From positions 2,698,066 to 2,762,065 of the forward strand of contig NZ_AP027365.1 in NCBI RefSeq assembly GCF_030295995.1: 64,000 bases of DNA, read 5' to 3'. This stretch comes from Thalassotalea hakodatensis. GTDB lineage: Bacteria > Pseudomonadota > Gammaproteobacteria > Enterobacterales > Alteromonadaceae. The notes beneath the pieces are model-generated. The model saw nothing but the letters and a program-made list of their open reading frames with translations, had not been told where the DNA came from and searched no databases. A program made the position numbers and the translations under genes. Positions 1 to 64,000 of the stretch are shown here, in pieces; within the stretch, counting starts at the first letter, position 1; each line of letters begins with the position of its first letter.

Positions 1-2
1 TT

Positions 3-752
3 GGTAGTAGAGGGGCGGCACTCATTGAAGATTATTCAGATCAACATGGTCATCGCGGTTTGCTATTGCATACCCAAGAAGATTTCGAACGCTACGTAAA
101 AACTGCGATGAAAGAAGGTTTCCAAGTCAACACGCATGCCATTGGTGATAATGCGAATAAAATTGTATTAGACAATTACGAAAAAAATATTGCTAACAGC
201 AAAACTCAACACTTACGCCACCGCGTAGAACACGCACAAGTACTAAGGTTAAAAGATATTCCGCGTTTTAATGAGTTAAACGTTATCGCATCCATGCAAG
301 CAACGCATGCAACCTCTGATAAAAATATGGCTAGCGACCGACTCGGCGAAGATAGAATTAAGGGCGCATACGCATGGCGAAAATTACTGAATGCTAATGC
401 TATTATCGCCGCTGGTTCAGACTTTCCCGTTGAATCCCCTAACCCGTTTTTCGGCTTACACGCTTCAATTACCAGACAAGATAAGCAAAACTTACCTGAA
501 GGTGGTTGGATAAAAGAAGAGAAGATGACGAGAGAAGAAGCATTACGAAGCTTCACTATTGATGCCGCCTATTCAGGCCATCAAGAGGATATCATTGGCT
601 CACTAAGTAAAGGGAAAAAAGCCGACTTCATTATCATTGATAACGACTTCTTTACCATGCCAGAGCAAGATATTTGGCAAATTAAAGTGCTTGAAACCTG
701 GGTCAATGGTAAAAAAGTCTATGTAGCAGGTAGCAACTCAGACCAAATCTAA
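3..752 (+). CDS. Amidohydrolase family protein, YtcJ-like (5' partial)
   Basis: The reading frame is open from the left edge, so this is the C-terminal ~249 residues of a longer protein. The visible part begins with GSRGAAL, a turn typical of YtcJ-type amidohydrolases. It then shows a metal-site-like HAIGD motif, an RVEHAQ segment and a late GSDFPVE motif holding the catalytic-type Asp, and it ends in the small beta domain (GKKADFIIID). The family hydrolyses C-N bonds, but the substrate cannot be told. Such proteins in marine bacteria are often exported; the N-terminus is outside the window. A terminator-like hairpin separates it from the convergent proBA operon. Confidence 0.85.
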   Translation, partial: GSRGAALIEDYSDQHGHRGLLLHTQEDFERYVKTAMKEGFQVNTHAIGDNANKIVLDNYEKNIANSKTQHLRHRVEHAQVLRLKDIPRFNELNVIASMQATHATSDKNMASDRLGEDRIKGAYAWRKLLNANAIIAAGSDFPVESPNPFFGLHASITRQDKQNLPEGGWIKEEKMTREEALRSFTIDAAYSGHQEDIIGSLSKGKKADFIIIDNDFFTMPEQDIWQIKVLETWVNGKKVYVAGSNSDQI

Positions 753-763
753 CACAACATGCA

Positions 764-813
764 TAAAAAAAGAGTTACCCGATCCAATCAAAACATGAAC
801 GGAAGGTAACTCT
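764..813 (-). terminator. Rho-independent terminator of proBA
   Basis: A 9-bp inverted repeat (AGAGTTACC at 771-779 and GGTAACTCT at 805-813) is followed on the minus strand by a run of seven T. It lies 20 bp past the proA stop and can also stop transcription from the convergent amidohydrolase. Confidence 0.75.
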
Positions 814-832
814 CTTATCAAGCGTTTATTAA

Positions 833-2080
833 TTAGGCTCTTACTTGCCCGGTTCCATTGACTAAAAACTTTTCAGTGGTAAGCGATTCAATGCCCATTG
901 GGCCGTAGGCGTGCAACTTAGTAGTGGCAATACCAATTTCAGCACCTAAACCTAATTCAGAACCATCAGAAAAACGAGAAGAGGCATTAACCATAACAAC
1001 TGACGCATCAACTACTTGTTGGAAAATAGCTGCTGTTTCATTATTCTCAGTACAAATCACTTCAGTGTGATTACTACCAAAGTCATCAATGTGTTTAATT
1101 GCCTTTTCAAGGCTATCAACAACTTTCACTGAAATTTCTAGACTTAAGTATTCTTCACCAAAACCAGTATTTTCGATCGGTTTAAATGAACTAAAGTACT
1201 GACTTATATCACTTTCACCATTTACCGTAACCTGCTCTTTTTCGAAGGTTTCATTCACCATCGGAAGAAAACGCTCTGCGATATCTTTATGCACGACTAA
1301 ACCTTCAAGAGCATTACAAACGCCAGGTCGTTGAGTTTTGCCATTAACAAGAATGTTAAGGGCTTTTTCTAGATCGGCATCTTTATCAACATACAAATGG
1401 CAAACGCCTTTATAGTGTTGAATAACGGGAATTTTACTATTTTCACTCACAAAATTTATTAACCCTTCGCCCCCTCTTGGGATGACTAAATCAATATATT
1501 GCTTTAAGGTTAATAATTCATTGAGAAGTGCTCTATTTGGATCAGGAATAACTGAGACAATAGACGTTGGTAAATCATACTTTTTCAACACACTTTGCAG
1601 TGCATCAGCAATTGCTAAGCTAGAACTCAGTGCTTCTTTACCACCACGCAAAATCACGGCATTACCTGATTTAATGCACAACCCTGCCGCATCAGCAGTA
1701 ACATTTGGCCTAGCCTCGTAAATCATACATATTACGCCTAATGGTACGCGCATTTTTTGAATATCTATGCCATTCGGTCGCGTTTCTATCAGGCGAGTGG
1801 TGCCGACAACATCAGGTAAGTGAGCAACTGTTTCTAAGCCAACAGCCATATCTTCGATGCGTTGAGCAGTTAACGTTAAACGGTCAATCATGGCATCAGA
1901 CAACCCGTTGTCACGCGCATTTGCTAAATCTTCACTGTTGGCGTTTAATATTTCATCTTGTCTTATTCTTAATGCGTTCGCCATGTCGCTAAGTAATGCT
2001 TTTTTTAATTCTGAAGATTTAGTTGCGAGTACCTTTGCACCGATTGCAGCTTGCTCGGCAATATTTGTAATTAAACTCAT
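833..2080 (-). CDS. proA: Gamma-glutamyl phosphate reductase
   Basis: Second enzyme of proline synthesis: it reduces gamma-glutamyl phosphate to glutamate semialdehyde with NADPH in the cytoplasm. The 415-residue length fits the family. Visible motifs are YEARPNVT, the nucleotide-loop stretch LRGGKEA, PRGGEGLI and the catalytic cysteine context QRPGVCNALE. The ATG has a good AGGAG ribosome binding site and overlaps the proB stop by one base (TAATG). This implies translational coupling with the kinase, whose labile product the reductase consumes. No frameshift or missing residue is seen. Confidence 0.97.
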   Translation of the reverse strand: MSLITNIAEQAAIGAKVLATKSSELKKALLSDMANALRIRQDEILNANSEDLANARDNGLSDAMIDRLTLTAQRIEDMAVGLETVAHLPDVVGTTRLIETRPNGIDIQKMRVPLGVICMIYEARPNVTADAAGLCIKSGNAVILRGGKEALSSSLAIADALQSVLKKYDLPTSIVSVIPDPNRALLNELLTLKQYIDLVIPRGGEGLINFVSENSKIPVIQHYKGVCHLYVDKDADLEKALNILVNGKTQRPGVCNALEGLVVHKDIAERFLPMVNETFEKEQVTVNGESDISQYFSSFKPIENTGFGEEYLSLEISVKVVDSLEKAIKHIDDFGSNHTEVICTENNETAAIFQQVVDASVVMVNASSRFSDGSELGLGAEIGIATTKLHAYGPMGIESLTTEKFLVNGTGQVRA

Positions 2081-3195
2081 TATACTCCTAATAACGTAAT
2101 ATATTGTTTGGAAAGTATCGGTTCGTCAGTATTGTCTAACTGTTCCGAAATGTGTTCGCTGTTTTGAGTCGCAACGAAATTAAGCAAACAACTGCTGTAA
2201 TTCGTTTTGACTTTGGCAAGTTTGTCGCCATTATCTTTTCTCACCAGTACAACATCGCCAGCTGAAAATTCACCGCTAACTTCTAATAGATCTTGAGGTG
2301 AAAGCAGATCACCCGTAGCGTCTTTCTGCATCATAAAACCATCATCTACCACTAACTCACCTTGAATTCTGGTCGTATGCTTCATCCAATGATGTGTATC
2401 CTGCATTGGTTTTTTATGCGGGTGAAAATGTGTACCTGGACTGCTACCCGCTAATAAATCGTTAAAACTCGACTCATTAAAGCCATTAACGATATAAGTA
2501 TCTATACCGTGAGAAACTGCTTTGTCTGCGGCTTGAATTTTAGTTTTCATACCGCCAGTACCGACATCACTCGTTGCCCCACCCGCCATGTTATATATAC
2601 CGGCATTAATTTCATAAACATCGGTAATAAGCTGAGCGTTTATATCTAATTTTGGATTAGCATCGTATAAACCATCAACGTCGGAGCAAATAACTAACGT
2701 ATCAGCGTTAGCAGCACTCGCTACCATGGCAGATAAGTTGTCATTATCACCGACTTTCAATCGATCAGTTGCCACCGTGTCATTTTCATTAATAATCGGC
2801 AGAATATTATTGTCGAGCAATTCTTCGATAGTATCTCTAACACTGACATACCGATCTCTGTTTTTTAGATCAGCATGCGTTAACAATATTTGCGCGGTAT
2901 TAAAATCAAATAACCTATCCCACGTTGCCATCATTTCTGATTGACCAGCGGCGGCCATTGCCTTTTTTATTGTAATGGGTGATGTATCAACCCCTTTAAA
3001 TAAATGAGCTCCTGCAGCTACTGAGCCAGAAGAAACCAGCACTACTTGGGTTCCTGACATGCGACAGCGAACAATAAAATTAGCAATGCTTAATAAATAT
3101 TGGCTACTACAGCCATTTCTGTTGGGGGCGATAAGCGCACTTCCAACTTTAATGACAATTCGTTGCCACGGTAATGATTTAGAATCTACATTCAC
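2080..3195 (-). CDS. proB: Glutamate 5-kinase
   Basis: First and feedback-controlled step of proline synthesis, phosphorylating glutamate with ATP. The 371 residues show the amino-acid kinase fold (VIKVGSALI near the start, LVSSGSVAAG, NENDTVAT, GDNDNLSA, GTGGMKTKI) followed by a C-terminal PUA domain, the arrangement of long-form ProB. The start is GTG at 3193-3195, preceded by GGAG eight bases upstream. It is the first gene of the proBA operon. Its promoter must lie in the AT-rich spacer to the right. Confidence 0.97.
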   Translation of the reverse strand: MNVDSKSLPWQRIVIKVGSALIAPNRNGCSSQYLLSIANFIVRCRMSGTQVVLVSSGSVAAGAHLFKGVDTSPITIKKAMAAAGQSEMMATWDRLFDFNTAQILLTHADLKNRDRYVSVRDTIEELLDNNILPIINENDTVATDRLKVGDNDNLSAMVASAANADTLVICSDVDGLYDANPKLDINAQLITDVYEINAGIYNMAGGATSDVGTGGMKTKIQAADKAVSHGIDTYIVNGFNESSFNDLLAGSSPGTHFHPHKKPMQDTHHWMKHTTRIQGELVVDDGFMMQKDATGDLLSPQDLLEVSGEFSAGDVVLVRKDNGDKLAKVKTNYSSCLLNFVATQNSEHISEQLDNTDEPILSKQYITLLGV

Positions 3196-4135
3196 TTTTT
3201 ATACTCCATTGAGCTGTTATTCGTAGCATAAAGCCACGCCTTGCCTGCTCTGTCGGCTGTTTTTTTTGACTATCAATAACAAGTAGTCACTAATTTCAGT
3301 GGGTGTTTTTACATGGTATTCAGCCTGTAAATATCAGTAGCACACATTAAAGTGCCATCGATTATGCAGTGTAAAAACGTACTAATAACAACGTATTTGA
3401 TAACGTGCTGTTATTAGATTTAGAAGGTTATGTTTTGCTTGAGAGAAGAGTGTTTAAGCTTTTGAAGCCTGAAGAAAGTAACGTTAGGCATAAGCCTATA
3501 CCTAGTATTAAATAGAAACATATATAATCAGAAATGTCGGTTTTCATAAACTCTTAAAATCAATTCGTATATTAATGGTTAGTACTCTAATCATTTTCAC
3601 ACTAATTATCAAGTTTAAATTTTGAGCACCAGTATAAATTTCACGCTTGAAAACCGAATTATGCACAGTTTAAAGTAGTATCACCTCAACATATATATAA
3701 ATAATATCTTTTGTTTTCAAACAAGTAACACAAATGCAAGTAGCACTTATTTCAGGAATCATTTATCACTAAAACAATTAGTACAATAAGTAATTTATAA
3801 ATAACAATAGTAAATAAAGAGCGGGGGACAGTATAAATTGAACGAATTAAGACCATTAAAAGATCATTTGCTTAGAAAGCCTTTGCGGTGAGTACACAAT
3901 AAAACCTATATTTGTTTACGTTAAGGTTTTACTTACGTTAAATACGTGACTTAACAACATCCTAAAAACCAATTCAGCCTTGCATAATGGCATATAACAA
4001 TTGGGAGGGTTATAGATTAGAATAAAAAATGACTATGCAAAATACATAGCCACAGTTGTTTTAGCTAGAATAGCGAGTGAGCTACCTGTGCATTTGTTAT
4101 ATTACCCTTAAATTCAATGGGCGAAATGGCCTTAT
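3196..4135. other. Intergenic region, 940 bp, no gene seen
   Basis: No convincing reading frame or RNA gene is visible on either strand. It must hold the proB promoter at its left end and the rimO terminator at its right end. A 9-bp inverted repeat (CTAATAACA at 3382-3390, TGTTATTAG at 3409-3417) and a GGGGGACAG-type motif near 3823 are the only structured parts noticed. Base composition is more AT-rich than the flanking genes. Confidence 0.6.
4020..4051 (-). terminator. Possible terminator of rimO
   Basis: On the minus strand GGCTATG, a short loop and CATAGTC are followed by a T-rich run. The stem is short and AT-rich. Placed about 85 bp past the rimO stop, it is the only candidate found there. 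Confidence 0.3.
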
Positions 4136-5593
4136 TTAATCTTCTACTCTTATGCCCCAAACATCGTGTTCATCAGCGTGAATGATCTGAACCCAAAGTT
4201 GATCGCCAGGTTCAGCGTCATAATCATCAGATAAATAAACCTTACCATCAATTTCTGGCGCATCCATATATGAACGCCCTACAATGCCTAGATCATTCAC
4301 TTCATCAACAAGTATTAAATATTCTTGACCAATACGCGCTTGTAACTTCTCCGCACTGATCCTTGCTTGAACCGCCATAAAACGTTGTAGGCGTTCTTCC
4401 ATCACTTCTTCAGAAACATGATCAGGTAAATCATTCGCCGTAGCACCTTCAACCGGAGAGTATTTAAAACAACCGACACGGTCTAATTGTGCTTCTTCTA
4501 AAAAGTCTAATAGCTCTTCAAATTCTTCTTCTGTTTCACCAGGAAATCCCACGATAAAGGTTGAACGAATTACCAGTTCAGGACAAATTTCTCGCCATTT
4601 TTTAATACGCTCTAATACGCGGTCTGAGCTACCGGGTCGTTTCATCAATTTCAAAACTCGTTTATTAGCATGCTGAAAAGGGATATCTAAATAGGGTAGA
4701 ATTTTTCCTTCTGCCATTAGCGGTATAATATTGTCCACGTGAGGATACGGGTAAACATAGTGTAATCGCACCCAAACGCCTTGCTTCGCTAACTCTTCAC
4801 ATAACTGCTGCATGTGGGTTTTAACCGGCATTCCTTCATGGAAATCAAGTTTATGCTTTACATCAACCCCATAAGCGGACGTATCTTGCGAAATTACCAG
4901 TAGTTCTTTAACGCCGGCATTTACCAAGCGTTGGGCTTCACCCAGAACATCACCAATGGGGCGAGAGTCTAAATCACCACGCATTGAAGGAATAATGCAA
5001 AACGTACAACGGTGATTACATCCTTCTGATATTTTCAAATAGGCAAAGTGTTTTGGGGTAAGCTTAACACCTTGATCAGGAATTAAATCAACGAATGGGT
5101 TATGTTTCGGTTTTTCCAAATGCTCATGAACTTGGGTTAGCACTTCATCGTATGCATGTGGACCAGTGACTCCTAACACATTCGGATGCAATTCAATAAT
5201 TTCATCTTTTTTCGCACCTAAACACCCTGTAACTAGCACCTTACCGTTTTCTTTTAGCGCTTCACCTATGGTATCTAAAGATTCTTGTACCGCTGAATCG
5301 ATAAAACCACAGGTATTAACAATCACCATATCAGCATCATCATAACTGGGCACCACGTCATAACCTTCGGTACGAAGCTGGGTTAAGATACGTTCAGAAT
5401 CTACGAGGTTTTTAGGGCAACCTAAAGACAAAAAACCTATACTCGGAGCTTTACCGTGTGTTATAAGCTCTTTAGGTTCAGCTAGATTTGAAGATTCGTC
5501 AAGGCTTCTAGTCACTGCCTTGGATGCTGTGTTGCCGTTACATCCCTTAAGGGAATCTACTTGGTCTTTTGGGTTAAAATGCTCTACGGACAT
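4136..5593 (-). CDS. rimO: Ribosomal protein uS12 methylthiotransferase RimO
   Basis: A radical SAM enzyme with two iron-sulfur clusters that adds a methylthio group to an aspartate of ribosomal protein S12. It shows the N-terminal MTTase domain starting at [11 protein letters not shown] (residues 52-62), the radical SAM motif GCNHRCTFC near residue 190, and a C-terminal TRAM region. At 485 residues it is ~45 longer than E. coli RimO because of an N-terminal extension. The start is supported because two severed rimO ends nearby (11.5 and 15.9 kb) begin with the same M(T/S)VE(Q/H)F pattern. The start codon lies only 40 bp from the divergent recombinase. Codons 1 to ~61 were probably supplied by that island. 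Confidence 0.96.
5411..5422 (-). other. Putative island attachment junction (attL) inside rimO
   Basis: Minus-strand GGTTGCCCTAAA, codons 58-61 of intact rimO, is the last stretch shared with the severed copy at 11497-11508 (GGCTGCCCTAAA). Beyond it the intact gene continues with AACCTCGTA while the severed copy goes into unrelated sequence. The crossover is therefore placed in or next to this core. This is inference from sequence comparison within the window. Confidence 0.6.
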
Positions 5594-5633
5594 GGGCTCA
5601 ATAATACATAAAATTTCAATAGGCTTATTTTAC

Positions 5634-7460
5634 ATGAACAAACCCAAATTATACAGCTACATTCGCTGGTCTAGTGATAAGCAAACCAAAGGCGATAGTT
5701 TAGAGCGTCAGCTTGAATACGCCACCAAGATAGCTACCGAACACGACTTGGAGCTTGTAAAAATGCTTGATGCTGGTGTCAGCGCATTCAAGGGTAATAA
5801 TGCTGATACAGGTGCGTTGGGTGACTTCCTAGAAGCCGTTAAGGCTGGTGTTGTACCAAGCGGTAGCTGGTTAGTTGTTGAGAACTTAGACCGTTTATCT
5901 AGGCAACAGATACTTGAATCTAATGAATTATTCAGCGGGTTGTTACGTAGAGAAATAACCGTTGTTACTGGTATGGATAACAAAGTCTATTCGAAAGAGT
6001 CAGTTACTAAAAACCCTATGGATTTGATGTATTCAATCATGCTGTTTGCAAGAGCACACGAGGAAAGCCAAACCAAAGCCAACAGGACAAACCAGAGCGC
6101 ACTGAGAGCCATTAATAAGTTCAACGATGGAGTTAGGTCGGATGATGGTTATGCCCTTCCTATAAAAGCTGTAGGAAGCCATCCATGGATGTTTGATACC
6201 AGTCATGGTGACGTCAGGGAGCATCCACTTCATTGGAATGTAGCAAAGGACATTGTTAGCAAGATTTTGTCAGGTATGGGTAGTTATAAAATCTGCGAGT
6301 ACTTGAATGCCACTTATGAACCACCAAAGCAACGCAAGAACAAGAAGCGCAATACGTGGTCAATCGACATGCTGCGCAAGTTCCATAAACGTGAGTACAT
6401 CCGTGGGATTAAACGTATCTCTATTGCTGGCGTTGAATACGAGTTAAATGGTTATTATCCAAGTCTGGTAGATGACACCACCTACTTTAAGATGCAGAAT
6501 ATTCGAGACCGTAACAAAGTAACAACCACCAGTAGGAACTATGTCGGTTTGTTCACTGGGATACGTGTTGCTAAGTGCGGCCACTGTACTGATAGCTTGA
6601 GCTTCTTCACCAGCAGGAAGACACGTAAGGATAAAGTCACTGGTGAGAGTGTCCCATACAACACGCTGCGCTACATCTGCACCAATAAACAACAGTCAAC
6701 TAAGAACTGTGATAGCGGTAGTATGGATGCAAAGCGAATTGAAGACACCATTATCAGGCTAGGACTTGGGAAAATATGGAAAGCCAATGAGGATAATTCA
6801 GTTAGTCAGTTACCAGAGATTGAAGCTAATAAGTCGAAACTGTCTGAGTTCGAACAGCAGGAATCTAACCTAGTCGATAAGTTTGTACTGTTTAATGAAG
6901 TACCTGATTCGATGGTTAAGAAGATGAATGAGTTACAAGTTAACATTGCAGACACCAAAGCAATTATTGAAGAATTAGAGCAACAAGCTAACGCCCCACA
7001 AGTGGCTGTAAGCGACATAGAGCAACAATGGAAAGCCATACCACCAAGCGTACTAGATAAGGACAATAATGATATCAGAACGCAAGTAAGAGGCATGATT
7101 AGGGATTCGGTGAGGTCTATTACTATCTGGAAATTAGCTGGTGGTGAACGAGCAGGAAATGAGATAGAGATAGAATTCAAGGACGGTGAAACTGTTAAAG
7201 CTAGACGTTCACAACACAAGTTAACTCTAATTAGTCATATTGGAATTACTCCATCCGATGTGAAAATGACAGATGAAGAAGCTAGTCGTGAGTTTGACCG
7301 TGTAAACCAGAAGCTAGAAAATCTACTGTTTTGGAATATGGATGAAAATCAACTACCGATGGATGGAGCACCAAAAGTGATTGATAAACTACTTCCCTTT
7401 AAAGATGGCAAAAAGTTTATACAATTACATCCACCAAAAGAGTTTGATATAGACGAATAA
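5634..7460 (+). CDS. Large serine recombinase (site-specific integrase)
   Basis: A 608-residue protein with the resolvase-type catalytic domain at the N-terminus: YIRWSSDKQ (catalytic serine ~13), the ENLDRLSR helix, then the long recombinase domain, a zinc-ribbon cysteine pair CGHC near residue 320 with later cysteines, and a coiled-coil-like Glu/Gln-rich stretch (~430-480). This is the build of large serine integrases that insert phages and islands into a single site. The ATG at 5634 is chosen because YSYIR follows at once; an upstream extension would overlap rimO. It sits directly at the rimO junction, as expected for the integrase of the island ending at ~11.5 kb. Confidence 0.92.
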   Translation: MNKPKLYSYIRWSSDKQTKGDSLERQLEYATKIATEHDLELVKMLDAGVSAFKGNNADTGALGDFLEAVKAGVVPSGSWLVVENLDRLSRQQILESNELFSGLLRREITVVTGMDNKVYSKESVTKNPMDLMYSIMLFARAHEESQTKANRTNQSALRAINKFNDGVRSDDGYALPIKAVGSHPWMFDTSHGDVREHPLHWNVAKDIVSKILSGMGSYKICEYLNATYEPPKQRKNKKRNTWSIDMLRKFHKREYIRGIKRISIAGVEYELNGYYPSLVDDTTYFKMQNIRDRNKVTTTSRNYVGLFTGIRVAKCGHCTDSLSFFTSRKTRKDKVTGESVPYNTLRYICTNKQQSTKNCDSGSMDAKRIEDTIIRLGLGKIWKANEDNSVSQLPEIEANKSKLSEFEQQESNLVDKFVLFNEVPDSMVKKMNELQVNIADTKAIIEELEQQANAPQVAVSDIEQQWKAIPPSVLDKDNNDIRTQVRGMIRDSVRSITIWKLAGGERAGNEIEIEFKDGETVKARRSQHKLTLISHIGITPSDVKMTDEEASREFDRVNQKLENLLFWNMDENQLPMDGAPKVIDKLLPFKDGKKFIQLHPPKEFDIDE

Positions 7461-7721
7461 GGTAGTGAAGATAACCTTTATCCAGAAGGATGAAATCAAT
7501 AAAATTCTACTAACTATACAAACACAGGAAGCCATCCTTCTCCCTGCCGATTGAGACTTCCAATCACAAGATGATGTACAGAGCTTAAGATAAGATATGA
7601 CAGGCGGTTATTTCAGAAAATCAGCACAAGACCACTTAAGCAGGACTTGGGTGTTAGGTTAGAATTGACGCATAATCTCAAGATACCTTAACGCATTATT
7701 TTAAATGTTTTTACAGCATCC

Positions 7722-8288
7722 TCACTGCTTATTCCAGTGACGTTTAACAGTTGCAATACTAATACCAAGCTTTTTAGATGTTTTACTTTGTGATAGCCCA
7801 CCAGCTTTACATTGATGCACTTGCTCAGTTGTACTGGTAGCTAAAGGCCTACCCAATTTAACACCGTCAGCTTTCTTCTTATTCAAGGCTTCCTTAGTGC
7901 GGTCACTGATACGGTTACGCTCGAATTCGGCGAATGAAGCGAATAGTTGAAGCATTAGTTTACCCTCTGCGCTTGATAAGTCTTGTGTTGGCAAGTCCAA
8001 GCAGATTACACGAATACCAGTATTAACTAATTGCTCTACCGTTAACTGTAGGTCTACGTTGTTTCTTCCTAATCTATCCAGCTTATTAACTATTAATGTA
8101 TCACCAACTTCCAGCTTGTTAACCAGCAAGGCGAATTCAGGGCGCTTAAGGGCTGGCACTTTACCGCTGATAGTTTCAACAATCTGTCTATGTGGCTCAA
8201 CAGTATAACCAGCGTTTTCAATAACCATCATCTGCTGGTCAGTAGTTTGCGAATCTGTAGAAGTCCTCAAGTAAGCAAAAGTACGCAC
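7722..8288 (-). CDS. Small serine recombinase (resolvase/invertase type)
   Basis: A 188-residue protein of the Tn3 resolvase/Hin class. The catalytic serine lies in YLRTSTDSQ (residues 6-14). The helix-E region FASFAEFERNRISDRT is followed by a C-terminal helix-turn-helix (SQSKTSKKLGISIATVKRHW). Length matches the family. The start is GTG at 8286-8288. It is a second recombinase in the same island and faces the large one. Repeated GGTATCAA motifs lie just upstream and may be its binding sites. It could resolve multimers or invert DNA; no partner site was proven. Confidence 0.9.
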   Translation of the reverse strand: MRTFAYLRTSTDSQTTDQQMMVIENAGYTVEPHRQIVETISGKVPALKRPEFALLVNKLEVGDTLIVNKLDRLGRNNVDLQLTVEQLVNTGIRVICLDLPTQDLSSAEGKLMLQLFASFAEFERNRISDRTKEALNKKKADGVKLGRPLATSTTEQVHQCKAGGLSQSKTSKKLGISIATVKRHWNKQ

Positions 8289-8313
8289 CTCAAAAATCCT
8301 GCATCAATGAAAA

Positions 8314-8430
8314 GATATCAAAAATGGTATCAACAACAATCATTGGTATCAACAATTAATTCACTTCATTTTATGACACCACTAGACTGGTATCAATATT
8401 GGTGTAATTAAACGGGTGTTTTTTGATACC
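8314..8430. repeat. Iterated GGTATCAA motifs (possible res site or operator)
   Basis: Three exact GGTATCAA copies lie at 8326-8333, 8345-8352 and 8389-8396, an inverted copy TTGATACC at 8423-8430, and a one-mismatch copy GATATCAA at 8314-8321. They sit 25-140 bp upstream of the resolvase start, where small serine recombinases usually keep their crossover and accessory sites. Confidence 0.55.
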
Positions 8431-8562
8431 ACCCAAACCACTAGTCAGAATTTCACCAAGAATTCAAAAATACCTTCGACAATCCTCAAGTAGCAACTCA
8501 GTCATAAAGAAAGCTCTAAAAGGCACATTTATAAACACAGCGAAAAACAACATCACTTCTTG

Positions 8563-8588
8563 TTTTAACCTACAAAAGTAGGTTAAAA
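8563..8588. promoter_or_regulatory. Perfect 26-bp palindrome upstream of the XRE/ImmA-type operon
   Basis: TTTTAACCTAC and GTAGGTTAAAA are perfect 11-bp arms around AAAA. The palindrome is about 100 bp upstream of the first gene of the operon that includes an XRE repressor, so autoregulation by that protein is the simplest reading. Confidence 0.55.
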
Positions 8589-8690
8589 TAGGAACTCGCG
8601 TTGCAGCGATTTAGCCAAACAAGCAGAAATCGGTTTTATGCAACTGAAATTAAACTGCTTATACATGAAATACTTATTGAAGGATATTCA

Positions 8691-9383
8691 ATGCAAACAA
8701 TCAAAAAACACAAGCAAAAATCTTCTATTGAGTTGTTAGAGGAGCTTGGAATTACCCATCAGGTGCTAGTTAATGCCGTAAAAAAAGGTATTGAGGAGCA
8801 TGCATTTACTTCACCGTATGAACCGCTAAATGCAGGAGGCTCTAAAGCCTCTTTTACGATAATCAAAACATTGCGCCAGCAGCTTCTAACCATAAATAAA
8901 GGTTGGGCACTCAAAAATCAAAGTGGTCAATGTTTAACTGTAAACAGTGAAAATAATATCACTGTCATAGTTACGAGTGGCGACAAGTACACTGGTTTAA
9001 GTGATACTCACAAAGACCCTTGCACTAAAAACGGTAAAGGAATGTTCACTAAAGACCAAATAATGTGTAATTATGGTCAGACCTTAAGCCTGTTTGGTGA
9101 CAGCGAACTTCCTGACTTGCCAGCAGCTACATCATCCAATTCAAAGGACGAAAATCAGTTTTGGTATCTATTGTACTTTTTTGACTTTGGTAAGAAAGAG
9201 GTTCGATTTGAACTATCCCTTCCGAACGGGATTAAGGAAATAGGAAGCGCAGGCAAAGTTAAAGTATCAAGATGGGTAGAGCGCAACCTGTTTGCCCCTC
9301 TCCCGTTCGAGGCTTATGATGAATTTAATGACACAAATCAATTCAACGAGGATATTGATTTTGATGTCAAACCAAGAGAATAA
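8691..9383 (+). CDS. Hypothetical protein, first gene of the XRE/ImmA-type unit
   Basis: A 230-residue protein I do not recognise. The ATG at 8691 is chosen because GAAGGA lies seven bases upstream; a longer frame from a TTG at 8601 has no such site. The N-terminus is basic (KKHKQKSS) and helical. The middle has a glycine/asparagine-rich stretch, and the C-terminal third is beta-like and acidic. No signal peptide or membrane segment is seen. Only six bases separate it from the downstream XRE-metallopeptidase gene, so the two are co-transcribed and probably act together, as antitoxin-like regulator and partner or as phage-defence genes. That role is inferred only from context. Confidence 0.75.
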   Translation: MQTIKKHKQKSSIELLEELGITHQVLVNAVKKGIEEHAFTSPYEPLNAGGSKASFTIIKTLRQQLLTINKGWALKNQSGQCLTVNSENNITVIVTSGDKYTGLSDTHKDPCTKNGKGMFTKDQIMCNYGQTLSLFGDSELPDLPAATSSNSKDENQFWYLLYFFDFGKKEVRFELSLPNGIKEIGSAGKVKVSRWVERNLFAPLPFEAYDEFNDTNQFNEDIDFDVKPRE

Positions 9384-9389
9384 ATTGTT

Positions 9390-10481
9390 ATGAATATGGT
9401 ATTTAACCCTTCTAGACTAAAACTTGCGAGAACTAGGAGGCAATTAACTATAAAGAAGCTAGCCGAGCTAGTGGGTTTAACACCGAGAGCTGTGTCAGAA
9501 TACGAAAAAGAGCGATGCACGTCTGTTCCAAAGGGGCAGACTATTGCATCAATATCTGAGGCTTTATTTTATCCTCCAGAGTTTTTCTTTGAAGAAGATG
9601 ACATTGATGAGGTGGCAACTGACTCTGTATCGTTCAGGTCACTAAAAAGCATGAAAGCCTCTCATCAACATGCAGCTATTAGTGCGGGTTCTCTAGGTGT
9701 TATGGTTGACACCTATTTGAGAGATAAGTTCGAGTTACCCAAAGTAAACCTTCCTGATTTAAAGGATTCAACCCCAGAGGAAGCAGCAACACTTATAAGG
9801 AGTGAATGGGGGTTGGGCAACAATAGCATCAGTGATGTTATTAGTTTACTTGAGAAGTACGGAGTAAGAGTGTACTCCCTAGACGAAAAGACCGCTGCTG
9901 TTGATGCTTTTTCATTCTGGCGAGATGGTGTTCCTTACGTATTTTTAAATACACAAAAATCAGGAGAGAGAAGCCGGTTTGATGCATGTCATGAGCTTGG
10001 ACATCTTGTGCTTCACAGGGAGTCAGTTCCACAAGGAAAAGATATAGAAAGAGAAGCTGATACTTTTGCGGCATATTTTTTGATGCCAACTGATACAGTA
10101 AAAAAGTTATCAGGACGCTTTTTTTCCATTAGCGACATACTCAAACTAAAAAAAAGCTGGAAAGTCTCTGCCATGGCCTTAATTGTACATATGAGGAGAT
10201 TGGAAGTTTTAAGCGAGTGGCAATACAAATCAATGATAATAGAAGCAAGTAAAATGGGCTTAAGAACAAAAGAAATAGAAGGCATACCTAAAGAAAAGTC
10301 TAAGCTACTGAATAACATCTTAGAAAAATTAAAATTAAAAAACATTGGAGTTAGCGATATTGCAAAAGATTTAAAATTACCAGTTGAAGAGGTTAGCAAT
10401 TTACTTTTTAGGTTTAATGTAATTGGTGGTAGCAATGTAAAAACAAACAAACCAAAACCAACTCTAACTGTAGTGAAATAA
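9390..10481 (+). CDS. XRE-family regulator with ImmA/IrrE metallopeptidase domain
   Basis: A 363-residue fusion. Residues ~6-65 form an XRE helix-turn-helix (LAELVGLTPRAVSEYEK). Residues ~130-260 form a COG2856/ImmA-type zinc peptidase with HELGH at 201-205 and the downstream EREAD-FAAYFLMP stretch supplying the third ligand. The C-terminal ~100 residues are Lys-rich and may hold a second helix-turn-helix (VSDIAKDLKLPVEEVSNLL). Such proteins cleave or bind repressors to switch mobile elements, or act in toxin-antitoxin and stress control. It is the second gene of a two-gene operon within the rimO island and probably binds the palindrome upstream. Confidence 0.9.
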   Translation: MNMVFNPSRLKLARTRRQLTIKKLAELVGLTPRAVSEYEKERCTSVPKGQTIASISEALFYPPEFFFEEDDIDEVATDSVSFRSLKSMKASHQHAAISAGSLGVMVDTYLRDKFELPKVNLPDLKDSTPEEAATLIRSEWGLGNNSISDVISLLEKYGVRVYSLDEKTAAVDAFSFWRDGVPYVFLNTQKSGERSRFDACHELGHLVLHRESVPQGKDIEREADTFAAYFLMPTDTVKKLSGRFFSISDILKLKKSWKVSAMALIVHMRRLEVLSEWQYKSMIIEASKMGLRTKEIEGIPKEKSKLLNNILEKLKLKNIGVSDIAKDLKLPVEEVSNLLFRFNVIGGSNVKTNKPKPTLTVVK

Positions 10482-10773
10482 AGCTAAATATAAATCGAAG
10501 AGGTTTTTAATATTAGAATAATAATAAACTTTACAGTGGTAGCTATCTGAACACATAAATTCAAAATTAGGGCTTGAATCACATGTAGCATAATATGGAA
10601 TTTGTATACTGGGTTTCTATTAAATATTTAACCTGAAGAATTTCTTATAGAACAAGTCAAATTCAAGCCCTCCCCTTTAAAGATTCTTCTATCTACCGCA
10701 AACTGACCAGAATGCGTGACGAAGCAGAGATTGGCAATAAAACCTAGCTTTAATTGTTCAATCAAATAAAAGA

Positions 10774-11253
10774 TTACTTGTAAATATCTTGATTTATATT
10801 TCGAACAGCAAAACGCCTTAAATTGTTACAGTTATATACGGATTCAAGGTTATGTAGTTTTTGTTTTTTAACAGCTTTGCACCACCGCTCATTGTCCTCT
10901 TGGGTTAAGTTAGACGTATAGATTTTGATATCAACAGGATGCATTAAATCACACAACTCTTCATAAACCTTTTTATAGTTAGGTTTTACTTGGAAAAATA
11001 CATTAATCAAAGGGTAGGCTTTTCCCAATTTGGATATATATTTAGATTTAATCCAAAATATTACCACCCCATTGTTAAACCTTCTTGATATTCTATTTTT
11101 GATTGCTGGTAGTTGATTAACTAGGATTTCAGTGTCACCCTCAATATCATCAAGCAAATCCTCAATAACAAAACTCAGTTTATATACTGGCTTGTATTTA
11201 GTTATAGCGTTAATTGCTTTTCTTTTGGTTTTATCTTGTGACTTCTCACTCAT
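10774..11253 (-). CDS. Hypothetical protein at the island end
   Basis: A 159-residue basic protein with no recognised family. The ATG at 11251-11253 is preferred over a TTG one codon earlier. It begins with a Lys-rich tail, then alternates helices and strands (VVIFWIKSKYISK, LINVFFQVKP), with one Cys-containing C-terminal part. No signal peptide or membrane span is seen. It is the last gene before the severed rimO end and is likely cargo of the recombinase island. Confidence 0.6.
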   Translation of the reverse strand: MSEKSQDKTKRKAINAITKYKPVYKLSFVIEDLLDDIEGDTEILVNQLPAIKNRISRRFNNGVVIFWIKSKYISKLGKAYPLINVFFQVKPNYKKVYEELCDLMHPVDIKIYTSNLTQEDNERWCKAVKKQKLHNLESVYNCNNLRRFAVRNINQDIYK

Positions 11254-11487
11254 CAATCATTCCATATAACTACAATCAAAGACTCACAAAGCACCCTCCG
11301 ATAACCCTTAAAAACTAGAGGTATACACCATACGAACAATATCAAGATGGTTGTGTTGTGACGGAAGCTACATTAACCCAGAATAAAGAGAGTTACTATT
11401 GCTTATTGTTAATTATTGTTAATTATTTGTTCGAAATGAGTGAGAGAGAGGGTTGGCAAACTATAACACTCTATTTTCTAGTACAGG

Positions 11488-11679
11488 TTAGTAAACTTTA
11501 GGGCAGCCGAGACTTACGAAGCCCACCTTTGCAGCGCGATTTGAGTCTTGCTGAGCATTACTTTGTTCTTCAATAACTTTAACAGGTGTTTTAAGTGTTG
11601 TAGTTTGCTTGGCAATGCTATCACTTGGCTTAGTGGCTGATTTAGATGGTTTTTGTGGGTCGAATTGTTCTACGGTCAT
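11488..11679 (-). pseudogene. Severed 5' end of rimO (first displaced copy)
   Basis: A 63-codon remnant beginning MTVEQFDP and ending VGFVSLGCPK followed by VY and a stop. It matches the start of RimO up to the first conserved cysteine motif, exactly where intact rimO differs in its 5' part. The remnant keeps a start codon and an upstream promoter. The simplest explanation is that the adjacent recombinase island inserted here and supplied a replacement 5' end. Its linker (QTTTL.TP.KVIEEQ) is closer to the second remnant at 15.9 kb than to the present rimO. Confidence 0.9.
11497..11508 (-). other. Putative island attachment junction (attR of the inner island)
   Basis: Minus-strand GGCTGCCCTAAA differs by one base from the junction in intact rimO (5411-5422). 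After it the rimO frame is lost. Confidence 0.55.
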
Positions 11680-11795
11680 ATTGCGCTCTGCTTCTTTAAC
11701 GTCGTTTCGGGTTGTTAAAGCCTCATAAATGGTGATTTAACTGCCTTTAATGTTTACTTGACGTAGTTTACTAAGGGAGTTGTTTAAAGCGCGGG

Positions 11796-11824
11796 ATTAT
11801 ACAGGAATGTTGCTTGCGGATGAA
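11796..11824 (-). promoter_or_regulatory. Sigma70-like promoter of severed rimO copy 1
   Basis: On the minus strand TTCATC, a 17-base spacer and a perfect TATAAT read toward the remnant start about 115 bp away. The second remnant has the same TATAAT with the same spacing, and both are preceded by TCCTG. Confidence 0.6.
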
Positions 11825-11880
11825 TAACTAGTTTTAAGAGGATATTTAACTTAATTGTTTAATAAATTGATTAGAATGTG

Positions 11881-12110
11881 ACAATTTCCTGCTCGGCTCA
11901 TTGATGGTACAAGGTTGTGCTCTTTCATAAACGCTAAGTAATCAGCACTACCATATTGGCTACCTTGGTCACTGCGTACCATCACTTCAGTCTTTGGTTG
12001 GCGTTGATAGACAGCCATAAGCAATGCTTTATTACTAGGTGTTTGTCCATGTTTTTATCCATAGATCATCCGACAATACGCCTAGAGAACAGATCCACTA
12101 CAGATAGCCA
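11881..12110 (-). pseudogene. IS3-family transposase remnant
   Basis: The minus strand encodes pieces of the integrase core of IS3-family OrfB: WLSVVDLFSRRIVG, then a stop codon and a frameshift, then NKALLMAVYQR, VRSDQGSQYGSADYL and SMSRAGNC. The start, the C-terminal catalytic Glu region and both IS ends were not found. It is an old, inactive fragment inside the outer, decayed island. Confidence 0.85.
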
Positions 12111-12246
12111 TTCACTATACTGTTAACATTAATAGATAGATTACCTAAAATATTGATCCTTACTTTCATCATTAAGATACATATCAGCATGTCGATTTTT
12201 CGTTAAAAAAGGAAAAAAGATTCATTAAATGGTGATTGGCGGCCAA

Positions 12247-12279
12247 GTGTCGCAGCCGTGTCGTAGCGGTGTCATATCA
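12247..12279. repeat. Three tandem 11-bp repeats (putative operator)
   Basis: GTGTCGCAGCC, GTGTCGTAGCG and GTGTCATATCA follow each other without gaps, an 11-bp period close to one DNA turn. They end 44 bp before the start of the XRE-membrane regulator and are GC-rich relative to their surroundings. They are likely the binding site of that regulator. Confidence 0.5.
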
Positions 12280-12323
12280 ACTATTTTAAGCTATACCTAA
12301 GCAATAACATTAAGGAACTCCTT

Positions 12324-13025
12324 ATGAATATTTCTATCGACAAGCTAAAAGGGCTACGTAAGCAAAATGGTTGGTCTCAAGAACGTTTAGCAGATATTAG
12401 CGGCGTGAGCCTAAGAACCATTCAGCGCATTGAAAGCGGAGAAAATGCCTCGTTTGAATCACAACTATCCATTGCTACAGCCTTTAACATACCTCCTTCA
12501 GAATTATTAGATGATAAAGAAGTAAAAGTTGGCAATGGCGGAGTAAATTGGGGAGGAATAACCGGTATATTGCTGTGTTTAGCATTAATGTTGCTCCAAT
12601 TCAAACTGGGTAGTGCACCATACTTTGACTTGGTAAGTTTATTACTAGTTATTGGTTTACCATTTGCGATGTCTTCTTTGTCTTTAGGACTTCGAAACTC
12701 AATATCTACTTTATCACTCATTCGTTGGGTCTTCGTTTTACCTAAAAATGAGATAGCTTTACAAAAATTTTTGCCTCCTCTAAATAAGTATATTATCTAC
12801 TGTCATGTGGCAGGGGGAATTTCAACGCTCGTTGGCATTATTGCAGTATTTATGACATCAGCATCTTATGAATATCAATATGCCCCCGTTGCTAAATACC
12901 CATTTGCTATGGGGTTGGGGGTTTCGATGCTCACCTCACTATACGCAGCAATGTTTGCAGAATTCATTCTACGACCACTTAAACATATGATTGAGCGGCA
13001 ACTGATACACCACAAAAATCAATAA
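12324..13025 (+). CDS. XRE helix-turn-helix regulator with membrane domain
   Basis: A 233-residue protein. Residues 3-62 are a clear XRE helix-turn-helix (LRKQNGWSQERLADISGVS, RTIQRIESG). The rest has about four hydrophobic spans (~75-95, 97-118, 155-178, 192-218). The last pair (AMGLGVSMLTSLYAAMFAEF) resembles the pore helices of MotA/ExbB-type proteins, though this is only a visual impression. The start has AAGGA six bases upstream. A membrane-bound DNA-binding protein suggests sensing at the inner membrane and control of nearby genes. The next gene, 44 bp downstream, encodes an outer-membrane-type protein and is probably co-transcribed. Confidence 0.8.
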   Translation: MNISIDKLKGLRKQNGWSQERLADISGVSLRTIQRIESGENASFESQLSIATAFNIPPSELLDDKEVKVGNGGVNWGGITGILLCLALMLLQFKLGSAPYFDLVSLLLVIGLPFAMSSLSLGLRNSISTLSLIRWVFVLPKNEIALQKFLPPLNKYIIYCHVAGGISTLVGIIAVFMTSASYEYQYAPVAKYPFAMGLGVSMLTSLYAAMFAEFILRPLKHMIERQLIHHKNQ

Positions 13026-13069
13026 TCACTCTTAATACTTAGTTAACTTAATTACTTAAAAGGATCTCT

Positions 13070-15334
13070 ATGTGCTTTTTCAGCTTTAGCAAGCTGAGGG
13101 TTACTTGTACGCAAAATTTACTCTCAGCAATAAAATTAACATTCATTTTTTCAGTCTTTCAATCAAATTATTTGTTTGCCGAAAAGTTTCCTGTTTATCG
13201 CATGACAAATGAAGGAATTGCACAAGATAATCATGAACTTAACATAAAGAGAACCATAAATTCGCCAACAATTGACGGTATCATTTCTGAATCATTTTGG
13301 CAGCAAATAACACCTATAGGCGACTTACATCAAATTTACCCTAAACCCTTTGAAGCAACTACCTATAGAAGTGAAATAAAGATCGCTTACGATGAGAGTA
13401 ATCTTTATATCATGGCAAAACTATTTGATGATGATATTGCAAACTTAAGCCAAAATGTTATGTCAAAAGGACAAGACATTGAACAAGACGATCACTTCGG
13501 CATCGTGTTAGATCCATTTAATGACAAAACTAACGGCTACTACTTCGCTACCAATGCGAATAGCTTTAAAGAAGAAGGATTAATCGCTAATAATAATCAA
13601 TATCTGAGCAACTGGGACGGTATATGGTTTGTTGAAACAAAAACTTATGAAGATTTTTGGGCGATTGAAATAGCAATACCTTTTAGCTCATTATCATTTA
13701 ATCCAAATAGCGAAAGCTGGGGCATTAATTTTCTAAGAGAAATAAAACAACCTGAGCAAACTCATTATTGGACGTCACATGGAAGTACACCAAAGGCATG
13801 GGCTCCCGAACACGCAGGCATCGTAAATGGCATTAAAAATATTAGCCAAGGAGCTGGTGTAGATATAAAGCTATCATCAAGCTTCGTTCAACAACATGCA
13901 AGAGAAGAGAAAAAAAACTCACAACTTGAACCATCAATAGATATCACCTACAAACCTACGTCAGCAATTACCGCTTCGATTACAGTTAACACCGACTTTT
14001 CAGCGACAGAAGTTGATGAACAACAAATTAACTTGACGCGTTTTTCACTATTCACTCCAGAGAAAAGAGACTTTTTTCTCCAAGGTGCTGATATTTTTGA
14101 ATTTGGTGATATAAGTACTAATGGGCGTCCTTTTTTTTCGCGCATGCTAGGTTTATCACAAAGAGGTGAACCGCTAAGTATTAACTATGGTGCGAAGTTA
14201 ACAGGACAACTTGACGATACGCGATTTGGTGTATTAGCAATTAACCAAGAAGCTGATACTATAGATAATAAAAACACCTCCCTTGCTGTCGCTCGAGTAA
14301 GCCACCAGCTTAATGAGTCTTTTACCTTAGGTTTAATTTCAACTATTGGCGCTCCAACAATAGATAAAGATAGCATTACCGCAGGTATTGATTGGCAATA
14401 CCGAAACAAATCAATACTTAATGGTGATGTTGTTGAATTAAAAGGCTGGTATCAAAATAGCGATAATCAACATAAAAATGGGCGTGTAAAAGACAGTGCT
14501 TATCAAGTTGGTCTTTATCTACCCAATGAATACCTTAATGCTAAATTAGCCTATACAGAGATTGGTGAGGATTTTAACCCGTCGCTTGGCTTTATTAATA
14601 GGGCCAATATTAAACAAATTGATGGATGGGTAAGTTTAACCAGCCCAATAAACTTTTCTTGGACTAATAATTCCTATCACACAGTGATATTTGATCAAAT
14701 ATCGTCACTTAATGGAGGTACTATTTCAAAAAATATTTTTGCTGATTTGATCGATATAACAACATCAAATCAACAACATTTTAGATTATCTCATCAATAC
14801 GCCTATGAAAATATTACCGAACCTTTTATGTTACTTGGCAAAGTAGAAATTCCTACAAATAAATATAAATACCATTTGTGGGAAGTGGCAACAGAATCAG
14901 ACCAATCAAAACCGTTTTCATACAACTTAATATTGTCTAAAGGAAAATATTTACATGGTGAAATGGACTACCAACTGGCTGGAATTTCAACTAATATCAA
15001 CCGCTTTATTAATCTATCGTTAGAGGCTGATCATAGAAAAATTAAGTTCCCCAATCAAACGCTCAAAATTAACTCTGCGTCAGCTAAAGTAAATATAGCC
15101 TTCTCTCCACAGCTATTTTGGAATAACTGGTTTCAATACAATAATGTATCAAATGAGATAGGCGTTTATTCAAGGCTGGTATGGCAACGTACACCTCTCA
15201 ACTCATTTAACTTTGTTTTAAACCAAAGCTATATAAAATACGACAATGAGATGAATAGGCAAAATAGCCACTCAAGCTTTAGCAAACAACACCAAGATAC
15301 CGTTATTAAACTCACCTATCATTGGCGATATTAA
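13070..15334 (+). CDS. CBM9-like/DUF5916 outer-membrane protein
   Basis: A 754-residue exported protein. After an N-terminal hydrophobic signal (~residues 20-38) comes a carbohydrate-binding-module-9-like domain (~50-230: NSPTIDGIISESFW, FGIVLDPFND, WAIEIAIPFSSLSF). The long C-terminal DUF5916 region (~255-754) is rich in alternating beta strands, as in an outer-membrane barrel, and ends with an aromatic residue (HWRY). ATG with AAAGGA upstream. The family is common in marine Alteromonadales and Bacteroidetes; binding or uptake of glycans or peptides is a guess. It lies in the outer rimO island with the XRE-membrane regulator. Confidence 0.8.
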   Translation: MCFFSFSKLRVTCTQNLLSAIKLTFIFSVFQSNYLFAEKFPVYRMTNEGIAQDNHELNIKRTINSPTIDGIISESFWQQITPIGDLHQIYPKPFEATTYRSEIKIAYDESNLYIMAKLFDDDIANLSQNVMSKGQDIEQDDHFGIVLDPFNDKTNGYYFATNANSFKEEGLIANNNQYLSNWDGIWFVETKTYEDFWAIEIAIPFSSLSFNPNSESWGINFLREIKQPEQTHYWTSHGSTPKAWAPEHAGIVNGIKNISQGAGVDIKLSSSFVQQHAREEKKNSQLEPSIDITYKPTSAITASITVNTDFSATEVDEQQINLTRFSLFTPEKRDFFLQGADIFEFGDISTNGRPFFSRMLGLSQRGEPLSINYGAKLTGQLDDTRFGVLAINQEADTIDNKNTSLAVARVSHQLNESFTLGLISTIGAPTIDKDSITAGIDWQYRNKSILNGDVVELKGWYQNSDNQHKNGRVKDSAYQVGLYLPNEYLNAKLAYTEIGEDFNPSLGFINRANIKQIDGWVSLTSPINFSWTNNSYHTVIFDQISSLNGGTISKNIFADLIDITTSNQQHFRLSHQYAYENITEPFMLLGKVEIPTNKYKYHLWEVATESDQSKPFSYNLILSKGKYLHGEMDYQLAGISTNINRFINLSLEADHRKIKFPNQTLKINSASAKVNIAFSPQLFWNNWFQYNNVSNEIGVYSRLVWQRTPLNSFNFVLNQSYIKYDNEMNRQNSHSSFSKQHQDTVIKLTYHWRY

Positions 15335-15407
15335 TGATTGTAAAGCTAGGATTTAACTTGAGTCTTAGCAGGTCATTCATTTTAAACTACTCCTCCTGCT
15401 TGTATGA

Positions 15408-15581
15408 TACAAAACCTTGATAGAACTAAAAAAAGATACCCCTTTAATTATTGGTGATAGCGGAGGTTATCAAATTGTAAATGGAAGTTTATCTTTAACT
15501 GGTCGCAAGCGTAAAGAAATTTACGATTGGTTGATTAATACTTGTGATTTAGCTATGACACTAGATGTACTGACAGTGTAG
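15408..15581 (+). pseudogene. Fragment resembling the tRNA-guanine transglycosylase/DpdA family
   Basis: About 57 codons are open, with TPLIIGDSGGYQIVNG followed by RKRKEIYDWLI and DLAMTLDVLT before a stop. DSGG(Y/F)Q is the substrate-pocket signature of tRNA-guanine transglycosylases and of the DpdA enzymes that put 7-deazaguanines into DNA. No start codon and no remaining domains are found, so this is a leftover of a lost gene in the decayed island. The family call rests on a short motif. Confidence 0.5.
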
Positions 15582-15629
15582 TGGCATAGTTAATTTGGCC
15601 TCCTAATTGGAGGTTTTAGCTACTACACT
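15575..15629. repeat. Nested inverted repeat of 55 bp
   Basis: Outer arms AGTGTAGTGGC (15575-15585) and GCTACTACACT (15619-15629) match at 10 of 11 positions. Inside them is CCTCC-TAATT-GGAGG (15599-15613). It could be a terminator, the end of a lost insertion sequence or a small non-autonomous element. Confidence 0.4.
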
Positions 15630-15796
15630 TAATGTCCGCAAAAAGCAGCTGCCATTAGAAGCTCAAAATTCGACTGTCGAGCTTTCAAATAATTAAAAGC
15701 CTTGTTTCTTAAAATAGTTTGCGCTTAGTTGGTAAAGGAGAGACGAAGAAATGTTATGGAAGTGTGGAGGACTTTATTTTGCGCTACAAAGCAACA

Positions 15797-15970
15797 TTAA
15801 GCACACCTTAGACAACCTAACGATACAAAGCCAATGCGCGAGCCTTGCGTTTTACTATGATCAATATGACGAGCTTGCTCTTCTATCACTTTTTGGGGTG
15901 TGTCTAAGGTGGTTGTCTGCCTAGCTTGTGTTTGCGATGAATTAGCAGGATCGAATTGTTCAACGGTCAT
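15797..15970 (-). pseudogene. Severed 5' end of rimO (second displaced copy)
   Basis: A 57-codon remnant starting MTVEQFDP and ending IGFVSLGC, after which the frame reads LRCA and stops. It shares the QTTTL.TP.KVIEEQ linker with the remnant at 11.5 kb. Its place at the outermost edge of the island region suggests it is the oldest, perhaps the original host 5' end of rimO, with the native promoter still attached upstream. Confidence 0.85.
15807..15817 (-). other. Putative outer attachment junction
   Basis: Minus-strand GGTTGTCTAAG sits where the other two junctions read GG(T/C)TGCCCTAAA. It looks like the same core with one base deleted and substitutions, consistent with an older, decayed junction. 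Confidence 0.4.
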
Positions 15971-16020
15971 AATGCGCCTTTTTAAATCAATAAAGGTTAC
16001 TGATGATTTTAAGTGTGCGA

Positions 16021-16049
16021 ATTATACAGGATTCACTAGCGATAGTGAA
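16021..16049 (-). promoter_or_regulatory. Sigma70-like promoter of severed rimO copy 2
   Basis: On the minus strand TTCACT, 17 bases and a perfect TATAAT read toward the remnant start about 50 bp away. Motif and spacing match the promoter before the first remnant, supporting it as the ancestral rimO promoter. Confidence 0.6.
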
Positions 16050-16135
16050 TGAAAGTGCCTATCTGGATATTTATGTATTTAAAGTGAGTTTCAAAGGCCT
16101 TGTTCTTATAACTTCTGCATCCTTTAATGCTATTA

Positions 16136-16657
16136 TTAGGTGCGAACTTTAAGGCGGTTATTGGTATCTCGACTGCTTTTTATCAGTTCATCACCTTTAT
16201 TGATGTTTGAAGATTTAGCAAGCCTATCATAAAGAACAACATTGGCCGTTGCCGCTAAATTCAAGCAATCTATGGTCGGAACATAAACAACATGATCAGC
16301 TTGGTCTATAATCGGTTGGCTAATAGAGCCATCTTCGGGGCCAAAAATATATAATGCGCGTTCAGGGTGTGAAAATTCAGTAAGCGAGGTCGCGCCAAGA
16401 CACAGTTCAACACAAACAACTTGCATCCCTTCTGCTTTCTGACTCAGTAAACACTCGACTTGCGTTAAAGGAATATTGTTTCTGGACTTATGGGTATCGG
16501 TATTGGTTTTTACTTCATATTGGGCGGCCCGCGCATAACGAGTACCCGTGTATAATACTTCGTGGGCATTAAAGCACCCTGCAGCGCGCATTATTGTACC
16601 GACATTACTTGGCCCTTTAGGGTTGACCAAACCGATAATTACCTGTGATTGACTCAT
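16136..16657 (-). CDS. RNA methyltransferase, TrmH/SpoU (SPOUT) family
   Basis: A 173-residue SPOUT methyltransferase that transfers a methyl group from S-adenosylmethionine to RNA. It shows the three family motifs: NPKGPSNVGTIMRAAGCF near the start (motif 1), LYIFGPEDGSIS (motif 2) and VYVPTIDCLNLAATANVVLYD (motif 3, forming the trefoil knot). There is no extra RNA-binding domain, as in TrmL-like short members. The specific RNA target is not certain. It is downstream of the RhlE-type helicase gene on the same strand (27 bp gap), so the two are probably co-transcribed. Confidence 0.9.
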   Translation of the reverse strand: MSQSQVIIGLVNPKGPSNVGTIMRAAGCFNAHEVLYTGTRYARAAQYEVKTNTDTHKSRNNIPLTQVECLLSQKAEGMQVVCVELCLGATSLTEFSHPERALYIFGPEDGSISQPIIDQADHVVYVPTIDCLNLAATANVVLYDRLAKSSNINKGDELIKSSRDTNNRLKVRT

Positions 16658-16684
16658 AATTTAGTGACTTCTTGTATAAGGTAA

Positions 16685-17866
16685 CTACCCCTTATGTTTC
16701 GGTACATAATTTAATATTGAAACAGGTACCACTTTCTTTACAGGAAAGCCGTCAAATTCTTTTCTTTCAATGATGTGGCCTAACCGACTTTCAATGGCAC
16801 AAAGTTCACGAAAATTATCTTTTGATACCAAAGAAATAGCTTCACCATTTGCGCCTGCTCGACCAGTACGGCCAATTCGATGGATATATTCATCTGTATG
16901 CGCTGGTAAATCATAATTAATAACACGTGTTAAATTACCAATGTCTATTCCTCGAGCAGCGATTCCTGTAGCGACCAACATTTGTATTTTACCGGCTTTA
17001 AAATCAGCTAATATTTGCTCTCTAATTGCTTGCGTTCTACCGCTATGAATACTCTCAGCCTTAATATCACGTTTTGCCAACTGACTCACTAACTTAGCTG
17101 CACCATGCTTTGTTTCAATAAAAATAAGTGCTTGGTGCCACTGATTGGTTTGAATTAAATGACTCAATAGTGCTGACTTTTTGTCTTTGTCTACTGTAAC
17201 TAACCATTGCTCTATGTTAGGTGAAGTTTTGCTATTTTCCTTTATCGTAATTTCAGTAGGGTTTTCCATACTGCGCTTAGCTAAACGACGTACGTCATCA
17301 GAAATAGTTGCGGAGAAGAGTAAATTTTGTCGTTGTGTTGGTAAGCGTTCAATAATGTTATTAATATCATCTATAAAGCCCATATCTAACATTCGATCAG
17401 CTTCATCAAGCACTAACATCTTTAATTCATCAAAATGGAAAGCTCGTTGGTGCGCCATATCTAACAATCGACCCGGTGTTGCTACCAGTATGTCAACGCC
17501 CCAAATTAATTGCTGTTTTTGAGCCTCTATAGCAACTCCACCATACATAGCCATACTAGTAAGCGATAAATGCTTCGCGTATTGTTGAATACTTGCTTCT
17601 ATTTGTACTGCGAGCTCACGCGTTGGTGTTAAAATAAGCGCACGAATACGTTTGCCTCGCACTACTTTACCATTATCTAGCAGCGTTAACATTGGTAAAA
17701 CAAAACTCGCTGTTTTACCCGTGCCAGTATGGGCAGCAGCAACAACATTCTTACCTGACAATACGGCAGGAATGGCCTTTTTTTGTATCGTTGTTGGTGT
17801 GCGGTATCCCAGTTCATCAACCGCTTTAACAATTGATGCTGGTAATCCAAGTGTTGAAAATGACAT
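16685..17866 (-). CDS. DEAD-box RNA helicase, RhlE-like
   Basis: A 393-residue ATP-dependent RNA helicase with all core motifs: AAHTGTGKTA (Walker A), PTRELA, TPGR, VLDEADRMLDMGF (DEAD box), FSATIS, ARGIDIG and HRIGRTGRAG. It lacks a long C-terminal tail, so it is a compact RhlE-type enzyme likely acting in ribosome assembly or RNA turnover. The start has AAAGG upstream. Its neighbours are an RNA methyltransferase and an ABC-F ribosome factor, giving a translation-related cluster. Confidence 0.92.
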   Translation of the reverse strand: MSFSTLGLPASIVKAVDELGYRTPTTIQKKAIPAVLSGKNVVAAAHTGTGKTASFVLPMLTLLDNGKVVRGKRIRALILTPTRELAVQIEASIQQYAKHLSLTSMAMYGGVAIEAQKQQLIWGVDILVATPGRLLDMAHQRAFHFDELKMLVLDEADRMLDMGFIDDINNIIERLPTQRQNLLFSATISDDVRRLAKRSMENPTEITIKENSKTSPNIEQWLVTVDKDKKSALLSHLIQTNQWHQALIFIETKHGAAKLVSQLAKRDIKAESIHSGRTQAIREQILADFKAGKIQMLVATGIAARGIDIGNLTRVINYDLPAHTDEYIHRIGRTGRAGANGEAISLVSKDNFRELCAIESRLGHIIERKEFDGFPVKKVVPVSILNYVPKHKG

Positions 17867-17904
17867 ATTTTACCTTTACCCCGCCTAAATTAACCAAACA
17901 ATAT

Positions 17905-19542
17905 TTATGCAATGAACCGCTTACTGTCGTTTGCCATCAGACTTTTAGCATGAAGATCCTGCTCACTGGGCAAATATTCATCCAAAGAACCTTGAAAGTT
18001 AATAATTTTTTTGTCTTTAATATCAATGATCCGTGTTGCTAAACTTGAAACAAACGCGCGATCATGGCTAACAAATATCAGTGTGCCTTCAAACGCTTTT
18101 AACGCATTATTTAACGCGTCAATGGCTTCTATATCCATATGATTTGTTGGCTCGTCCATGATCAATACATTAATATCTTGCATCATCAACATGCCAAAAA
18201 GTAAGCGATTTTTTTCGCCACCTGAACAGTTGCGCGCTTTTTTATTGGCGTCGTCTTCAGTAAAAAGTAAACGTCCTAACATACCACGAACCATTAAATC
18301 GTTATGACAAGGTCTACGCCACTGCGACATCCAATCCATCAAGGTTAGATCATTATCAAAAAAGTGACCGCTATCTTGAGGGCAATACCCTACTGACGCA
18401 TTTTCAGACCATTTCACAACACCAGCTTTAGGGCTAATTTCATTCATTAAACAGCGCAGAAAAGTTGTTTTACCAACACCATTTTCTCCAATAACAGCAA
18501 GTTTTGCGCCCGCTTCTAATAATAAATCACCTTGTTCAAACAACAGTTCATTATCAAAGCTATGAGAAAGCTTTTCTAGCTCTAATGCTTGTCGGTGCAT
18601 CTTTTTTCCCGATGCAAAAGCGATATTGGGTGTGATCCGGCTTGAAGATTTAACCTCATCGAGTTTGATTTTATCCATTTTCTTAGCACGAGAACTGGCT
18701 TGTTTGGCTTTAGATGCGTTAGCACCAAATCGATTTACAAAATCTTGTAGCTCTTCAATTTCAGCGGCTTTCTTAGCATTTCCTGCTAATAATTGTTCTC
18801 TTAATAAGCTAGATTGCGCGAGAAAGTACTCATAGTTGCCTGGGTAAATACGCAACTCGCCATAATCTATATCTGCCATATGAGTACAAACCGCATTTAA
18901 AAAATGTCGATCATGCGAAATAATAATCATGGTACATTTGCGTTTGTTTAGCTCACCTTCTAACCAGCTAATGGTATGAATATCTAGGTTGTTGGTAGGT
19001 TCGTCTAACAATAAAATATCAGGGTTAGCAAACAATGCTTGCGCAAGCAATACCCGAAGCTTCCAGCCGGGGGCAACTTGCTCCATTAAACCATAATGCA
19101 ATGATTCTTCTATGCCTGCCTCTAATAAAATTTCACCGGCTCTGCTTTCGGCACTGTATCCGTCCATTTCAGCAAACTGACTTTCTAAATCACCTACTCG
19201 CATACCATCAGCTTCGCTCATTTCGGCTTGTGCATAAATGGCATCTCTTTCTTGTTTTATTTTCCATAAAGCGACATCACCCATGATCACTGTGTCAATG
19301 ACACTGTATTGCTCAAAAGCGAATTGATTTTGGCTTAAAGTACCTACTTTGTTGCCCGAAGACACTGAAACATTACCCGATGTAGGCGTTAACTCACCGC
19401 TAAGAATTTTCATAAAGGTTGATTTTCCACAACCATTAGCACCGATCAAACCGTAGCGGTTGCCGTTGCCAAATTTAGCAGAGATATTTTCAAATAACGG
19501 CTCAGCGCCAAATTGCATGGTAATATTTGATGTAGTGATCAA
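17905..19542 (-). CDS. ybiT: ABC-F family ATPase, YbiT-like
   Basis: A 545-residue soluble protein with two ABC domains (Walker [10 protein letters not shown] and GENGVGKTT, Walker B/signature [11 protein letters not shown] and [20 protein letters not shown]) joined by a charged linker. There is no membrane part. ABC-F proteins bind the ribosomal E site and adjust translation. The start is placed at TTG 19540-19542 because AGGAAG lies six bases upstream and family members begin at the following TSNITMQFG; a longer frame to 19623 adds a non-conserved stretch. Its operon with the helicase downstream is plausible (39 bp). Confidence 0.9.
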
Positions 19543-19805
19543 AGAGAACTTCCTAGAATAAACAAATAGAATTGAACGGCAAGCTATAGGTAAAAACGAT
19601 AAACAAAAAACATGCTGACTCAAAATAATAAGGTCGCGCAGTATACAGCATTAAACGCAAACCCCCTATAAAATCGCGCATATTTATGACTATTATTGCA
19701 ACAAGTTCACTTCTGCCACTTTTCTTCGTTTGCAAATAGCTATGCAGCGCAATCGAAAGCCTTGATCATACTATTTGAAGAACTACTCATTTAAAAAGCG
19801 TAATA

Positions 19806-20750
19806 TCATTCACCTGCAGTTTTTAGCAAAGCCAATGTTTTATCTAATTGCTGGTCGTCATTTAACCTATTACTGCGAAATAATACCTCATTATCTTTTA
19901 TTAGAATCAGTTCAGGTAATTCGTTGACACCATATTGGTGAAATATCGAATTGCTTTTATCAATATCTACAAGATAATTAATCGCGTATTTTTTCTTATA
20001 TGCGGCTAAATCTGAATCACCTGTCCACAATCGAGAAACCAAGCCTTGCCAACTAACATTTGGAAACTTTTTCGCTAAAGCACTCACAATCTTTTGTGCA
20101 TTGATACACCTTTGCGATACTGCTGGCCTCGAATCTTTTAAGTACCAATCACACCATGTAGCGCTAAAGAACAACGCATGAATACGTCCGTCATTTAACG
20201 ACAGTGTTAATCGTGTTTCGTGATCAATCAGCTTATTTGAATCAAGTAACTCTACAGTGCGTTGTTGGCTTAATAACGATATCTTATTATCGAGTGACTC
20301 TGTTGCTTCATGCCCTAAGTGCACAAGGTTCATTTGCTTATCAAACAATAGGTGGTATGGCGTACCGATAAAGTTAAAAGCTTTAGCGAGATCACCACTT
20401 TTATCGATGGTTGTTGGCATAGTTAAGCCAAATTTTTCAATGACCTTATTTATTGAATTTATGTCGTCATTAATGCCAATATTAATACTAATAACATCAA
20501 CTGCTTCGCCATATTCTTCTTGTACGTGTTGAAAGTGAGGCATTTCTTTTAAGCATGGCTGACACCAAGTAGCCCAAAACTTTAAGTACACTGGCTTTTT
20601 ATCAAGTGAATTAGCTAAACTTGTTTGCTCACCTGACAGCAACAGTATTGGTTCATTGAGTAATTTATTTGGCAAATTACCCGTCAATGCTGACCAAGAA
20701 AACAAAAGCGTTAGTGTAAAAAAACACGACTTATACAGAGCATTAATCAT
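19806..20750 (-). CDS. Periplasmic double-thioredoxin-fold protein, TlpA/redoxin-like
   Basis: A 314-residue protein with an N-terminal signal (~1-23) and two thioredoxin-like halves. The first half (~30-165) has the TlpA motif FWATWCQPC and a cis-Pro-type turn GTPYHLL, so it can act as a thiol oxidoreductase. The second half (~180-310) has FSATWCDWY, which lacks the second active-site cysteine, and a later single Cys (SQRC). The second domain may be a binding or structural copy. The gene is 32 bp from a small membrane protein gene on the same strand. Confidence 0.8.
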   Translation of the reverse strand: MINALYKSCFFTLTLLFSWSALTGNLPNKLLNEPILLLSGEQTSLANSLDKKPVYLKFWATWCQPCLKEMPHFQHVQEEYGEAVDVISINIGINDDINSINKVIEKFGLTMPTTIDKSGDLAKAFNFIGTPYHLLFDKQMNLVHLGHEATESLDNKISLLSQQRTVELLDSNKLIDHETRLTLSLNDGRIHALFFSATWCDWYLKDSRPAVSQRCINAQKIVSALAKKFPNVSWQGLVSRLWTGDSDLAAYKKKYAINYLVDIDKSNSIFHQYGVNELPELILIKDNEVLFRSNRLNDDQQLDKTLALLKTAGE

Positions 20751-20782
20751 AAGAACCTACTGTTAACTAATTAAAAATTTGT

Positions 20783-21157
20783 TTAAACAACAAGGCTTGC
20801 AATACCTAAAATTGAAACCAAAGCAAACAATGTCGTTGATGGAAATCGCAAAGGGGAAATATTTGCCTTCATGGCAACCAAAACACTTAATAACGAAAAT
20901 GACACATTCAAAACGCTTAGAAAGACGACTAGTTCAGGTTTATCAGGATTAAGTGCAACAAAGCCATATACCCATCCCATAAAAAAGGTATATAGCGTTG
21001 TAATATGCCAACAATAATAATTTAACCATTTAGAGGCAATTGGCAACGAAGTATCTTCTAATAGAGGAGTTGCAACCTTAATACCACCAATAAAGGTATG
21101 AATAACAAACGTAAGACCACTGACTAACACTGCAGCCCATAATAAAATGACTTGCAT
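20783..21157 (-). CDS. Small four-helix membrane protein, unknown function
   Basis: A 124-residue protein with about four hydrophobic spans and no known domain recognised. The ATG at 21155-21157 has GAGG six bases upstream and is preferred to a TTG two codons earlier. It contains YYCWHITTLYTFFMGW, similar to SWHLVTLFGWSLG in the next gene to the right, so the two look like distant paralogs. They lie between the thioredoxin-like gene and a LysR regulator that may control them. Confidence 0.65.
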   Translation of the reverse strand: MQVILLWAAVLVSGLTFVIHTFIGGIKVATPLLEDTSLPIASKWLNYYCWHITTLYTFFMGWVYGFVALNPDKPELVVFLSVLNVSFSLLSVLVAMKANISPLRFPSTTLFALVSILGIASLVV

Positions 21158-21322
21158 TACCAACCTCTTTAAGCTTTTTAAATTGAATTAAATTCATAGT
21201 CTATATATTTTTACAGCCGCTTATTGGTTTTTACACAAGGTAATGACAATAAAAGCTGCCCTTTGGGTTCATCGAAAATCAACAGCTCCTATGTTAATCA
21301 TGGAAAAATAGTCAATAAATAC

Positions 21323-21697
21323 TTAAGACAACATGGTTAACACACTAATAAGTGTTAGCACCACCCAACCTGGATGTTTACCTTTCGTTGCAAATAACAC
21401 CAATAATGCGCTGCAAAACATTATTACGGCAATGACATTAGTAGTAATGGCGATTACATCTACATGAGAGGAACTTGCAAAAGCAATAGTCCATAAAATT
21501 GCGCCTAATGACCAACCAAATAACGTGACTAAATGCCAACTTGCCCATATTATTCTAATTTGTCTAGCCGCTAATACTGTCCCTCCTTGTGTTGGTACTA
21601 TCGTATTATGTCTAAGTTTTTTAAAGATAAGCCATTCACCTAAAATTGAATGTATTACACCAAGTAAGATAGCAAAAATTCCCGCAGCAATAAGCAT
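21323..21697 (-). CDS. Small membrane protein, paralog of its neighbour
   Basis: A 124-residue protein with four hydrophobic spans and unknown function. The ATG at 21695-21697 has GAGGGA seven bases upstream; the longer frame to 21724 lacks one. It shares a Trp-His motif with the neighbouring small membrane protein (WASWHLVTLFGW). It is divergent from a LysR-type regulator with ~130 bp between the starts, the usual layout for a LysR target. Confidence 0.65.
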   Translation of the reverse strand: MLIAAGIFAILLGVIHSILGEWLIFKKLRHNTIVPTQGGTVLAARQIRIIWASWHLVTLFGWSLGAILWTIAFASSSHVDVIAITTNVIAVIMFCSALLVLFATKGKHPGWVVLTLISVLTMLS

Positions 21698-21828
21698 TGC
21701 ACATTCCCTCGTATTTAAGATCAAAAACTACGTAACAAACTTGCAAACAGTATAACGGATAAATTGTTTGCCAGAAGTGCCACTTATTCATTATATTAAT
21801 GAATATAATTCATATAAGGATAGTCAGT

Positions 21829-22758
21829 ATGGATAAGTTCAGAGCAATGACGCTTTTTGCAACCACCACTAAAACAGAAAACTTTACTGAAACTGCAAAA
21901 TTACATGCAACTGATCCATCCACAGTCAGTAAGGCAATAAAGCGCCTTGAAGAACAACTCGGACTACAATTGTTTAATCGCTCAACGAGGCAATTAAAAC
22001 TAACCTCTGCGGGTAGCCGTTACGCTCAAGTGGTTGAAGAGTTACTTGTAAAACTTAAAAATCATGAAGAAGCATTACGGCAAGACTCTCGCGATATTAA
22101 AGGCACATTAAAAATAAATCTGCCAGTATCTTACGGCCGTCAATACCTATTGCCCATGCTATGTAAGTTTAGAGAAGCGTATCCTCAATTACAGTTAGAT
22201 ATAAATTTTAGTGACGAATATGTTGATATGATCAAAGAGTCTATCGATATCTCCATTAGAAGTGGCACCATAGCTGATAATCGACTTATTGCTCAGAAAC
22301 TCACCCCGATAAAATTTGTACTTTGCATAGGCAGTAACGCAGATATTACGAACAATATTGAAATAACGCAGGAATGTTTATCTTCTTATCCTTGGGTACT
22401 GTTTCGATTCAAACAAACAGGTAAAACCATGCCAATTGATTTTAAATATAAAGGTAAGCGCATCTCATTAGAGCCTACAAGAAAAACAATTGTAGATGAT
22501 GGCGAAGCAATGGCCGAATTCTGCGCTGCAAACGCAGGTATTGCATTAATGCCCCACTTCATTGCAAAAGAATGGGTAAAAGCAAAAAAGGTAAAAATTA
22601 TTGCAACATTAGATGAGTCAGAACATGTAGCATCTGGGGTATATATCATCTACGCTAAGCGTGAACATTTACCGAAAAGAAGAAGAGTGTTTATCGATTT
22701 TGTGAAAGCTTACTTAGTAAAACTAGGGGAGTCCCCGCGTAAAACTTGGCTAGATTAA
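21829..22758 (+). CDS. LysR-type transcriptional regulator
   Basis: A 309-residue regulator. The N-terminal winged helix-turn-helix (residues ~1-60) reads FTETAKLHATDPSTVSKAIKRLEEQLG, followed by the effector domain (GTLKINLPVSYGR to the C-terminus). The ATG at 21829 is chosen because AAGGA lies eight bases upstream; a longer frame from 21799 adds ten residues before the domain. It is divergent from the small membrane protein genes, its likeliest targets. The effector is unknown. Confidence 0.92.
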   Translation: MDKFRAMTLFATTTKTENFTETAKLHATDPSTVSKAIKRLEEQLGLQLFNRSTRQLKLTSAGSRYAQVVEELLVKLKNHEEALRQDSRDIKGTLKINLPVSYGRQYLLPMLCKFREAYPQLQLDINFSDEYVDMIKESIDISIRSGTIADNRLIAQKLTPIKFVLCIGSNADITNNIEITQECLSSYPWVLFRFKQTGKTMPIDFKYKGKRISLEPTRKTIVDDGEAMAEFCAANAGIALMPHFIAKEWVKAKKVKIIATLDESEHVASGVYIIYAKREHLPKRRRVFIDFVKAYLVKLGESPRKTWLD

Positions 22759-22872
22759 CCTTCAAAATAACTTATAAATGGGGTCAGGTACATTTATTAT
22801 TTTCTTGAAATTTTCCACTAGCAAGTACGTTAAAAATGTAAAAAATACAGTAATTTATTCAGGATAACTAAG

Positions 22873-22905
22873 TCTGGACGAGTTGCCGCACATCGTCCAG
22901 ATTTT
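22873..22905 (+). terminator. Terminator-like hairpin after the LysR gene
   Basis: TCTGGACGA (22873-22881) and TCGTCCAGA (22893-22901) form a perfect 9-bp stem with an 11-base loop followed by TTTTA. It lies between convergent genes. Confidence 0.55.
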
Positions 22906-22974
22906 AGTGATTTACCAGCCAATCAAAGAACCGCTGTTAATGTTGCTTAATTAAGTTAAAACCTATGATAAAAG

Positions 22975-24663
22975 TTATTTAGTACTTTCTTCGATGAAGC
23001 GCTGATAATTCGCTACATGTGGTTTCTCAATTAGCACTTTACTCATTGGGTCAATGATCACTAAATCATTTGGTAAAACCTTTATTGTTTGAGGTTTAGT
23101 CATATCGAGTGTTAACACTTTACCATTCACGGATACATCTAAAGGCAAAGGGAAAGGTAAATTATTTGGCGTTTTCCACTGTAAAGTTAAACGAGTATCA
23201 GTTTTGCTCTGAATAATTTCAGGTAACGCAGATTGATAAAAATACACATCAAAAAACCATCTGAAATCTTGACCCGTTAACCGGTTAACAATTCGAAGAA
23301 AGTCTTCCGTATCAGCAAGCACCGGTTTGAAGTCACCAGGTGTTGGCTTTGCTGTGCCATACACTAATTCAGTCGTTGCTTTGAAGAAATGTTCATCACC
23401 AATAATGTTACGTAAAGTATGTAATACCCAAGGTGCTTTCGCGTAAATATCTGCTCCTGGACCACCTTTTTCTTCTTGGTACACACCTTCTACAGTTAAT
23501 AATTCTTTACTCACTATCGGCGCTTTATTCCGTACTTTTAATCGCATATCAAACATGTGTGACATATAAGCAGTTTGCCCATGTAAATAATATTCGTATA
23601 ACGGATGCATATAAGCACCGAAGCCTTCATGCAACCACATGGCATTGGCATTTTTATTGGTTAATTGATTTGCAAACCATTCATGTGCAAATTCATGAAA
23701 CATCAACCAATCAAAGCCATACTTGTCAGTAATGTAATTATTGCCATAAGCATTAATGGTTTGATGTTCCATACCTAAATGGGGCGTATCAACAACACCT
23801 ATTTTGTCTTGGCCAAATGGATAAGGCCCAATTTTACGTTCAAAGAATGTGGTTATGTCTAGCAGTTCTTGTACTAGTTTTTTAGCACCTTCTTTATTTT
23901 CTGGAAGGTGATAAAACTCAACTGGAATTTCATTTCCATACTGGCTATGAAACGTTGTTTTAATCACTTCATAAGGCCCCACGTTTATAGCAACACCATA
24001 CGTATTTAACTGTGATAATGCCTGCCAGTGATAGGTATCTGTTGTTTCACCTTTAGTTACCGACTGCAGCGTACCATTTGCCGCTGCTACCAACCCTTTA
24101 GGAACAGTAATATGCATAGTTGTCGTTTTTGGTTCGCCAATAGGGTTGTCAATACATGGCCAAAATAAGTCACAGCCGTCACCTTGAACAGCCGTAGCAA
24201 TCCAGTCTTTACCGCTAGATGTTTTCGCCCAAACAAAACCACCATCCCAAGGCGCTTTTACGGCTTCTCGAGGTGCGCCAGAATAGTGTATTTCAACGGT
24301 AAATTTACCCTTTATTTTGTTAGGTAAATTGATCAATAGTAGCCCTTCTGGGTTACTGTACTGGTTCTCATCAATGACCTTGCTGTTGATCAGTACTTTA
24401 TCAATAGAAAAAAAGTTATCTAAATTGATACCAACGTTGTTTCTCGAGTGGTCACTAACAAGAGTTAGTATGCCCGTGCCATTAATTGCTTTCTCTTTAG
24501 GTAATATGGTGAAATGAAGCTCTGCATGTTGCAACAAAAGCCCTTGCTGTGACGTTGGTAACGGGCCGTCGCTCCCCATAGTGTATTCACTACGTTCGGA
24601 GCCAATCACACCACCCGATAAAACAAGCAAACTAACTATTAAACTCGCGATCAAACATCTCAT
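22975..24663 (-). CDS. M1-family zinc aminopeptidase, exported
   Basis: A 562-residue metallopeptidase with a signal peptide (residues 1-21). The M1 zinc site is complete: HEFAHEWFANQ near residue 325 and the downstream MWLHEGF supplying the third ligand. The exopeptidase recognition loop reads GMEHQT rather than the classic GAMEN, as in several M1 subfamilies. A beta N-domain precedes the catalytic part, and a short C-terminal beta domain replaces the usual large helical domain, so this is a short-type member. It likely trims peptides in the periplasm. ATG with GAGGA upstream; it seems monocistronic. Confidence 0.9.
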   Translation of the reverse strand: MRCLIASLIVSLLVLSGGVIGSERSEYTMGSDGPLPTSQQGLLLQHAELHFTILPKEKAINGTGILTLVSDHSRNNVGINLDNFFSIDKVLINSKVIDENQYSNPEGLLLINLPNKIKGKFTVEIHYSGAPREAVKAPWDGGFVWAKTSSGKDWIATAVQGDGCDLFWPCIDNPIGEPKTTTMHITVPKGLVAAANGTLQSVTKGETTDTYHWQALSQLNTYGVAINVGPYEVIKTTFHSQYGNEIPVEFYHLPENKEGAKKLVQELLDITTFFERKIGPYPFGQDKIGVVDTPHLGMEHQTINAYGNNYITDKYGFDWLMFHEFAHEWFANQLTNKNANAMWLHEGFGAYMHPLYEYYLHGQTAYMSHMFDMRLKVRNKAPIVSKELLTVEGVYQEEKGGPGADIYAKAPWVLHTLRNIIGDEHFFKATTELVYGTAKPTPGDFKPVLADTEDFLRIVNRLTGQDFRWFFDVYFYQSALPEIIQSKTDTRLTLQWKTPNNLPFPLPLDVSVNGKVLTLDMTKPQTIKVLPNDLVIIDPMSKVLIEKPHVANYQRFIEESTK

Positions 24664-24871
24664 GATGTTATCCTCAAAATGAAAAAACTTTCATTAACTT
24701 AGCTTGTCATCTGTTGTGGTAAAAGAAAATTGCGATTAACAACGAAAAGAACAGTATGAATTACATTCAAAGTACTTATGAACTGAAAAGTTAAGCAGGA
24801 AAAAATTATCGAAAACTATACGTCAATCGATATTTGACAAAAAATCATGATCAAATACACACAAATAAACG

Positions 24872-25345
24872 CTACATCAATAGCGTGTTGTCTATACGAG
24901 TAAAGTCGCCAGCAGCATTAATTAGTGAGGCTGCTGTTAGTTGCGCCACGCCAAAAACATGTGTTTGACATTGGTACTTATCAGCGACTTTTTGTAATAA
25001 CAAGTCAAAATCACCATCGCCAGAAAGTAAAACTATTTTATCAATGTCAGGAGCAGCATCAAGTACATCAATCGCGATTCCGACATCCCAATCACCTTTT
25101 GCAGAGCCATCGCTACGTTGAATAAACGGTTTTAGCTTTACATCAAAACCAATATGTTTGAGTGCCGTTTGAAATTTATGTTGCTGGTCATCATCTCGTG
25201 CTATCGCATAGGCATTTGCCATGACAATTTCACCTTGTTGAGAGACTCGCTGCCAAAACTGGCGATAATTAAATTGCCTGCCGAATGCTTGGCGCGTGGT
25301 GTAATAAATATTCTGTACATCAACAAAAATAGCAATTTTGCTCAC
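24872..25345 (-). CDS. NYN/LabA-like PIN-domain protein
   Basis: A 157-residue protein of the NYN (PIN-like nuclease) group. Conserved acidic residues of the metal site are present: FVDVQN near the start, GDWDVGIAID in the middle and LLSGDGDFD toward the end. Most relatives are predicted RNases. The start is GTG at 25343-25345. It is divergent from dbpA with an 89-bp shared upstream region. No toxin-antitoxin partner is seen. Confidence 0.85.
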   Translation of the reverse strand: MSKIAIFVDVQNIYYTTRQAFGRQFNYRQFWQRVSQQGEIVMANAYAIARDDDQQHKFQTALKHIGFDVKLKPFIQRSDGSAKGDWDVGIAIDVLDAAPDIDKIVLLSGDGDFDLLLQKVADKYQCQTHVFGVAQLTAASLINAAGDFTRIDNTLLM

Positions 25346-25434
25346 AAAATGTTCTCTTTAGTGTAAAATCAATCGCACTATATCACCTCCCCTCTGGTAT
25401 AATCCAAATAATTCATGTTAATAAGGTTTATCGT

Positions 25435-26820
25435 TTGTCTGCTCACTCTTTTTCTACTACCGCATTAAGTCCCGAACTTATCGATAATTTAACGCGTTTA
25501 GGTTATCTTGAAATGACTCCTATCCAAGCTCAGGCATTACCAAAAATACTGGCAGGACAAGATGTTATAGGCCAAGGTAAAACAGGGTCAGGCAAAACGG
25601 CCACTTTTACGCTAGGACTTTTGCACAACTTAAAAGTAAAACGTTTTCGAGTACAAGCACTAGTGCTATGCCCAACGCGAGAACTTGCAGACCAAGTCGC
25701 TAAAGAAATTAGAAAATTAGCGGCAGCTATTCACAATGTGAAAGTACTAACACTTTGTGGTGGAACACCGATGGGCCCGCAAATTGGTTCGTTAGAGCAT
25801 GGAGCACACATTATTGTTGGCACACCCGGACGCATTGAAGATCACTTACGCAAGAATCGTTTAGATTTATCAGAACTTAACACGCTGGTATTAGATGAAG
25901 CAGATCGCATGTTAGAAATGGGTTTTCAGCCAGCGCTAGAGTTAATTTTTTCACACTGTCCAGCGCAAAGACAATCTTTACTATTTAGTGCTACTTTTCC
26001 TGAAAAAATAAAATCAATGGCTAACCAGATCATGCAGTCACCAGAATTGATCAAGGTAGAAAGTAGCCATGACCACGCAAGCATTGAACAGCATTTTTTT
26101 GAAGTACAACATAATGATGAACGTTCCACTGCTGTCGCATTATTGTTACAACACTTTCAACCCGCTTCTTCAGTCATTTTTTGTAATACTAAATTAGAAA
26201 CACAAGCATTAGCTGACTCTTTACTACATCGCGGCTTTAGTTGTGCAGCCTTACATGGTGATTTAGAGCAACGTGATCGTGATCAAACCTTAATACGCTT
26301 CGCTAACAAAAGTATTAATATTCTTGTTGCGACTGATGTCGCTGCTCGTGGCCTTGATATTGACAATATAAGCACGGTGATTAACTACCATATTGCTCAT
26401 GATCCAGAGATTCATGTACATCGTATCGGCCGTACTGGACGCGCAGGAAATACAGGTATCGCTTGTTCACTAATGAGCAATAAAGAAGCACACAAGGTCA
26501 TTCGTTTAGAAGAGTACCTTGATATAGAAGTTCATGCTGACCCTTTACCTAATATCGAGGTATTAAATAATCCTATTTCAATGGCCCCCATGACAACGAT
26601 TCAAATTGATGGCGGTAAGAAACAAAAACTTCGACCAGGCGATATTCTCGGTGCTTTAACAGCAAACAATATGATTGATGGTAGTGCCATTGGCAAAATA
26701 CAAATGACACCACTAAAAGCCTATGTTGCCGTTAAACGCACCGTTGCAAAAAAAGCGTTAAAAGTCGTATCTGAAGGTAAAATGAAAGGAAGGAATTTTC
26801 GCGCACGGATGATTAAGTAA
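25435..26820 (+). CDS. dbpA: ATP-dependent RNA helicase DbpA
   Basis: A 461-residue DEAD-box helicase that remodels 23S rRNA during 50S assembly. Core motifs are present (GQGKTGSGKTA, PTRELADQVAKEI, VLDEADRMLEMGF, FSATFP, ARGLDID, HRIGRTGRAG). The last ~75 residues (KQKLRPGDILGAL, GSAIGKIQMT, KMKGRNFRARMI) form the DbpA RNA-recognition domain that binds hairpin 92 of 23S rRNA. The start is TTG at 25435 with AAGG upstream; protein similarity begins right after it. It is the second DEAD-box gene in this window. Confidence 0.95.
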   Translation: MSAHSFSTTALSPELIDNLTRLGYLEMTPIQAQALPKILAGQDVIGQGKTGSGKTATFTLGLLHNLKVKRFRVQALVLCPTRELADQVAKEIRKLAAAIHNVKVLTLCGGTPMGPQIGSLEHGAHIIVGTPGRIEDHLRKNRLDLSELNTLVLDEADRMLEMGFQPALELIFSHCPAQRQSLLFSATFPEKIKSMANQIMQSPELIKVESSHDHASIEQHFFEVQHNDERSTAVALLLQHFQPASSVIFCNTKLETQALADSLLHRGFSCAALHGDLEQRDRDQTLIRFANKSINILVATDVAARGLDIDNISTVINYHIAHDPEIHVHRIGRTGRAGNTGIACSLMSNKEAHKVIRLEEYLDIEVHADPLPNIEVLNNPISMAPMTTIQIDGGKKQKLRPGDILGALTANNMIDGSAIGKIQMTPLKAYVAVKRTVAKKALKVVSEGKMKGRNFRARMIK

Positions 26821-26998
26821 TAATTTAGTGCTGCCTTAAAACGCTAACGCATAACAAAGTGTCTAAAAATTTTACAATAAGTATCAACATTAAAAACAAA
26901 AAACAAATAAATCATTGAATATGTTTAGAAAAAAAATAGCGGTCTGTTTTTTGCTGAGTAAAGTACATAAAGTACATTCACATTATAAAGAGAACAAT

Positions 26999-27631
26999 AT
27001 GGCGTTAACAATTATTAAATCATCGTTAGTTTCCTTATTAGTATTAGCCACTAGTTACGCACATGGTACGCTCATAGATTTTGATACTGATGCAAATGGC
27101 AACGTCATTGCGGCCAACACTGCAATTACTAATCAATATCAAAACTGGGGAGTAACGTTTGCAGGGTTTGAAAACAACGCTTCAATAAATATCAATGCAG
27201 CACCGGATCCTGATGGCGTAACAGCACCAAGTGGCAGTAATGTGCTAACGAACTGTGCTGATGCAAGCTTAGCTTGTCCCGGCAATAGAGCTGATATCAT
27301 AGAAATATTATTTAGCGGTAGTAGTTCTAATATTTCGCTTATGCTTGATACCCTAGGTTCAGGTTCAGTAACTTTTGAGCTTTACGACATCAATAACTTA
27401 CTTTTAGAAACTAAAAGCGTTTCATCTAATGCATCAGCATATGTACCTGTGAACTTTTCATCAAGCGGTGTCAGTAAAATTTTAGGCATGCAACCTAATG
27501 ATGGTTGGGCATGGGCGATGGACGATCTATCATTTGACATGAATTTAAGCGCTGAGATTCCCGAACCTTCAAGTATACTCGTATTTTCTCTCGGATTATT
27601 AGCTTTACTTACCTCTCGATTGAAGAGATAA
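26999..27631 (+). CDS. PEP-CTERM sorting-domain exported protein
   Basis: A 210-residue exported protein. A signal peptide covers residues ~1-23 (ending near SYAHG), a beta-rich body starts LIDFDTDANGN and holds one likely disulfide pair, and the C-terminus has the PEP-CTERM tag: IPEPSS, a hydrophobic span and a basic end RLKR. Such proteins are processed by exosortase and often sit in extracellular matrix. The ATG at 26999 with AGAGAA upstream is preferred to a longer frame from 26915 lacking a signal. No exosortase gene is in the window. A terminator follows. Confidence 0.88.
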   Translation: MALTIIKSSLVSLLVLATSYAHGTLIDFDTDANGNVIAANTAITNQYQNWGVTFAGFENNASININAAPDPDGVTAPSGSNVLTNCADASLACPGNRADIIEILFSGSSSNISLMLDTLGSGSVTFELYDINNLLLETKSVSSNASAYVPVNFSSSGVSKILGMQPNDGWAWAMDDLSFDMNLSAEIPEPSSILVFSLGLLALLTSRLKR

Positions 27632-27648
27632 CATCATAAACTCATTAA

Positions 27649-27679
27649 ACTAAGCGTGTACTTTCACGCTTAGTGTTTT
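27649..27679 (+). terminator. Rho-independent terminator
   Basis: ACTAAGCGTG (27649-27658) and CACGCTTAGT (27665-27674) form a perfect 10-bp stem with a six-base loop followed by GTTTT, just after the PEP-CTERM gene. Confidence 0.8.
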
Positions 27680-27841
27680 CCCGCAACTAATAACTAATGC
27701 CTATACTAACATTATATTTGCAACCATATTCCTCAGTTCACCTTTAAGAATTACATAAGATAACATTTCTCTGCTTGTCGTTTTTTATCGCTGCCTCTAA
27801 CATCGAACACACTGATTTTTAGGCAACTTTAAGAAATTATA

Positions 27842-28624
27842 ATGAAAAAACCTTACCTTTCAGCACTCATGCTAACCTTAAGTCTTAGTGCTAGCATGAG
27901 TCATGCAACCATTGTTGAATTTCAAACCTCGCATGGTAATTTCAAAGTCAACTTACATGACGAAACAACCCCAAAAACCGTAGAAAACTTTCTCGCGTAC
28001 GTCAGTGATGGCAAATATGACAATACCATTATTCACCGTACGGTAGATGATTTTGTTGTTCAAGGCGGAGGAGCAAAGTTCGAGGGTGAATTACCACCAA
28101 AATGGATTGAAACCAATGGTACTATTGAAAATGAGCCTGTTTATTCAAACGTAACTGCGACTATTTCAATGGCGAAGCAGCGTGGTAAGATTAATAGTGC
28201 TAACAGCCAATGGTTCATCAACTTAAAAAATAATGCCTCAGTGTTAGATCCTGTTGATGTATACGGTGGCGGTGCTTACGCTGTATTTGGTGAAGTTATT
28301 GAAGACGGAATGGAGGTGATTAATGCAATTGCTGACGTTCCACGTTGTGACACAGGCCACGGCGGCTTCCAAGAGCTGCCAATGCCAGACTACGAAGATC
28401 AATGTGCAGATGCCGACGCAGTGCCAGGTCAAGAGAATTTTGTTACGGTATATCAAGTCGTTATTTATGATGCAACAATTAGCACTGATGCTGACTTAAC
28501 CTCAGCGAAAAATACACTTTATGAAAAAAGCTTAGAGCAGCCAAAATCTGGTGGCAGCAGTGGCGGCTCTTTCGGCTGGCTTGCGTTATTGCTATGCGCA
28601 GTACCCTTGATACGTAAAAAATAA
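27842..28624 (+). CDS. Exported cyclophilin-type peptidylprolyl isomerase with GlyGly-CTERM tag
   Basis: A 260-residue protein with a signal peptide (residues 1-22), a cyclophilin domain (~24-215) that speeds cis-trans turns at proline, and a C-terminal sorting tag: a Gly/Ser-rich stretch, the hydrophobic span FGWLALLLCAVPLI and RKK. That tag is the GlyGly-CTERM pattern handled by rhombosortase. Core cyclophilin motifs are seen (YDNTIIHRTVDDFVVQGG, NSQWFINLKNN, FGEVIEDGMEVI). A hairpin terminator follows. Confidence 0.9.
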   Translation: MKKPYLSALMLTLSLSASMSHATIVEFQTSHGNFKVNLHDETTPKTVENFLAYVSDGKYDNTIIHRTVDDFVVQGGGAKFEGELPPKWIETNGTIENEPVYSNVTATISMAKQRGKINSANSQWFINLKNNASVLDPVDVYGGGAYAVFGEVIEDGMEVINAIADVPRCDTGHGGFQELPMPDYEDQCADADAVPGQENFVTVYQVVIYDATISTDADLTSAKNTLYEKSLEQPKSGGSSGGSFGWLALLLCAVPLIRKK

Positions 28625-28641
28625 CGTTTGTTTTCGTATTC

Positions 28642-28678
28642 CCCATCTAGATAAACTCAAACTGTTTATTTAGATGGG
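28642..28678 (+). terminator. Terminator-like hairpin
   Basis: CCCATCTAGATAAAC and GTTTATTTAGATGGG pair over 15 positions with one G-T wobble and a seven-base loop, 17 bp after the isomerase stop. Confidence 0.6.
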
Positions 28679-28889
28679 TAACAATTAACGTAAAAACAGA
28701 AGAAGTAATAAACATTTCAAACTAACATCACTTTTCTTTTTGAGCTTCATTCCCCAAAATTACAGTTCATCACAGTCTAATATTTACCGCCAAATTAAAA
28801 ATAGCACAGAAAAACATTTACTCTAACGATAAAGTTAATATAGGATTTCGACCAAAATAAACATTGTAAACAGTACAAGAGTAAAAATA

Positions 28890-29363
28890 ATGGAACAACT
28901 GTCACAATATTTAGAAATAATGACTTTTATCATCACCATATTTGGTGTGCCTTCGGCAATCTTCGCCTATATTAAAGAGCAAAATAAACAAAGACTAGAA
29001 CGAGAATATGGTACTTTTGATGCTTTGGATGAGAAATACATAGAGATTCAGCAACTTTGTATTGAGCATCCAGAACTAGATGTCTTTGACTCCCCATATG
29101 AATCACCAAGGGAGTTGACCGAAACACAAAAAAAACAAGAAGAAGCCATTTTGTTAATCAGAATAGCCATATTTGAGCGTGCTTATCTGATGTATAACCG
29201 CGTCACTTTTGGATCACAAACAGATCAGTGGCAAGGGTGGGAACTCGAAATAAAAGAGTGGTTTTTAAGAAATAACTTTCGTCAGGTTTGGGCCGTCCAT
29301 GGTAAGTATTTTGATACTTCTTTTTTTAGGCATTTTGAAAAAGTTTTTCATGCAACAAAGTAA
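28890..29363 (+). CDS. Membrane-anchored hypothetical protein
   Basis: A 157-residue protein with one N-terminal membrane span (IMTFIITIFGVPSAIFAYI, residues ~9-27) followed by a charged cytoplasmic part with aromatic residues (WQGWELEIKEWF). I do not recognise the family. It stands alone upstream of speD, with a hairpin between them. Confidence 0.65.
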   Translation: MEQLSQYLEIMTFIITIFGVPSAIFAYIKEQNKQRLEREYGTFDALDEKYIEIQQLCIEHPELDVFDSPYESPRELTETQKKQEEAILLIRIAIFERAYLMYNRVTFGSQTDQWQGWELEIKEWFLRNNFRQVWAVHGKYFDTSFFRHFEKVFHATK

Positions 29364-29374
29364 GCTACATTCTG

Positions 29375-29411
29375 TGTACGTTTGATGAATGGGTGCTTTT
29401 TCAAACGTACA
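29375..29411 (+). terminator. Terminator-like hairpin
   Basis: TGTACGTTTGA (29375-29385) and TCAAACGTACA (29401-29411) form a perfect 11-bp stem with a 15-base loop. It separates the small membrane protein gene from speD. Confidence 0.5.
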
Positions 29412-29559
29412 ATCTCCTAATTTATCTTGCTCTGCAACTTCCTAAAATACTTGAACTGCATCAATAGTGACTAATGCATATATACGTAATATATTGCTTG
29501 TTGTCATTTTATTCGTACAATAATGCACTGCTTAGAAAAATAGCACTGGGGAATAACCG

Positions 29560-30522
29560 TTGTTTTATGAAGGTTCTGAAAAGAAAACAGAGTTAATTGT
29601 TGATTGTAAGCAATTAAACTTACTAACTGACATTGATACTTGTGTTTGGAAAGATCTCGTAAACGCTTGCAATGCAAAAATTTTGTCCTCAATTGAAAAC
29701 AAACATTGCCGCGCATATTTATTGTCAGAGTCCAGCCTTTTTATTTGGAAAGACCGCTTATTAATTATCACATGTGGTATTACTCAACTGGTAAATTCAG
29801 CCATTTTTTTCTTCGAGAAATATGGTATTAATGTAGTTGAACATTTCATATACCAACGAAAAAATGAATACTTTTCTCATGCACAATCAAGTAACTTTGG
29901 CCAAGACGCGAAACGATTACAAAATTATTTATCAGGAAAAGCATTTCGCTTTGGCAACTTAGATAGTCATCATAATTATTTATTTCAGCTAAATAATAAC
30001 GTTAAAAGTATTCCTACGGCTAAAACCTATGAGCTAACAACCTACCAAATAAGTGATCGCGCTTCAGCAGTACTCACTAACCCTAAGCTTACAGCAAGTG
30101 ATGTGAGGAAATTTTTACAGCTTAAACGATTAATTCCAGGCTTTACGTTGGATGACTTCGTATTTGAACCATTTGGTTACTCTTTAAATGCCATTAAAGA
30201 TAAATGGTACTTTACTATTCACGTAACTCCGCAACGTGGCAGTAGTTATATCTCTTTTGAGTCGAATATCAACTTATTAGCCTTAGTGCCTATTATACTT
30301 GAGGTACTAGCACCTAATGCCTTCGATTTACTTACCTTTAATGAAACTAATTTCGACATGTTTACAGCAAAATATATCGATAATAGATATACTTGCCAGT
30401 CGAATGTAACAAAACACATTAAACACAGTTATCAAGTAAATTTTGCTCATTATATCTTGCCTCAATCACAAGCAACTTCACCTATTGAACTAGCATTAGA
30501 CGAAGATTTTTTTACCCTATAA
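29560..30522 (+). CDS. speD: S-adenosylmethionine decarboxylase proenzyme, eukaryotic-like class
   Basis: A 320-residue pyruvoyl enzyme that makes decarboxylated S-adenosylmethionine, the aminopropyl donor for spermidine. It resembles the eukaryotic class, not the short bacterial SpeD. Key residues align by motif to the human enzyme: FYEGSEK (E4, E7), the self-cleavage site LSESS (E57-S58), TCG (C72), FGYSLN (S208) and IHVTP (H221). The start is TTG at 29560 with TGGGGA upstream. A later start would lose E4 and E7. There is no spermidine synthase gene nearby; the next gene, 94 bp downstream, is a radical SAM peptide-maturation enzyme. Confidence 0.9.
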   Translation: MFYEGSEKKTELIVDCKQLNLLTDIDTCVWKDLVNACNAKILSSIENKHCRAYLLSESSLFIWKDRLLIITCGITQLVNSAIFFFEKYGINVVEHFIYQRKNEYFSHAQSSNFGQDAKRLQNYLSGKAFRFGNLDSHHNYLFQLNNNVKSIPTAKTYELTTYQISDRASAVLTNPKLTASDVRKFLQLKRLIPGFTLDDFVFEPFGYSLNAIKDKWYFTIHVTPQRGSSYISFESNINLLALVPIILEVLAPNAFDLLTFNETNFDMFTAKYIDNRYTCQSNVTKHIKHSYQVNFAHYILPQSQATSPIELALDEDFFTL

Positions 30523-30616
30523 ATAATCAATCGTTATCTTATATTGTTAATTCCCTCGACCATTTATATTGACTACGCTACGATGACAACAGCGATAATC
30601 AAATAATAATGCATTT

Positions 30617-32563
30617 ATGGACAAAGATATTTATTTAGTGTGTATGCCATACACTTCGTTAACAATTCCTTCAATGGCAATGGGAGTGCTTGAAACGTAT
30701 ATCACAGAATATGGCTATAACGTTGAATCACTATACGCCAACTTAGTTTTTGCGAAACAAATTGGTCTGATTGAATATAACTTCATCGATAACACATTTA
30801 ATGATTATTTAATTGGCGAGTGGACGTTTTCTAAAGCAGCGTTTCCTGACAAACCAGCTGATGATGACGGCTTTTTTGCGCTTTTTACTGATTTGTCTGA
30901 TGAAAATAAGCAAAAACTGTTAACCATCAGAGAAACCGCTGAGCGCTACATCGACTCACTTGCCAACGAAATTGTCAGCAACAGCCCAAAAATTGTCGGT
31001 TGTACCTCTACCTTTCAACAAAATTGTGCGTCACTTGCCTTGTTAAGAAAAATTAAAAGTCTTGATAGCAGTATTATTACTTTAATGGGAGGGGCTAACT
31101 GTGAAGGCATTATGGGGCAAACAATCAGTGAGAGCTTTTCATGGGTTGATTATGTTTTCTCCGGCGAATGTGATGACGTGATAGGCCCTTTCATTGACAA
31201 ACTAATGAAAAACGAGCCAATTAACTACCAAAATTTACCAAACGGCTTTATTAGCCAAAAACACAAGTCACTTGCCGTTGATGCTGGGCAAACACAAAAG
31301 CCACCTCGTGCCTATATTTCAGACATGAGAAAAGTTGGAGAGCCAATTTTTGACAGCTATTTTCAATCATTAGAGAGTCTAAAAATTGGACAATACATTT
31401 CCCCAGGTTTAGTCGCTGAAACCTCTCGAGGTTGTTGGTGGGGAGCAAAACAACACTGCACTTTTTGCGGTTTAAATGGCGGTACTATGGATCACCGTTC
31501 AAAAACACCTGAAGCTGCATTAAGTGAATTTAAAAATTTATCGAGCAAATACAACGTCGATAAATTTTTAATTGTCGATAATATATTACCGATAGAATAC
31601 ATGAAAACGGTGCTACCTACATTAGCAGAAGATCCTGCCTATAATTTATTTTATGAGACCAAAGCTAACTTAAAACAACACCATGTTAAATCGCTAGCTG
31701 AGGCTGGAATAAAGTGGATACAACCCGGCATTGAAGGCTTGCATGACGATTTTCTTAAGGCAATAAAAAAAGGCACTACAGCAATACAAAACCTTGCAGC
31801 ACTTAAGTGGTGTCGTAGCTATGGCGTTCGAGTGACCTGGAATTTATTATGCGAAGCCCCTAATGAACAAGCATTTTGGTATGATGAAATGGCTGAATGG
31901 CTGCCTTTAGTGACACATTACCATCCACCGTTCGATCAAATGGCCAAAATTTGTTACCACCGCTTTAGCCCATACTTTAATACCCCAGAAAAGTTTGGTT
32001 TAACACTCGAGCCAACCAAAAGTTATCAATATATTTATCCACTAGATAAACAAGTTGTTTATAACCTCGCGTATTTTTTCATTCAGGCAAACGATAAAGA
32101 AACAGGGATATACACGCTAAATTTTACCTTTAAGCCAGCAACTAATTCACATGCAAAGGTGCAATCATTACTAAACAACTGGAGTGATAGTTGGCTAAAC
32201 GGCACAATTCCAATGTGTTGTATGACAGATCATGGCAATAACATTATTATTTTTGATACACGACAAGTAGCGACTGCTTTTTCTCACACATTAGCGGGTT
32301 TAACGGCGGATATTTATCGTTTATGTGCAGAGCCCTTGCCAAAAGATAGATTAATCAAAAAACTCGATGAACAGCAAATTTCAAATAATACTCAGCAAAT
32401 AGAAGACACGCTGCACTGGTTAACTGAAAACCATCTAATCATTCATTTAAGTAAATGTGTAATGGCCCTTGCATTTCCTCTGGCACAAGCCGAAATGCCT
32501 AGTAATGAAGATTCGCCAGGGGGTAACTTGGATATAGAAAAAATACTAGACGAAATGAATTAG
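30617..32563 (+). CDS. B12-binding radical SAM enzyme, RiPP maturation protein 1-like
   Basis: A 648-residue protein. An N-terminal cobalamin-binding-like domain (~1-200, VGCTSTFQQN, TLMGGANCEG, VDYVFSGE) precedes a radical SAM core whose cluster motif is SRGCWWG-HCTFCGLNGG (Cys ~273, 281 and 284). The GCWWG variant is typical of the family found with ribosomally made, modified peptides, where members act as C-methyltransferases. A C-terminal region (~480-648) may recognise the peptide. I found no precursor peptide gene adjacent. It is the likely operon partner of speD and both are upstream of a TonB-dependent receptor. Confidence 0.88.
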   Translation: MDKDIYLVCMPYTSLTIPSMAMGVLETYITEYGYNVESLYANLVFAKQIGLIEYNFIDNTFNDYLIGEWTFSKAAFPDKPADDDGFFALFTDLSDENKQKLLTIRETAERYIDSLANEIVSNSPKIVGCTSTFQQNCASLALLRKIKSLDSSIITLMGGANCEGIMGQTISESFSWVDYVFSGECDDVIGPFIDKLMKNEPINYQNLPNGFISQKHKSLAVDAGQTQKPPRAYISDMRKVGEPIFDSYFQSLESLKIGQYISPGLVAETSRGCWWGAKQHCTFCGLNGGTMDHRSKTPEAALSEFKNLSSKYNVDKFLIVDNILPIEYMKTVLPTLAEDPAYNLFYETKANLKQHHVKSLAEAGIKWIQPGIEGLHDDFLKAIKKGTTAIQNLAALKWCRSYGVRVTWNLLCEAPNEQAFWYDEMAEWLPLVTHYHPPFDQMAKICYHRFSPYFNTPEKFGLTLEPTKSYQYIYPLDKQVVYNLAYFFIQANDKETGIYTLNFTFKPATNSHAKVQSLLNNWSDSWLNGTIPMCCMTDHGNNIIIFDTRQVATAFSHTLAGLTADIYRLCAEPLPKDRLIKKLDEQQISNNTQQIEDTLHWLTENHLIIHLSKCVMALAFPLAQAEMPSNEDSPGGNLDIEKILDEMN

Positions 32564-33026
32564 CCTCAAACTAGCCTATTTGCTTATCCAACTATCTAAC
32601 TATGTAGCTTGTAAAGCGGTAGCCAGCATCATTTATTTACAATGCTATTCTTCAGCAATATTGATAATGCAGTTGCTTTGAGCATAAAAGTGTTATGACT
32701 TTTATCTTATTATTATGCACGGCTTGGAAAATTATAGTGCTAAAGCCCAATTCAAATACATTGCGCTTTAGCCGCAATAAGTACAGTTTTATTTACAATA
32801 ATAATAATATTTATTAATCAACAAGTTAATCAATTAAAGCTCACTTAAATACCCGCATTACTGTCATGAATATGTTCAATTAGTTTTACAGTTAATTGTC
32901 ACAGTTTGAAAACAATAAAACAATCACGCCATGTTATCTCAGATAACATCTGATAGATTCAGATTACACCTTCTTACATTAACAAAAATTTTACAAACCA
33001 GAAGGTTAAGGATACTAGGGGTATAT
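32564..33026. other. Control region of the TonB-dependent receptor gene
   Basis: A 463-bp AT-rich stretch without a convincing gene. The right part holds a 19-bp perfect palindrome and the ribosome binding site of the receptor. No riboswitch consensus was recognised. Confidence 0.5.
32931..32949. promoter_or_regulatory. Perfect 19-bp palindrome upstream of the receptor gene
   Basis: ATGTTATCT and AGATAACAT are perfect 9-bp arms around one C. An overlapping ATCTGA/TCAGAT inverted repeat lies at 32948-32964. The site is 80 bp before the start codon, a fitting place for an operator. Confidence 0.45.
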
Positions 33027-35996
33027 ATGAATTTATCAAAAAACAAAGTCACTAAGACAGTGCAATATGCATTGGCTTTAACCGGCATATCAACAATGGT
33101 GTTAGGTCAACAGGTCATTGCAGCTGAAGAAGATAACGAGCGTATTACCGTAACAGGTTCTCGCATAAAGCACAGTAGTGCGCAAACAACAACACCAACA
33201 ACGGTAATTGATGCTGAAGCGATAGCGCAATCAGGAGTGAAAAACATTGCTGATTTAATGAATAAACTGCCAGCTCTTTTAAATGGTGTTGGAGGTAGCG
33301 CTATTAATAACAATAATGGTGGCAATATCAATAATGCTGGTCTTGAACTGGCAAATTTGCGTGGTTTAGGTACTAACCGTACCTTAGTCCTTGTTGACGG
33401 ACGCCGTCACGTAGCAGGCTCTGCTGGTTCATCAGCAGTGGATTTAAGCATGATCCCTACGTCAATGGTAGAGCGTGTTGAAGTTATAACTGGCGGTGCT
33501 TCAGCTATTTATGGTGCAGACGCGGTTACTGGCGTTGTCAATTTTATTATGCGTAAAAACATCGAAGGCTTTGAGATTGATGCATCCATGGGTGAAACAC
33601 GTTTTAATGATGGCGAATCTAAAGATCTTTCATTACAGTACGGGTTAACATATGCGGGTGGCAAAGGTAGCCTAACCATGCATGCCTCTTATTCTAAAGA
33701 AGAAGAAATTTCCATTCGTGCTCGTGATTACGCTAATAAAAACCATACCTTTGACTCAAACCCAGCCAATGGTTCAAATGATGATGGGGTCCCCGATTTA
33801 ATCTTTTTCGACGATCAACGTTTCCAAGCATTAAGTGCAGAAGGTTTATTTTACGTACCCAATCAAAACTACAGCTTCGGTGATTTGCCTATTACCATGG
33901 TATCAACCGTCATCGGTGCACCAGTTTTCGCCGATGATCCCTTTGGCTTTAACTACGATACCTACACAATCGATCGTGAAGATGGCCATTTTAGAGACTT
34001 TCAAGCAGGTACAAATTGTCGCGTAGTCCCATGTGAGGGAGGTGACGGTTTTAGAACAGAGGAAACTGGTACACTCAATGTACCAAGTGAAAGAACATTA
34101 TTTAGTCTAGCAACGCACTACGATATCAACAATAACCACCGCCTATATGCAGAAATCAAATACGGTAAAACAGAATCCGCTGCATCCGACCAAGCAAGTG
34201 TTTTCCATGATGATAACTTTGGTCCATTGATTACTATCACCAACGAAAACCCTTTTAGGCCACAACCGTTGGTTGACATAATGGATCAACGTGGGCTGCA
34301 ATCAGTTGGTCTAGCTGTTATTGGTTTAAACGCCCGCAGTGATACCACTCGTGAAACAACTCAGTTTGTTATTGGCGGTGATGGCTTTTTAGGTGATTAT
34401 CATTACACTTACTATGCGCAACATGGGAAAGTATCCACTGAATTACTTAACGATGATGTATTGAATGAAAACTACTATCGAGCACTCGATGCTGTTACGG
34501 GGCCAAATGGTGAGGCGGTCTGTCGTGAAGCGGCGGAGCACCCAGAGTGTGTTGCCTATGATCCCATTTTCTTTCGCGCTTCCGATGAAGCAAAAGCGTA
34601 CGCCAGTGTACAACTATTAACCGCTGATGAAATAGAACAGACGATTGTTTCTGCAACGATTGGCGGTGAAGCTTTTGAAACAGATGCAGGATACGCTGAC
34701 TTTGTTGTTGGTTTAGAGTACCGCGATGAGTCTTCTCAAAGTAAACCTGATCCGTTGTCGCAAGCAACAGACTCTGACGGTATCGGTTCTGGTCTTGTTG
34801 GTTCAAGAACCGGTCCTACAAGAGATCAAAACACCTATTTAAGACCAATAAACGGTAGTTACCATGTTGCTGAAGTCTTTGGTGAAATGCTAATACCCTT
34901 GATTAACGGTCAAACATTAGTTGAAAAATTAGAACTAGAGCTCGCGGGTCGTTATGCTGATCATAGCATCACAGGCGGTGACTTTACCTATAAAGTAGCG
35001 TTGAACTGGAGTATTTTTGAAGATTTACGCTTACGTTCTACTTATTCGCATGCTGTACGCGCACCGAATATTGAAGAGCTCTTTACACCCGAGCAAGCAA
35101 CGGCCGCTAATATGGTAGATCCCTGCTCTTCAAGTAATATAGGTTCTGGCCCCCAAGACGGCAATCGTATTGATAACTGCGCAGCAATTGGTATAGCTGA
35201 GGGTTTTGTATCTACTGCTGATTTTGGCACTAGAACTGAATTACGAGGCGGTAATACTGACTTAGACCCAGAATCAGCAGATACTTATACTCTAGGCTTA
35301 GTGATTACCCCTTTAGATGAGCTAAGTATTGCTATTGACTATTGGGATGTTGAAATTGAAGACGCTATAACAACTTATAATCCAAGCTTTATTCTCAACA
35401 ATTGTGTAGATGGCCAATCAGTGAATGATAAATTCTGTGATCTTGTAAACCGAAATGAGATGGGTCAAATCACTGCCGTTCATACCGAATCAATCAATGT
35501 TGCAGCATTTGTTGCTTCCGGCGTAGATTTAGATGTGAACTACTCACTTGATCTTGGTGATACCGGTGGTTTGAATGTTCATATTAAAGGAACATACCTA
35601 GACGAACGGAAATTCTTTAATAATATTGAAGACCCAAACGACAAGTCTAGTTTTGCAGGACAAGCAGGCTCCCCTCACCTTCGGGCATTAATCAATACTT
35701 CATATCACTATGAAGATTTAAATGTCAGCTGGTCAATGAATTATATTGGTCGTTCTACGTTTAACAAAGAAGCGACGGAAGAAACCTATGAGGACTGGTT
35801 TAACAACGAGGTTGGTTCTTATGTTTATCACAATATCAATGTTGACTACCAAATCACAAACGATTTATCTGCTTATTTAGGGGTAAACAACTTAACAGAT
35901 AAACGCCCGCCCGCGTTACCAAACCTAAATGCAGGTAGCTTACTGTATGATGGTATTGGTCGTAAGTATTACGCAGGTATTCGTTATACTTTCTAA
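33027..35996 (+). CDS. TonB-dependent outer-membrane receptor
   Basis: A 989-residue receptor. A signal peptide (~1-32) is followed by ITVTGSRI, the plug domain (~45-165, DLMNKLPALLNG, LRGLGTNRTLVLVDGRR, VERVEVITGGASAIYGADAVTGVVN) and a large beta barrel ending in IRYTF with the terminal aromatic residue. The ATG at 33027 has AGGGG upstream and starts right at the signal peptide. This long, GSRI-type receptor class is common in marine Alteromonadales for peptides or carbohydrates. The substrate is not evident. A strong terminator follows. Confidence 0.94.
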   Translation: MNLSKNKVTKTVQYALALTGISTMVLGQQVIAAEEDNERITVTGSRIKHSSAQTTTPTTVIDAEAIAQSGVKNIADLMNKLPALLNGVGGSAINNNNGGNINNAGLELANLRGLGTNRTLVLVDGRRHVAGSAGSSAVDLSMIPTSMVERVEVITGGASAIYGADAVTGVVNFIMRKNIEGFEIDASMGETRFNDGESKDLSLQYGLTYAGGKGSLTMHASYSKEEEISIRARDYANKNHTFDSNPANGSNDDGVPDLIFFDDQRFQALSAEGLFYVPNQNYSFGDLPITMVSTVIGAPVFADDPFGFNYDTYTIDREDGHFRDFQAGTNCRVVPCEGGDGFRTEETGTLNVPSERTLFSLATHYDINNNHRLYAEIKYGKTESAASDQASVFHDDNFGPLITITNENPFRPQPLVDIMDQRGLQSVGLAVIGLNARSDTTRETTQFVIGGDGFLGDYHYTYYAQHGKVSTELLNDDVLNENYYRALDAVTGPNGEAVCREAAEHPECVAYDPIFFRASDEAKAYASVQLLTADEIEQTIVSATIGGEAFETDAGYADFVVGLEYRDESSQSKPDPLSQATDSDGIGSGLVGSRTGPTRDQNTYLRPINGSYHVAEVFGEMLIPLINGQTLVEKLELELAGRYADHSITGGDFTYKVALNWSIFEDLRLRSTYSHAVRAPNIEELFTPEQATAANMVDPCSSSNIGSGPQDGNRIDNCAAIGIAEGFVSTADFGTRTELRGGNTDLDPESADTYTLGLVITPLDELSIAIDYWDVEIEDAITTYNPSFILNNCVDGQSVNDKFCDLVNRNEMGQITAVHTESINVAAFVASGVDLDVNYSLDLGDTGGLNVHIKGTYLDERKFFNNIEDPNDKSSFAGQAGSPHLRALINTSYHYEDLNVSWSMNYIGRSTFNKEATEETYEDWFNNEVGSYVYHNINVDYQITNDLSAYLGVNNLTDKRPPALPNLNAGSLLYDGIGRKYYAGIRYTF

Positions 35997-36016
35997 TTAG
36001 CTAAAGCATGCAATAC

Positions 36017-36050
36017 AAAAGCGGAATCACTCTGGACGCTCCGCTTTTTT
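36017..36050 (+). terminator. Rho-independent terminator of the receptor gene
   Basis: AAAAGCGGA (36017-36025) and TCCGCTTTT (36040-36048) form the stem and the T-run continues to 36050. Confidence 0.85.
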
Positions 36051-36102
36051 GCATCACAGTACATCGTAGGCCAATTTGCATGACTCTTTAATCAATTAAC
36101 TA

Positions 36103-37320
36103 TTATTCATGCTCGAAATATATGCGATATGTGGAAGACCAAATAGGATGATCTACTTCAAGAAAGTAGCAAATGAAATCGTTTTTATTTAAATGGGTAA
36201 AATTAAATAAATAATCTGTCATGTCTTTAATCGCTAAACCGCCTAGTTCAATAAAGTTTGGAGCATCTGGTTGAACTATTCGTAATTCAGGAAACTCAGG
36301 CAAACGTTCAGTCCACATATCATCCGCTCTTAATTTACCTTCTTTTACTTTTTGATTTCCAGAATAACAACCAACGTTAACCGTGCTACGCCTATCTAGT
36401 TTTTTCTCAAAAAACACCATGGTTAACAACTTTCTCGTTGGATTTTTAATCGAAATACTCGTTGAACTACATTTACTTACATGCTGCAACGGATTAGATA
36501 ATTCATCTGGGTTACTAAATAAAAATGTTGCATTTATTTTTGATACATTCGGTATTTCATTAAAAACAATACCTGAATTACTGACTGAGTAGCTCGCATA
36601 AGAATCCAACAAGCCTTTAGTTGAGTATTCATCAACCACCCCTACTTGAAACCTGGTCGTATCTAACGAAGAATGACGAGTAATATTTTCAGGTCGGGTA
36701 AAATCTTCTGGGTGAGGATGAGTATAAAATTGCACAAACGGCGGTGCCGATTTTGCGCGTACAATACCCTGTTTGGCAATCATTGCAACTTCTTGCAAAA
36801 ACTCATTATTGTGCTCATTTTCTTTCAACAAATAACAAGCAAACAGCGTGTCAATTGAAGAGCCTACCAATTGCTTAGAGGCAAGGTAATGTTGTTCTCG
36901 TTTCTCCTCAGCAGATAGCATAGTTGAATCGACTGGGGTAAATTCTGACTTAGCGCCTAACAAGCGTTTTAGTTCTGCATGGCTTCTAACATATTTCTTT
37001 AAGACAAGTTCAAAAGTATCAAGTGCTTTAACAGTCTCTAAAATCAATTGTTGTTCAATGTCTGTTTGCTCAACTTGTGTTAAAAAATCTTTTAAGCCAG
37101 CGATGCCGGGCAATAGACATAACACTTGTTTACCATCCCGGCTTTTATAGACACCATCTAGAATGCGTTGACAATTTGAGCGATTAAAACTCAACCATTT
37201 AGACATTCCTGTGATCGACTGTGCTGATCTTGGAAATTCAGCAATCAAACGACGTAAAACACTTTTTAAGTTTTCTCCTGTACGATTAAGTACAATTAAG
37301 TCTTCTTTTTCTAATTCCAT
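36103..37320 (-). CDS. Hypothetical protein with possible N-terminal helix-turn-helix
   Basis: A 405-residue soluble protein I cannot place. The first ~60 residues are helical with a helix-turn-helix look (ITGMSKWLSFNRSNCQRILDG). Residues ~90-180 are helical and charged, and the C-terminal half is mixed with several strands. No signal peptide or membrane span is seen. It sits between the receptor (convergent) and the REC-GGDEF regulator on the same strand with a 76-bp gap. A regulatory role is only a guess. Confidence 0.7.
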   Translation of the reverse strand: MELEKEDLIVLNRTGENLKSVLRRLIAEFPRSAQSITGMSKWLSFNRSNCQRILDGVYKSRDGKQVLCLLPGIAGLKDFLTQVEQTDIEQQLILETVKALDTFELVLKKYVRSHAELKRLLGAKSEFTPVDSTMLSAEEKREQHYLASKQLVGSSIDTLFACYLLKENEHNNEFLQEVAMIAKQGIVRAKSAPPFVQFYTHPHPEDFTRPENITRHSSLDTTRFQVGVVDEYSTKGLLDSYASYSVSNSGIVFNEIPNVSKINATFLFSNPDELSNPLQHVSKCSSTSISIKNPTRKLLTMVFFEKKLDRRSTVNVGCYSGNQKVKEGKLRADDMWTERLPEFPELRIVQPDAPNFIELGGLAIKDMTDYLFNFTHLNKNDFICYFLEVDHPIWSSTYRIYFEHE

Positions 37321-37396
37321 GCTCGGTAGTATCTTATTGGCCTTGGCTACTCTAATGTGAAAGCGTAATCTTCACCTTAATTAAAATCTTCAATAA

Positions 37397-38311
37397 CTAT
37401 ATTATTTCTAAAACTGTCTGATTACGGCCATTATTTTTTGCCCGATATAGTAAACGATCTGCTTTTACTAAGACATCTTTAGCTGAAAGTAAACTATCAC
37501 CATTCAACAATACTGCACCAACACTCATGGTTAAATAGTCAGACACATCAGAGAATTCGTGTTGAATAGCTTTATCTGACAACGCAGTAAAAATATTCTG
37601 TAGTACTTGTTTTGCTCCATGCTCATCGCAATCAGGTAATATAAGCGTAAACTCTTCTCCACCGTAGCGAGCCACAAAGTCTCTCGGTCTTTTTAGCACT
37701 TCACGCAGCAATACCGACACCTTTTTCAGAGCAATATCGCCTGCACCATGCCCGTAGTTATCGTTAAATGGTTTAAAATAATCAACATCAAGCATGGCTA
37801 CCAGTAATTGTTTTTTGTCACGTTTATTCGCCGCTAACTCACTTTTTAATACCTTATCAAGCTTCCTACGGTTTGAAATCCCCGTTAAGGCATCAATATG
37901 AGCAATAGTATCAAGCATTTTTCGTTGTTGAATTAATTCAAGGTGTGTAGAAATACGTGCCGTCACTATATTAGTATTAAACGGTTTATAGATATAATCA
38001 CACCCCCCTAAAGCAAAGCCTCTTTCTTCATCATGGCAATTGGCAAGCCCAGTGATAAATATCACTGATGTTGCCATGGTAACGGGATCATTTTTTATCG
38101 TTTCAATGACCTCAAAACCTGACTTATCGGGCATTACAACATCTAATAGCATTAAATCAGGCGTATGCTTGTGTGCGAGTTCAATGGCTTGTTCACCGTT
38201 TTTAGCAAAGATAATTTTTGCTTGTTCTTGCAAAAGCTCTTTTAATATTTTTCGGTTAGCTTTTTCGTCATCAACAATTAACACTTTAAGGTCAAAACTT
38301 TCTAGTTCCAT
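37397..38311 (-). CDS. Response regulator with GGDEF domain (diguanylate cyclase)
   Basis: A protein of ~304 residues. The N-terminal receiver domain (KVLIVDDEKANRK, phospho-Asp in LMLLDVVMPDKSG, lysine in YIYKPF) is followed by a GGDEF domain with an intact active site (RYGGEEFTLILPDC), so it should make cyclic di-GMP when phosphorylated. The ATG at 38309-38311 lies eight bases after the stop of the giant hybrid kinase. In-frame starts at 38332 and 38350 overlap the kinase gene and are possible. The tight link makes it the natural output partner of that kinase. Confidence 0.9.
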   Translation of the reverse strand: MELESFDLKVLIVDDEKANRKILKELLQEQAKIIFAKNGEQAIELAHKHTPDLMLLDVVMPDKSGFEVIETIKNDPVTMATSVIFITGLANCHDEERGFALGGCDYIYKPFNTNIVTARISTHLELIQQRKMLDTIAHIDALTGISNRRKLDKVLKSELAANKRDKKQLLVAMLDVDYFKPFNDNYGHGAGDIALKKVSVLLREVLKRPRDFVARYGGEEFTLILPDCDEHGAKQVLQNIFTALSDKAIQHEFSDVSDYLTMSVGAVLLNGDSLLSAKDVLVKADRLLYRAKNNGRNQTVLEII

Positions 38312-38318
38312 ACGATGA

Positions 38319-41300
38319 TTATTCTTTATCATTTTTATTATTTGAAACATTAGCGCCAGTTATTGTTGCTAATATCGCCTCTATATTATTAATTGCTTGT
38401 GCATATTCAATGTCATCAATGTCATCTGCTATTTTTTTGGCTAATTGCTCATAATCAGAGCCTTTGGTCAATGTTAACAGTCGTGGTAATAAATCTTCAG
38501 CCTTAGCATTCTCTTCAACAACTAAGGTCTTAATAGACGATAGCAGGTCGTTTAACTGTTTATGAAAATACTGAACATTAACAATTGAATTTTCTGATTG
38601 CTCAGGTGCTATTAAGTTAACCGGTAAACTCTTTAGCGCGATTAACACATTATTCAATTCAATCGATGTTTCAGCAACCAGTAAATCAGCCGATTCTGGG
38701 TCACTTTTAAGTTGAGATTCAAGCTGAGTAGCCCGCTTTGCCAACGTTAATGCACCAATATAATTTGCATTAGACTTTAAAGAGTGTGCGACCCTATAAG
38801 CAGTATCATAATCTTGTTGCTTGTATATTTCACGTAGAGAATCTACTGTATCAGAGTAATTTTTAGCAAATTGCTGTACTAACTTTTGATATAAATGCTC
38901 ACGCCCCCCCATAGTTTTAATCGCTGTTTTAGCATCAATACTCGGGAGCTTTTCTATCTCTGCTAACAGAGACACTTCCTTCGTTTGCTCTGATTCTGTA
39001 TTTCGCTTTTGATGGGTGATTTTCTGTCGCGTTTCATCGCTTTTTATCAGTGTTACTTGTTCACTCACTGCTTCATTATTTAGCCACTTTGATAACAAGA
39101 TATATAAAGCATTTGGATCTATCGGTTTAGTAAAATAATCATTCATCCCTACTTCTAAACAACGATCTAATTCCTCTTGCATGGCATGGGCGGTCATTGC
39201 AATGATAGGTAAATTACTAAATTGATCGTTTGCACGAATAATTTTTGTTGCCGTTAACCCATCCATTATCGGCATTTGTAAATCCATAAACACAAGGTCG
39301 TAGCTTTCACTATCTAATTTATCAATCGCCACTTGTCCATTTTCTGCGATATCAATATTCACACCTGTTTCTTCTAAAAATCCAAGAACCACTTGTTGAT
39401 TTAAAGCATTATCTTCAACAAGCAGTATACGACTATGAGATAAATCTAAAATACCTTTTTGTACTTGATGATATTCTAAATGTTTTTGTTCAAGCTTTAA
39501 TGCATTCATCATCGCATCTAATAATAAAGATGCATCAACAGGCTTTTCTAAGAAGCCATCAATACCAGCCTCATGCGACAAAGTCATTGCATCATTTTTG
39601 TCGAATGCCGTCACCATTAATACTGCTGGTATATCATGCTTTTCAGTTAATTTGTTTATTCGATGCGCCAGTTCAATACCATCCATTTTGGGCATACGCC
39701 AGTCAGTGATCACTAAATCAAATGGTTGTTCAAGTAATATTGCGTTATCAATAAGCTCAAGTGCTGTTATAGCACTTTCCGTTGTTGTGATTTTGCAACC
39801 AAACTGTTTTAACAAAGCATCTAACACATTTAAACAAAGTGCATTATCATCAACAACCAATACATTTATTCCCTCGATCATTAACGATTGTGCAGCAAGT
39901 AACTCACTTTGTTCGACTTCTTCATAATGCACCGTAAAACCAAAAGTACTCCCTTCCCCTAATTGGCTGTCTACCCATATTTTACCCCCCATAAGCGTGG
40001 TCAGTTGCTTACAAATCGATAAACCAAGCCCTGTACCACCAAAGCGACGGGTTATAGAGGTATCAGCTTGATTGAATGAGGTAAAAAGGTTTTCCATGGT
40101 ATTTTCATCTAAACCTATCCCCGTATCTGACACTGAAAATTCAAGTGTGTTATTTTCGGTAGACTTAACCTCAATTAATACGTGACCACTTTCAGTAAAT
40201 TTGATTGCATTACTCGCAAGGTTCACCAATATCTGTTGCAGCCTGATAGGATCAGATTTAATTTGTTTAGGTACATCAGGTGCAATTCTTACCACTAGCT
40301 CTAACCCTTTGCTATGTGCTTTTAAAGCACATATGTTAGCTGTTTTTTTAATCAGCGCCTCTATATTCATCACCACTGACTCTATGGTCATTTTACCTGC
40401 TTCAATCTTAGAAAAATCTAATATGTCGTTAATAAGTGCAAGCAACGCTTGTGAGGCATCTTGAATTTTACCAATTAAATCTTTCTGGTGATTATCAAGT
40501 TTGGTTTTGAATGCTAAATGACTTAAACCGATAATAGCATTCATAGGAGTGCGAATTTCATGGCTCATTTTAGCGAGAAATTCACTTTTCGCCTGTGTCG
40601 CTTTTTCTAGTTCAGCGGTACGGCTAGACACTTGATACTCAAGATGTCGGTTGATATCAAGTAAACTTAAGTGATTTTCAACACGGGTTAATAGTTCATG
40701 TTTAGAAATAGGTTTAGTTAAATAATCATTACCACCAACCGAAAAGCTTTCTACTAAGTCGATTACCTGATTTTTTGCTGTCAGAAAAATTACGGGTAAT
40801 TCATTTAACGAATACCATTCTCTTATTTGATTACATACCTCATAGCCTGACATTTTTGGCATCATAATATCGAGTAATATTAAATCAAAAGGTCGAATTT
40901 TTTCTTCGCTGCTATCTGTAGCATCTTCAATTAAAGACAATGCTTGTTTGCCGCTGGCAGCTTCTGTTAACTGATACCCTTTCAGATTTAAGTGGTTCAA
41001 TAACACTTGACGATTAATCGGATCATCATCTACCACTAAGATGTGATAGTTTTGGTAATTTAGCTGCCTATTTTGCTGAGATATTAACTCGCTTTCATCT
41101 AAGCTGATATACTCAATTTCATTATCAAGGTGTTGTAAACGATTTAGCTTCTGTTGATTCGTCGACTTAACAATATTTGTGACATCAGTAATATGGTCAT
41201 TATCAATTGGCAAGGTAAAACTAAAACAACTCCCTTTACCCAATTCAGAGGTTACTGATATTGTACCTTCATGTAATTCAACAAGTTGTTTTGTAACGGT

Positions 41301-44300
41301 TAAACCTAAGCCTGTCCCACTATGATCTCTATTCGTTTGGCCTTTTAACTGTTCAAAAGAGTTAAAAATAAGATGTAGTTGTTCTGCTGCTATACCAATA
41401 CCAGTGTCTTTTACCGAAATTTTAACGACATTACCGCTTTGTTCTGCATCAATAGTTACCTCACCATTTTCGGTAAATTTTATCGCATTACCGATCAAGT
41501 TATATAAAATTTGTTCTAATCGGTTCTCGTCAGCATTAACAATAGGAAGTTCACTAGATACACGGTTAATAAGTGTAATGTTTTTATCTCCTATTAACGG
41601 AGTAGACACCGTCATTACAACGTCAGTTAAACTATGTAACTCAACTCCCGTTAAATTCAGCTTTAAGGTATGATTTTTTAATTTTGAAAAGTCGAGAATG
41701 TCATTAACAAGATTTGATAAACGCTTACCACTGGCAACAACCATAGCAAGGTTTTTATTAGCAGATTCGGGCAACTGCCCAGAAACACCATCAATTAATG
41801 ATTCAGCTAAGCCAATAATCCCGTTGAGTGGGGTACGTAACTCATGAGATGTATTCGCTAAAAACTCATCCTTTAATCTGTCCGCACGTTTTAACTGCAC
41901 ATTTATTGCGTGCTCTTTTAATCGCTGATAATTTTGCCGATATAAGATCAATCCAATAATGCCGATGATCAAAATTAAATATATTGTATAAGCCCACCAG
42001 GTCCGCCACATTGGTGGTAGCACAGTTATATTGAGTGATTTACCGGTTTCATTCCAGTACCCGTCTCCATTGCTCGCCTTTACACGTAATGTATAATCAC
42101 CTGAGGGTAAACTGGTATATGTTGCCCTTCTATTTTTGGCATCGGTATAAATCCATTGCTCATCAAAACCTTCAAGCTTATAGGCGTATTGATTATTCAT
42201 TGGGGCTGCAAAATGCAGCGCGGCAAATTCAAAGGTAACCAGCTTTTCATCGTATGTTAACTTTAAGCGTTCTAATTCATTAATATCGGATGGAATCGTG
42301 AAACCAGCACTATTCACATTACGTTTTTTCTCATTTTTGTTTTCACTTGATTGAATTTCAACATGTTTGTTATGTACTAAAAAATCAGTCAACACAACTT
42401 TAGGTAACGATGTATCATCTTTAATGTCAGCGGGGAAAAAACGATTAAAACCATTCACGCCACCAAAGAATAACTCCCCTGATTTAGCTTTGAAATAACT
42501 TAAAGAATTAAACTCACTGCCTTGGACGCCATCACTTTGATTATAGTTTTTAAAAACCTGTCGTTTCATATCAAACTTCGATAGGCCTTTGTTCGTGCTT
42601 ATCCACAAATTCCCATTCTTATCTGGTAACACTGCGTAAACATTATTATTTGCTAAACCATTTTTTTCATCATAAACAATAAATTTATCAAGTTCAGAAT
42701 TAAAAGTAATCAAGCCAAACGAAGTAGCAAACCAGTATTGTTGCTGATGCTCTGTAATTGCCCATACAGTTAAGTCGTTAAAAAAACTGTTCTGTTTTTC
42801 GCTTGTAGAAAGAACTAAAGGATGAAATTTAGAAGTACTTAAATTTAAAACACTAACACCAGAATCAGTAGCAACCCAAAAAGTATCCTCATCAATCTTT
42901 TTTATATCCCAAATATTGTTATTTGAAATACTTGATTTTATATTTTCATCAAATAGAAAGTTTTCAAAGTTTCCATCTGTCAAATCAAGTATGTTTAGAC
43001 CGCCACCCATTGTACCCACAAGCAACTTTTTATTATCAATAAATAATTTAGTCAACACATTATGGCTAATCGTTTTTGAATCAGTTGATTTGTTTTTAAA
43101 ATGTTTAATTTTTTCTGTTTCTAAATCAACTACAAATAAGCCATTATCCGCTGTCGCTATGTAAAGAGTTTTTTGGTCATCACTGAATAATAGAGATACA
43201 GTTAATAACGTACCTAGTTTATTATTTATAGGCAAATGTGTTAATACTTCAGATTGTTTATCAATACTGTAAATACCTCCCCCATAAGTTGCAAAGTAAT
43301 AGTTTTTTGCTGTTTCCTCAAACCCTAAAATAACATTACTCGTAAGTGTATTATATTTGGCCTTATCAACTAACTTAAACTGACCTAAGGTCAAATCAAG
43401 CTTGTTCAAACCTCCGGCTCTTGTACCAAACCACAAGGTTTCGTTACTGCCCTTCTTAATCAAACTAATTTCGGGATGGCTTAGACTTCGAGATTTAGAT
43501 TGCTGATGAGAGAAATATAAAATTTCATTATTTTGAAATTGGTATTTATAACCGCCATTACTTGTTCCAATCCATAACTCTGAAGCATTACGAAAATACA
43601 ATGAGTTTACATTTTCTATGCCATCTAACCTTTCAATTTTTTGAAACACTTTTGATTTACTATCAAAAGTGAACACTCCTTTAGTCGTTGCAATAAAAAG
43701 TCCCTTTTGAGTGTGTTGCTTAACATCGTTAATTTTAAATATAGTTTCAAAAGCAATAGTAGATTCTGTATCATTACCCTCGATTAAAAATAAATTTGAA
43801 TTAAGTGCCTTTCGATTCTGCTTGGCTCCCCAAATATTACCCTCACCATCAACTAGTAAACTGGTGACTGCATGTTTAGTAAAGTATTTTCGTACAACTT
43901 CATTTGTATTATTAATTAAAAACAAGCCGTTATCAGTACCTACCCAAAGATTCCCTTTCGAATCTGAAGCAATACTGTTAATTATTTCCCCTTCTCTAGA
44001 CGATGAAAATCCTACTTTTTTAAACTCATCAATTTTCTTAATATAATGATACAAACCTCCATCTGAGCCAGCCCAAATTTCACCTTTGATTGTTTCATGT
44101 AAAACAGATATTCTTGGATTATTAAAATTATAATGTTTAAAAATATAGCCATCATATCGGTTTAAATTCCCATCTGTAGCTACCCATAAAAAACCACTTG
44201 AATCCTGCAATATGTCATTTACAGTTGTTTGCGACATGCCATCAGCAGTACCAAACCGTTCAAAATTAAGATCTAATTGGTTAATGCTGTCTTCTCTAGC

Positions 44301-44369
44301 AGTAGATAAGTTACAAAAAACAAGAAAGAAGCAATAAGCAGCTAATAAACAAAGTTTAATCATTCGCAC
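38319..44369 (-). CDS. Giant hybrid sensor histidine kinase with two kinase cores
   Basis: A 2016-residue one-protein phosphorelay. The order is: signal peptide (1-24); two-component propeller repeats (~30-690, FLWVATDGNLNRYDG-type); Y_Y_Y domain (~700-785); membrane span (~793-812); first HisKA (SHELRTPLNG, ~840) and ATPase; receiver 1 (LLDIMMPKMSG, ~1168); second HisKA (SHEIRTPMNA, ~1270) and ATPase; receiver 2 (TDWRMPKMDG, ~1557); receiver 3 (MDLQMPIMDG, ~1697); HPt (AHSLKSNANY, ~1863). There is no DNA-binding domain. The start is GTG 44369 or ATG 44363. The periplasmic propellers resemble sensors of polysaccharides. It is divergent from the peptide/HDO operon. Confidence 0.93.
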   Translation of the reverse strand: MRMIKLCLLAAYCFFLVFCNLSTAREDSINQLDLNFERFGTADGMSQTTVNDILQDSSGFLWVATDGNLNRYDGYIFKHYNFNNPRISVLHETIKGEIWAGSDGGLYHYIKKIDEFKKVGFSSSREGEIINSIASDSKGNLWVGTDNGLFLINNTNEVVRKYFTKHAVTSLLVDGEGNIWGAKQNRKALNSNLFLIEGNDTESTIAFETIFKINDVKQHTQKGLFIATTKGVFTFDSKSKVFQKIERLDGIENVNSLYFRNASELWIGTSNGGYKYQFQNNEILYFSHQQSKSRSLSHPEISLIKKGSNETLWFGTRAGGLNKLDLTLGQFKLVDKAKYNTLTSNVILGFEETAKNYYFATYGGGIYSIDKQSEVLTHLPINNKLGTLLTVSLLFSDDQKTLYIATADNGLFVVDLETEKIKHFKNKSTDSKTISHNVLTKLFIDNKKLLVGTMGGGLNILDLTDGNFENFLFDENIKSSISNNNIWDIKKIDEDTFWVATDSGVSVLNLSTSKFHPLVLSTSEKQNSFFNDLTVWAITEHQQQYWFATSFGLITFNSELDKFIVYDEKNGLANNNVYAVLPDKNGNLWISTNKGLSKFDMKRQVFKNYNQSDGVQGSEFNSLSYFKAKSGELFFGGVNGFNRFFPADIKDDTSLPKVVLTDFLVHNKHVEIQSSENKNEKKRNVNSAGFTIPSDINELERLKLTYDEKLVTFEFAALHFAAPMNNQYAYKLEGFDEQWIYTDAKNRRATYTSLPSGDYTLRVKASNGDGYWNETGKSLNITVLPPMWRTWWAYTIYLILIIGIIGLILYRQNYQRLKEHAINVQLKRADRLKDEFLANTSHELRTPLNGIIGLAESLIDGVSGQLPESANKNLAMVVASGKRLSNLVNDILDFSKLKNHTLKLNLTGVELHSLTDVVMTVSTPLIGDKNITLINRVSSELPIVNADENRLEQILYNLIGNAIKFTENGEVTIDAEQSGNVVKISVKDTGIGIAAEQLHLIFNSFEQLKGQTNRDHSGTGLGLTVTKQLVELHEGTISVTSELGKGSCFSFTLPIDNDHITDVTNIVKSTNQQKLNRLQHLDNEIEYISLDESELISQQNRQLNYQNYHILVVDDDPINRQVLLNHLNLKGYQLTEAASGKQALSLIEDATDSSEEKIRPFDLILLDIMMPKMSGYEVCNQIREWYSLNELPVIFLTAKNQVIDLVESFSVGGNDYLTKPISKHELLTRVENHLSLLDINRHLEYQVSSRTAELEKATQAKSEFLAKMSHEIRTPMNAIIGLSHLAFKTKLDNHQKDLIGKIQDASQALLALINDILDFSKIEAGKMTIESVVMNIEALIKKTANICALKAHSKGLELVVRIAPDVPKQIKSDPIRLQQILVNLASNAIKFTESGHVLIEVKSTENNTLEFSVSDTGIGLDENTMENLFTSFNQADTSITRRFGGTGLGLSICKQLTTLMGGKIWVDSQLGEGSTFGFTVHYEEVEQSELLAAQSLMIEGINVLVVDDNALCLNVLDALLKQFGCKITTTESAITALELIDNAILLEQPFDLVITDWRMPKMDGIELAHRINKLTEKHDIPAVLMVTAFDKNDAMTLSHEAGIDGFLEKPVDASLLLDAMMNALKLEQKHLEYHQVQKGILDLSHSRILLVEDNALNQQVVLGFLEETGVNIDIAENGQVAIDKLDSESYDLVFMDLQMPIMDGLTATKIIRANDQFSNLPIIAMTAHAMQEELDRCLEVGMNDYFTKPIDPNALYILLSKWLNNEAVSEQVTLIKSDETRQKITHQKRNTESEQTKEVSLLAEIEKLPSIDAKTAIKTMGGREHLYQKLVQQFAKNYSDTVDSLREIYKQQDYDTAYRVAHSLKSNANYIGALTLAKRATQLESQLKSDPESADLLVAETSIELNNVLIALKSLPVNLIAPEQSENSIVNVQYFHKQLNDLLSSIKTLVVEENAKAEDLLPRLLTLTKGSDYEQLAKKIADDIDDIEYAQAINNIEAILATITGANVSNNKNDKE

Positions 44370-44447
44370 ATTTCAAAATTTAAGTTATTTTTTATTATCC
44401 ACATTGTGAAGTATTACTCTAAAAAGTAAAAGCTCATTTTTATTCTC

Positions 44448-44482
44448 TTGACAATATTAAAAAAATTTCCTTATTCTAGTAT
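44448..44482 (+). promoter_or_regulatory. Likely promoter of the peptide/HDO operon
   Basis: A perfect TTGACA at 44448-44453 is followed after 17 bases by TTATTC (44471-44476), overlapping TAGTAT. It is 60-90 bp before the peptide start and in the region shared with the divergent giant kinase gene. Confidence 0.5.
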
Positions 44483-44540
44483 TTGCAATTGATTAAAATA
44501 TAAAACAGATCAAACTTTAAATTTCATAGGATTCATAAAA

Positions 44541-44717
44541 ATGGACAAATCAAACGTAGAACATTTACATGCAGAAGGCGTAATCAATAAAGAGCAGTTA
44601 CACGATGAGCAAATAAAGGCAATAGAGAGTCTTTCAAAAGAAGAAGTTGAACAATTGAAATCAATCAACAAAAAAGTAAAGGGGACAAAAGGTAAGCCTG
44701 TAGGTATCGGTATTTAA
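44541..44717 (+). CDS. 58-residue peptide, putative RiPP precursor
   Basis: A small gene with ATG at 44541 and AGGA nine bases upstream. The product is charged and helical in its first ~47 residues (AIESLSKEEVEQLKSINKKV), like a leader, and ends in a short Gly-rich tail GTKGKPVGIGI, like a core. It has no Cys, aromatic residue or signal peptide. Its stop overlaps the ATG of the diiron oxidase gene (TAATG), a mark of tight coupling. The leader pattern recalls the aroma-sacti type peptides as I remember them. That it is a substrate of the oxidase is inference from this arrangement. Confidence 0.7.
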   Translation: MDKSNVEHLHAEGVINKEQLHDEQIKAIESLSKEEVEQLKSINKKVKGTKGKPVGIGI

Positions 44718-45403
44718 TGGCTAAAAATCTTTCAAATTTTGAAAGGCTTGAAAAAAGCCTTTCTTTCATGGAAAACAGAGCTTGTGTCGCCAATGAAAAC
44801 TATACTACTCACTCTCACTCAGTCAATGCATGCATAGAACAAGCATATTCAAGTTATCGAATTTCTAATGCCTCCATTAATCTAATGCAAGAAGCATTAA
44901 ATGAATCCTTAAAGAAAATGCACGACCCTGTTTATCAATTACTTGCTGGTTATATGAAGAAACATATTCCGGAAGAAACTGGGCATGATGAGTGGTTTTT
45001 AGAAGATTTGGCCGTCATGGGTGTTAGCCAAGCAGAAGCGGAAGATCGAATTCCATCTCTCAATATAACCACATTTATCGGTTCTCAATACTTTCTAATA
45101 AAGCATGTTGATCCTGTTGCTATTATGGGATATTTGGCTTGCACAGAAACACACCCGCCGACGGTGGACTACGTTAACGAGCTGGTAGAGCGCTCAAGAT
45201 TACCTAAAGAAGCATTTAATGCATTGATGCACCATGCAATTTTAGATGTGCAACACAAACAAGATATTATAGAAACAATTAATAACATGCCTTTATCAGA
45301 AAAACAGTACAAAGTGCTTGAGCTCAGCGCTTTTCAAACTTATCGATATGTAGCTAATATTATGGATGATGCAAGTAAAGCAGCACAAGCAACTTCAGCC
45401 TAA
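44717..45403 (+). CDS. Heme-oxygenase-like diiron oxidase (HDO) family protein
   Basis: A 228-residue helical protein. All six metal ligands of the UndA-type HDO site can be placed: E87 and H90 in EETGHDEWF, E144 in CTETHPP, then H173, D177 and H180 in HHAILDVQH (H-x3-D-x2-H). Spacing agrees with UndA as I recall it. HDO enzymes use two irons and oxygen to oxidise or cleave amino acids, fatty acids or peptides. The family is also annotated as iron-containing redox enzyme. The gene starts within the stop of the 58-residue peptide gene and ends convergent with an aminotransferase, so the operon has two genes. Confidence 0.85.
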   Translation: MAKNLSNFERLEKSLSFMENRACVANENYTTHSHSVNACIEQAYSSYRISNASINLMQEALNESLKKMHDPVYQLLAGYMKKHIPEETGHDEWFLEDLAVMGVSQAEAEDRIPSLNITTFIGSQYFLIKHVDPVAIMGYLACTETHPPTVDYVNELVERSRLPKEAFNALMHHAILDVQHKQDIIETINNMPLSEKQYKVLELSAFQTYRYVANIMDDASKAAQATSA

Positions 45404-45441
45404 CTAATCGCGATAAGGGCAAATATTTTATTTAAATAGCG

Positions 45442-46581
45442 CTAAGATGTAGTAGCTAAGACCTCTTTAAGCGCAGCTAAGCACAAAGCAATATTTTCTT
45501 TTCGTGCCCCATAGCCCATTAAACCAATTCGCCACGCTTTGCCAGCAAACTTTCCAAGCCCTGCGCCTATTTCCAAGTTGTATTCATTAAGTAAATAACG
45601 TCGCACTTCTTCATCATTTATCCCTTGAGGAATATACACCGTATTAAGTTGAGCCAATCGTTCGTTCTCAGGAACAACAAAATCTAAACCTAATTCAGCC
45701 AAACCCTTGGCTAATAAATCATGCATTTCTTGATGACGCTTCCATGCATTTTCTAATCCTTCTCTTTTTAACGACAGCAATGCTTCATGTAATGCGTACA
45801 ATGAATTTACCGGCGCTGTATGGTGATAGGCACGTTTGCCTTTTCCTGACCAATACCCCATCACCAGTGATTGGTCAAGAAACCAACTTTGTATCGGTAT
45901 TTTTCGATGTTTAATCACTTCAATCGCCTTTTCGCTAAAACTAATCGGTGAAATGCCCGGTACACAAGATAAGCATTTTTGGCTACCGGAATAAATAGCA
46001 TCGATTCCCCATTCATCAACTTTTAGCTCACAACCACCAAGCGACGTTACGGCATCAACAATGGTTAAACAATTATATTGTTGAGCAATTTCGCACAGTA
46101 CTTTAGCGTCTGAACGTGCCCCTGTTGATGTTTCAGCATGTACAAAAGCGACAAATTTTGCCTCCGGATGTTGTAAAAGTGTGGCATCAAGTGATTCAGG
46201 ATCAACCGCTCTTCCCCATTCCCCTTCAATGAGCACTAACTTTGCCCCGATACGTTTCACATTCTCTGACATTCTGGAACCGAATACACCGTTTTGGCAA
46301 ACCACTACCGTGTCATCAGGTGTAATTAAATTAACAAAGCAAGCTTCCATACCGGCAGAGCCAGGTGCTGACAAAGCCAAGGTCATTTCATTCGAGGTTT
46401 GAAAGGCATATTGCAATAAACTTTTTACTTCATCCATCATACCAACAAATAAAGGGTCTAAATGCCCGATAGTAGGTCGTGCAAGGGCTGAAAGTACTTG
46501 TGGACTAACATCTGAGGGGCCTGGGCCCATTAAAATTCGCTGTGGCGGAATAAACGAAGAATAAGTCATCACGGTTCTCAT
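45442..46581 (-). CDS. Pyridoxal-phosphate aminotransferase, alanine-glyoxylate/serine-pyruvate type
   Basis: A 379-residue class V aminotransferase. Motifs include LMGPGPSDVSP, SAPGSAGMEA, VHAETSTGA, the cofactor Asp in TIVDAVTSLGG and the lysine that holds pyridoxal phosphate in SGSQKCLSC. It probably moves amino groups between alanine or serine and glyoxylate, pyruvate or hydroxypyruvate. An in-frame ATG four codons in is an alternative start. It is convergent with the diiron oxidase gene and appears to be monocistronic. Confidence 0.9.
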   Translation of the reverse strand: MRTVMTYSSFIPPQRILMGPGPSDVSPQVLSALARPTIGHLDPLFVGMMDEVKSLLQYAFQTSNEMTLALSAPGSAGMEACFVNLITPDDTVVVCQNGVFGSRMSENVKRIGAKLVLIEGEWGRAVDPESLDATLLQHPEAKFVAFVHAETSTGARSDAKVLCEIAQQYNCLTIVDAVTSLGGCELKVDEWGIDAIYSGSQKCLSCVPGISPISFSEKAIEVIKHRKIPIQSWFLDQSLVMGYWSGKGKRAYHHTAPVNSLYALHEALLSLKREGLENAWKRHQEMHDLLAKGLAELGLDFVVPENERLAQLNTVYIPQGINDEEVRRYLLNEYNLEIGAGLGKFAGKAWRIGLMGYGARKENIALCLAALKEVLATTS

Positions 46582-46725
46582 CGGTTAACAATAGCGAAAA
46601 TGTATCACTGATATAGCGTATTCGCTAAATTAATTCACTGTATCTCAACTATTCATCGAATAAATAGTTTCGGTTATACAACACTTAGGCGTATCATTAG
46701 CAAAAACATATTACCGATAATCGCC

Positions 46726-47271
46726 ATGGCGCTTAAATCAATTATTTACAAAACAACCATCCACTTATCTGACATGGATCGTCATTACTACGACACCCTA
46801 AACTTAACTATTGCTCAGCACCCTTCAGAAACAATGCTTCGTATGAGCGCAAGAATACTTGCTTATATTTTAAATGCCGACCCAGCACTTACTTTTGGCA
46901 AAGGAGTGAGTGATGAAGATGAACCTGCTTTATGGCAACAAACGCTAACCGAAGATATTACCTTATGGGTTGAACTTGGCCAACCCGATGAAAAGCGGAT
47001 AAAGCGTGCTAGCAATAAAGCTGAATCGGTAATAATTTATGGTTACCATTCACCGTTCGATGTTTGGTGGCAACAACAAGAAAAAAAGCTGACACTGTTT
47101 AAAAACCTACAAATAACACGGTTTGACTACGATGCTTTAGCCAGGTTTTCTGAATTAATTGAACGTACAACGGAAATCCAAGCAAGTATTCAAGATGGCC
47201 AATTATGGCTTACTATTGGCGATGAAAGTCTGCTTATTGAACACCAAACGTTACAAACAAATCGCACTTAG
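46726..47271 (+). CDS. yaeQ: YaeQ family protein
   Basis: A 181-residue cytoplasmic protein of the YaeQ family, which has a PD-(D/E)XK nuclease-like fold. Characteristic stretches are seen: the start ALKSIIYK, DMDRHYYDT, HPSETMLRMSARILAY, LWVELGQPDEKRI and KNLQITRFD. Length matches the family. Function is not established. It is upstream of an M28 peptidase gene with a 68-bp gap, so co-transcription is possible. Confidence 0.9.
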   Translation: MALKSIIYKTTIHLSDMDRHYYDTLNLTIAQHPSETMLRMSARILAYILNADPALTFGKGVSDEDEPALWQQTLTEDITLWVELGQPDEKRIKRASNKAESVIIYGYHSPFDVWWQQQEKKLTLFKNLQITRFDYDALARFSELIERTTEIQASIQDGQLWLTIGDESLLIEHQTLQTNRT

Positions 47272-47339
47272 CTTCAATGAGTTACTTGCAATAAAATAGC
47301 GAATAATCAATAGTAACCTTTTTACTTTAGGGACTCCCC

Positions 47340-48671
47340 ATGATAACAATAACAAAAAGTGCGCTAGCTCTCGCTGCCTCGGTTGCATTGAGTTCAACTG
47401 TCAGCTTTGCCACACAGGCTGACAACACGTCATTTAACACAATAACGAAAGACATAACTTTTTTAGCGAGTGATGAATTAAAGGGTAGAGGTAATTTCAG
47501 CAAAGAAATAGATCAAGCGGCTAATTACATTAGCCAACGTTTCAGTGAGATTGGTTTAGTACCGATGCAAGGTGAGAATACCTTTAAACAGTCCTTTACA
47601 GTAACAACAATAAAGCCAAAATCTATCGCTGTTACCTTAAATGGCAATACTATTGAATCAGCCCAACTTGGTTTGGCCAGCACTATTGAAAAAATTCAGT
47701 GGCAAAACACTGATGACTTTACTCTTCATACAGTCGGCAAAAACGATAATATGAGTCAAGTTATTAGCGGTATCAATCAACAAGGTGGTAAACACCTCGT
47801 GTTAATTAACCCTGCTCATAAAAAGCTATTCGCGAGGTACAGCGGTTATTTTGCAAGAGGGCTAAATAAGCTATCTCTTGAACACCAAGGTGCAATAGTG
47901 ATGATCATGACAGAAGATTCAGCAATCGACGCTATAAGCATAAGTGCAGACACCAGCATTACCGGACAAACATTAACCAATGTTGTAGGTGTGTTACCTG
48001 GGAAGCAACAAAAAGATGAAATTGTTCTGTATTCAGCACATTACGATCACTTAGGCGCATCACAAAGCGGAGAAGGTGATGTGATCTACAATGGTGCGGA
48101 TGATGACGCATCAGGCACAACAGCAGTGATAAACCTTGCTGAATATTTTACTCACAAAGGTGATAACGCAAGAACATTAATATTTTCTGCCTTTACTGCG
48201 GAAGAAATTGGAGGTTTTGGCTCTCAATACTTTTCTAAGCAACTAAACCCTGATGACGTTGTCGCGATGATCAACATTGAAATGATTGGTAAACCTTCTA
48301 AATTTGGCGCAGGCAATGTGTGGATGACCGGTATGGATCGCTCTTCATTAGGTGAAGAACTCAATAAAGCACTAGCTGGTAAAGATTTTGAAATTTACAA
48401 AGACCCATACCCTAAGCAAAATTTATTTTATCGTTCTGACAACGCAACCTTAGCGCGTTTAGGTGTACCTGCACATAGTTTTAGTAGTACACAACTAGAT
48501 AAAGATCAGCATTATCATAAAGTGACAGATGATTTAGCGAGTTTAGATTTAACCTCAATGCATCAAGTGATTGAAAGCTTATCAATTGCGACGCAAGGCC
48601 TAGTCGATGGTAAAATCACCCCCACTCGTGTTGATGTAAATAAAGTGAAAAGTCGCGGTAAAATTTATTAA
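47340..48671 (+). CDS. M28-family zinc peptidase, exported
   Basis: A 443-residue aminopeptidase with a signal peptide (~1-27). The metal-site motifs are complete: SAHYDHLG, NGADDDASG, FTAEEIGGFG, NIEMIGK and the late His in DQHYHKVTDD. An insert of ~110 residues between the signal and catalytic part looks like a PA-type domain. It likely releases amino acids from peptides in the periplasm or outside. A terminator follows. Confidence 0.9.
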   Translation: MITITKSALALAASVALSSTVSFATQADNTSFNTITKDITFLASDELKGRGNFSKEIDQAANYISQRFSEIGLVPMQGENTFKQSFTVTTIKPKSIAVTLNGNTIESAQLGLASTIEKIQWQNTDDFTLHTVGKNDNMSQVISGINQQGGKHLVLINPAHKKLFARYSGYFARGLNKLSLEHQGAIVMIMTEDSAIDAISISADTSITGQTLTNVVGVLPGKQQKDEIVLYSAHYDHLGASQSGEGDVIYNGADDDASGTTAVINLAEYFTHKGDNARTLIFSAFTAEEIGGFGSQYFSKQLNPDDVVAMINIEMIGKPSKFGAGNVWMTGMDRSSLGEELNKALAGKDFEIYKDPYPKQNLFYRSDNATLARLGVPAHSFSSTQLDKDQHYHKVTDDLASLDLTSMHQVIESLSIATQGLVDGKITPTRVDVNKVKSRGKIY

Positions 48672-48685
48672 TGATTAAGTTTAAT

Positions 48686-48712
48686 GAGGGAAGTAGATGT
48701 ATTTCCCTCTTT
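48686..48712 (+). terminator. Rho-independent terminator of the M28 gene
   Basis: GAGGGAA (48686-48692) and TTCCCTC (48703-48709) form the stem, followed by TTT. Confidence 0.65.
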
Positions 48713-48744
48713 GACATTAACAGGCAAAACATATTCTACGCCGT

Positions 48745-49608
48745 TTATTTTAGTAAGTGGCATACCATCGGCGTTGCATTATACCCCCAAACGACTCGCG
48801 CTTGCCCCTGATGTTCCCAAAAGGATTCGTTGCGGCCCTTGTATTTTGATCCACTTGCACTGGGCTGTTGAAACATTAACGATACTGTCTCGTTATATTT
48901 GGCAATCAGAGTCGCAGGTTTAGTTTGATAAAATACCACTTCTACTTTGCTTGATGTTGCATTATCGCAATAAAAATTGAAAGGTCCTGTAGATGGAACC
49001 AATTGGTACTTTGCTTGTAATGTTGCAATACGATCAACATATAGTTTTTTCACACAACGTTGTTGATCTTCTGCCTTCCAACAATCATTTCTACCTTTAC
49101 GCCAGCCATGTTGCATTGTTCTTAACGTATTAATTTGACTTTCCGGCAATGAGTTTTTTGCTTGTTGGTAAACTTGCGACAATCTTCTATCGAGTAATGC
49201 TAAATCTTCATGACTACAAATTAAATCTTCTACACTGCCAAGCTGACTATCAATACACTCAAAAGAAGGTGACATATTGTTAATATCGTTAACCACATTA
49301 GTAACAGCTTCAGTGTTAATAATATTAAGAATATAAACGCACCACCGAGCACTAGACCGTGCTGGTATTGACGAATTCCCCCTAATACCTAACTTAAATT
49401 CAATCACTGATTTCCATTCGTCACTGCCAATATCAGGGCCATGATCTAATTCATCACCTGTGTGCACTTGGTTAGCAATCAACTGATAGCTTTGTAAAGA
49501 ACAAGACGAGGATTCATCTGTCGACCTGTGTTCATTATTCGAAGTACATGAACTGACAGAGAGCAGAAGCAACATAACTAAAAGGCTTATCTTCATTAAC
49601 TTTTCCAT
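48745..49608 (-). CDS. Lipoprotein with LprI-like (DUF1311) and MliC-like domains
   Basis: A 287-residue lipoprotein. Its signal ends in the lipobox-like VSSC (Cys ~21). The middle (~118-197) matches the lysozyme-inhibitor LprI type (CIDSQLGSVEDLIC, LRTMQHGWRKGRNDCW, CVKKLY). The C-terminus (~205-285) resembles MliC (FNFYCDN, VSLMFQQPSASGSKY, WGYNATPMVC). Both domains inhibit lysozyme or resemble inhibitors, so protection of the cell wall is the likely role. The ATG five codons in is an alternative start. Confidence 0.82.
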   Translation of the reverse strand: MEKLMKISLLVMLLLLSVSSCTSNNEHRSTDESSSCSLQSYQLIANQVHTGDELDHGPDIGSDEWKSVIEFKLGIRGNSSIPARSSARWCVYILNIINTEAVTNVVNDINNMSPSFECIDSQLGSVEDLICSHEDLALLDRRLSQVYQQAKNSLPESQINTLRTMQHGWRKGRNDCWKAEDQQRCVKKLYVDRIATLQAKYQLVPSTGPFNFYCDNATSSKVEVVFYQTKPATLIAKYNETVSLMFQQPSASGSKYKGRNESFWEHQGQARVVWGYNATPMVCHLLK

Positions 49609-49726
49609 AACGTTAATTAATTTATTAAATGGTTGTAAACCGTGTTCTACTAAATACAGGCTTAGAATAAATACTAGCGTAACTACGTGTAAATGGTGGA
49701 AAATAAATGCTGAATGACAAGGTTAA

Positions 49727-49759
49727 AAATATCGCAAAACATCCATGTTTGCGATATTT
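49727..49759 (-). terminator. Terminator-like hairpin after the DUF3300 gene
   Basis: AAATATCGCAAA (49727-49738) and TTTGCGATATTT (49748-49759) form a perfect 12-bp stem with a nine-base loop, 15 bp past the stop. Confidence 0.55.
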
Positions 49760-49774
49760 ACTTTAGCTCAACGG

Positions 49775-51214
49775 TTATTTTTTATTAGCCACGTGCAAGA
49801 ATGTATAATCGCGACGCGGCTTAATTTTTCGACTGGAAGGAACAGACGATTGTTTACCATGTGAGCTTCTAGTCACTCGTGTATAGGTTTTATTGCTACT
49901 TGAGTGATCTCCCTTGGCTATGCGCTTTTGACTTACTTTTATTGGTTTATGTAGATGAGACTTTCTCACTTGAGTATTAGCCATTTTCTTATGAGTAGGT
50001 TGTTTTACTCGTGTTGCTTTTGGCGAAGGTAAATAAGACTTTCTCTTCTCAACACGATGGTATTTTTTCACCGTGTTGCGTTGTTCTATGCGCTTATCAT
50101 GACGTTGTATAGATTTTATTTGCTGTCTATTACGCTCTTTCGCAGCATTACCAGCAATGGCTTTTCTATGTAACGAGTTACGTAACGGTTTGTTTTTAGC
50201 ATGTGTCTGTTTTCTAAAGCCTTTATCAATGATACGTTTATTACTATGTCCACGTAGTTTTTTAGTGACGACATGATGCTTTTTAACTGCTTTACTACGG
50301 GCATCATATGTACGAGCTCTTTTTACTGGCTTATTTACAGAGCGATGTGGTGCATAGCGTTTTTTAACTTCATGGTTACGGTAAGCTACGCCTTTTCTGC
50401 GATGTGGGTTGTGCTGCCAACGTTTAACACGGTGGCTAGTTGTTACTCGCTTTTTACTGTGGTAATTGCGGTAATACTTCGGCGAATGATGAATAACATG
50501 ACGATTATGCCAATGAAAGCCAACAAAAAAGAAATCCGCCGCTAAATGTATACCAGAACGCCAGTAAAAAGGTCCATTATGATAGCTATAATAAACAGGG
50601 CGATGCCAATAAATAGGTGGACGATGTGACCAGTGCCAACGACCATACACGCTACGAGTATCGTAATAAGGCACATAAATAACTTCTGGTTGTTCTGGTT
50701 GGATCACAATGGTCTTTTGCTCACGAATGATCTGCACATTGTCCATTTTAGCAAGATTTCCGGCTTCATCAGCTTGTTGTCTTAGTAACTGAATACTTGC
50801 TAGCACTTGCTCTTCGTCTTGAAGAAAAGCATCACCTAGCTCTCGCATCCACGTTAAGTCTTCACTTAGTTTTTCCAATACCTGTGGAAAAGCTAATAAA
50901 GCAGAAACACTCGGATCCCAATCTTTATCTTGCGCCATTTTTTGCAATGTTTCACTGCTAGCATGCTTATTACGCTTAACTAACCTGTCTGCATCAATCA
51001 CTTCTATTGGGTAAGTGGCAGCAATCAATATATGCGTTAATAACGCGTCAGGATAAAGTGCAATGGGTGAAAGCAATTGCGCTAACTCGGCTTGTGTCAT
51101 TACCGATTGTTCAACCGTTACTTGCGCTTGATTGACTGCTGCAAAACTAACTTGGCTGCTCGTTATTGCACTTGCTACGATTATGCTAGAGATCAACTGG
51201 TGATGTATTTTCAT
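49775..51214 (-). CDS. DUF3300-domain exported protein with basic tail
   Basis: A 479-residue exported protein with a signal peptide (~1-26). The DUF3300 region (~35-245) shows LLSPIALYPDALL and the motif PEVIYVPYYDTRSVYG. A Trp/His/Tyr-rich stretch follows (HWSHRPPIYWHRP). The last ~230 residues are very rich in Lys, Arg and His and low in order. Function of the domain is unknown. The basic tail could bind nucleic acid, cell wall or other anionic polymers. It is downstream of the PhoQ-like kinase gene with a 105-bp gap. Confidence 0.82.
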   Translation of the reverse strand: MKIHHQLISSIIVASAITSSQVSFAAVNQAQVTVEQSVMTQAELAQLLSPIALYPDALLTHILIAATYPIEVIDADRLVKRNKHASSETLQKMAQDKDWDPSVSALLAFPQVLEKLSEDLTWMRELGDAFLQDEEQVLASIQLLRQQADEAGNLAKMDNVQIIREQKTIVIQPEQPEVIYVPYYDTRSVYGRWHWSHRPPIYWHRPVYYSYHNGPFYWRSGIHLAADFFFVGFHWHNRHVIHHSPKYYRNYHSKKRVTTSHRVKRWQHNPHRRKGVAYRNHEVKKRYAPHRSVNKPVKRARTYDARSKAVKKHHVVTKKLRGHSNKRIIDKGFRKQTHAKNKPLRNSLHRKAIAGNAAKERNRQQIKSIQRHDKRIEQRNTVKKYHRVEKRKSYLPSPKATRVKQPTHKKMANTQVRKSHLHKPIKVSQKRIAKGDHSSSNKTYTRVTRSSHGKQSSVPSSRKIKPRRDYTFLHVANKK

Positions 51215-51319
51215 CTTCCCGCCTTAACCTAATTGTGGTGTTAAGGTTAATTTACGCTAAGTAAACTGAATGAAGGCTGAATAGGTTTATTAAATGAAAA
51301 TGTTCCAAAAATAAAGAAG

Positions 51320-52666
51320 TTATTGGTTAAATGATAAGGTAAAACATGCTCCGCCATAGGTAGCTGAGTCAGTAATAGCGAGTGTTCCTTTATAGCTGTC
51401 TACTAAATCACGTACAATCGCTAAACCAATACCGTGTCCTTGTTGATAGGTATCTGCGCGTTTTCCACGTTTTAAGATCTTAGCTACATCTGCTTTTGCA
51501 ATCCCTTCACCATCATCTTCAACGTTAATGACCAGCTTATTATCAATACTTAGTATCTCAATTGATACAATTGATTTTGCCGCTTTACAGGCGTTATCGA
51601 GTAAGTTACCCAATATTTCAAGCAGATCTGCTTCATCGCCTTTAAACATTAGCTGTTCATCACATTGGCTATCGATAATAAGTGCTTTTTCACGGTATAT
51701 CTTTTCTAGGCTATTGATTAATTTTTGTAAACAAGGTGCAACCGGAACGCCTAAATACCATGCAGCATGCCCTGCACTTTGTGCACGTTTTAATTGATGT
51801 TCAATCATCAAATTCATCACATCAATTTGCTCTTGCACATTCGCCGTATTCTTGGTGTTTACATCCCCCTGAATAACCGCAAGGGGGGTTTTTAAGCTAT
51901 GTGCAAGATCAGAAAGTGCGTTTCGATAGCGAGTACGCTGCATTTTTTCCGTATCAAGTAGGTTATTAAGCTGTTCAGTCACTTGTTGAAGTTCAAGTGG
52001 ATAACGTGAAGAAAGTTGCTTACTTTTACCTTGCTCTATTGCTGAAATTTCGGCTGTTAGTCGAGACAACGGCTGTAAACTCCAACGTAACCACACATAT
52101 TGTAATAATAATAAAACGGCCATTAATATCAGCAACCCTAACCATAGTTGCTGTTTAAACTCAGCCATTAACACCAAAAAGCTCGATTGATCTTTAATAA
52201 GGTGTAACGTAACAACATGTTCACCTGCTAGATCAGAAAACAGTACAGAAAAACTGTAAATAAAATGATCTTTGTCATCAATTGTAACGGTGGTGAAGCG
52301 TTCATCACCTACAGCAGGCGATGGCATTTTATCAGGCAATGCAATAGCAAGTAGAGATTGCGATTGCCAGAGAAGTTGGTTGGTCTTTTTATCCGAAATG
52401 GCGGCATATAAACCTGATTGAACGATATTAAACCGATTCTCTGCCAGAACTTCTGGCATTTGCAGCTGTCCTTGCTCATATTCAGCGACAGTAAGTAAGC
52501 TATATGAATAAGCGGTCAGTTCATTATTAACACCAGACTCCATATGGCCTTGATATGCTTTAATAATGGTTATACCAACAATGGGCAATAACACAACCAC
52601 CATAAAAACAGCACTGACGACTAACCGTGACTTAAGCGAGTTGAACCAATTATTTAGTTGAACCAT
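51320..52666 (-). CDS. Sensor histidine kinase, PhoQ-like
   Basis: A 448-residue inner-membrane kinase. It has two spans (~14-36 and ~172-194) flanking a periplasmic sensor of ~135 residues, then a HAMP-type linker, the phospho-His helix (LSDLAHSLKTPLAVIQG) and the ATPase domain (N box LLDNACKA, G1 VEDDGEGI, G2 HGIGLAIV). This arrangement fits PhoQ-type kinases, though the acidic metal-sensing patch was not confirmed. Its response regulator gene lies 15 bp upstream, so it is the third gene of a PepSY-regulator-kinase operon. Confidence 0.9.
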   Translation of the reverse strand: MVQLNNWFNSLKSRLVVSAVFMVVVLLPIVGITIIKAYQGHMESGVNNELTAYSYSLLTVAEYEQGQLQMPEVLAENRFNIVQSGLYAAISDKKTNQLLWQSQSLLAIALPDKMPSPAVGDERFTTVTIDDKDHFIYSFSVLFSDLAGEHVVTLHLIKDQSSFLVLMAEFKQQLWLGLLILMAVLLLLQYVWLRWSLQPLSRLTAEISAIEQGKSKQLSSRYPLELQQVTEQLNNLLDTEKMQRTRYRNALSDLAHSLKTPLAVIQGDVNTKNTANVQEQIDVMNLMIEHQLKRAQSAGHAAWYLGVPVAPCLQKLINSLEKIYREKALIIDSQCDEQLMFKGDEADLLEILGNLLDNACKAAKSIVSIEILSIDNKLVINVEDDGEGIAKADVAKILKRGKRADTYQQGHGIGLAIVRDLVDSYKGTLAITDSATYGGACFTLSFNQ

Positions 52667-52681
52667 CAGGCGTTAGCTCAA

Positions 52682-53359
52682 CTATTGTTCAAACTGTTTG
52701 AGGCGATAACCTTGGCCACGTAACGTTTCAATAAATTGCAAACTACTGTCAGGGTCAAGCTTTTTACGTAGCCGTCTTACAAACACTTCAATGACATTAG
52801 AATCAAGATCAAAATCTTGATCATAGATATGTTCGGTTAATTGTGTTTTAGAAATAACATGCCCCATGTGTAACATCATGTATTCGAACACTTTGTATTC
52901 ATAGCTACTTAATGGAACCGTTTCTTTATTAACACTAACGACCATACTCGTGGTATCAATCGAAAATGGACCATTCGTGATAACAGGGCTTGCTTGCCCT
53001 ACACTGCGACGGATTAAAGCATTTAATCTTGCAAGTAATTCTTCCACTTGAAAAGGTTTCGTTAAATAATCATCAGCGCCAGCGTCTAAGCCTTCAACTT
53101 TATCTTGCCATCTATCGCGTGCAGTTAAGACAATAATCGGGTATTTAATATCTTGCGCGCGTATTTTTTCAATGAGCGATTTACCATCAAGCTTAGGTAA
53201 GCCTAAATCAATAATGGCCGCGTCATATTGATATTCTGTCGCTTGAAATAAACCTATTTCACCATCGTCGGCACAATCAACACTATATTTAGCCTGTTCT
53301 AATTGATCTTTTAATTGCGTTTGTAAAGTAATATCGTCTTCTACAAGTAATAACCGCAT
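52682..53359 (-). CDS. OmpR/PhoP-type response regulator
   Basis: A 225-residue regulator. The receiver domain has the acidic pair in LLVEDD, the phospho-Asp in AAIIDLGLPKLDG and the lysine in YLTKPF. A winged-helix DNA-binding domain follows (LSSYEYKVFEYMM, DSNVIEVFVRRLRKKL, TLRGQGYRL). ATG with GGAAGA upstream. It is two bases from the upstream PepSY gene and 15 bases from the kinase gene. Confidence 0.94.
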   Translation of the reverse strand: MRLLLVEDDITLQTQLKDQLEQAKYSVDCADDGEIGLFQATEYQYDAAIIDLGLPKLDGKSLIEKIRAQDIKYPIIVLTARDRWQDKVEGLDAGADDYLTKPFQVEELLARLNALIRRSVGQASPVITNGPFSIDTTSMVVSVNKETVPLSSYEYKVFEYMMLHMGHVISKTQLTEHIYDQDFDLDSNVIEVFVRRLRKKLDPDSSLQFIETLRGQGYRLKQFEQ

Positions 53360-53361
53360 CG

Positions 53362-53652
53362 CTATCTTCCTACTATTTTTCCGCTTACCGCATCTACTAT
53401 TACCGACACTACATGGCCTTTATTGGTTAACACTTTAACCCGGTAGCCTAGGTTACCTTTTACGTTGGTACGTTGAACTTTCAACACTTTGCCACCAATA
53501 CGCGCTTTTACTAAACGCGCTGCTTGTTTTGCATTTGCTACCCTATACGTTTTTCCTGCTTCAAATGGCTGAGCATAAACAGGCGTATAGCTGTTAAGTG
53601 AAAACAACATAACGATTAAAATAATGGAGCGAACTACCGTACAAAAATTCAT
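53362..53652 (-). CDS. Small exported PepSY-domain protein
   Basis: A 96-residue protein with a signal peptide (~1-27) and a single PepSY domain (AARLVKARIGGKVLKVQRT, VDAVSGKIVG). It heads the operon with the response regulator and kinase. Small PepSY proteins beside PhoPQ-like systems may act as periplasmic modulators of the kinase; this role is inferred from context. Confidence 0.85.
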   Translation of the reverse strand: MNFCTVVRSIILIVMLFSLNSYTPVYAQPFEAGKTYRVANAKQAARLVKARIGGKVLKVQRTNVKGNLGYRVKVLTNKGHVVSVIVDAVSGKIVGR

Positions 53653-53850
53653 TTAAAATACCGTGCCTATGATAACAACCCTGTCAGTGTAAAAGTAATC
53701 GAGTTTGATGACAATCTATCAAGTAGAAACTGAATACGAACTGAACAAAAAACGCCTAATAAACCAAATAAAAACAAAATTATATCGTTCAGGAAGCATT
53801 CAGAATAAACACGTTTTAATAAAGTATATTTTTTATTTCGAGGATGGCTC

Positions 53851-54609
53851 ATGACTCACACTATCACAACTATTGCAATATTAGGCGTACTAATGACGTT
53901 ACCGGTAAATGCAGCTTCGCAAACGGCAGCAAGTAAAAGCATTTCGGCTTCCAAAGCAACATGGGATACCTCAACTGCACTAGGCCAACTGAAAGATGGT
54001 GAACGACTGGAAAATCCATTAGTAGGTCTATCTAGAGACCAAGTGCTACAGCGAAAATCTGCCAAAAAACAAATGATAAACAATAGTCAAAAATCGGCAT
54101 CACGTATTTATCAAAGTTTTTCAATTTACCAAGGGTACGCCCAACTTATCGAAGATTATGACCAAGATGGCTTTTTCCAAACCTTAAGCGTTACGTTTGA
54201 TGCGGATGTTTACAGTTATGATCACATCAACTCAGCTAAGGTTTATGCCGAACTTTATTTAAGTAAAAATGGTGGTGATTGGATACATTATTACACCACT
54301 GAAGACTTTGTGATTATTGGTGAAGATGACAATGACGAATATGAAGTTTATACGACATTAAATCAGGGCTATATTCCTGAATATTATGATGTATTAATTG
54401 ACTTATATGAAGTTGGCTACCCTGATATTGTAGCCACATATAGTGCAAATGACACTAACGATTTATATGCTTTACCGCTAGAAAGCACTGATTATGACCC
54501 TGATTACGCCGATGTTGTTTATGAAAGCGAAAGCCATGGTCACGGCGGTAGTATTTATGCATTACTAGCACTATTAGTAACTATAAGCTTAATAAAAATA
54601 AGACGTTAA
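53851..54609 (+). CDS. Exported protein with GlyGly-CTERM-like tag (choice-anchor H type)
   Basis: A 252-residue protein. It has a signal peptide (~1-22), a helical charged stretch, and a beta-rich domain (~85-215) with acidic Tyr-rich segments (LIEDYDQDGFFQTLSVTFDADVY). The C-terminal tag reads HGHGGS, hydrophobic IYALLALLVTISLI, then KIRR. This fits the GlyGly-CTERM pattern and I recall the domain as choice-anchor H. ATG with GAGGA eight bases upstream. A perfect hairpin separates it from the convergent RND pump. Confidence 0.75.
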   Translation: MTHTITTIAILGVLMTLPVNAASQTAASKSISASKATWDTSTALGQLKDGERLENPLVGLSRDQVLQRKSAKKQMINNSQKSASRIYQSFSIYQGYAQLIEDYDQDGFFQTLSVTFDADVYSYDHINSAKVYAELYLSKNGGDWIHYYTTEDFVIIGEDDNDEYEVYTTLNQGYIPEYYDVLIDLYEVGYPDIVATYSANDTNDLYALPLESTDYDPDYADVVYESESHGHGGSIYALLALLVTISLIKIRR

Positions 54610-54611
54610 TA

Positions 54612-54649
54612 TGTTGGCATAACACAGTAAAAACTGTGTTATGCCAACA
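54612..54649. terminator. Perfect 16-bp hairpin, bidirectional terminator
   Basis: TGTTGGCATAACACAG (54612-54627) and its exact complement (54634-54649) flank a six-base loop, centred between two convergent genes. T-runs are short on both sides. Confidence 0.65.
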
Positions 54650-54658
54650 AACATGGTG

Positions 54659-57600
54659 TTATTGCTGTAAGGGTTTTTCTTGAGCTTGGCTATCAAGCTT
54701 ATTTTGTAAAAATTCAGGAGATTGCGTATTTTTCGCTAAGGCATAATACGCAGCAGGAATAATAAACAAGGTTAATAAGGTTGCAACTATAACACCAGTA
54801 AACACGACAACACCAATAACCATTCGGCTTTCAGCGCCTGGACCAGATGCCAATACAAGCGGTACTGAGCTCATTACCGTTGTTAACGATGTCATAATGA
54901 TTGGGCGTAAACGTTGTGCTGCTGCTTGCACAATGGCCTCTTTAAACTCAACCCCTTTATCGCGTAATTGATTGGTAAATTCAACGATAAGTATGCCATT
55001 TTTCGCACTTAACCCAATCAACATCACAATACCAATTTGACTATAAATATTAATAGTTAACCCTGTCGACCATAAACCAAATAAAGCACCCACTAAGCCT
55101 AACGGTACCGTTAACATGATCACAAACGGATGAACAAAACTTTCAAATTGTGCCGCTAACACTAAAAACGTTACGGTAAGTGCTAAAATAAACACGTAAG
55201 TCATCGCAGATGCACCTTCATAGAAAAGCTGTGATTCACCTTTGTAATCTATAGCACCATCAATGTCGTTTTCTTCAGCAGCGACTTGATTAAGAAAGTT
55301 CAGCGCTTCTTCTAACGTATAACCATCAGCTAAATTAGCACTTAAGGTAATAGCTCGCATACGATTATAACGATTAAGCCTTGATGCAGTTGCCTCTTCC
55401 GTTAACGTTATTAAACTATCTAACGGGACCAATTCACCACTACGCGATTTTAAATAAATATTGGAAATGTCAGTAGGGTTCGTAAAGTCTTTTTTCGTGC
55501 CTTTTAGAATAACATCATATTCTTCACCACGATCAATAAACGTTGTTGCACGGCGTTGACCCAACATAGTTTCTAAGGTTCTGCCTATTTCAGAGACAGA
55601 AACACCTAAATCAGCTGCTTTATTTTTATCAATATTGACGAGAAACTGTGGAAATGTTTCTTTGTAATCATGGTCAATACGAACCAAGCCAGGATTAGTT
55701 TCAGCACGTTTAATAATACGATCACGCCAATCAGCCAGTTGTGCGTAATCATTACCTTGTAACACAAACTCTATTGGCCGAGAAGAGCCACCACCACCGA
55801 TGCCTCGGCGCATTATTGCAAAAGCACGAACGTCAGTAACCTCTTGCATTTTACCGCTTATTTCATCCATGACTTCCCATGTAGAGCGTTTACGCTCATC
55901 CCAGTCAGCCATACCAACAATAGCAACACCACCTCGTCCGCCCCAACCTGGCACACGAATTAACACACGACTTAACTCGCCAGATTGAGAATAAGGCATT
56001 AATCTTTCTTCAATTTTTGCCATATTTGCTGCATTATTCTCATAACTTGCCCCTTCTGGGCCATTCATCATTAAGAAAAAAGTACCACGATCTTCTTTAG
56101 GTGTTAGTTCCGAAGGGACTTGTTGATAAAGTGAATAACTCGCAAATCCTGCCAATAACATGGTGATTACTAAGCCCCACTTACGTAACATATTTGAACG
56201 AATAGAGTTCTTATACGCTTCTTCGATACGGTGAAAGGTTTTATCCATCCATTGACTAAATTTACTTTCTTTTTCTGAAGCTTTTAATACTTTTGAACAA
56301 AGCGCAGGAGATAATGTTAACGCGGTAATGCTAGAGAAAAATACCGCAGCACTTACCGCCATAGCAAACTCTGTAAATAACGCACCTATGCGACCATCCA
56401 TAAATACCAACGGTACAAATACTGAAATAAGCACTAACGTTGTCGCGATTATCGCAAAGCCAACCTCTCTTGCACCGCGGTAAGCTGCTAATAAAGGAGG
56501 TTCACCTAGTTCAATTCGACGGTGAATGTTTTCAAGCATCACAATAGCATCATCAACGACTAATCCAATAGCGAGTACTAACGCTAATAACGTTAATAAA
56601 TTTATCGAGTAGTCCATCGCGAGTAAAAACATAAAACTACCTATCAAAGCGACAGGTACAGTAACAGCAGGGATCAATGTTGCGCGAATATTCCCCAAAA
56701 ACAGGTAAATTACTAGCACAACCAATGCCATAGAGATGGCTAACGTTCGGTAAACTTCATCAATGGATTCTTTAATAAAAATAGACGAGTCATAGCTATC
56801 ACCTATGGTGGTACCTTCAGGCAAATTACGTTTGATGTTTTCAAGTTCTGCTCGCGCATTATCAACAACGGTTAACGTATTAGCTTTCGCTTGTTTTACA
56901 ATGCCCAAGCCAATCATGTTACGCCCATTGCCTCGGAATAAGCTTTCGTCGTCAGCCGCTTCAAGGTGTACATCGGCCACTTCACCGAGACGCACTAAAT
57001 AGCCATCTTCACCGCGTTTAATAACGAGGTTTCTAAAGTCAGTTTGATCTTTATAACTTCTTGCCGTGCGAACAGTAAAATCTCGATCTACAGATTCTAT
57101 TTCACCTGCAGGCAATTCAACATTTTCAGTTCTAAGTGTGTTTTCAATATCACTACTTGTAATGCCACGCGCAGCCATAGCTTTGCGATTAAGCCACACC
57201 TTCATGGCGTATTTTCGCTCACCACCGACACGAACATTAGAGACACCATCTACAACGGCTAAACGGTCAACAATAAAACGTTGCGCATAATCAGACAATT
57301 GTAATGAATTCATGGTGGTGCTGTTTAAAACAAACCAAGCTATTGGACTTTCATCACTGTTAGACTTTGACACCTCTGGCGGGTTAACTTGCTCAGGTAA
57401 GCTATCTAACGCTCTGGCAACACGTTCACGCACATCATTTGATGCAGCATCAATGTCTCGACTAATATTAAATTCGATAGTGATATTAGAGCGACCATTA
57501 CGACTTGAAGAGTTAATACTTTTGATCCCTTCTATGCCCGAAATTCTATTTTCTAATACTTGAGTGATTTTGGTTTCAATGATTTCAGCACTTGCCCCTG

Positions 57601-57754
57601 TATAGCTGGTGCTAACACTAACTATTGGCGATTCAATATCAGGATATTCTCGCAATGGCAGCATGGTAAAAGCCACAATACCAAACGTTAATAACAACAA
57701 GTTTATAACAATGGCAAAGACTGGACGCTTTACGCTTGTATCGGTAATTTTCAT
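54659..57754 (-). CDS. RND efflux permease (HAE1 type)
   Basis: A 1031-residue inner-membrane proton-driven pump subunit of the AcrB/MexB class, with 12 spans and two large periplasmic loops. The start KRPVFAIVINLLLL, LPLREYPDIESP, the proton-relay helix LVLAIGLVVDDAIVMLENIHR (Asp pair) and GLVGALFGL near the end are typical. It takes drugs or other molecules from the periplasm or membrane and passes them to an outer-membrane channel. The adaptor gene is five bases upstream. No outer-membrane channel gene is present, so a TolC from elsewhere is needed. Confidence 0.95.
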   Translation of the reverse strand: MKITDTSVKRPVFAIVINLLLLTFGIVAFTMLPLREYPDIESPIVSVSTSYTGASAEIIETKITQVLENRISGIEGIKSINSSSRNGRSNITIEFNISRDIDAASNDVRERVARALDSLPEQVNPPEVSKSNSDESPIAWFVLNSTTMNSLQLSDYAQRFIVDRLAVVDGVSNVRVGGERKYAMKVWLNRKAMAARGITSSDIENTLRTENVELPAGEIESVDRDFTVRTARSYKDQTDFRNLVIKRGEDGYLVRLGEVADVHLEAADDESLFRGNGRNMIGLGIVKQAKANTLTVVDNARAELENIKRNLPEGTTIGDSYDSSIFIKESIDEVYRTLAISMALVVLVIYLFLGNIRATLIPAVTVPVALIGSFMFLLAMDYSINLLTLLALVLAIGLVVDDAIVMLENIHRRIELGEPPLLAAYRGAREVGFAIIATTLVLISVFVPLVFMDGRIGALFTEFAMAVSAAVFFSSITALTLSPALCSKVLKASEKESKFSQWMDKTFHRIEEAYKNSIRSNMLRKWGLVITMLLAGFASYSLYQQVPSELTPKEDRGTFFLMMNGPEGASYENNAANMAKIEERLMPYSQSGELSRVLIRVPGWGGRGGVAIVGMADWDERKRSTWEVMDEISGKMQEVTDVRAFAIMRRGIGGGGSSRPIEFVLQGNDYAQLADWRDRIIKRAETNPGLVRIDHDYKETFPQFLVNIDKNKAADLGVSVSEIGRTLETMLGQRRATTFIDRGEEYDVILKGTKKDFTNPTDISNIYLKSRSGELVPLDSLITLTEEATASRLNRYNRMRAITLSANLADGYTLEEALNFLNQVAAEENDIDGAIDYKGESQLFYEGASAMTYVFILALTVTFLVLAAQFESFVHPFVIMLTVPLGLVGALFGLWSTGLTINIYSQIGIVMLIGLSAKNGILIVEFTNQLRDKGVEFKEAIVQAAAQRLRPIIMTSLTTVMSSVPLVLASGPGAESRMVIGVVVFTGVIVATLLTLFIIPAAYYALAKNTQSPEFLQNKLDSQAQEKPLQQ

Positions 57755-57759
57755 TTCAA

Positions 57760-58812
57760 TTACCCCTTAATACTAACTTTGCTGCCAGAACGTATTTTAA
57801 TTAGCCCTTCGGTTACAATTTGTTGTCCATCAGTTAAGCCTTCATCAATAGCAACCCAGCCATCATGGCGGCTAATAACATGCACTTCTACTTTGTTAGC
57901 AATACCGTTTTCAATTGCAAAAACAAAATGTTGATCTTTTAGTGGGATCACCGCTTTTTCTGGGATCATTATCGCTTGAGCGGAACTGAGTTGTAATGAA
58001 GTCTCTAAAAGCATGCCTGGTCTAAGCAAACGTTGTTCATTCGCAAAACTCGCGGTAACTTCTACACTGCGTGTTGCTGCATCAATGCGAGAACTGATAT
58101 GTGTAACTTCACCTGTAAAAGTGCGTTCAGGGTATGCATCATTTCTAGTCACAACTTTCATTCCTAACTGCAATTGCGCGAGATACTTTTCCGGTACTTT
58201 AAAGTCAACTTTAATAACACTGATATCATCTAAGGTTGTGATGTTAGTCGCCGTATTCACAAAACTACCAATCGATACTTCACGTTTTCCCAATAGACCA
58301 GTAAATGGTGCTGTTATCGTCATTTCCGCAAGTTTAGTTTTCGCACTTTCTAATTGCGCTTTTGTTGCTTCCACAATGGAAACTTGCTCTTCTAACATTG
58401 ATTTAGCTGTTGCTTGCGAGCGAGAAAGTTCCTTTAGTCTATTTAATTGGCGCTGTTCTTCATCTAAATTAATGCTTAACTCTTTTACGGCTATTTTTTC
58501 TTCTTCAGATTGTAATTGCACCAGTTTTTGACCTTTAGCAACAAAATCACCATCATCAAAGAAAATATCGATAAGGTAATCACTTTGGGCACTTTTTATG
58601 TAAATCGCTTGATTAGCACGCGCACTTCCAATCGCTTCAATTAGCACTGCATTTTCTTGTAGGGTCGCTTTATGCGCCATAACTTGTGTTGCCGTACCTG
58701 CCATTGCGTTTTTTTCACCTTGGCTGGTCGGTAAATATAAATAAATACACAACCCTACTAAAAGGGTAATGATAAAAGGAAATAAGGCTTTACCTGATTG
58801 TGTTGAATACAT
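57760..58812 (-). CDS. RND periplasmic adaptor (membrane fusion protein)
   Basis: A ~350-residue adaptor. An N-terminal membrane anchor (FPFIITLLVGLCIYLYL) is followed by a lipoyl/hairpin region (LSINLDEEQRQLNRLKELS helix), the beta-barrel domain (TAPFTGLLGKREVSIGSFV) and the membrane-proximal domain. It bridges the permease and the outer-membrane channel. The ATG at 58810-58812 was chosen since the anchor follows closely; in-frame ATGs at 58836 and 58851 are possible. It is the first gene of the two-gene efflux operon. Confidence 0.92.
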   Translation of the reverse strand: MYSTQSGKALFPFIITLLVGLCIYLYLPTSQGEKNAMAGTATQVMAHKATLQENAVLIEAIGSARANQAIYIKSAQSDYLIDIFFDDGDFVAKGQKLVQLQSEEEKIAVKELSINLDEEQRQLNRLKELSRSQATAKSMLEEQVSIVEATKAQLESAKTKLAEMTITAPFTGLLGKREVSIGSFVNTATNITTLDDISVIKVDFKVPEKYLAQLQLGMKVVTRNDAYPERTFTGEVTHISSRIDAATRSVEVTASFANEQRLLRPGMLLETSLQLSSAQAIMIPEKAVIPLKDQHFVFAIENGIANKVEVHVISRHDGWVAIDEGLTDGQQIVTEGLIKIRSGSKVSIKG

Positions 58813-59196
58813 CTTGGTCACACTCAAAAAATACATGAATATAGTATACAAAAGAATTATTACATGCGGAGGTCAGATATCTCAGATTATTGTACATTTA
58901 TCTTAAAAGCACAGTTACAAAATAACACATCTTGAATAATCATAAATTTAATGATGATTATTCAAGAGTTTTTTGATAGAAATATCACTTAAGGACATGT
59001 TGAAATTGTCTGTACACTTTTTACGACGTAATATTTGGTGTTTGTACAAGGATAAACTTATGTAATAAAGTTGTTCTACATAAATAAGCGAAAACGCCGT
59101 AGAAAAATAACAACCCCTAATAACGAAAATCATATAAATAAAGTAATTAACACAGTAAACTTATTGAATATGGCGACTAGTAATAAAAGGATTTTT
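58813..59196. other. Intergenic region with an orphan hairpin
   Basis: About 380 bp between divergent genes. It holds the efflux operon promoter region, a strong plus-strand terminator-like hairpin (58931-58975) without an upstream plus-strand gene, and the leader of the next gene. A 23-codon frame (58864-58935) ends right at the hairpin but has no ribosome binding site. Confidence 0.5.
58931..58975 (+). terminator. Orphan terminator hairpin, possible small-RNA end
   Basis: CTTGAATAATCAT (58931-58943) and ATGATTATTCAAG (58954-58966) form a perfect 13-bp stem followed by AGTTTTTT. No annotated plus-strand gene precedes it. Confidence 0.55.
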
Positions 59197-59745
59197 ATGT
59201 TCCAATCGTTTTTAAAAAACGTAGTTTTGTTTCACCGAGCGCAACCTAAAGCACCTAACTTCTTGCTCGTTTATGCGATTATCTGGCTTATTTGTCATCA
59301 CCAATTCTTTATTTCATTGTTTACCAGCAGTGGAAGTTTTAGCAGTAAAATTAATACCGCAATAACAGAAACTGATCATCAATATATTCTTACGCTTTTA
59401 TTAACAGGCCTATTTTTCATCGCTCGATTGGTTTATTTTTACCTCGCTCAAAAAGCAAACGCACTTATTGAAGAAGAAGGAGTCGTTGAAAATAAACTTG
59501 GCCATGACCAAGTTTTTACAGAAAACAAAGACGTTATTCGATTAATCGCTTTACTTGAAGAATCAAAGGAAAAGCTAGCCTTAGCAAAAACAAAGGAAAT
59601 TCAATTGCAGCAAGAAAAAACAGTAGCAATTAATACATCATGTGCGCTACAGGCAGAGCTTGATGAGGTTAACGCAGATTTAATCGTAATAACGCAACAA
59701 TATGAACAACTTAAAGAAAATCCACACGTAGCGCATAAACGTTAA
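59197..59745 (+). CDS. Membrane protein with C-terminal coiled coil, unknown function
   Basis: A 182-residue protein with two membrane spans (~25-45 and ~70-92) and a long charged helix (~95-175, ESKEKLALAKTKEIQLQQEK) likely to form a coiled coil. I do not recognise the family. The ATG at 59197 has AAAAGG six bases upstream; an in-frame ATG at 59170 and a longer frame to 59071 lack a good site. It is convergent with the lipoprotein gene to its right. Confidence 0.65.
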   Translation: MFQSFLKNVVLFHRAQPKAPNFLLVYAIIWLICHHQFFISLFTSSGSFSSKINTAITETDHQYILTLLLTGLFFIARLVYFYLAQKANALIEEEGVVENKLGHDQVFTENKDVIRLIALLEESKEKLALAKTKEIQLQQEKTVAINTSCALQAELDEVNADLIVITQQYEQLKENPHVAHKR

Positions 59746-59779
59746 ATAAAACACCTATTATTCATAATTGTAAAAATCA

Positions 59780-60520
59780 CTACAAGACTTGGCTAATTTC
59801 ATAAGTGCAATAAATACGCCCAGCGTTGTTCATTTTACTGTAGGTCGTCATTGGTAAAAATTGATAACCTTGTAGTAAACCTTCTTCTATTTTACGTGAA
59901 AATGGAGCGCGTTCAAAAATTAAGGTAAAGTCGAGTTGTTGACTTGCTAAGAATAAAAAATTACCTTCTTTTAACTTCCAAGTACCTTTAAACACATGCT
60001 CATTATATAGTTTTTTTGATGCATCCCATATGTCTTCTTCAATACGAAATTGGCCATTTTTTTGTAATATTAACGTGCTAGTGTTTTGACAATCTCTTGC
60101 CGCGTATTCATTTATTAAAGGGATATTATATTTTTGTTCGACATGTATAGCGTTACGAGCAACGATATCATCGGGAACAATATATAACCCCATATTATTT
60201 GCACTAAAACTATGATTACTTGCAAGAATAAGCCCCGTATTATCAATAACAATACCTAGTTGGTTCAACAAATTCATTACTTGTTCAGCTTGTTGCTTAC
60301 TTCCCTTACTAGGCGCATAAATTAAGGCATTGTCACCTATTGAGTTTGGAAAGGGTAAGCGATTTACCTCTACTAACATTTCAGCTTGTGTTAACGAGTT
60401 TTTGATTTTATTAATCTCAGCTTGCTTTAAGAACTTAGCATATAAATGCACTGTAGAAGGTGAACTACAGCCAACAGTTGTAAATAGCAAAAAATAGAGG
60501 AAAACTACAGGTAACTTCAT
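59780..60520 (-). CDS. Putative lipoprotein, unknown function
   Basis: A 246-residue protein. Starting at the ATG 60518-60520 gives a signal with the lipobox TVGC (Cys ~18); a longer frame to 60580 would place the signal inside. The body holds an N-terminal domain (~25-125) reminiscent of peptidoglycan-associated or SPOR-like folds, and a C-terminal domain (~140-240) with GTWKLKEGNFLFLA. No family was recognised. Confidence 0.65.
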   Translation of the reverse strand: MKLPVVFLYFLLFTTVGCSSPSTVHLYAKFLKQAEINKIKNSLTQAEMLVEVNRLPFPNSIGDNALIYAPSKGSKQQAEQVMNLLNQLGIVIDNTGLILASNHSFSANNMGLYIVPDDIVARNAIHVEQKYNIPLINEYAARDCQNTSTLILQKNGQFRIEEDIWDASKKLYNEHVFKGTWKLKEGNFLFLASQQLDFTLIFERAPFSRKIEEGLLQGYQFLPMTTYSKMNNAGRIYCTYEISQVL

Positions 60521-60696
60521 GGTTTTAATTATAATTTTAAAAAAGGTGAACAGCATATTACATAATAAATTGACTTTCAAAGTATAAATTTATTCAAAAT
60601 GTAACTACACTGGTGAAGACAACACCAATTCGATCAATCAGCATAATTGGCCTTATTGGAATAAAAATAATAATCAATAAAAATAAGCAGGTAACT

Positions 60697-61134
60697 ATGA
60701 ATCAACAGACTCCACCAGCAATACCAAAATGGTTTTTAATTGTCAGTATTATCGCTCTGATATGGAATATTTTAGGGTTGATGGCATTTGTCAGCCATAT
60801 AATGATGACACCAGAGATGATTAGCGAATTACCAAGTGCTGAACAAGCACTTTATCAAAATATGCCTATGTGGGCGACAATCGCTTTTGCTACCGCAGTA
60901 ATCGCAGGTTCGCTTGGTAGTGCACTTTTATTACTGAAAAAATCAGTCGCTAAACCAGTGTTTATTGTCTCTTTAATTGGCGTTTTAGTGCAAAATTATC
61001 ATAGTTTTTTTGTTATTGACTCAATGGCCGTTTACGGTAGCGCCAGCATTATTATGCCATTATTGGTGATCGTGATTGGCATCTTACTTATTGCTTTGTC
61101 AAATCATGCTATTGCAAAAGGTTGGTTAAAATAG
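60697..61134 (+). CDS. Small four-span membrane protein
   Basis: A 145-residue protein with four membrane spans (WFLIVSIIALIWNILGLMAF, WATIAFATAVIAGSLGSALLLL, PVFIVSLIGVLVQNYHSFF, ASIIMPLLVIVIGILLIALS). Function is unknown. It resembles small sugar/ion-sensor-like membrane proteins common in marine bacteria. The ATG at 60697 follows GCAGG; the longer frame from 60613 adds a non-conserved basic stretch. Confidence 0.7.
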   Translation: MNQQTPPAIPKWFLIVSIIALIWNILGLMAFVSHIMMTPEMISELPSAEQALYQNMPMWATIAFATAVIAGSLGSALLLLKKSVAKPVFIVSLIGVLVQNYHSFFVIDSMAVYGSASIIMPLLVIVIGILLIALSNHAIAKGWLK

Positions 61135-61201
61135 CCTAACGCAAATAAGGGTTGTCATGACATAACATTCATACAGCCCTTTCTCAGCCAACTTTATAAG
61201 C

Positions 61202-62080
61202 TTACTTATTTAACCAGGATACAAGTTCAGGAAAATGATCTTGTACTGCATTAGCATCGGTCAAAATATCAATATGATCGTAATCTTTTAAGTTACCCGC
61301 TTGCTTACTTAAAAGTGACACTTTAGCTGCTGGATTGGTTTCTTCAACGAAAGCTTTTACATCGTCTATGTGGCCTAACAAATCATCGTTAACCCCCGTT
61401 AAATGCCAAGTGTCAGGCCATTCAATCGAGTTTGCAGCGTTACCATATTCAAATTGATCAACGGGATCATGCCATGGGTTTATCTTTACCCAATAAGTAC
61501 ACTCTTTCAAAAAGCGGCTTGTTTCATTATCTGCACCAAATTTAAGCTTAACAGCGTCAATGAAACCTTTTCGTTTAGCTAAAAAAGGGGCTATACGATT
61601 AAACAACACGTCAACTTTCCAAAACTTATTGAAGGTTTTACGGTATACGCTTCGTTTCGTTCCAAAGCACACCAGCTTTAACACGTGGCTGTGTAAATCT
61701 GGAAATCGAGCAAAACTACTACAAAAAACAACGCCCCCCCATGAATGACAAATAACATGCATTGGCTTTCCGGTTTTTTCTGCTACAAATTTAACCAATG
61801 AAGGTATATCTGCAACTATCATTTCATGCTGGCCATGCTCAGTTGTTTCATGCAATGTCGGTATACTTAGACCTTTACCGCGTAAATCGGGTACGTAAAC
61901 ATCGAAACCTTGTTTAGCCAGATAACAAGCCAAACCCTTACCTGATTGGGTATAAAAAATTTTGCCGTTTTCAATGGTGCCATGTAGCATCAAAATAGGC
62001 GTGCCACCTTCTTGTTGATAAATATGACGCACATGCAATTGATGCTCATCGCTTTTTACAAACAAAGACTCTTGTTTCAT
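61202..62080 (-). CDS. Alpha/beta hydrolase
   Basis: A 292-residue hydrolase of the alpha/beta fold. The oxyanion region LMLHGTIENG, nucleophile elbow VICHSWGGV (Ser), an acid late in the sequence (GVNDDLLG) and a final His (YDHIDIL) form a complete catalytic triad. A cap region (~170-230) is present. The ATG at 62078-62080 is used; a TTG three codons earlier is possible. Substrate unknown; lipase or esterase type. Confidence 0.85.
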   Translation of the reverse strand: MKQESLFVKSDEHQLHVRHIYQQEGGTPILMLHGTIENGKIFYTQSGKGLACYLAKQGFDVYVPDLRGKGLSIPTLHETTEHGQHEMIVADIPSLVKFVAEKTGKPMHVICHSWGGVVFCSSFARFPDLHSHVLKLVCFGTKRSVYRKTFNKFWKVDVLFNRIAPFLAKRKGFIDAVKLKFGADNETSRFLKECTYWVKINPWHDPVDQFEYGNAANSIEWPDTWHLTGVNDDLLGHIDDVKAFVEETNPAAKVSLLSKQAGNLKDYDHIDILTDANAVQDHFPELVSWLNK

Positions 62081-62192
62081 TGGTATCAACCTACTTTAAA
62101 CAGCTAAAAAGATTTCAATAAAAGCAATTACCTTACACAACAAGAGGTCTGACCTCAAGCCTGTCACTCACCATAAAACAACCAAGTGTTTA

Positions 62193-62780
62193 TTATGTCC
62201 GTTTGATCGTCATCCAAGTCCCTATCCCTGCTAATAAAAGCACTAAAAATAGTCCTATTACACCAAGGTACTGGTCAAGGGTTTTATTACCAGACCAACG
62301 CAAATAATGAATGTTATACATCGTATTAATAAAGTCAGTGTCTTTTCCTTGTTGTCTTAGTGATAATAGCGGCCAATTTAAGGTGATTGCTACGTTAGTT
62401 GTGGTTAAAATTTGGTTATTGGTAATAGACTTTATCTCGCCATAGCGAGTTTTGTTTGCCGTAATCGCATCAGCTACCAGCGCATTGATTTGTTTTTTAG
62501 ATAAAGTATCAACAGCTTGCCAACTTGGCATGATAAAGTGATGCCATTGCTTATTATCTTTTAATAAAACATGTTGACCTAATACTGTTTTTAACTGTTT
62601 CGTTTCAAGCCACTTCCCTTTAGGCAGTTTATCAATATAAGTTAATGGGTATGTTTTAACATTAAGCGCTTGATAAGCTTCTTGATATCCCGGTTTAAAG
62701 AAGAAATAGGTACCCGTTATTGCCCAAGCAATTATAGGTAGCAACATGATTAACCCTAAAATTTGATGTATTTTACGCAC
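62193..62780 (-). CDS. PepSY-associated membrane protein
   Basis: A 195-residue protein with two membrane spans, near the start (LGLIMLLPIIAWAITGTYFFF) and the end (YLGVIGLFLVLLLAGIGTWMTI). The part between is periplasmic. This matches the small PepSY-TM class (HQILGL...W..TG, MYNIHYLRW). The start is GTG at 62778-62780, with GGAG six bases upstream. Function unknown; relatives occur near metal uptake genes. Confidence 0.75.
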   Translation of the reverse strand: MRKIHQILGLIMLLPIIAWAITGTYFFFKPGYQEAYQALNVKTYPLTYIDKLPKGKWLETKQLKTVLGQHVLLKDNKQWHHFIMPSWQAVDTLSKKQINALVADAITANKTRYGEIKSITNNQILTTTNVAITLNWPLLSLRQQGKDTDFINTMYNIHYLRWSGNKTLDQYLGVIGLFLVLLLAGIGTWMTIKRT

Positions 62781-62938
62781 AGAAACTCCATTTATCTCTT
62801 TATGTAAATATTAACCTATTGATCTAGCAAGAATAAAGAAAATAGAAATAAAAAAGCAGGTAATGTTATAGATAGGTTTTATTCTATAAAAGTCATATAA
62901 TGTAATCGTTCATTTTAAGGTTTAAGGGATAAAACATC

Positions 62939-63403
62939 ATGAAGTTAACCGTCGCTACTCAACAACATATTCCAACATTAATGGCTTGGTTTCCTAATGA
63001 ACAAGCATTTTCTCTTTGGTCTGGCCCTGGTTTTCGTTACCCTTTCACCGAACAAACGTTTATAGATGATCTGAAGTTATCAACGTTATCATCTTATGCT
63101 TTATTAAATGAAAACAGTGAGATAATCGCATTTGGCCAATTTTACTTACGAATGAATCGATGTCACCTAGCTCGGTTGGCTGTAAAACCAAGCGAAAGAG
63201 GCAAAGGTATAGCAACTGTGCTCATTCAAAAACTAGGTGAAATAGGCTGTAAGCTGTTAAATTCAAATGAACTATCTTTATTTGTATTTTCACACAACAC
63301 ATCAGCAGCTAGGGCATATCAAAAACTTGGGTTTGTTTTAGCACAATATTCAGAACCAATGCCGATAGAGAATTGCGTATACATGATCAAAAAAAATAAC
63401 TAA
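62939..63403 (+). CDS. GNAT-family N-acetyltransferase
   Basis: A 154-residue acetyltransferase. The acetyl-CoA binding loop reads VKPSERGKGIATVLI (R/Q-x-x-G-x-G/A pattern) and is followed by LSLFVFSHNTSAARAYQKLGF, the usual C-terminal motif. The target amine is not evident. It is 48 bp upstream of the ZIP transporter gene on the same strand and may be co-transcribed. Confidence 0.9.
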   Translation: MKLTVATQQHIPTLMAWFPNEQAFSLWSGPGFRYPFTEQTFIDDLKLSTLSSYALLNENSEIIAFGQFYLRMNRCHLARLAVKPSERGKGIATVLIQKLGEIGCKLLNSNELSLFVFSHNTSAARAYQKLGFVLAQYSEPMPIENCVYMIKKNN

Positions 63404-63451
63404 TCGGTTTATACTTTACAGATAAAAATTAGCAAGGTAAAAATAATCACT

Positions 63452-64000
63452 ATGGATTTATTATTCACCGTAATTGTTCTAACCCTACTCTCTGGATTGG
63501 CGATGCCCTTTGGTGCATTGTTGGCGAAGATTGAACATTTACACCCTTCATGGTTAAAAAGTGAATTACGACATAGTGTTATCGCACTTGGAGCTGGTGC
63601 GCTTTTATCAGCAGTAGCGTTAGTATTAGTGCCGGAAGGTACTTCCAATCTATCGCCATTGGTTGCCTGCTTAGCTCTTACCTTAGGCGGCGTAGGCTTT
63701 ATGTTGTTAGATATTTTACTCAAAAAAATTAACACGCCAGCGAGCCAATTAGTCGCCATGCTGGCCGATTTTATTCCAGAGTCCATTGCCCTAGGTGCAG
63801 CTTTTGCTACAGGCAGTTCAAGCGCCTATTTAATTGCGCTATTGATCGCTCTTCAAAACCTACCAGAAGGATTCAATGCTTATCGAGAGCTCAAAGATGG
63901 CTCATCAATGAAGTCAGTTATCATTATTCTATCATTTGTTGGATTAGCATTATTAGGCTCGCTATCGGGGATTTTAGGCTATACTTTTTTATATGACTTA
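63452..64000 (+). CDS. ZIP-family metal transporter (3' partial)
   Basis: A gene that runs off the right edge; 183 codons are visible. The start ATG at 63452 has AAGG about 14 bases upstream. It shows ZIP-type spans (LTLLSGLAMPFGALLAK, HSVIALGAGALLSAVALVLVPEG) and the metal-site helices ADFIPESIALGAAF and LQNLPEGFNAY, where PES and PEG with polar residues bind zinc or iron. ZIP proteins bring divalent metals into the cell. The opposite-strand frame 63409-63786 is a shadow of this gene. Confidence 0.88.
   Translation, partial: MDLLFTVIVLTLLSGLAMPFGALLAKIEHLHPSWLKSELRHSVIALGAGALLSAVALVLVPEGTSNLSPLVACLALTLGGVGFMLLDILLKKINTPASQLVAMLADFIPESIALGAAFATGSSSAYLIALLIALQNLPEGFNAYRELKDGSSMKSVIIILSFVGLALLGSLSGILGYTFLYDL

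Follow-up and report, generated by a model that had tools for sequence, protein, structure and literature searches.

A small gene overlapping that of a heme-oxygenase-like diiron oxidase in Thalassotalea hakodatensis: a probable RiPP precursor with a genome-dispersed pathway

The locus described here raises the question of whether a heme-oxygenase-like diiron oxidase (HDO) acts on the product of the very small gene that overlaps its own, and whether these two genes make up the whole of the system. In the window that was analysed (64,000 nucleotides, from a genome of 4.28 Mb in a single contig), the ORF of the peptide (44541–44717, forward strand; 58 aa, MDKSNV...GKPVGIGI) and that of the oxidase (44717–45403, forward strand; 228 aa) share one base, the A of TAATG, and the coupling of the two genes claimed in a preliminary description of this DNA is thus confirmed by the ORF coordinates. 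A contig search returned one locus with an identical HDO, on a contig of Thalassotalea sp. PP2-459.

The oxidase matches PF14518 (Haem_oxygenas_2) at 41.7 bits, above the cut-off of 28.9, and its AF2 model (pLDDT 95.3, pTM 0.90) has the shape of the heme-oxygenase-like helical bundle. The best Foldseek match is UndA (4wwj; E 2.6e-6, TM 0.76), 3dde comes third, and CADD and BesC are also found under E 0.001; UndA and 3dde are the nearest solved HDOs among the matches listed, and the absence of PolF, AetD and MboA from the 50 matches listed excludes nothing. The HDO profile does match AetD (E 2.4e-4) and MboA (E 0.0017), weakly. The full set of ligands initially reported, E87, H90, E144, H173, D177 and H180, stands as it was given, with all three histidines and three carboxylates of the diiron site invariant in the 18 HDOs aligned. 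By its modelled fold and this ligand set, the oxidase is assigned to the HDO superfamily.

The small ORF is a genuine gene, as shown by its conservation beside the HDO in 16 of 18 HDO ORFs and by a dN/dS of 0.09–0.19 where it could be estimated (four of the eight pairs tried, synonymous sites being saturated in the other four). The peptides of the set are 56–64 residues long, an internal Met having been chosen as the start in G079 and in the second peptide of G101, and the window peptide is 67% identical to those of G021 and G099, 58% to that of G128 and 64% to that of G079. Against the NCBIfam RiPP-leader model aroma_sacti_dom (NF045560) it scores 29.7 bits (E 5.7e-7), just missing the curated cut-off of 30, and the peptides of three relatives score 20.0, 22.6 and 21.3 bits, all below the cut-off; the peptide leader is accordingly said to resemble this family and is not counted as a member. 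The resemblance speaks for the leader-like part that had been proposed. In the AF2 model helices span residues 5–11, 22–29 and 33–49 and residues 55–58 have pLDDT under 50, so that the leader is modelled as helical and the tail as unstructured, and we consider the layout to be a leader of about residues 1–50 with a putative core in the C-terminal PVGIGI. The peptide and HDO genes overlap by one base in seven of the 16 pairs, are 0–15 nt apart in five and 79–92 nt apart in four. The four widely spaced precursors (L045, L046, L047 and the first pair of L040) are the ones ending in Phe, the other twelve lying at −1 to 15 nt. A scan for promoters found no enrichment relative to shuffled sequences.

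Among 196 genomes of the family, the HDO search gave a match of any kind in 70, and a close clade (17 ORFs, E under 1e-50) is found in 15, the HDOs of G029 and G073 coming next (E 2e-28 and 2e-24). The peptide profile hits the same 15 genomes, with 17 copies (Fisher 9e-23, uncorrected for shared ancestry and with an HDO threshold set after the list had been seen). In the 16 regions fetched, which leave out G066 as a genome of the same species, a small precursor gene is conserved upstream of the putative tailoring enzyme at 16 of the 18 HDO ORFs. At the remaining two (L048 and L049, of G029 and G073) an NHLP-like ORF of 94 or 86 residues, which is not this peptide, stands beside the HDO, scoring 27.2 and 25.0 bits against the NHLP-type model Os1348 and so falling short of the cut-off of 40. 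These two loci combine the HDO and a TIGR03975 enzyme with the NHLP-like ORF, which may represent a further family of precursors for these enzymes. The pairing, whose conservation the preliminary description had put forward as a check, is therefore both conserved and exclusive. The peptide is confined to six of the 52 genera of the family sample, and two genomes, G048 (L040) and G101 (L042), each carry two peptide–HDO pairs with differing tails and one radical SAM gene.

The HDO relatives at large are not carriers of the pairing: of the 70 genomes with any match, 15 have the peptide, two the NHLP-like ORF and 53 no peptide match. At 13 family loci (L021–L033) and 28 loci of the class sample (L157–L184) with distant HDOs, the peptide profile had no match in any frame, the positive control being found. 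Relatives without a neighbouring peptide had been named beforehand as evidence against the proposal, and they do exist among these distant HDOs, but not within the clade, where every HDO ORF fetched adjoins either the peptide or the NHLP-like ORF. The distant loci display a widespread gene order, near 3dde, in which the HDO stands between an AMP-ligase-like and an SDR-like gene; both motifs were seen at 12 of the 13 family loci and 18 of the 28 class loci, and this order presumably marks another HDO pathway. In the class sample the HDO matched in 33 of 369 genomes at E 1e-15, and in the order sample in 50 of 394, with only G000 (the genome of the window), G021 and G039 above 83 bits.

One further HDO related to the clade came from the plasmid psfSMH12a of Sinorhizobium fredii (L185), predicted to be conjugative, where it is divergent from a 67-residue ORF and accompanied by YcaO and TfuA; that ORF ends in VICGL and matches no NCBIfam model. 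The Sinorhizobium HDO scores 163 bits against the profile, as compared with 73–87 for seven other HDOs (five of the ligase type; L157 and L159 from other contexts), and at the 18 positions compared it agrees with the window HDO throughout. In a midpoint-rooted tree, 19 HDOs including that of Sinorhizobium are split from the seven others at 97/92, with long-branch warnings for L159 and the Sinorhizobium sequence, whose placement is unsure. Tyr79 and His130 are present in 19/19 of this subfamily versus 0/7 of the others, and His83 and Tyr139 in 19/19 versus 1/7. Three precursor contexts thus seem to share one HDO subfamily, for which peptide tailoring is the simplest reading. This also bears on the possibility that the peptide serves the HDO as a dedicated activator, carrier or small subunit, a small molecule being the substrate. 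In its favour, characterised HDOs act mostly on small acids, and conservation is higher in the leader part than in the tail (mean column entropy 1.16 versus 1.57 bits); on the other hand, the leader resembles a RiPP leader model, two more HDOs stand beside an NHLP-like ORF and one beside YcaO–TfuA genes, and a radical SAM enzyme of RiPP maturation co-occurs with the pair. We regard the subunit as distinctly improbable and the action of the HDO on the 58-residue peptide as very probable.

The radical SAM enzyme is encoded in the window itself (30617–32563, forward strand; 648 aa). It is a B12-binding protein matching the RiPP maturation C-methyltransferase family TIGR03975 at 658.1 bits, far above the curated cut-off of 281.85. 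Its relatives occur in 16 of the 196 family genomes, namely 14 of the 15 peptide genomes (G149 being the exception) together with G029 and G073; a recognised maturase is thereby present in nearly all of the peptide genomes, and of the 17 family genomes that have an HDO of the RiPP type 16 encode the enzyme, whereas none of the 179 others does. A C1 papain-like protease likewise occurs in 16 of 196 genomes, comprising all 15 with the peptide and G130 with a fragment. Both were found through clustering of neighbours and family searches. Gln, Cys, His and Asn, which we take to be the catalytic residues of the protease, are present in all 14 sequences aligned, including the G000 copy; this alignment left out G066 and the second G048 copy, which is split over two frames. 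In other genera the radical SAM and protease genes mostly adjoin the peptide–HDO pair. In Thalassotalea the parts are dispersed, the protease homologue of the present genome lying at 839 kb, and a 75-residue protease remnant near the HDO in G128 fits a dispersal from an ancestral cluster.

The preliminary description had seen two genes without a protease, and in this respect it has to be corrected. A minimal two-gene system is rejected, since the protease and the TIGR03975 enzyme co-occur with the pair and belong to what appears to be a RiPP system of several genes dispersed over the genome; none of the annotated neighbours shared between loci was recognised as a transporter. The co-occurrence might also reflect the shared ancestry of a few lineages in which the radical SAM enzyme and the protease are functionally separate from the pair. 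Such an explanation would accommodate the restriction of the peptide to few genera, the lack of the radical SAM gene in G149 and the dispersal in Thalassotalea, yet it has to contend with the presence of the protease ORF within the fetched stretch at ten of 14 peptide loci and of the radical SAM gene at eight, and with the absence of each from 180 of the 196 family genomes; we consider it very improbable.

Divergent from the peptide gene, on the reverse strand, lies the gene of a hybrid sensor kinase (38319–44369; 2016 aa) with Reg_prop and Y_Y_Y domains, two kinase modules, receivers and Hpt according to Pfam, paired with that of a response regulator with a GGDEF domain (37397–38350, reverse strand; Pfam). 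At all 14 loci the peptide gene has a kinase gene of about 2000 codons as its neighbour, in full length at 12, also at L037 and, in pieces at a contig end, at L045. The regulator adjoins the kinase in eight of the 14 systems; in the other six the fetched stretch or the contig ends there. Among 59 family genomes sampled, the sensor part of the kinase was matched at E 1e-90 in eight, which are all six of the peptide genomes sampled plus G029 and G058. In G130 (L138) the kinase and the GGDEF regulator are found with the protease fragment only and with no peptide match, and this genome has probably lost the system. Other neighbours were considered as parts and rejected. An AdoMet decarboxylase gene (29560–30522, forward strand; PF01536, 177.5 bits; presumably of the eukaryotic type) lies directly upstream of the radical SAM gene, as it does in G021 (54% identity) and G099 (90%), but neither in G128 nor in the other genomes mapped. 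A TonB-dependent receptor and a 405-aa ORF with no Pfam or NCBIfam match (32931–37320, forward strand) separate the radical SAM gene from the regulator; in G021, G099 and G128 they are missing from this position, and they are probably a species-specific insertion.

The site of modification was approached through the tail, GKPVGIGI (44691–44714, forward strand). It had been called Gly-rich; the sequence stands, but the tails are better described by an invariant Gly with exactly three residues after it, the last being I, L, V or F (16/16). After this Gly, which is Gly55 in the window peptide and the sole invariant residue of the tail, come I, V, A or L and then a variable non-polar residue. With columns counted back from the C-terminus, the last six positions have a mean column entropy of 1.57 bits and the preceding nine 2.38. 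No polar side chain follows the Gly in any tail, and three tails have Met, so that the expected place of oxidation would be the C-terminus, the backbone or an aliphatic carbon. According to the available text of PMC13185094, the substrate carboxylate binds Fe1 in MboA, AetD, UndA, HrmI and PolF, and since in MboA this carboxylate is a peptide C-terminus we infer that the HDO may act at the C-terminal residue, a proposal that we hold to be about evenly balanced. Modification could instead be internal, on the invariant Gly or a neighbouring Val or Ile, the HDO being a dehydrogenase or hydroxylase similar to VarO, which, in the text available, is proposed to introduce a double bond into an Arg side chain of thiovarsolins (PMC6511847). 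The status of Gly55 as the only invariant tail residue agrees with an internal site, but its position exactly four from the end, despite linkers of differing length before it, points to recognition of the end, and the carboxylate binding in several HDO structures (PMC13185094, in the same part) argues in the same direction. We regard the internal site as rather unlikely.

Reading of the tail end by the HDO is further consistent with the distribution of tail types (F or aliphatic) on the trees, from which G048, possessing both types, was left out. On the HDO tree the type changes once (branch support 80/99, not starred); the radical SAM tree needs two changes and rejects a single clade of the two F genomes (p-AU 8.6e-57). 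The tail type thus fits the HDO tree and disagrees with that of the radical SAM enzyme, which is what reading of the tail end by the former and not the latter would produce, the adjacency of the peptide and HDO genes being an alternative cause of the agreement. With three tail classes the HDO tree requires three changes, one above the least possible number.

Within Thalassotalea the HDO appears to have a history of its own. The window HDO is 43–44% identical to those of three congeners, and the window radical SAM enzyme is 94% identical to that of G099, 84% to that of G021 and 68% to that of G128. A single group of the four Thalassotalea HDOs is rejected (p-AU 0.00036, for a group chosen after the identities had been seen and with a long branch involved); the kinase tree groups the four (100/100), and so does that of the radical SAM enzyme (79/92, not starred). 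As far as sequence comparison goes, this suggests a replacement of the HDO, perhaps together with its peptide, although the identities of the peptide itself (58–67% to its congeners, 64% to G079) give no sign of replacement.

Taken together, the data favour, with somewhat better than even confidence, a RiPP pathway in Thalassotalea in which the HDO oxidises the C-terminal residue of the peptide, the radical SAM enzyme methylates it, the protease cuts off the leader and the kinase regulates; the roles of the last three we likewise infer. The 58-residue precursor would begin with a helical leader, continue with a charged linker and end in a short hydrophobic core that reaches the C-terminus. The HDO would recognise the leader, dock the free C-terminal carboxylate on its diiron site and, with O2, oxidise the C-terminal residue, desaturation or oxidative decarboxylation being the most likely outcomes. 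The TIGR03975 enzyme, where present, may add a methyl group to an unactivated core carbon, removal of the leader would fall to the papain-like protease, whose gene lies elsewhere in the genome, and the divergent hybrid kinase and the GGDEF regulator may control the genes or sense the product. A bolder version, which we offer as speculation and think unlikely, is a RiPP class of marine Gammaproteobacteria defined by O2-dependent HDO oxidation of the C-terminal residue (e.g., decarboxylation that leaves a C-terminal enamide) and subsequent B12-radical C-methylation. The small product released would act as a signal for the neighbouring hybrid kinase of the propeller type, and peptide, oxidase and sensor would together make up a single signalling module.

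HDOs perform unusual C–H and C–C chemistry, and in the literature found their ties to ribosomal peptides comprise VarO and the heme-oxygenase-like gene of Sinorhizobium. The very short encoded C-terminal core, the 16 natural precursors and the overlap of the oxidase gene with that of its probable substrate would make HDO peptide chemistry directly testable. The results also suggest that the genes of a RiPP pathway can lie scattered through a genome, in which case mining by gene cluster would overlook the protease and give too little weight to the two-gene unit.

Several known systems resemble this one in part. The same radical SAM family occurs elsewhere in Gammaproteobacteria (TIGR03975 loci in seven of 369 class genomes), and at six loci outside the family there was no HDO match within the 8–18 kb fetched, two of these loci being on short contigs. 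The fatty-acid decarboxylase UndA shares the fold, as the best Foldseek match, and presumably the use of a hydrophobic carboxylate substrate; it is 12–13% identical to the window HDO, its substrate is a lipid, and no pairing of UndA with a peptide is known. MboA, of mangotoxin biosynthesis, is described in the available part of PMC13185094 as oxidising the C-terminal residue of a peptide whose C-terminal carboxylate ligates Fe1, and its ligands (86, 89, 143, 172, 176 and 181) have nearly the numbers of those in the window HDO. Its proposed base, Tyr82, would match the invariant His83 by residue numbering alone. Unlike the present peptide, the substrate of MboA is a non-ribosomal tripeptide made by ATP-grasp ligases, with MboB as the redox partner (PMC13185094, same part).

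Sinorhizobium YcaO–TfuA clusters with a heme-oxygenase-like gene have been noted (PMC8120280, available text); the HDO at L185 is nearer to the window clade than other HDOs are and adjoins a 67-aa ORF, but its partner is the YcaO–TfuA pair and not a radical SAM enzyme. A tblastn search with that pair at E 1e-4 found no YcaO or TfuA in the window or in 25 loci, and the system is accordingly not assigned to the thioamidated RiPPs. The published text available on the thiovarsolins of Streptomyces varsoviensis describes VarO as a heme-oxygenase-like tailoring protein for which a deletion mutant suggests a dehydrogenase (PMC6511847), and a 2026 review of HDOs, in its available part, cites ribosomal peptide modification through that paper (PMC13108848). 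An HDO in a RiPP cluster is therefore not unprecedented. In our literature search, which mostly did not cover subscription papers, no paper was found that treats this peptide family or an HDO combined with a TIGR03975 enzyme. The likeness to VarO lies in a heme-oxygenase-like protein that tailors, here presumably, a ribosomal peptide; thiovarsolins have a repeating precursor, YcaO–TfuA thioamidation and an MFS transporter gene (PMC6511847, same part), whereas the system of the window has a single hydrophobic C-terminal core, a B12 radical SAM enzyme and a C1 protease. What is probably new here is the precursor family, the combination of enzymes and the likely C-terminal site of oxidation.
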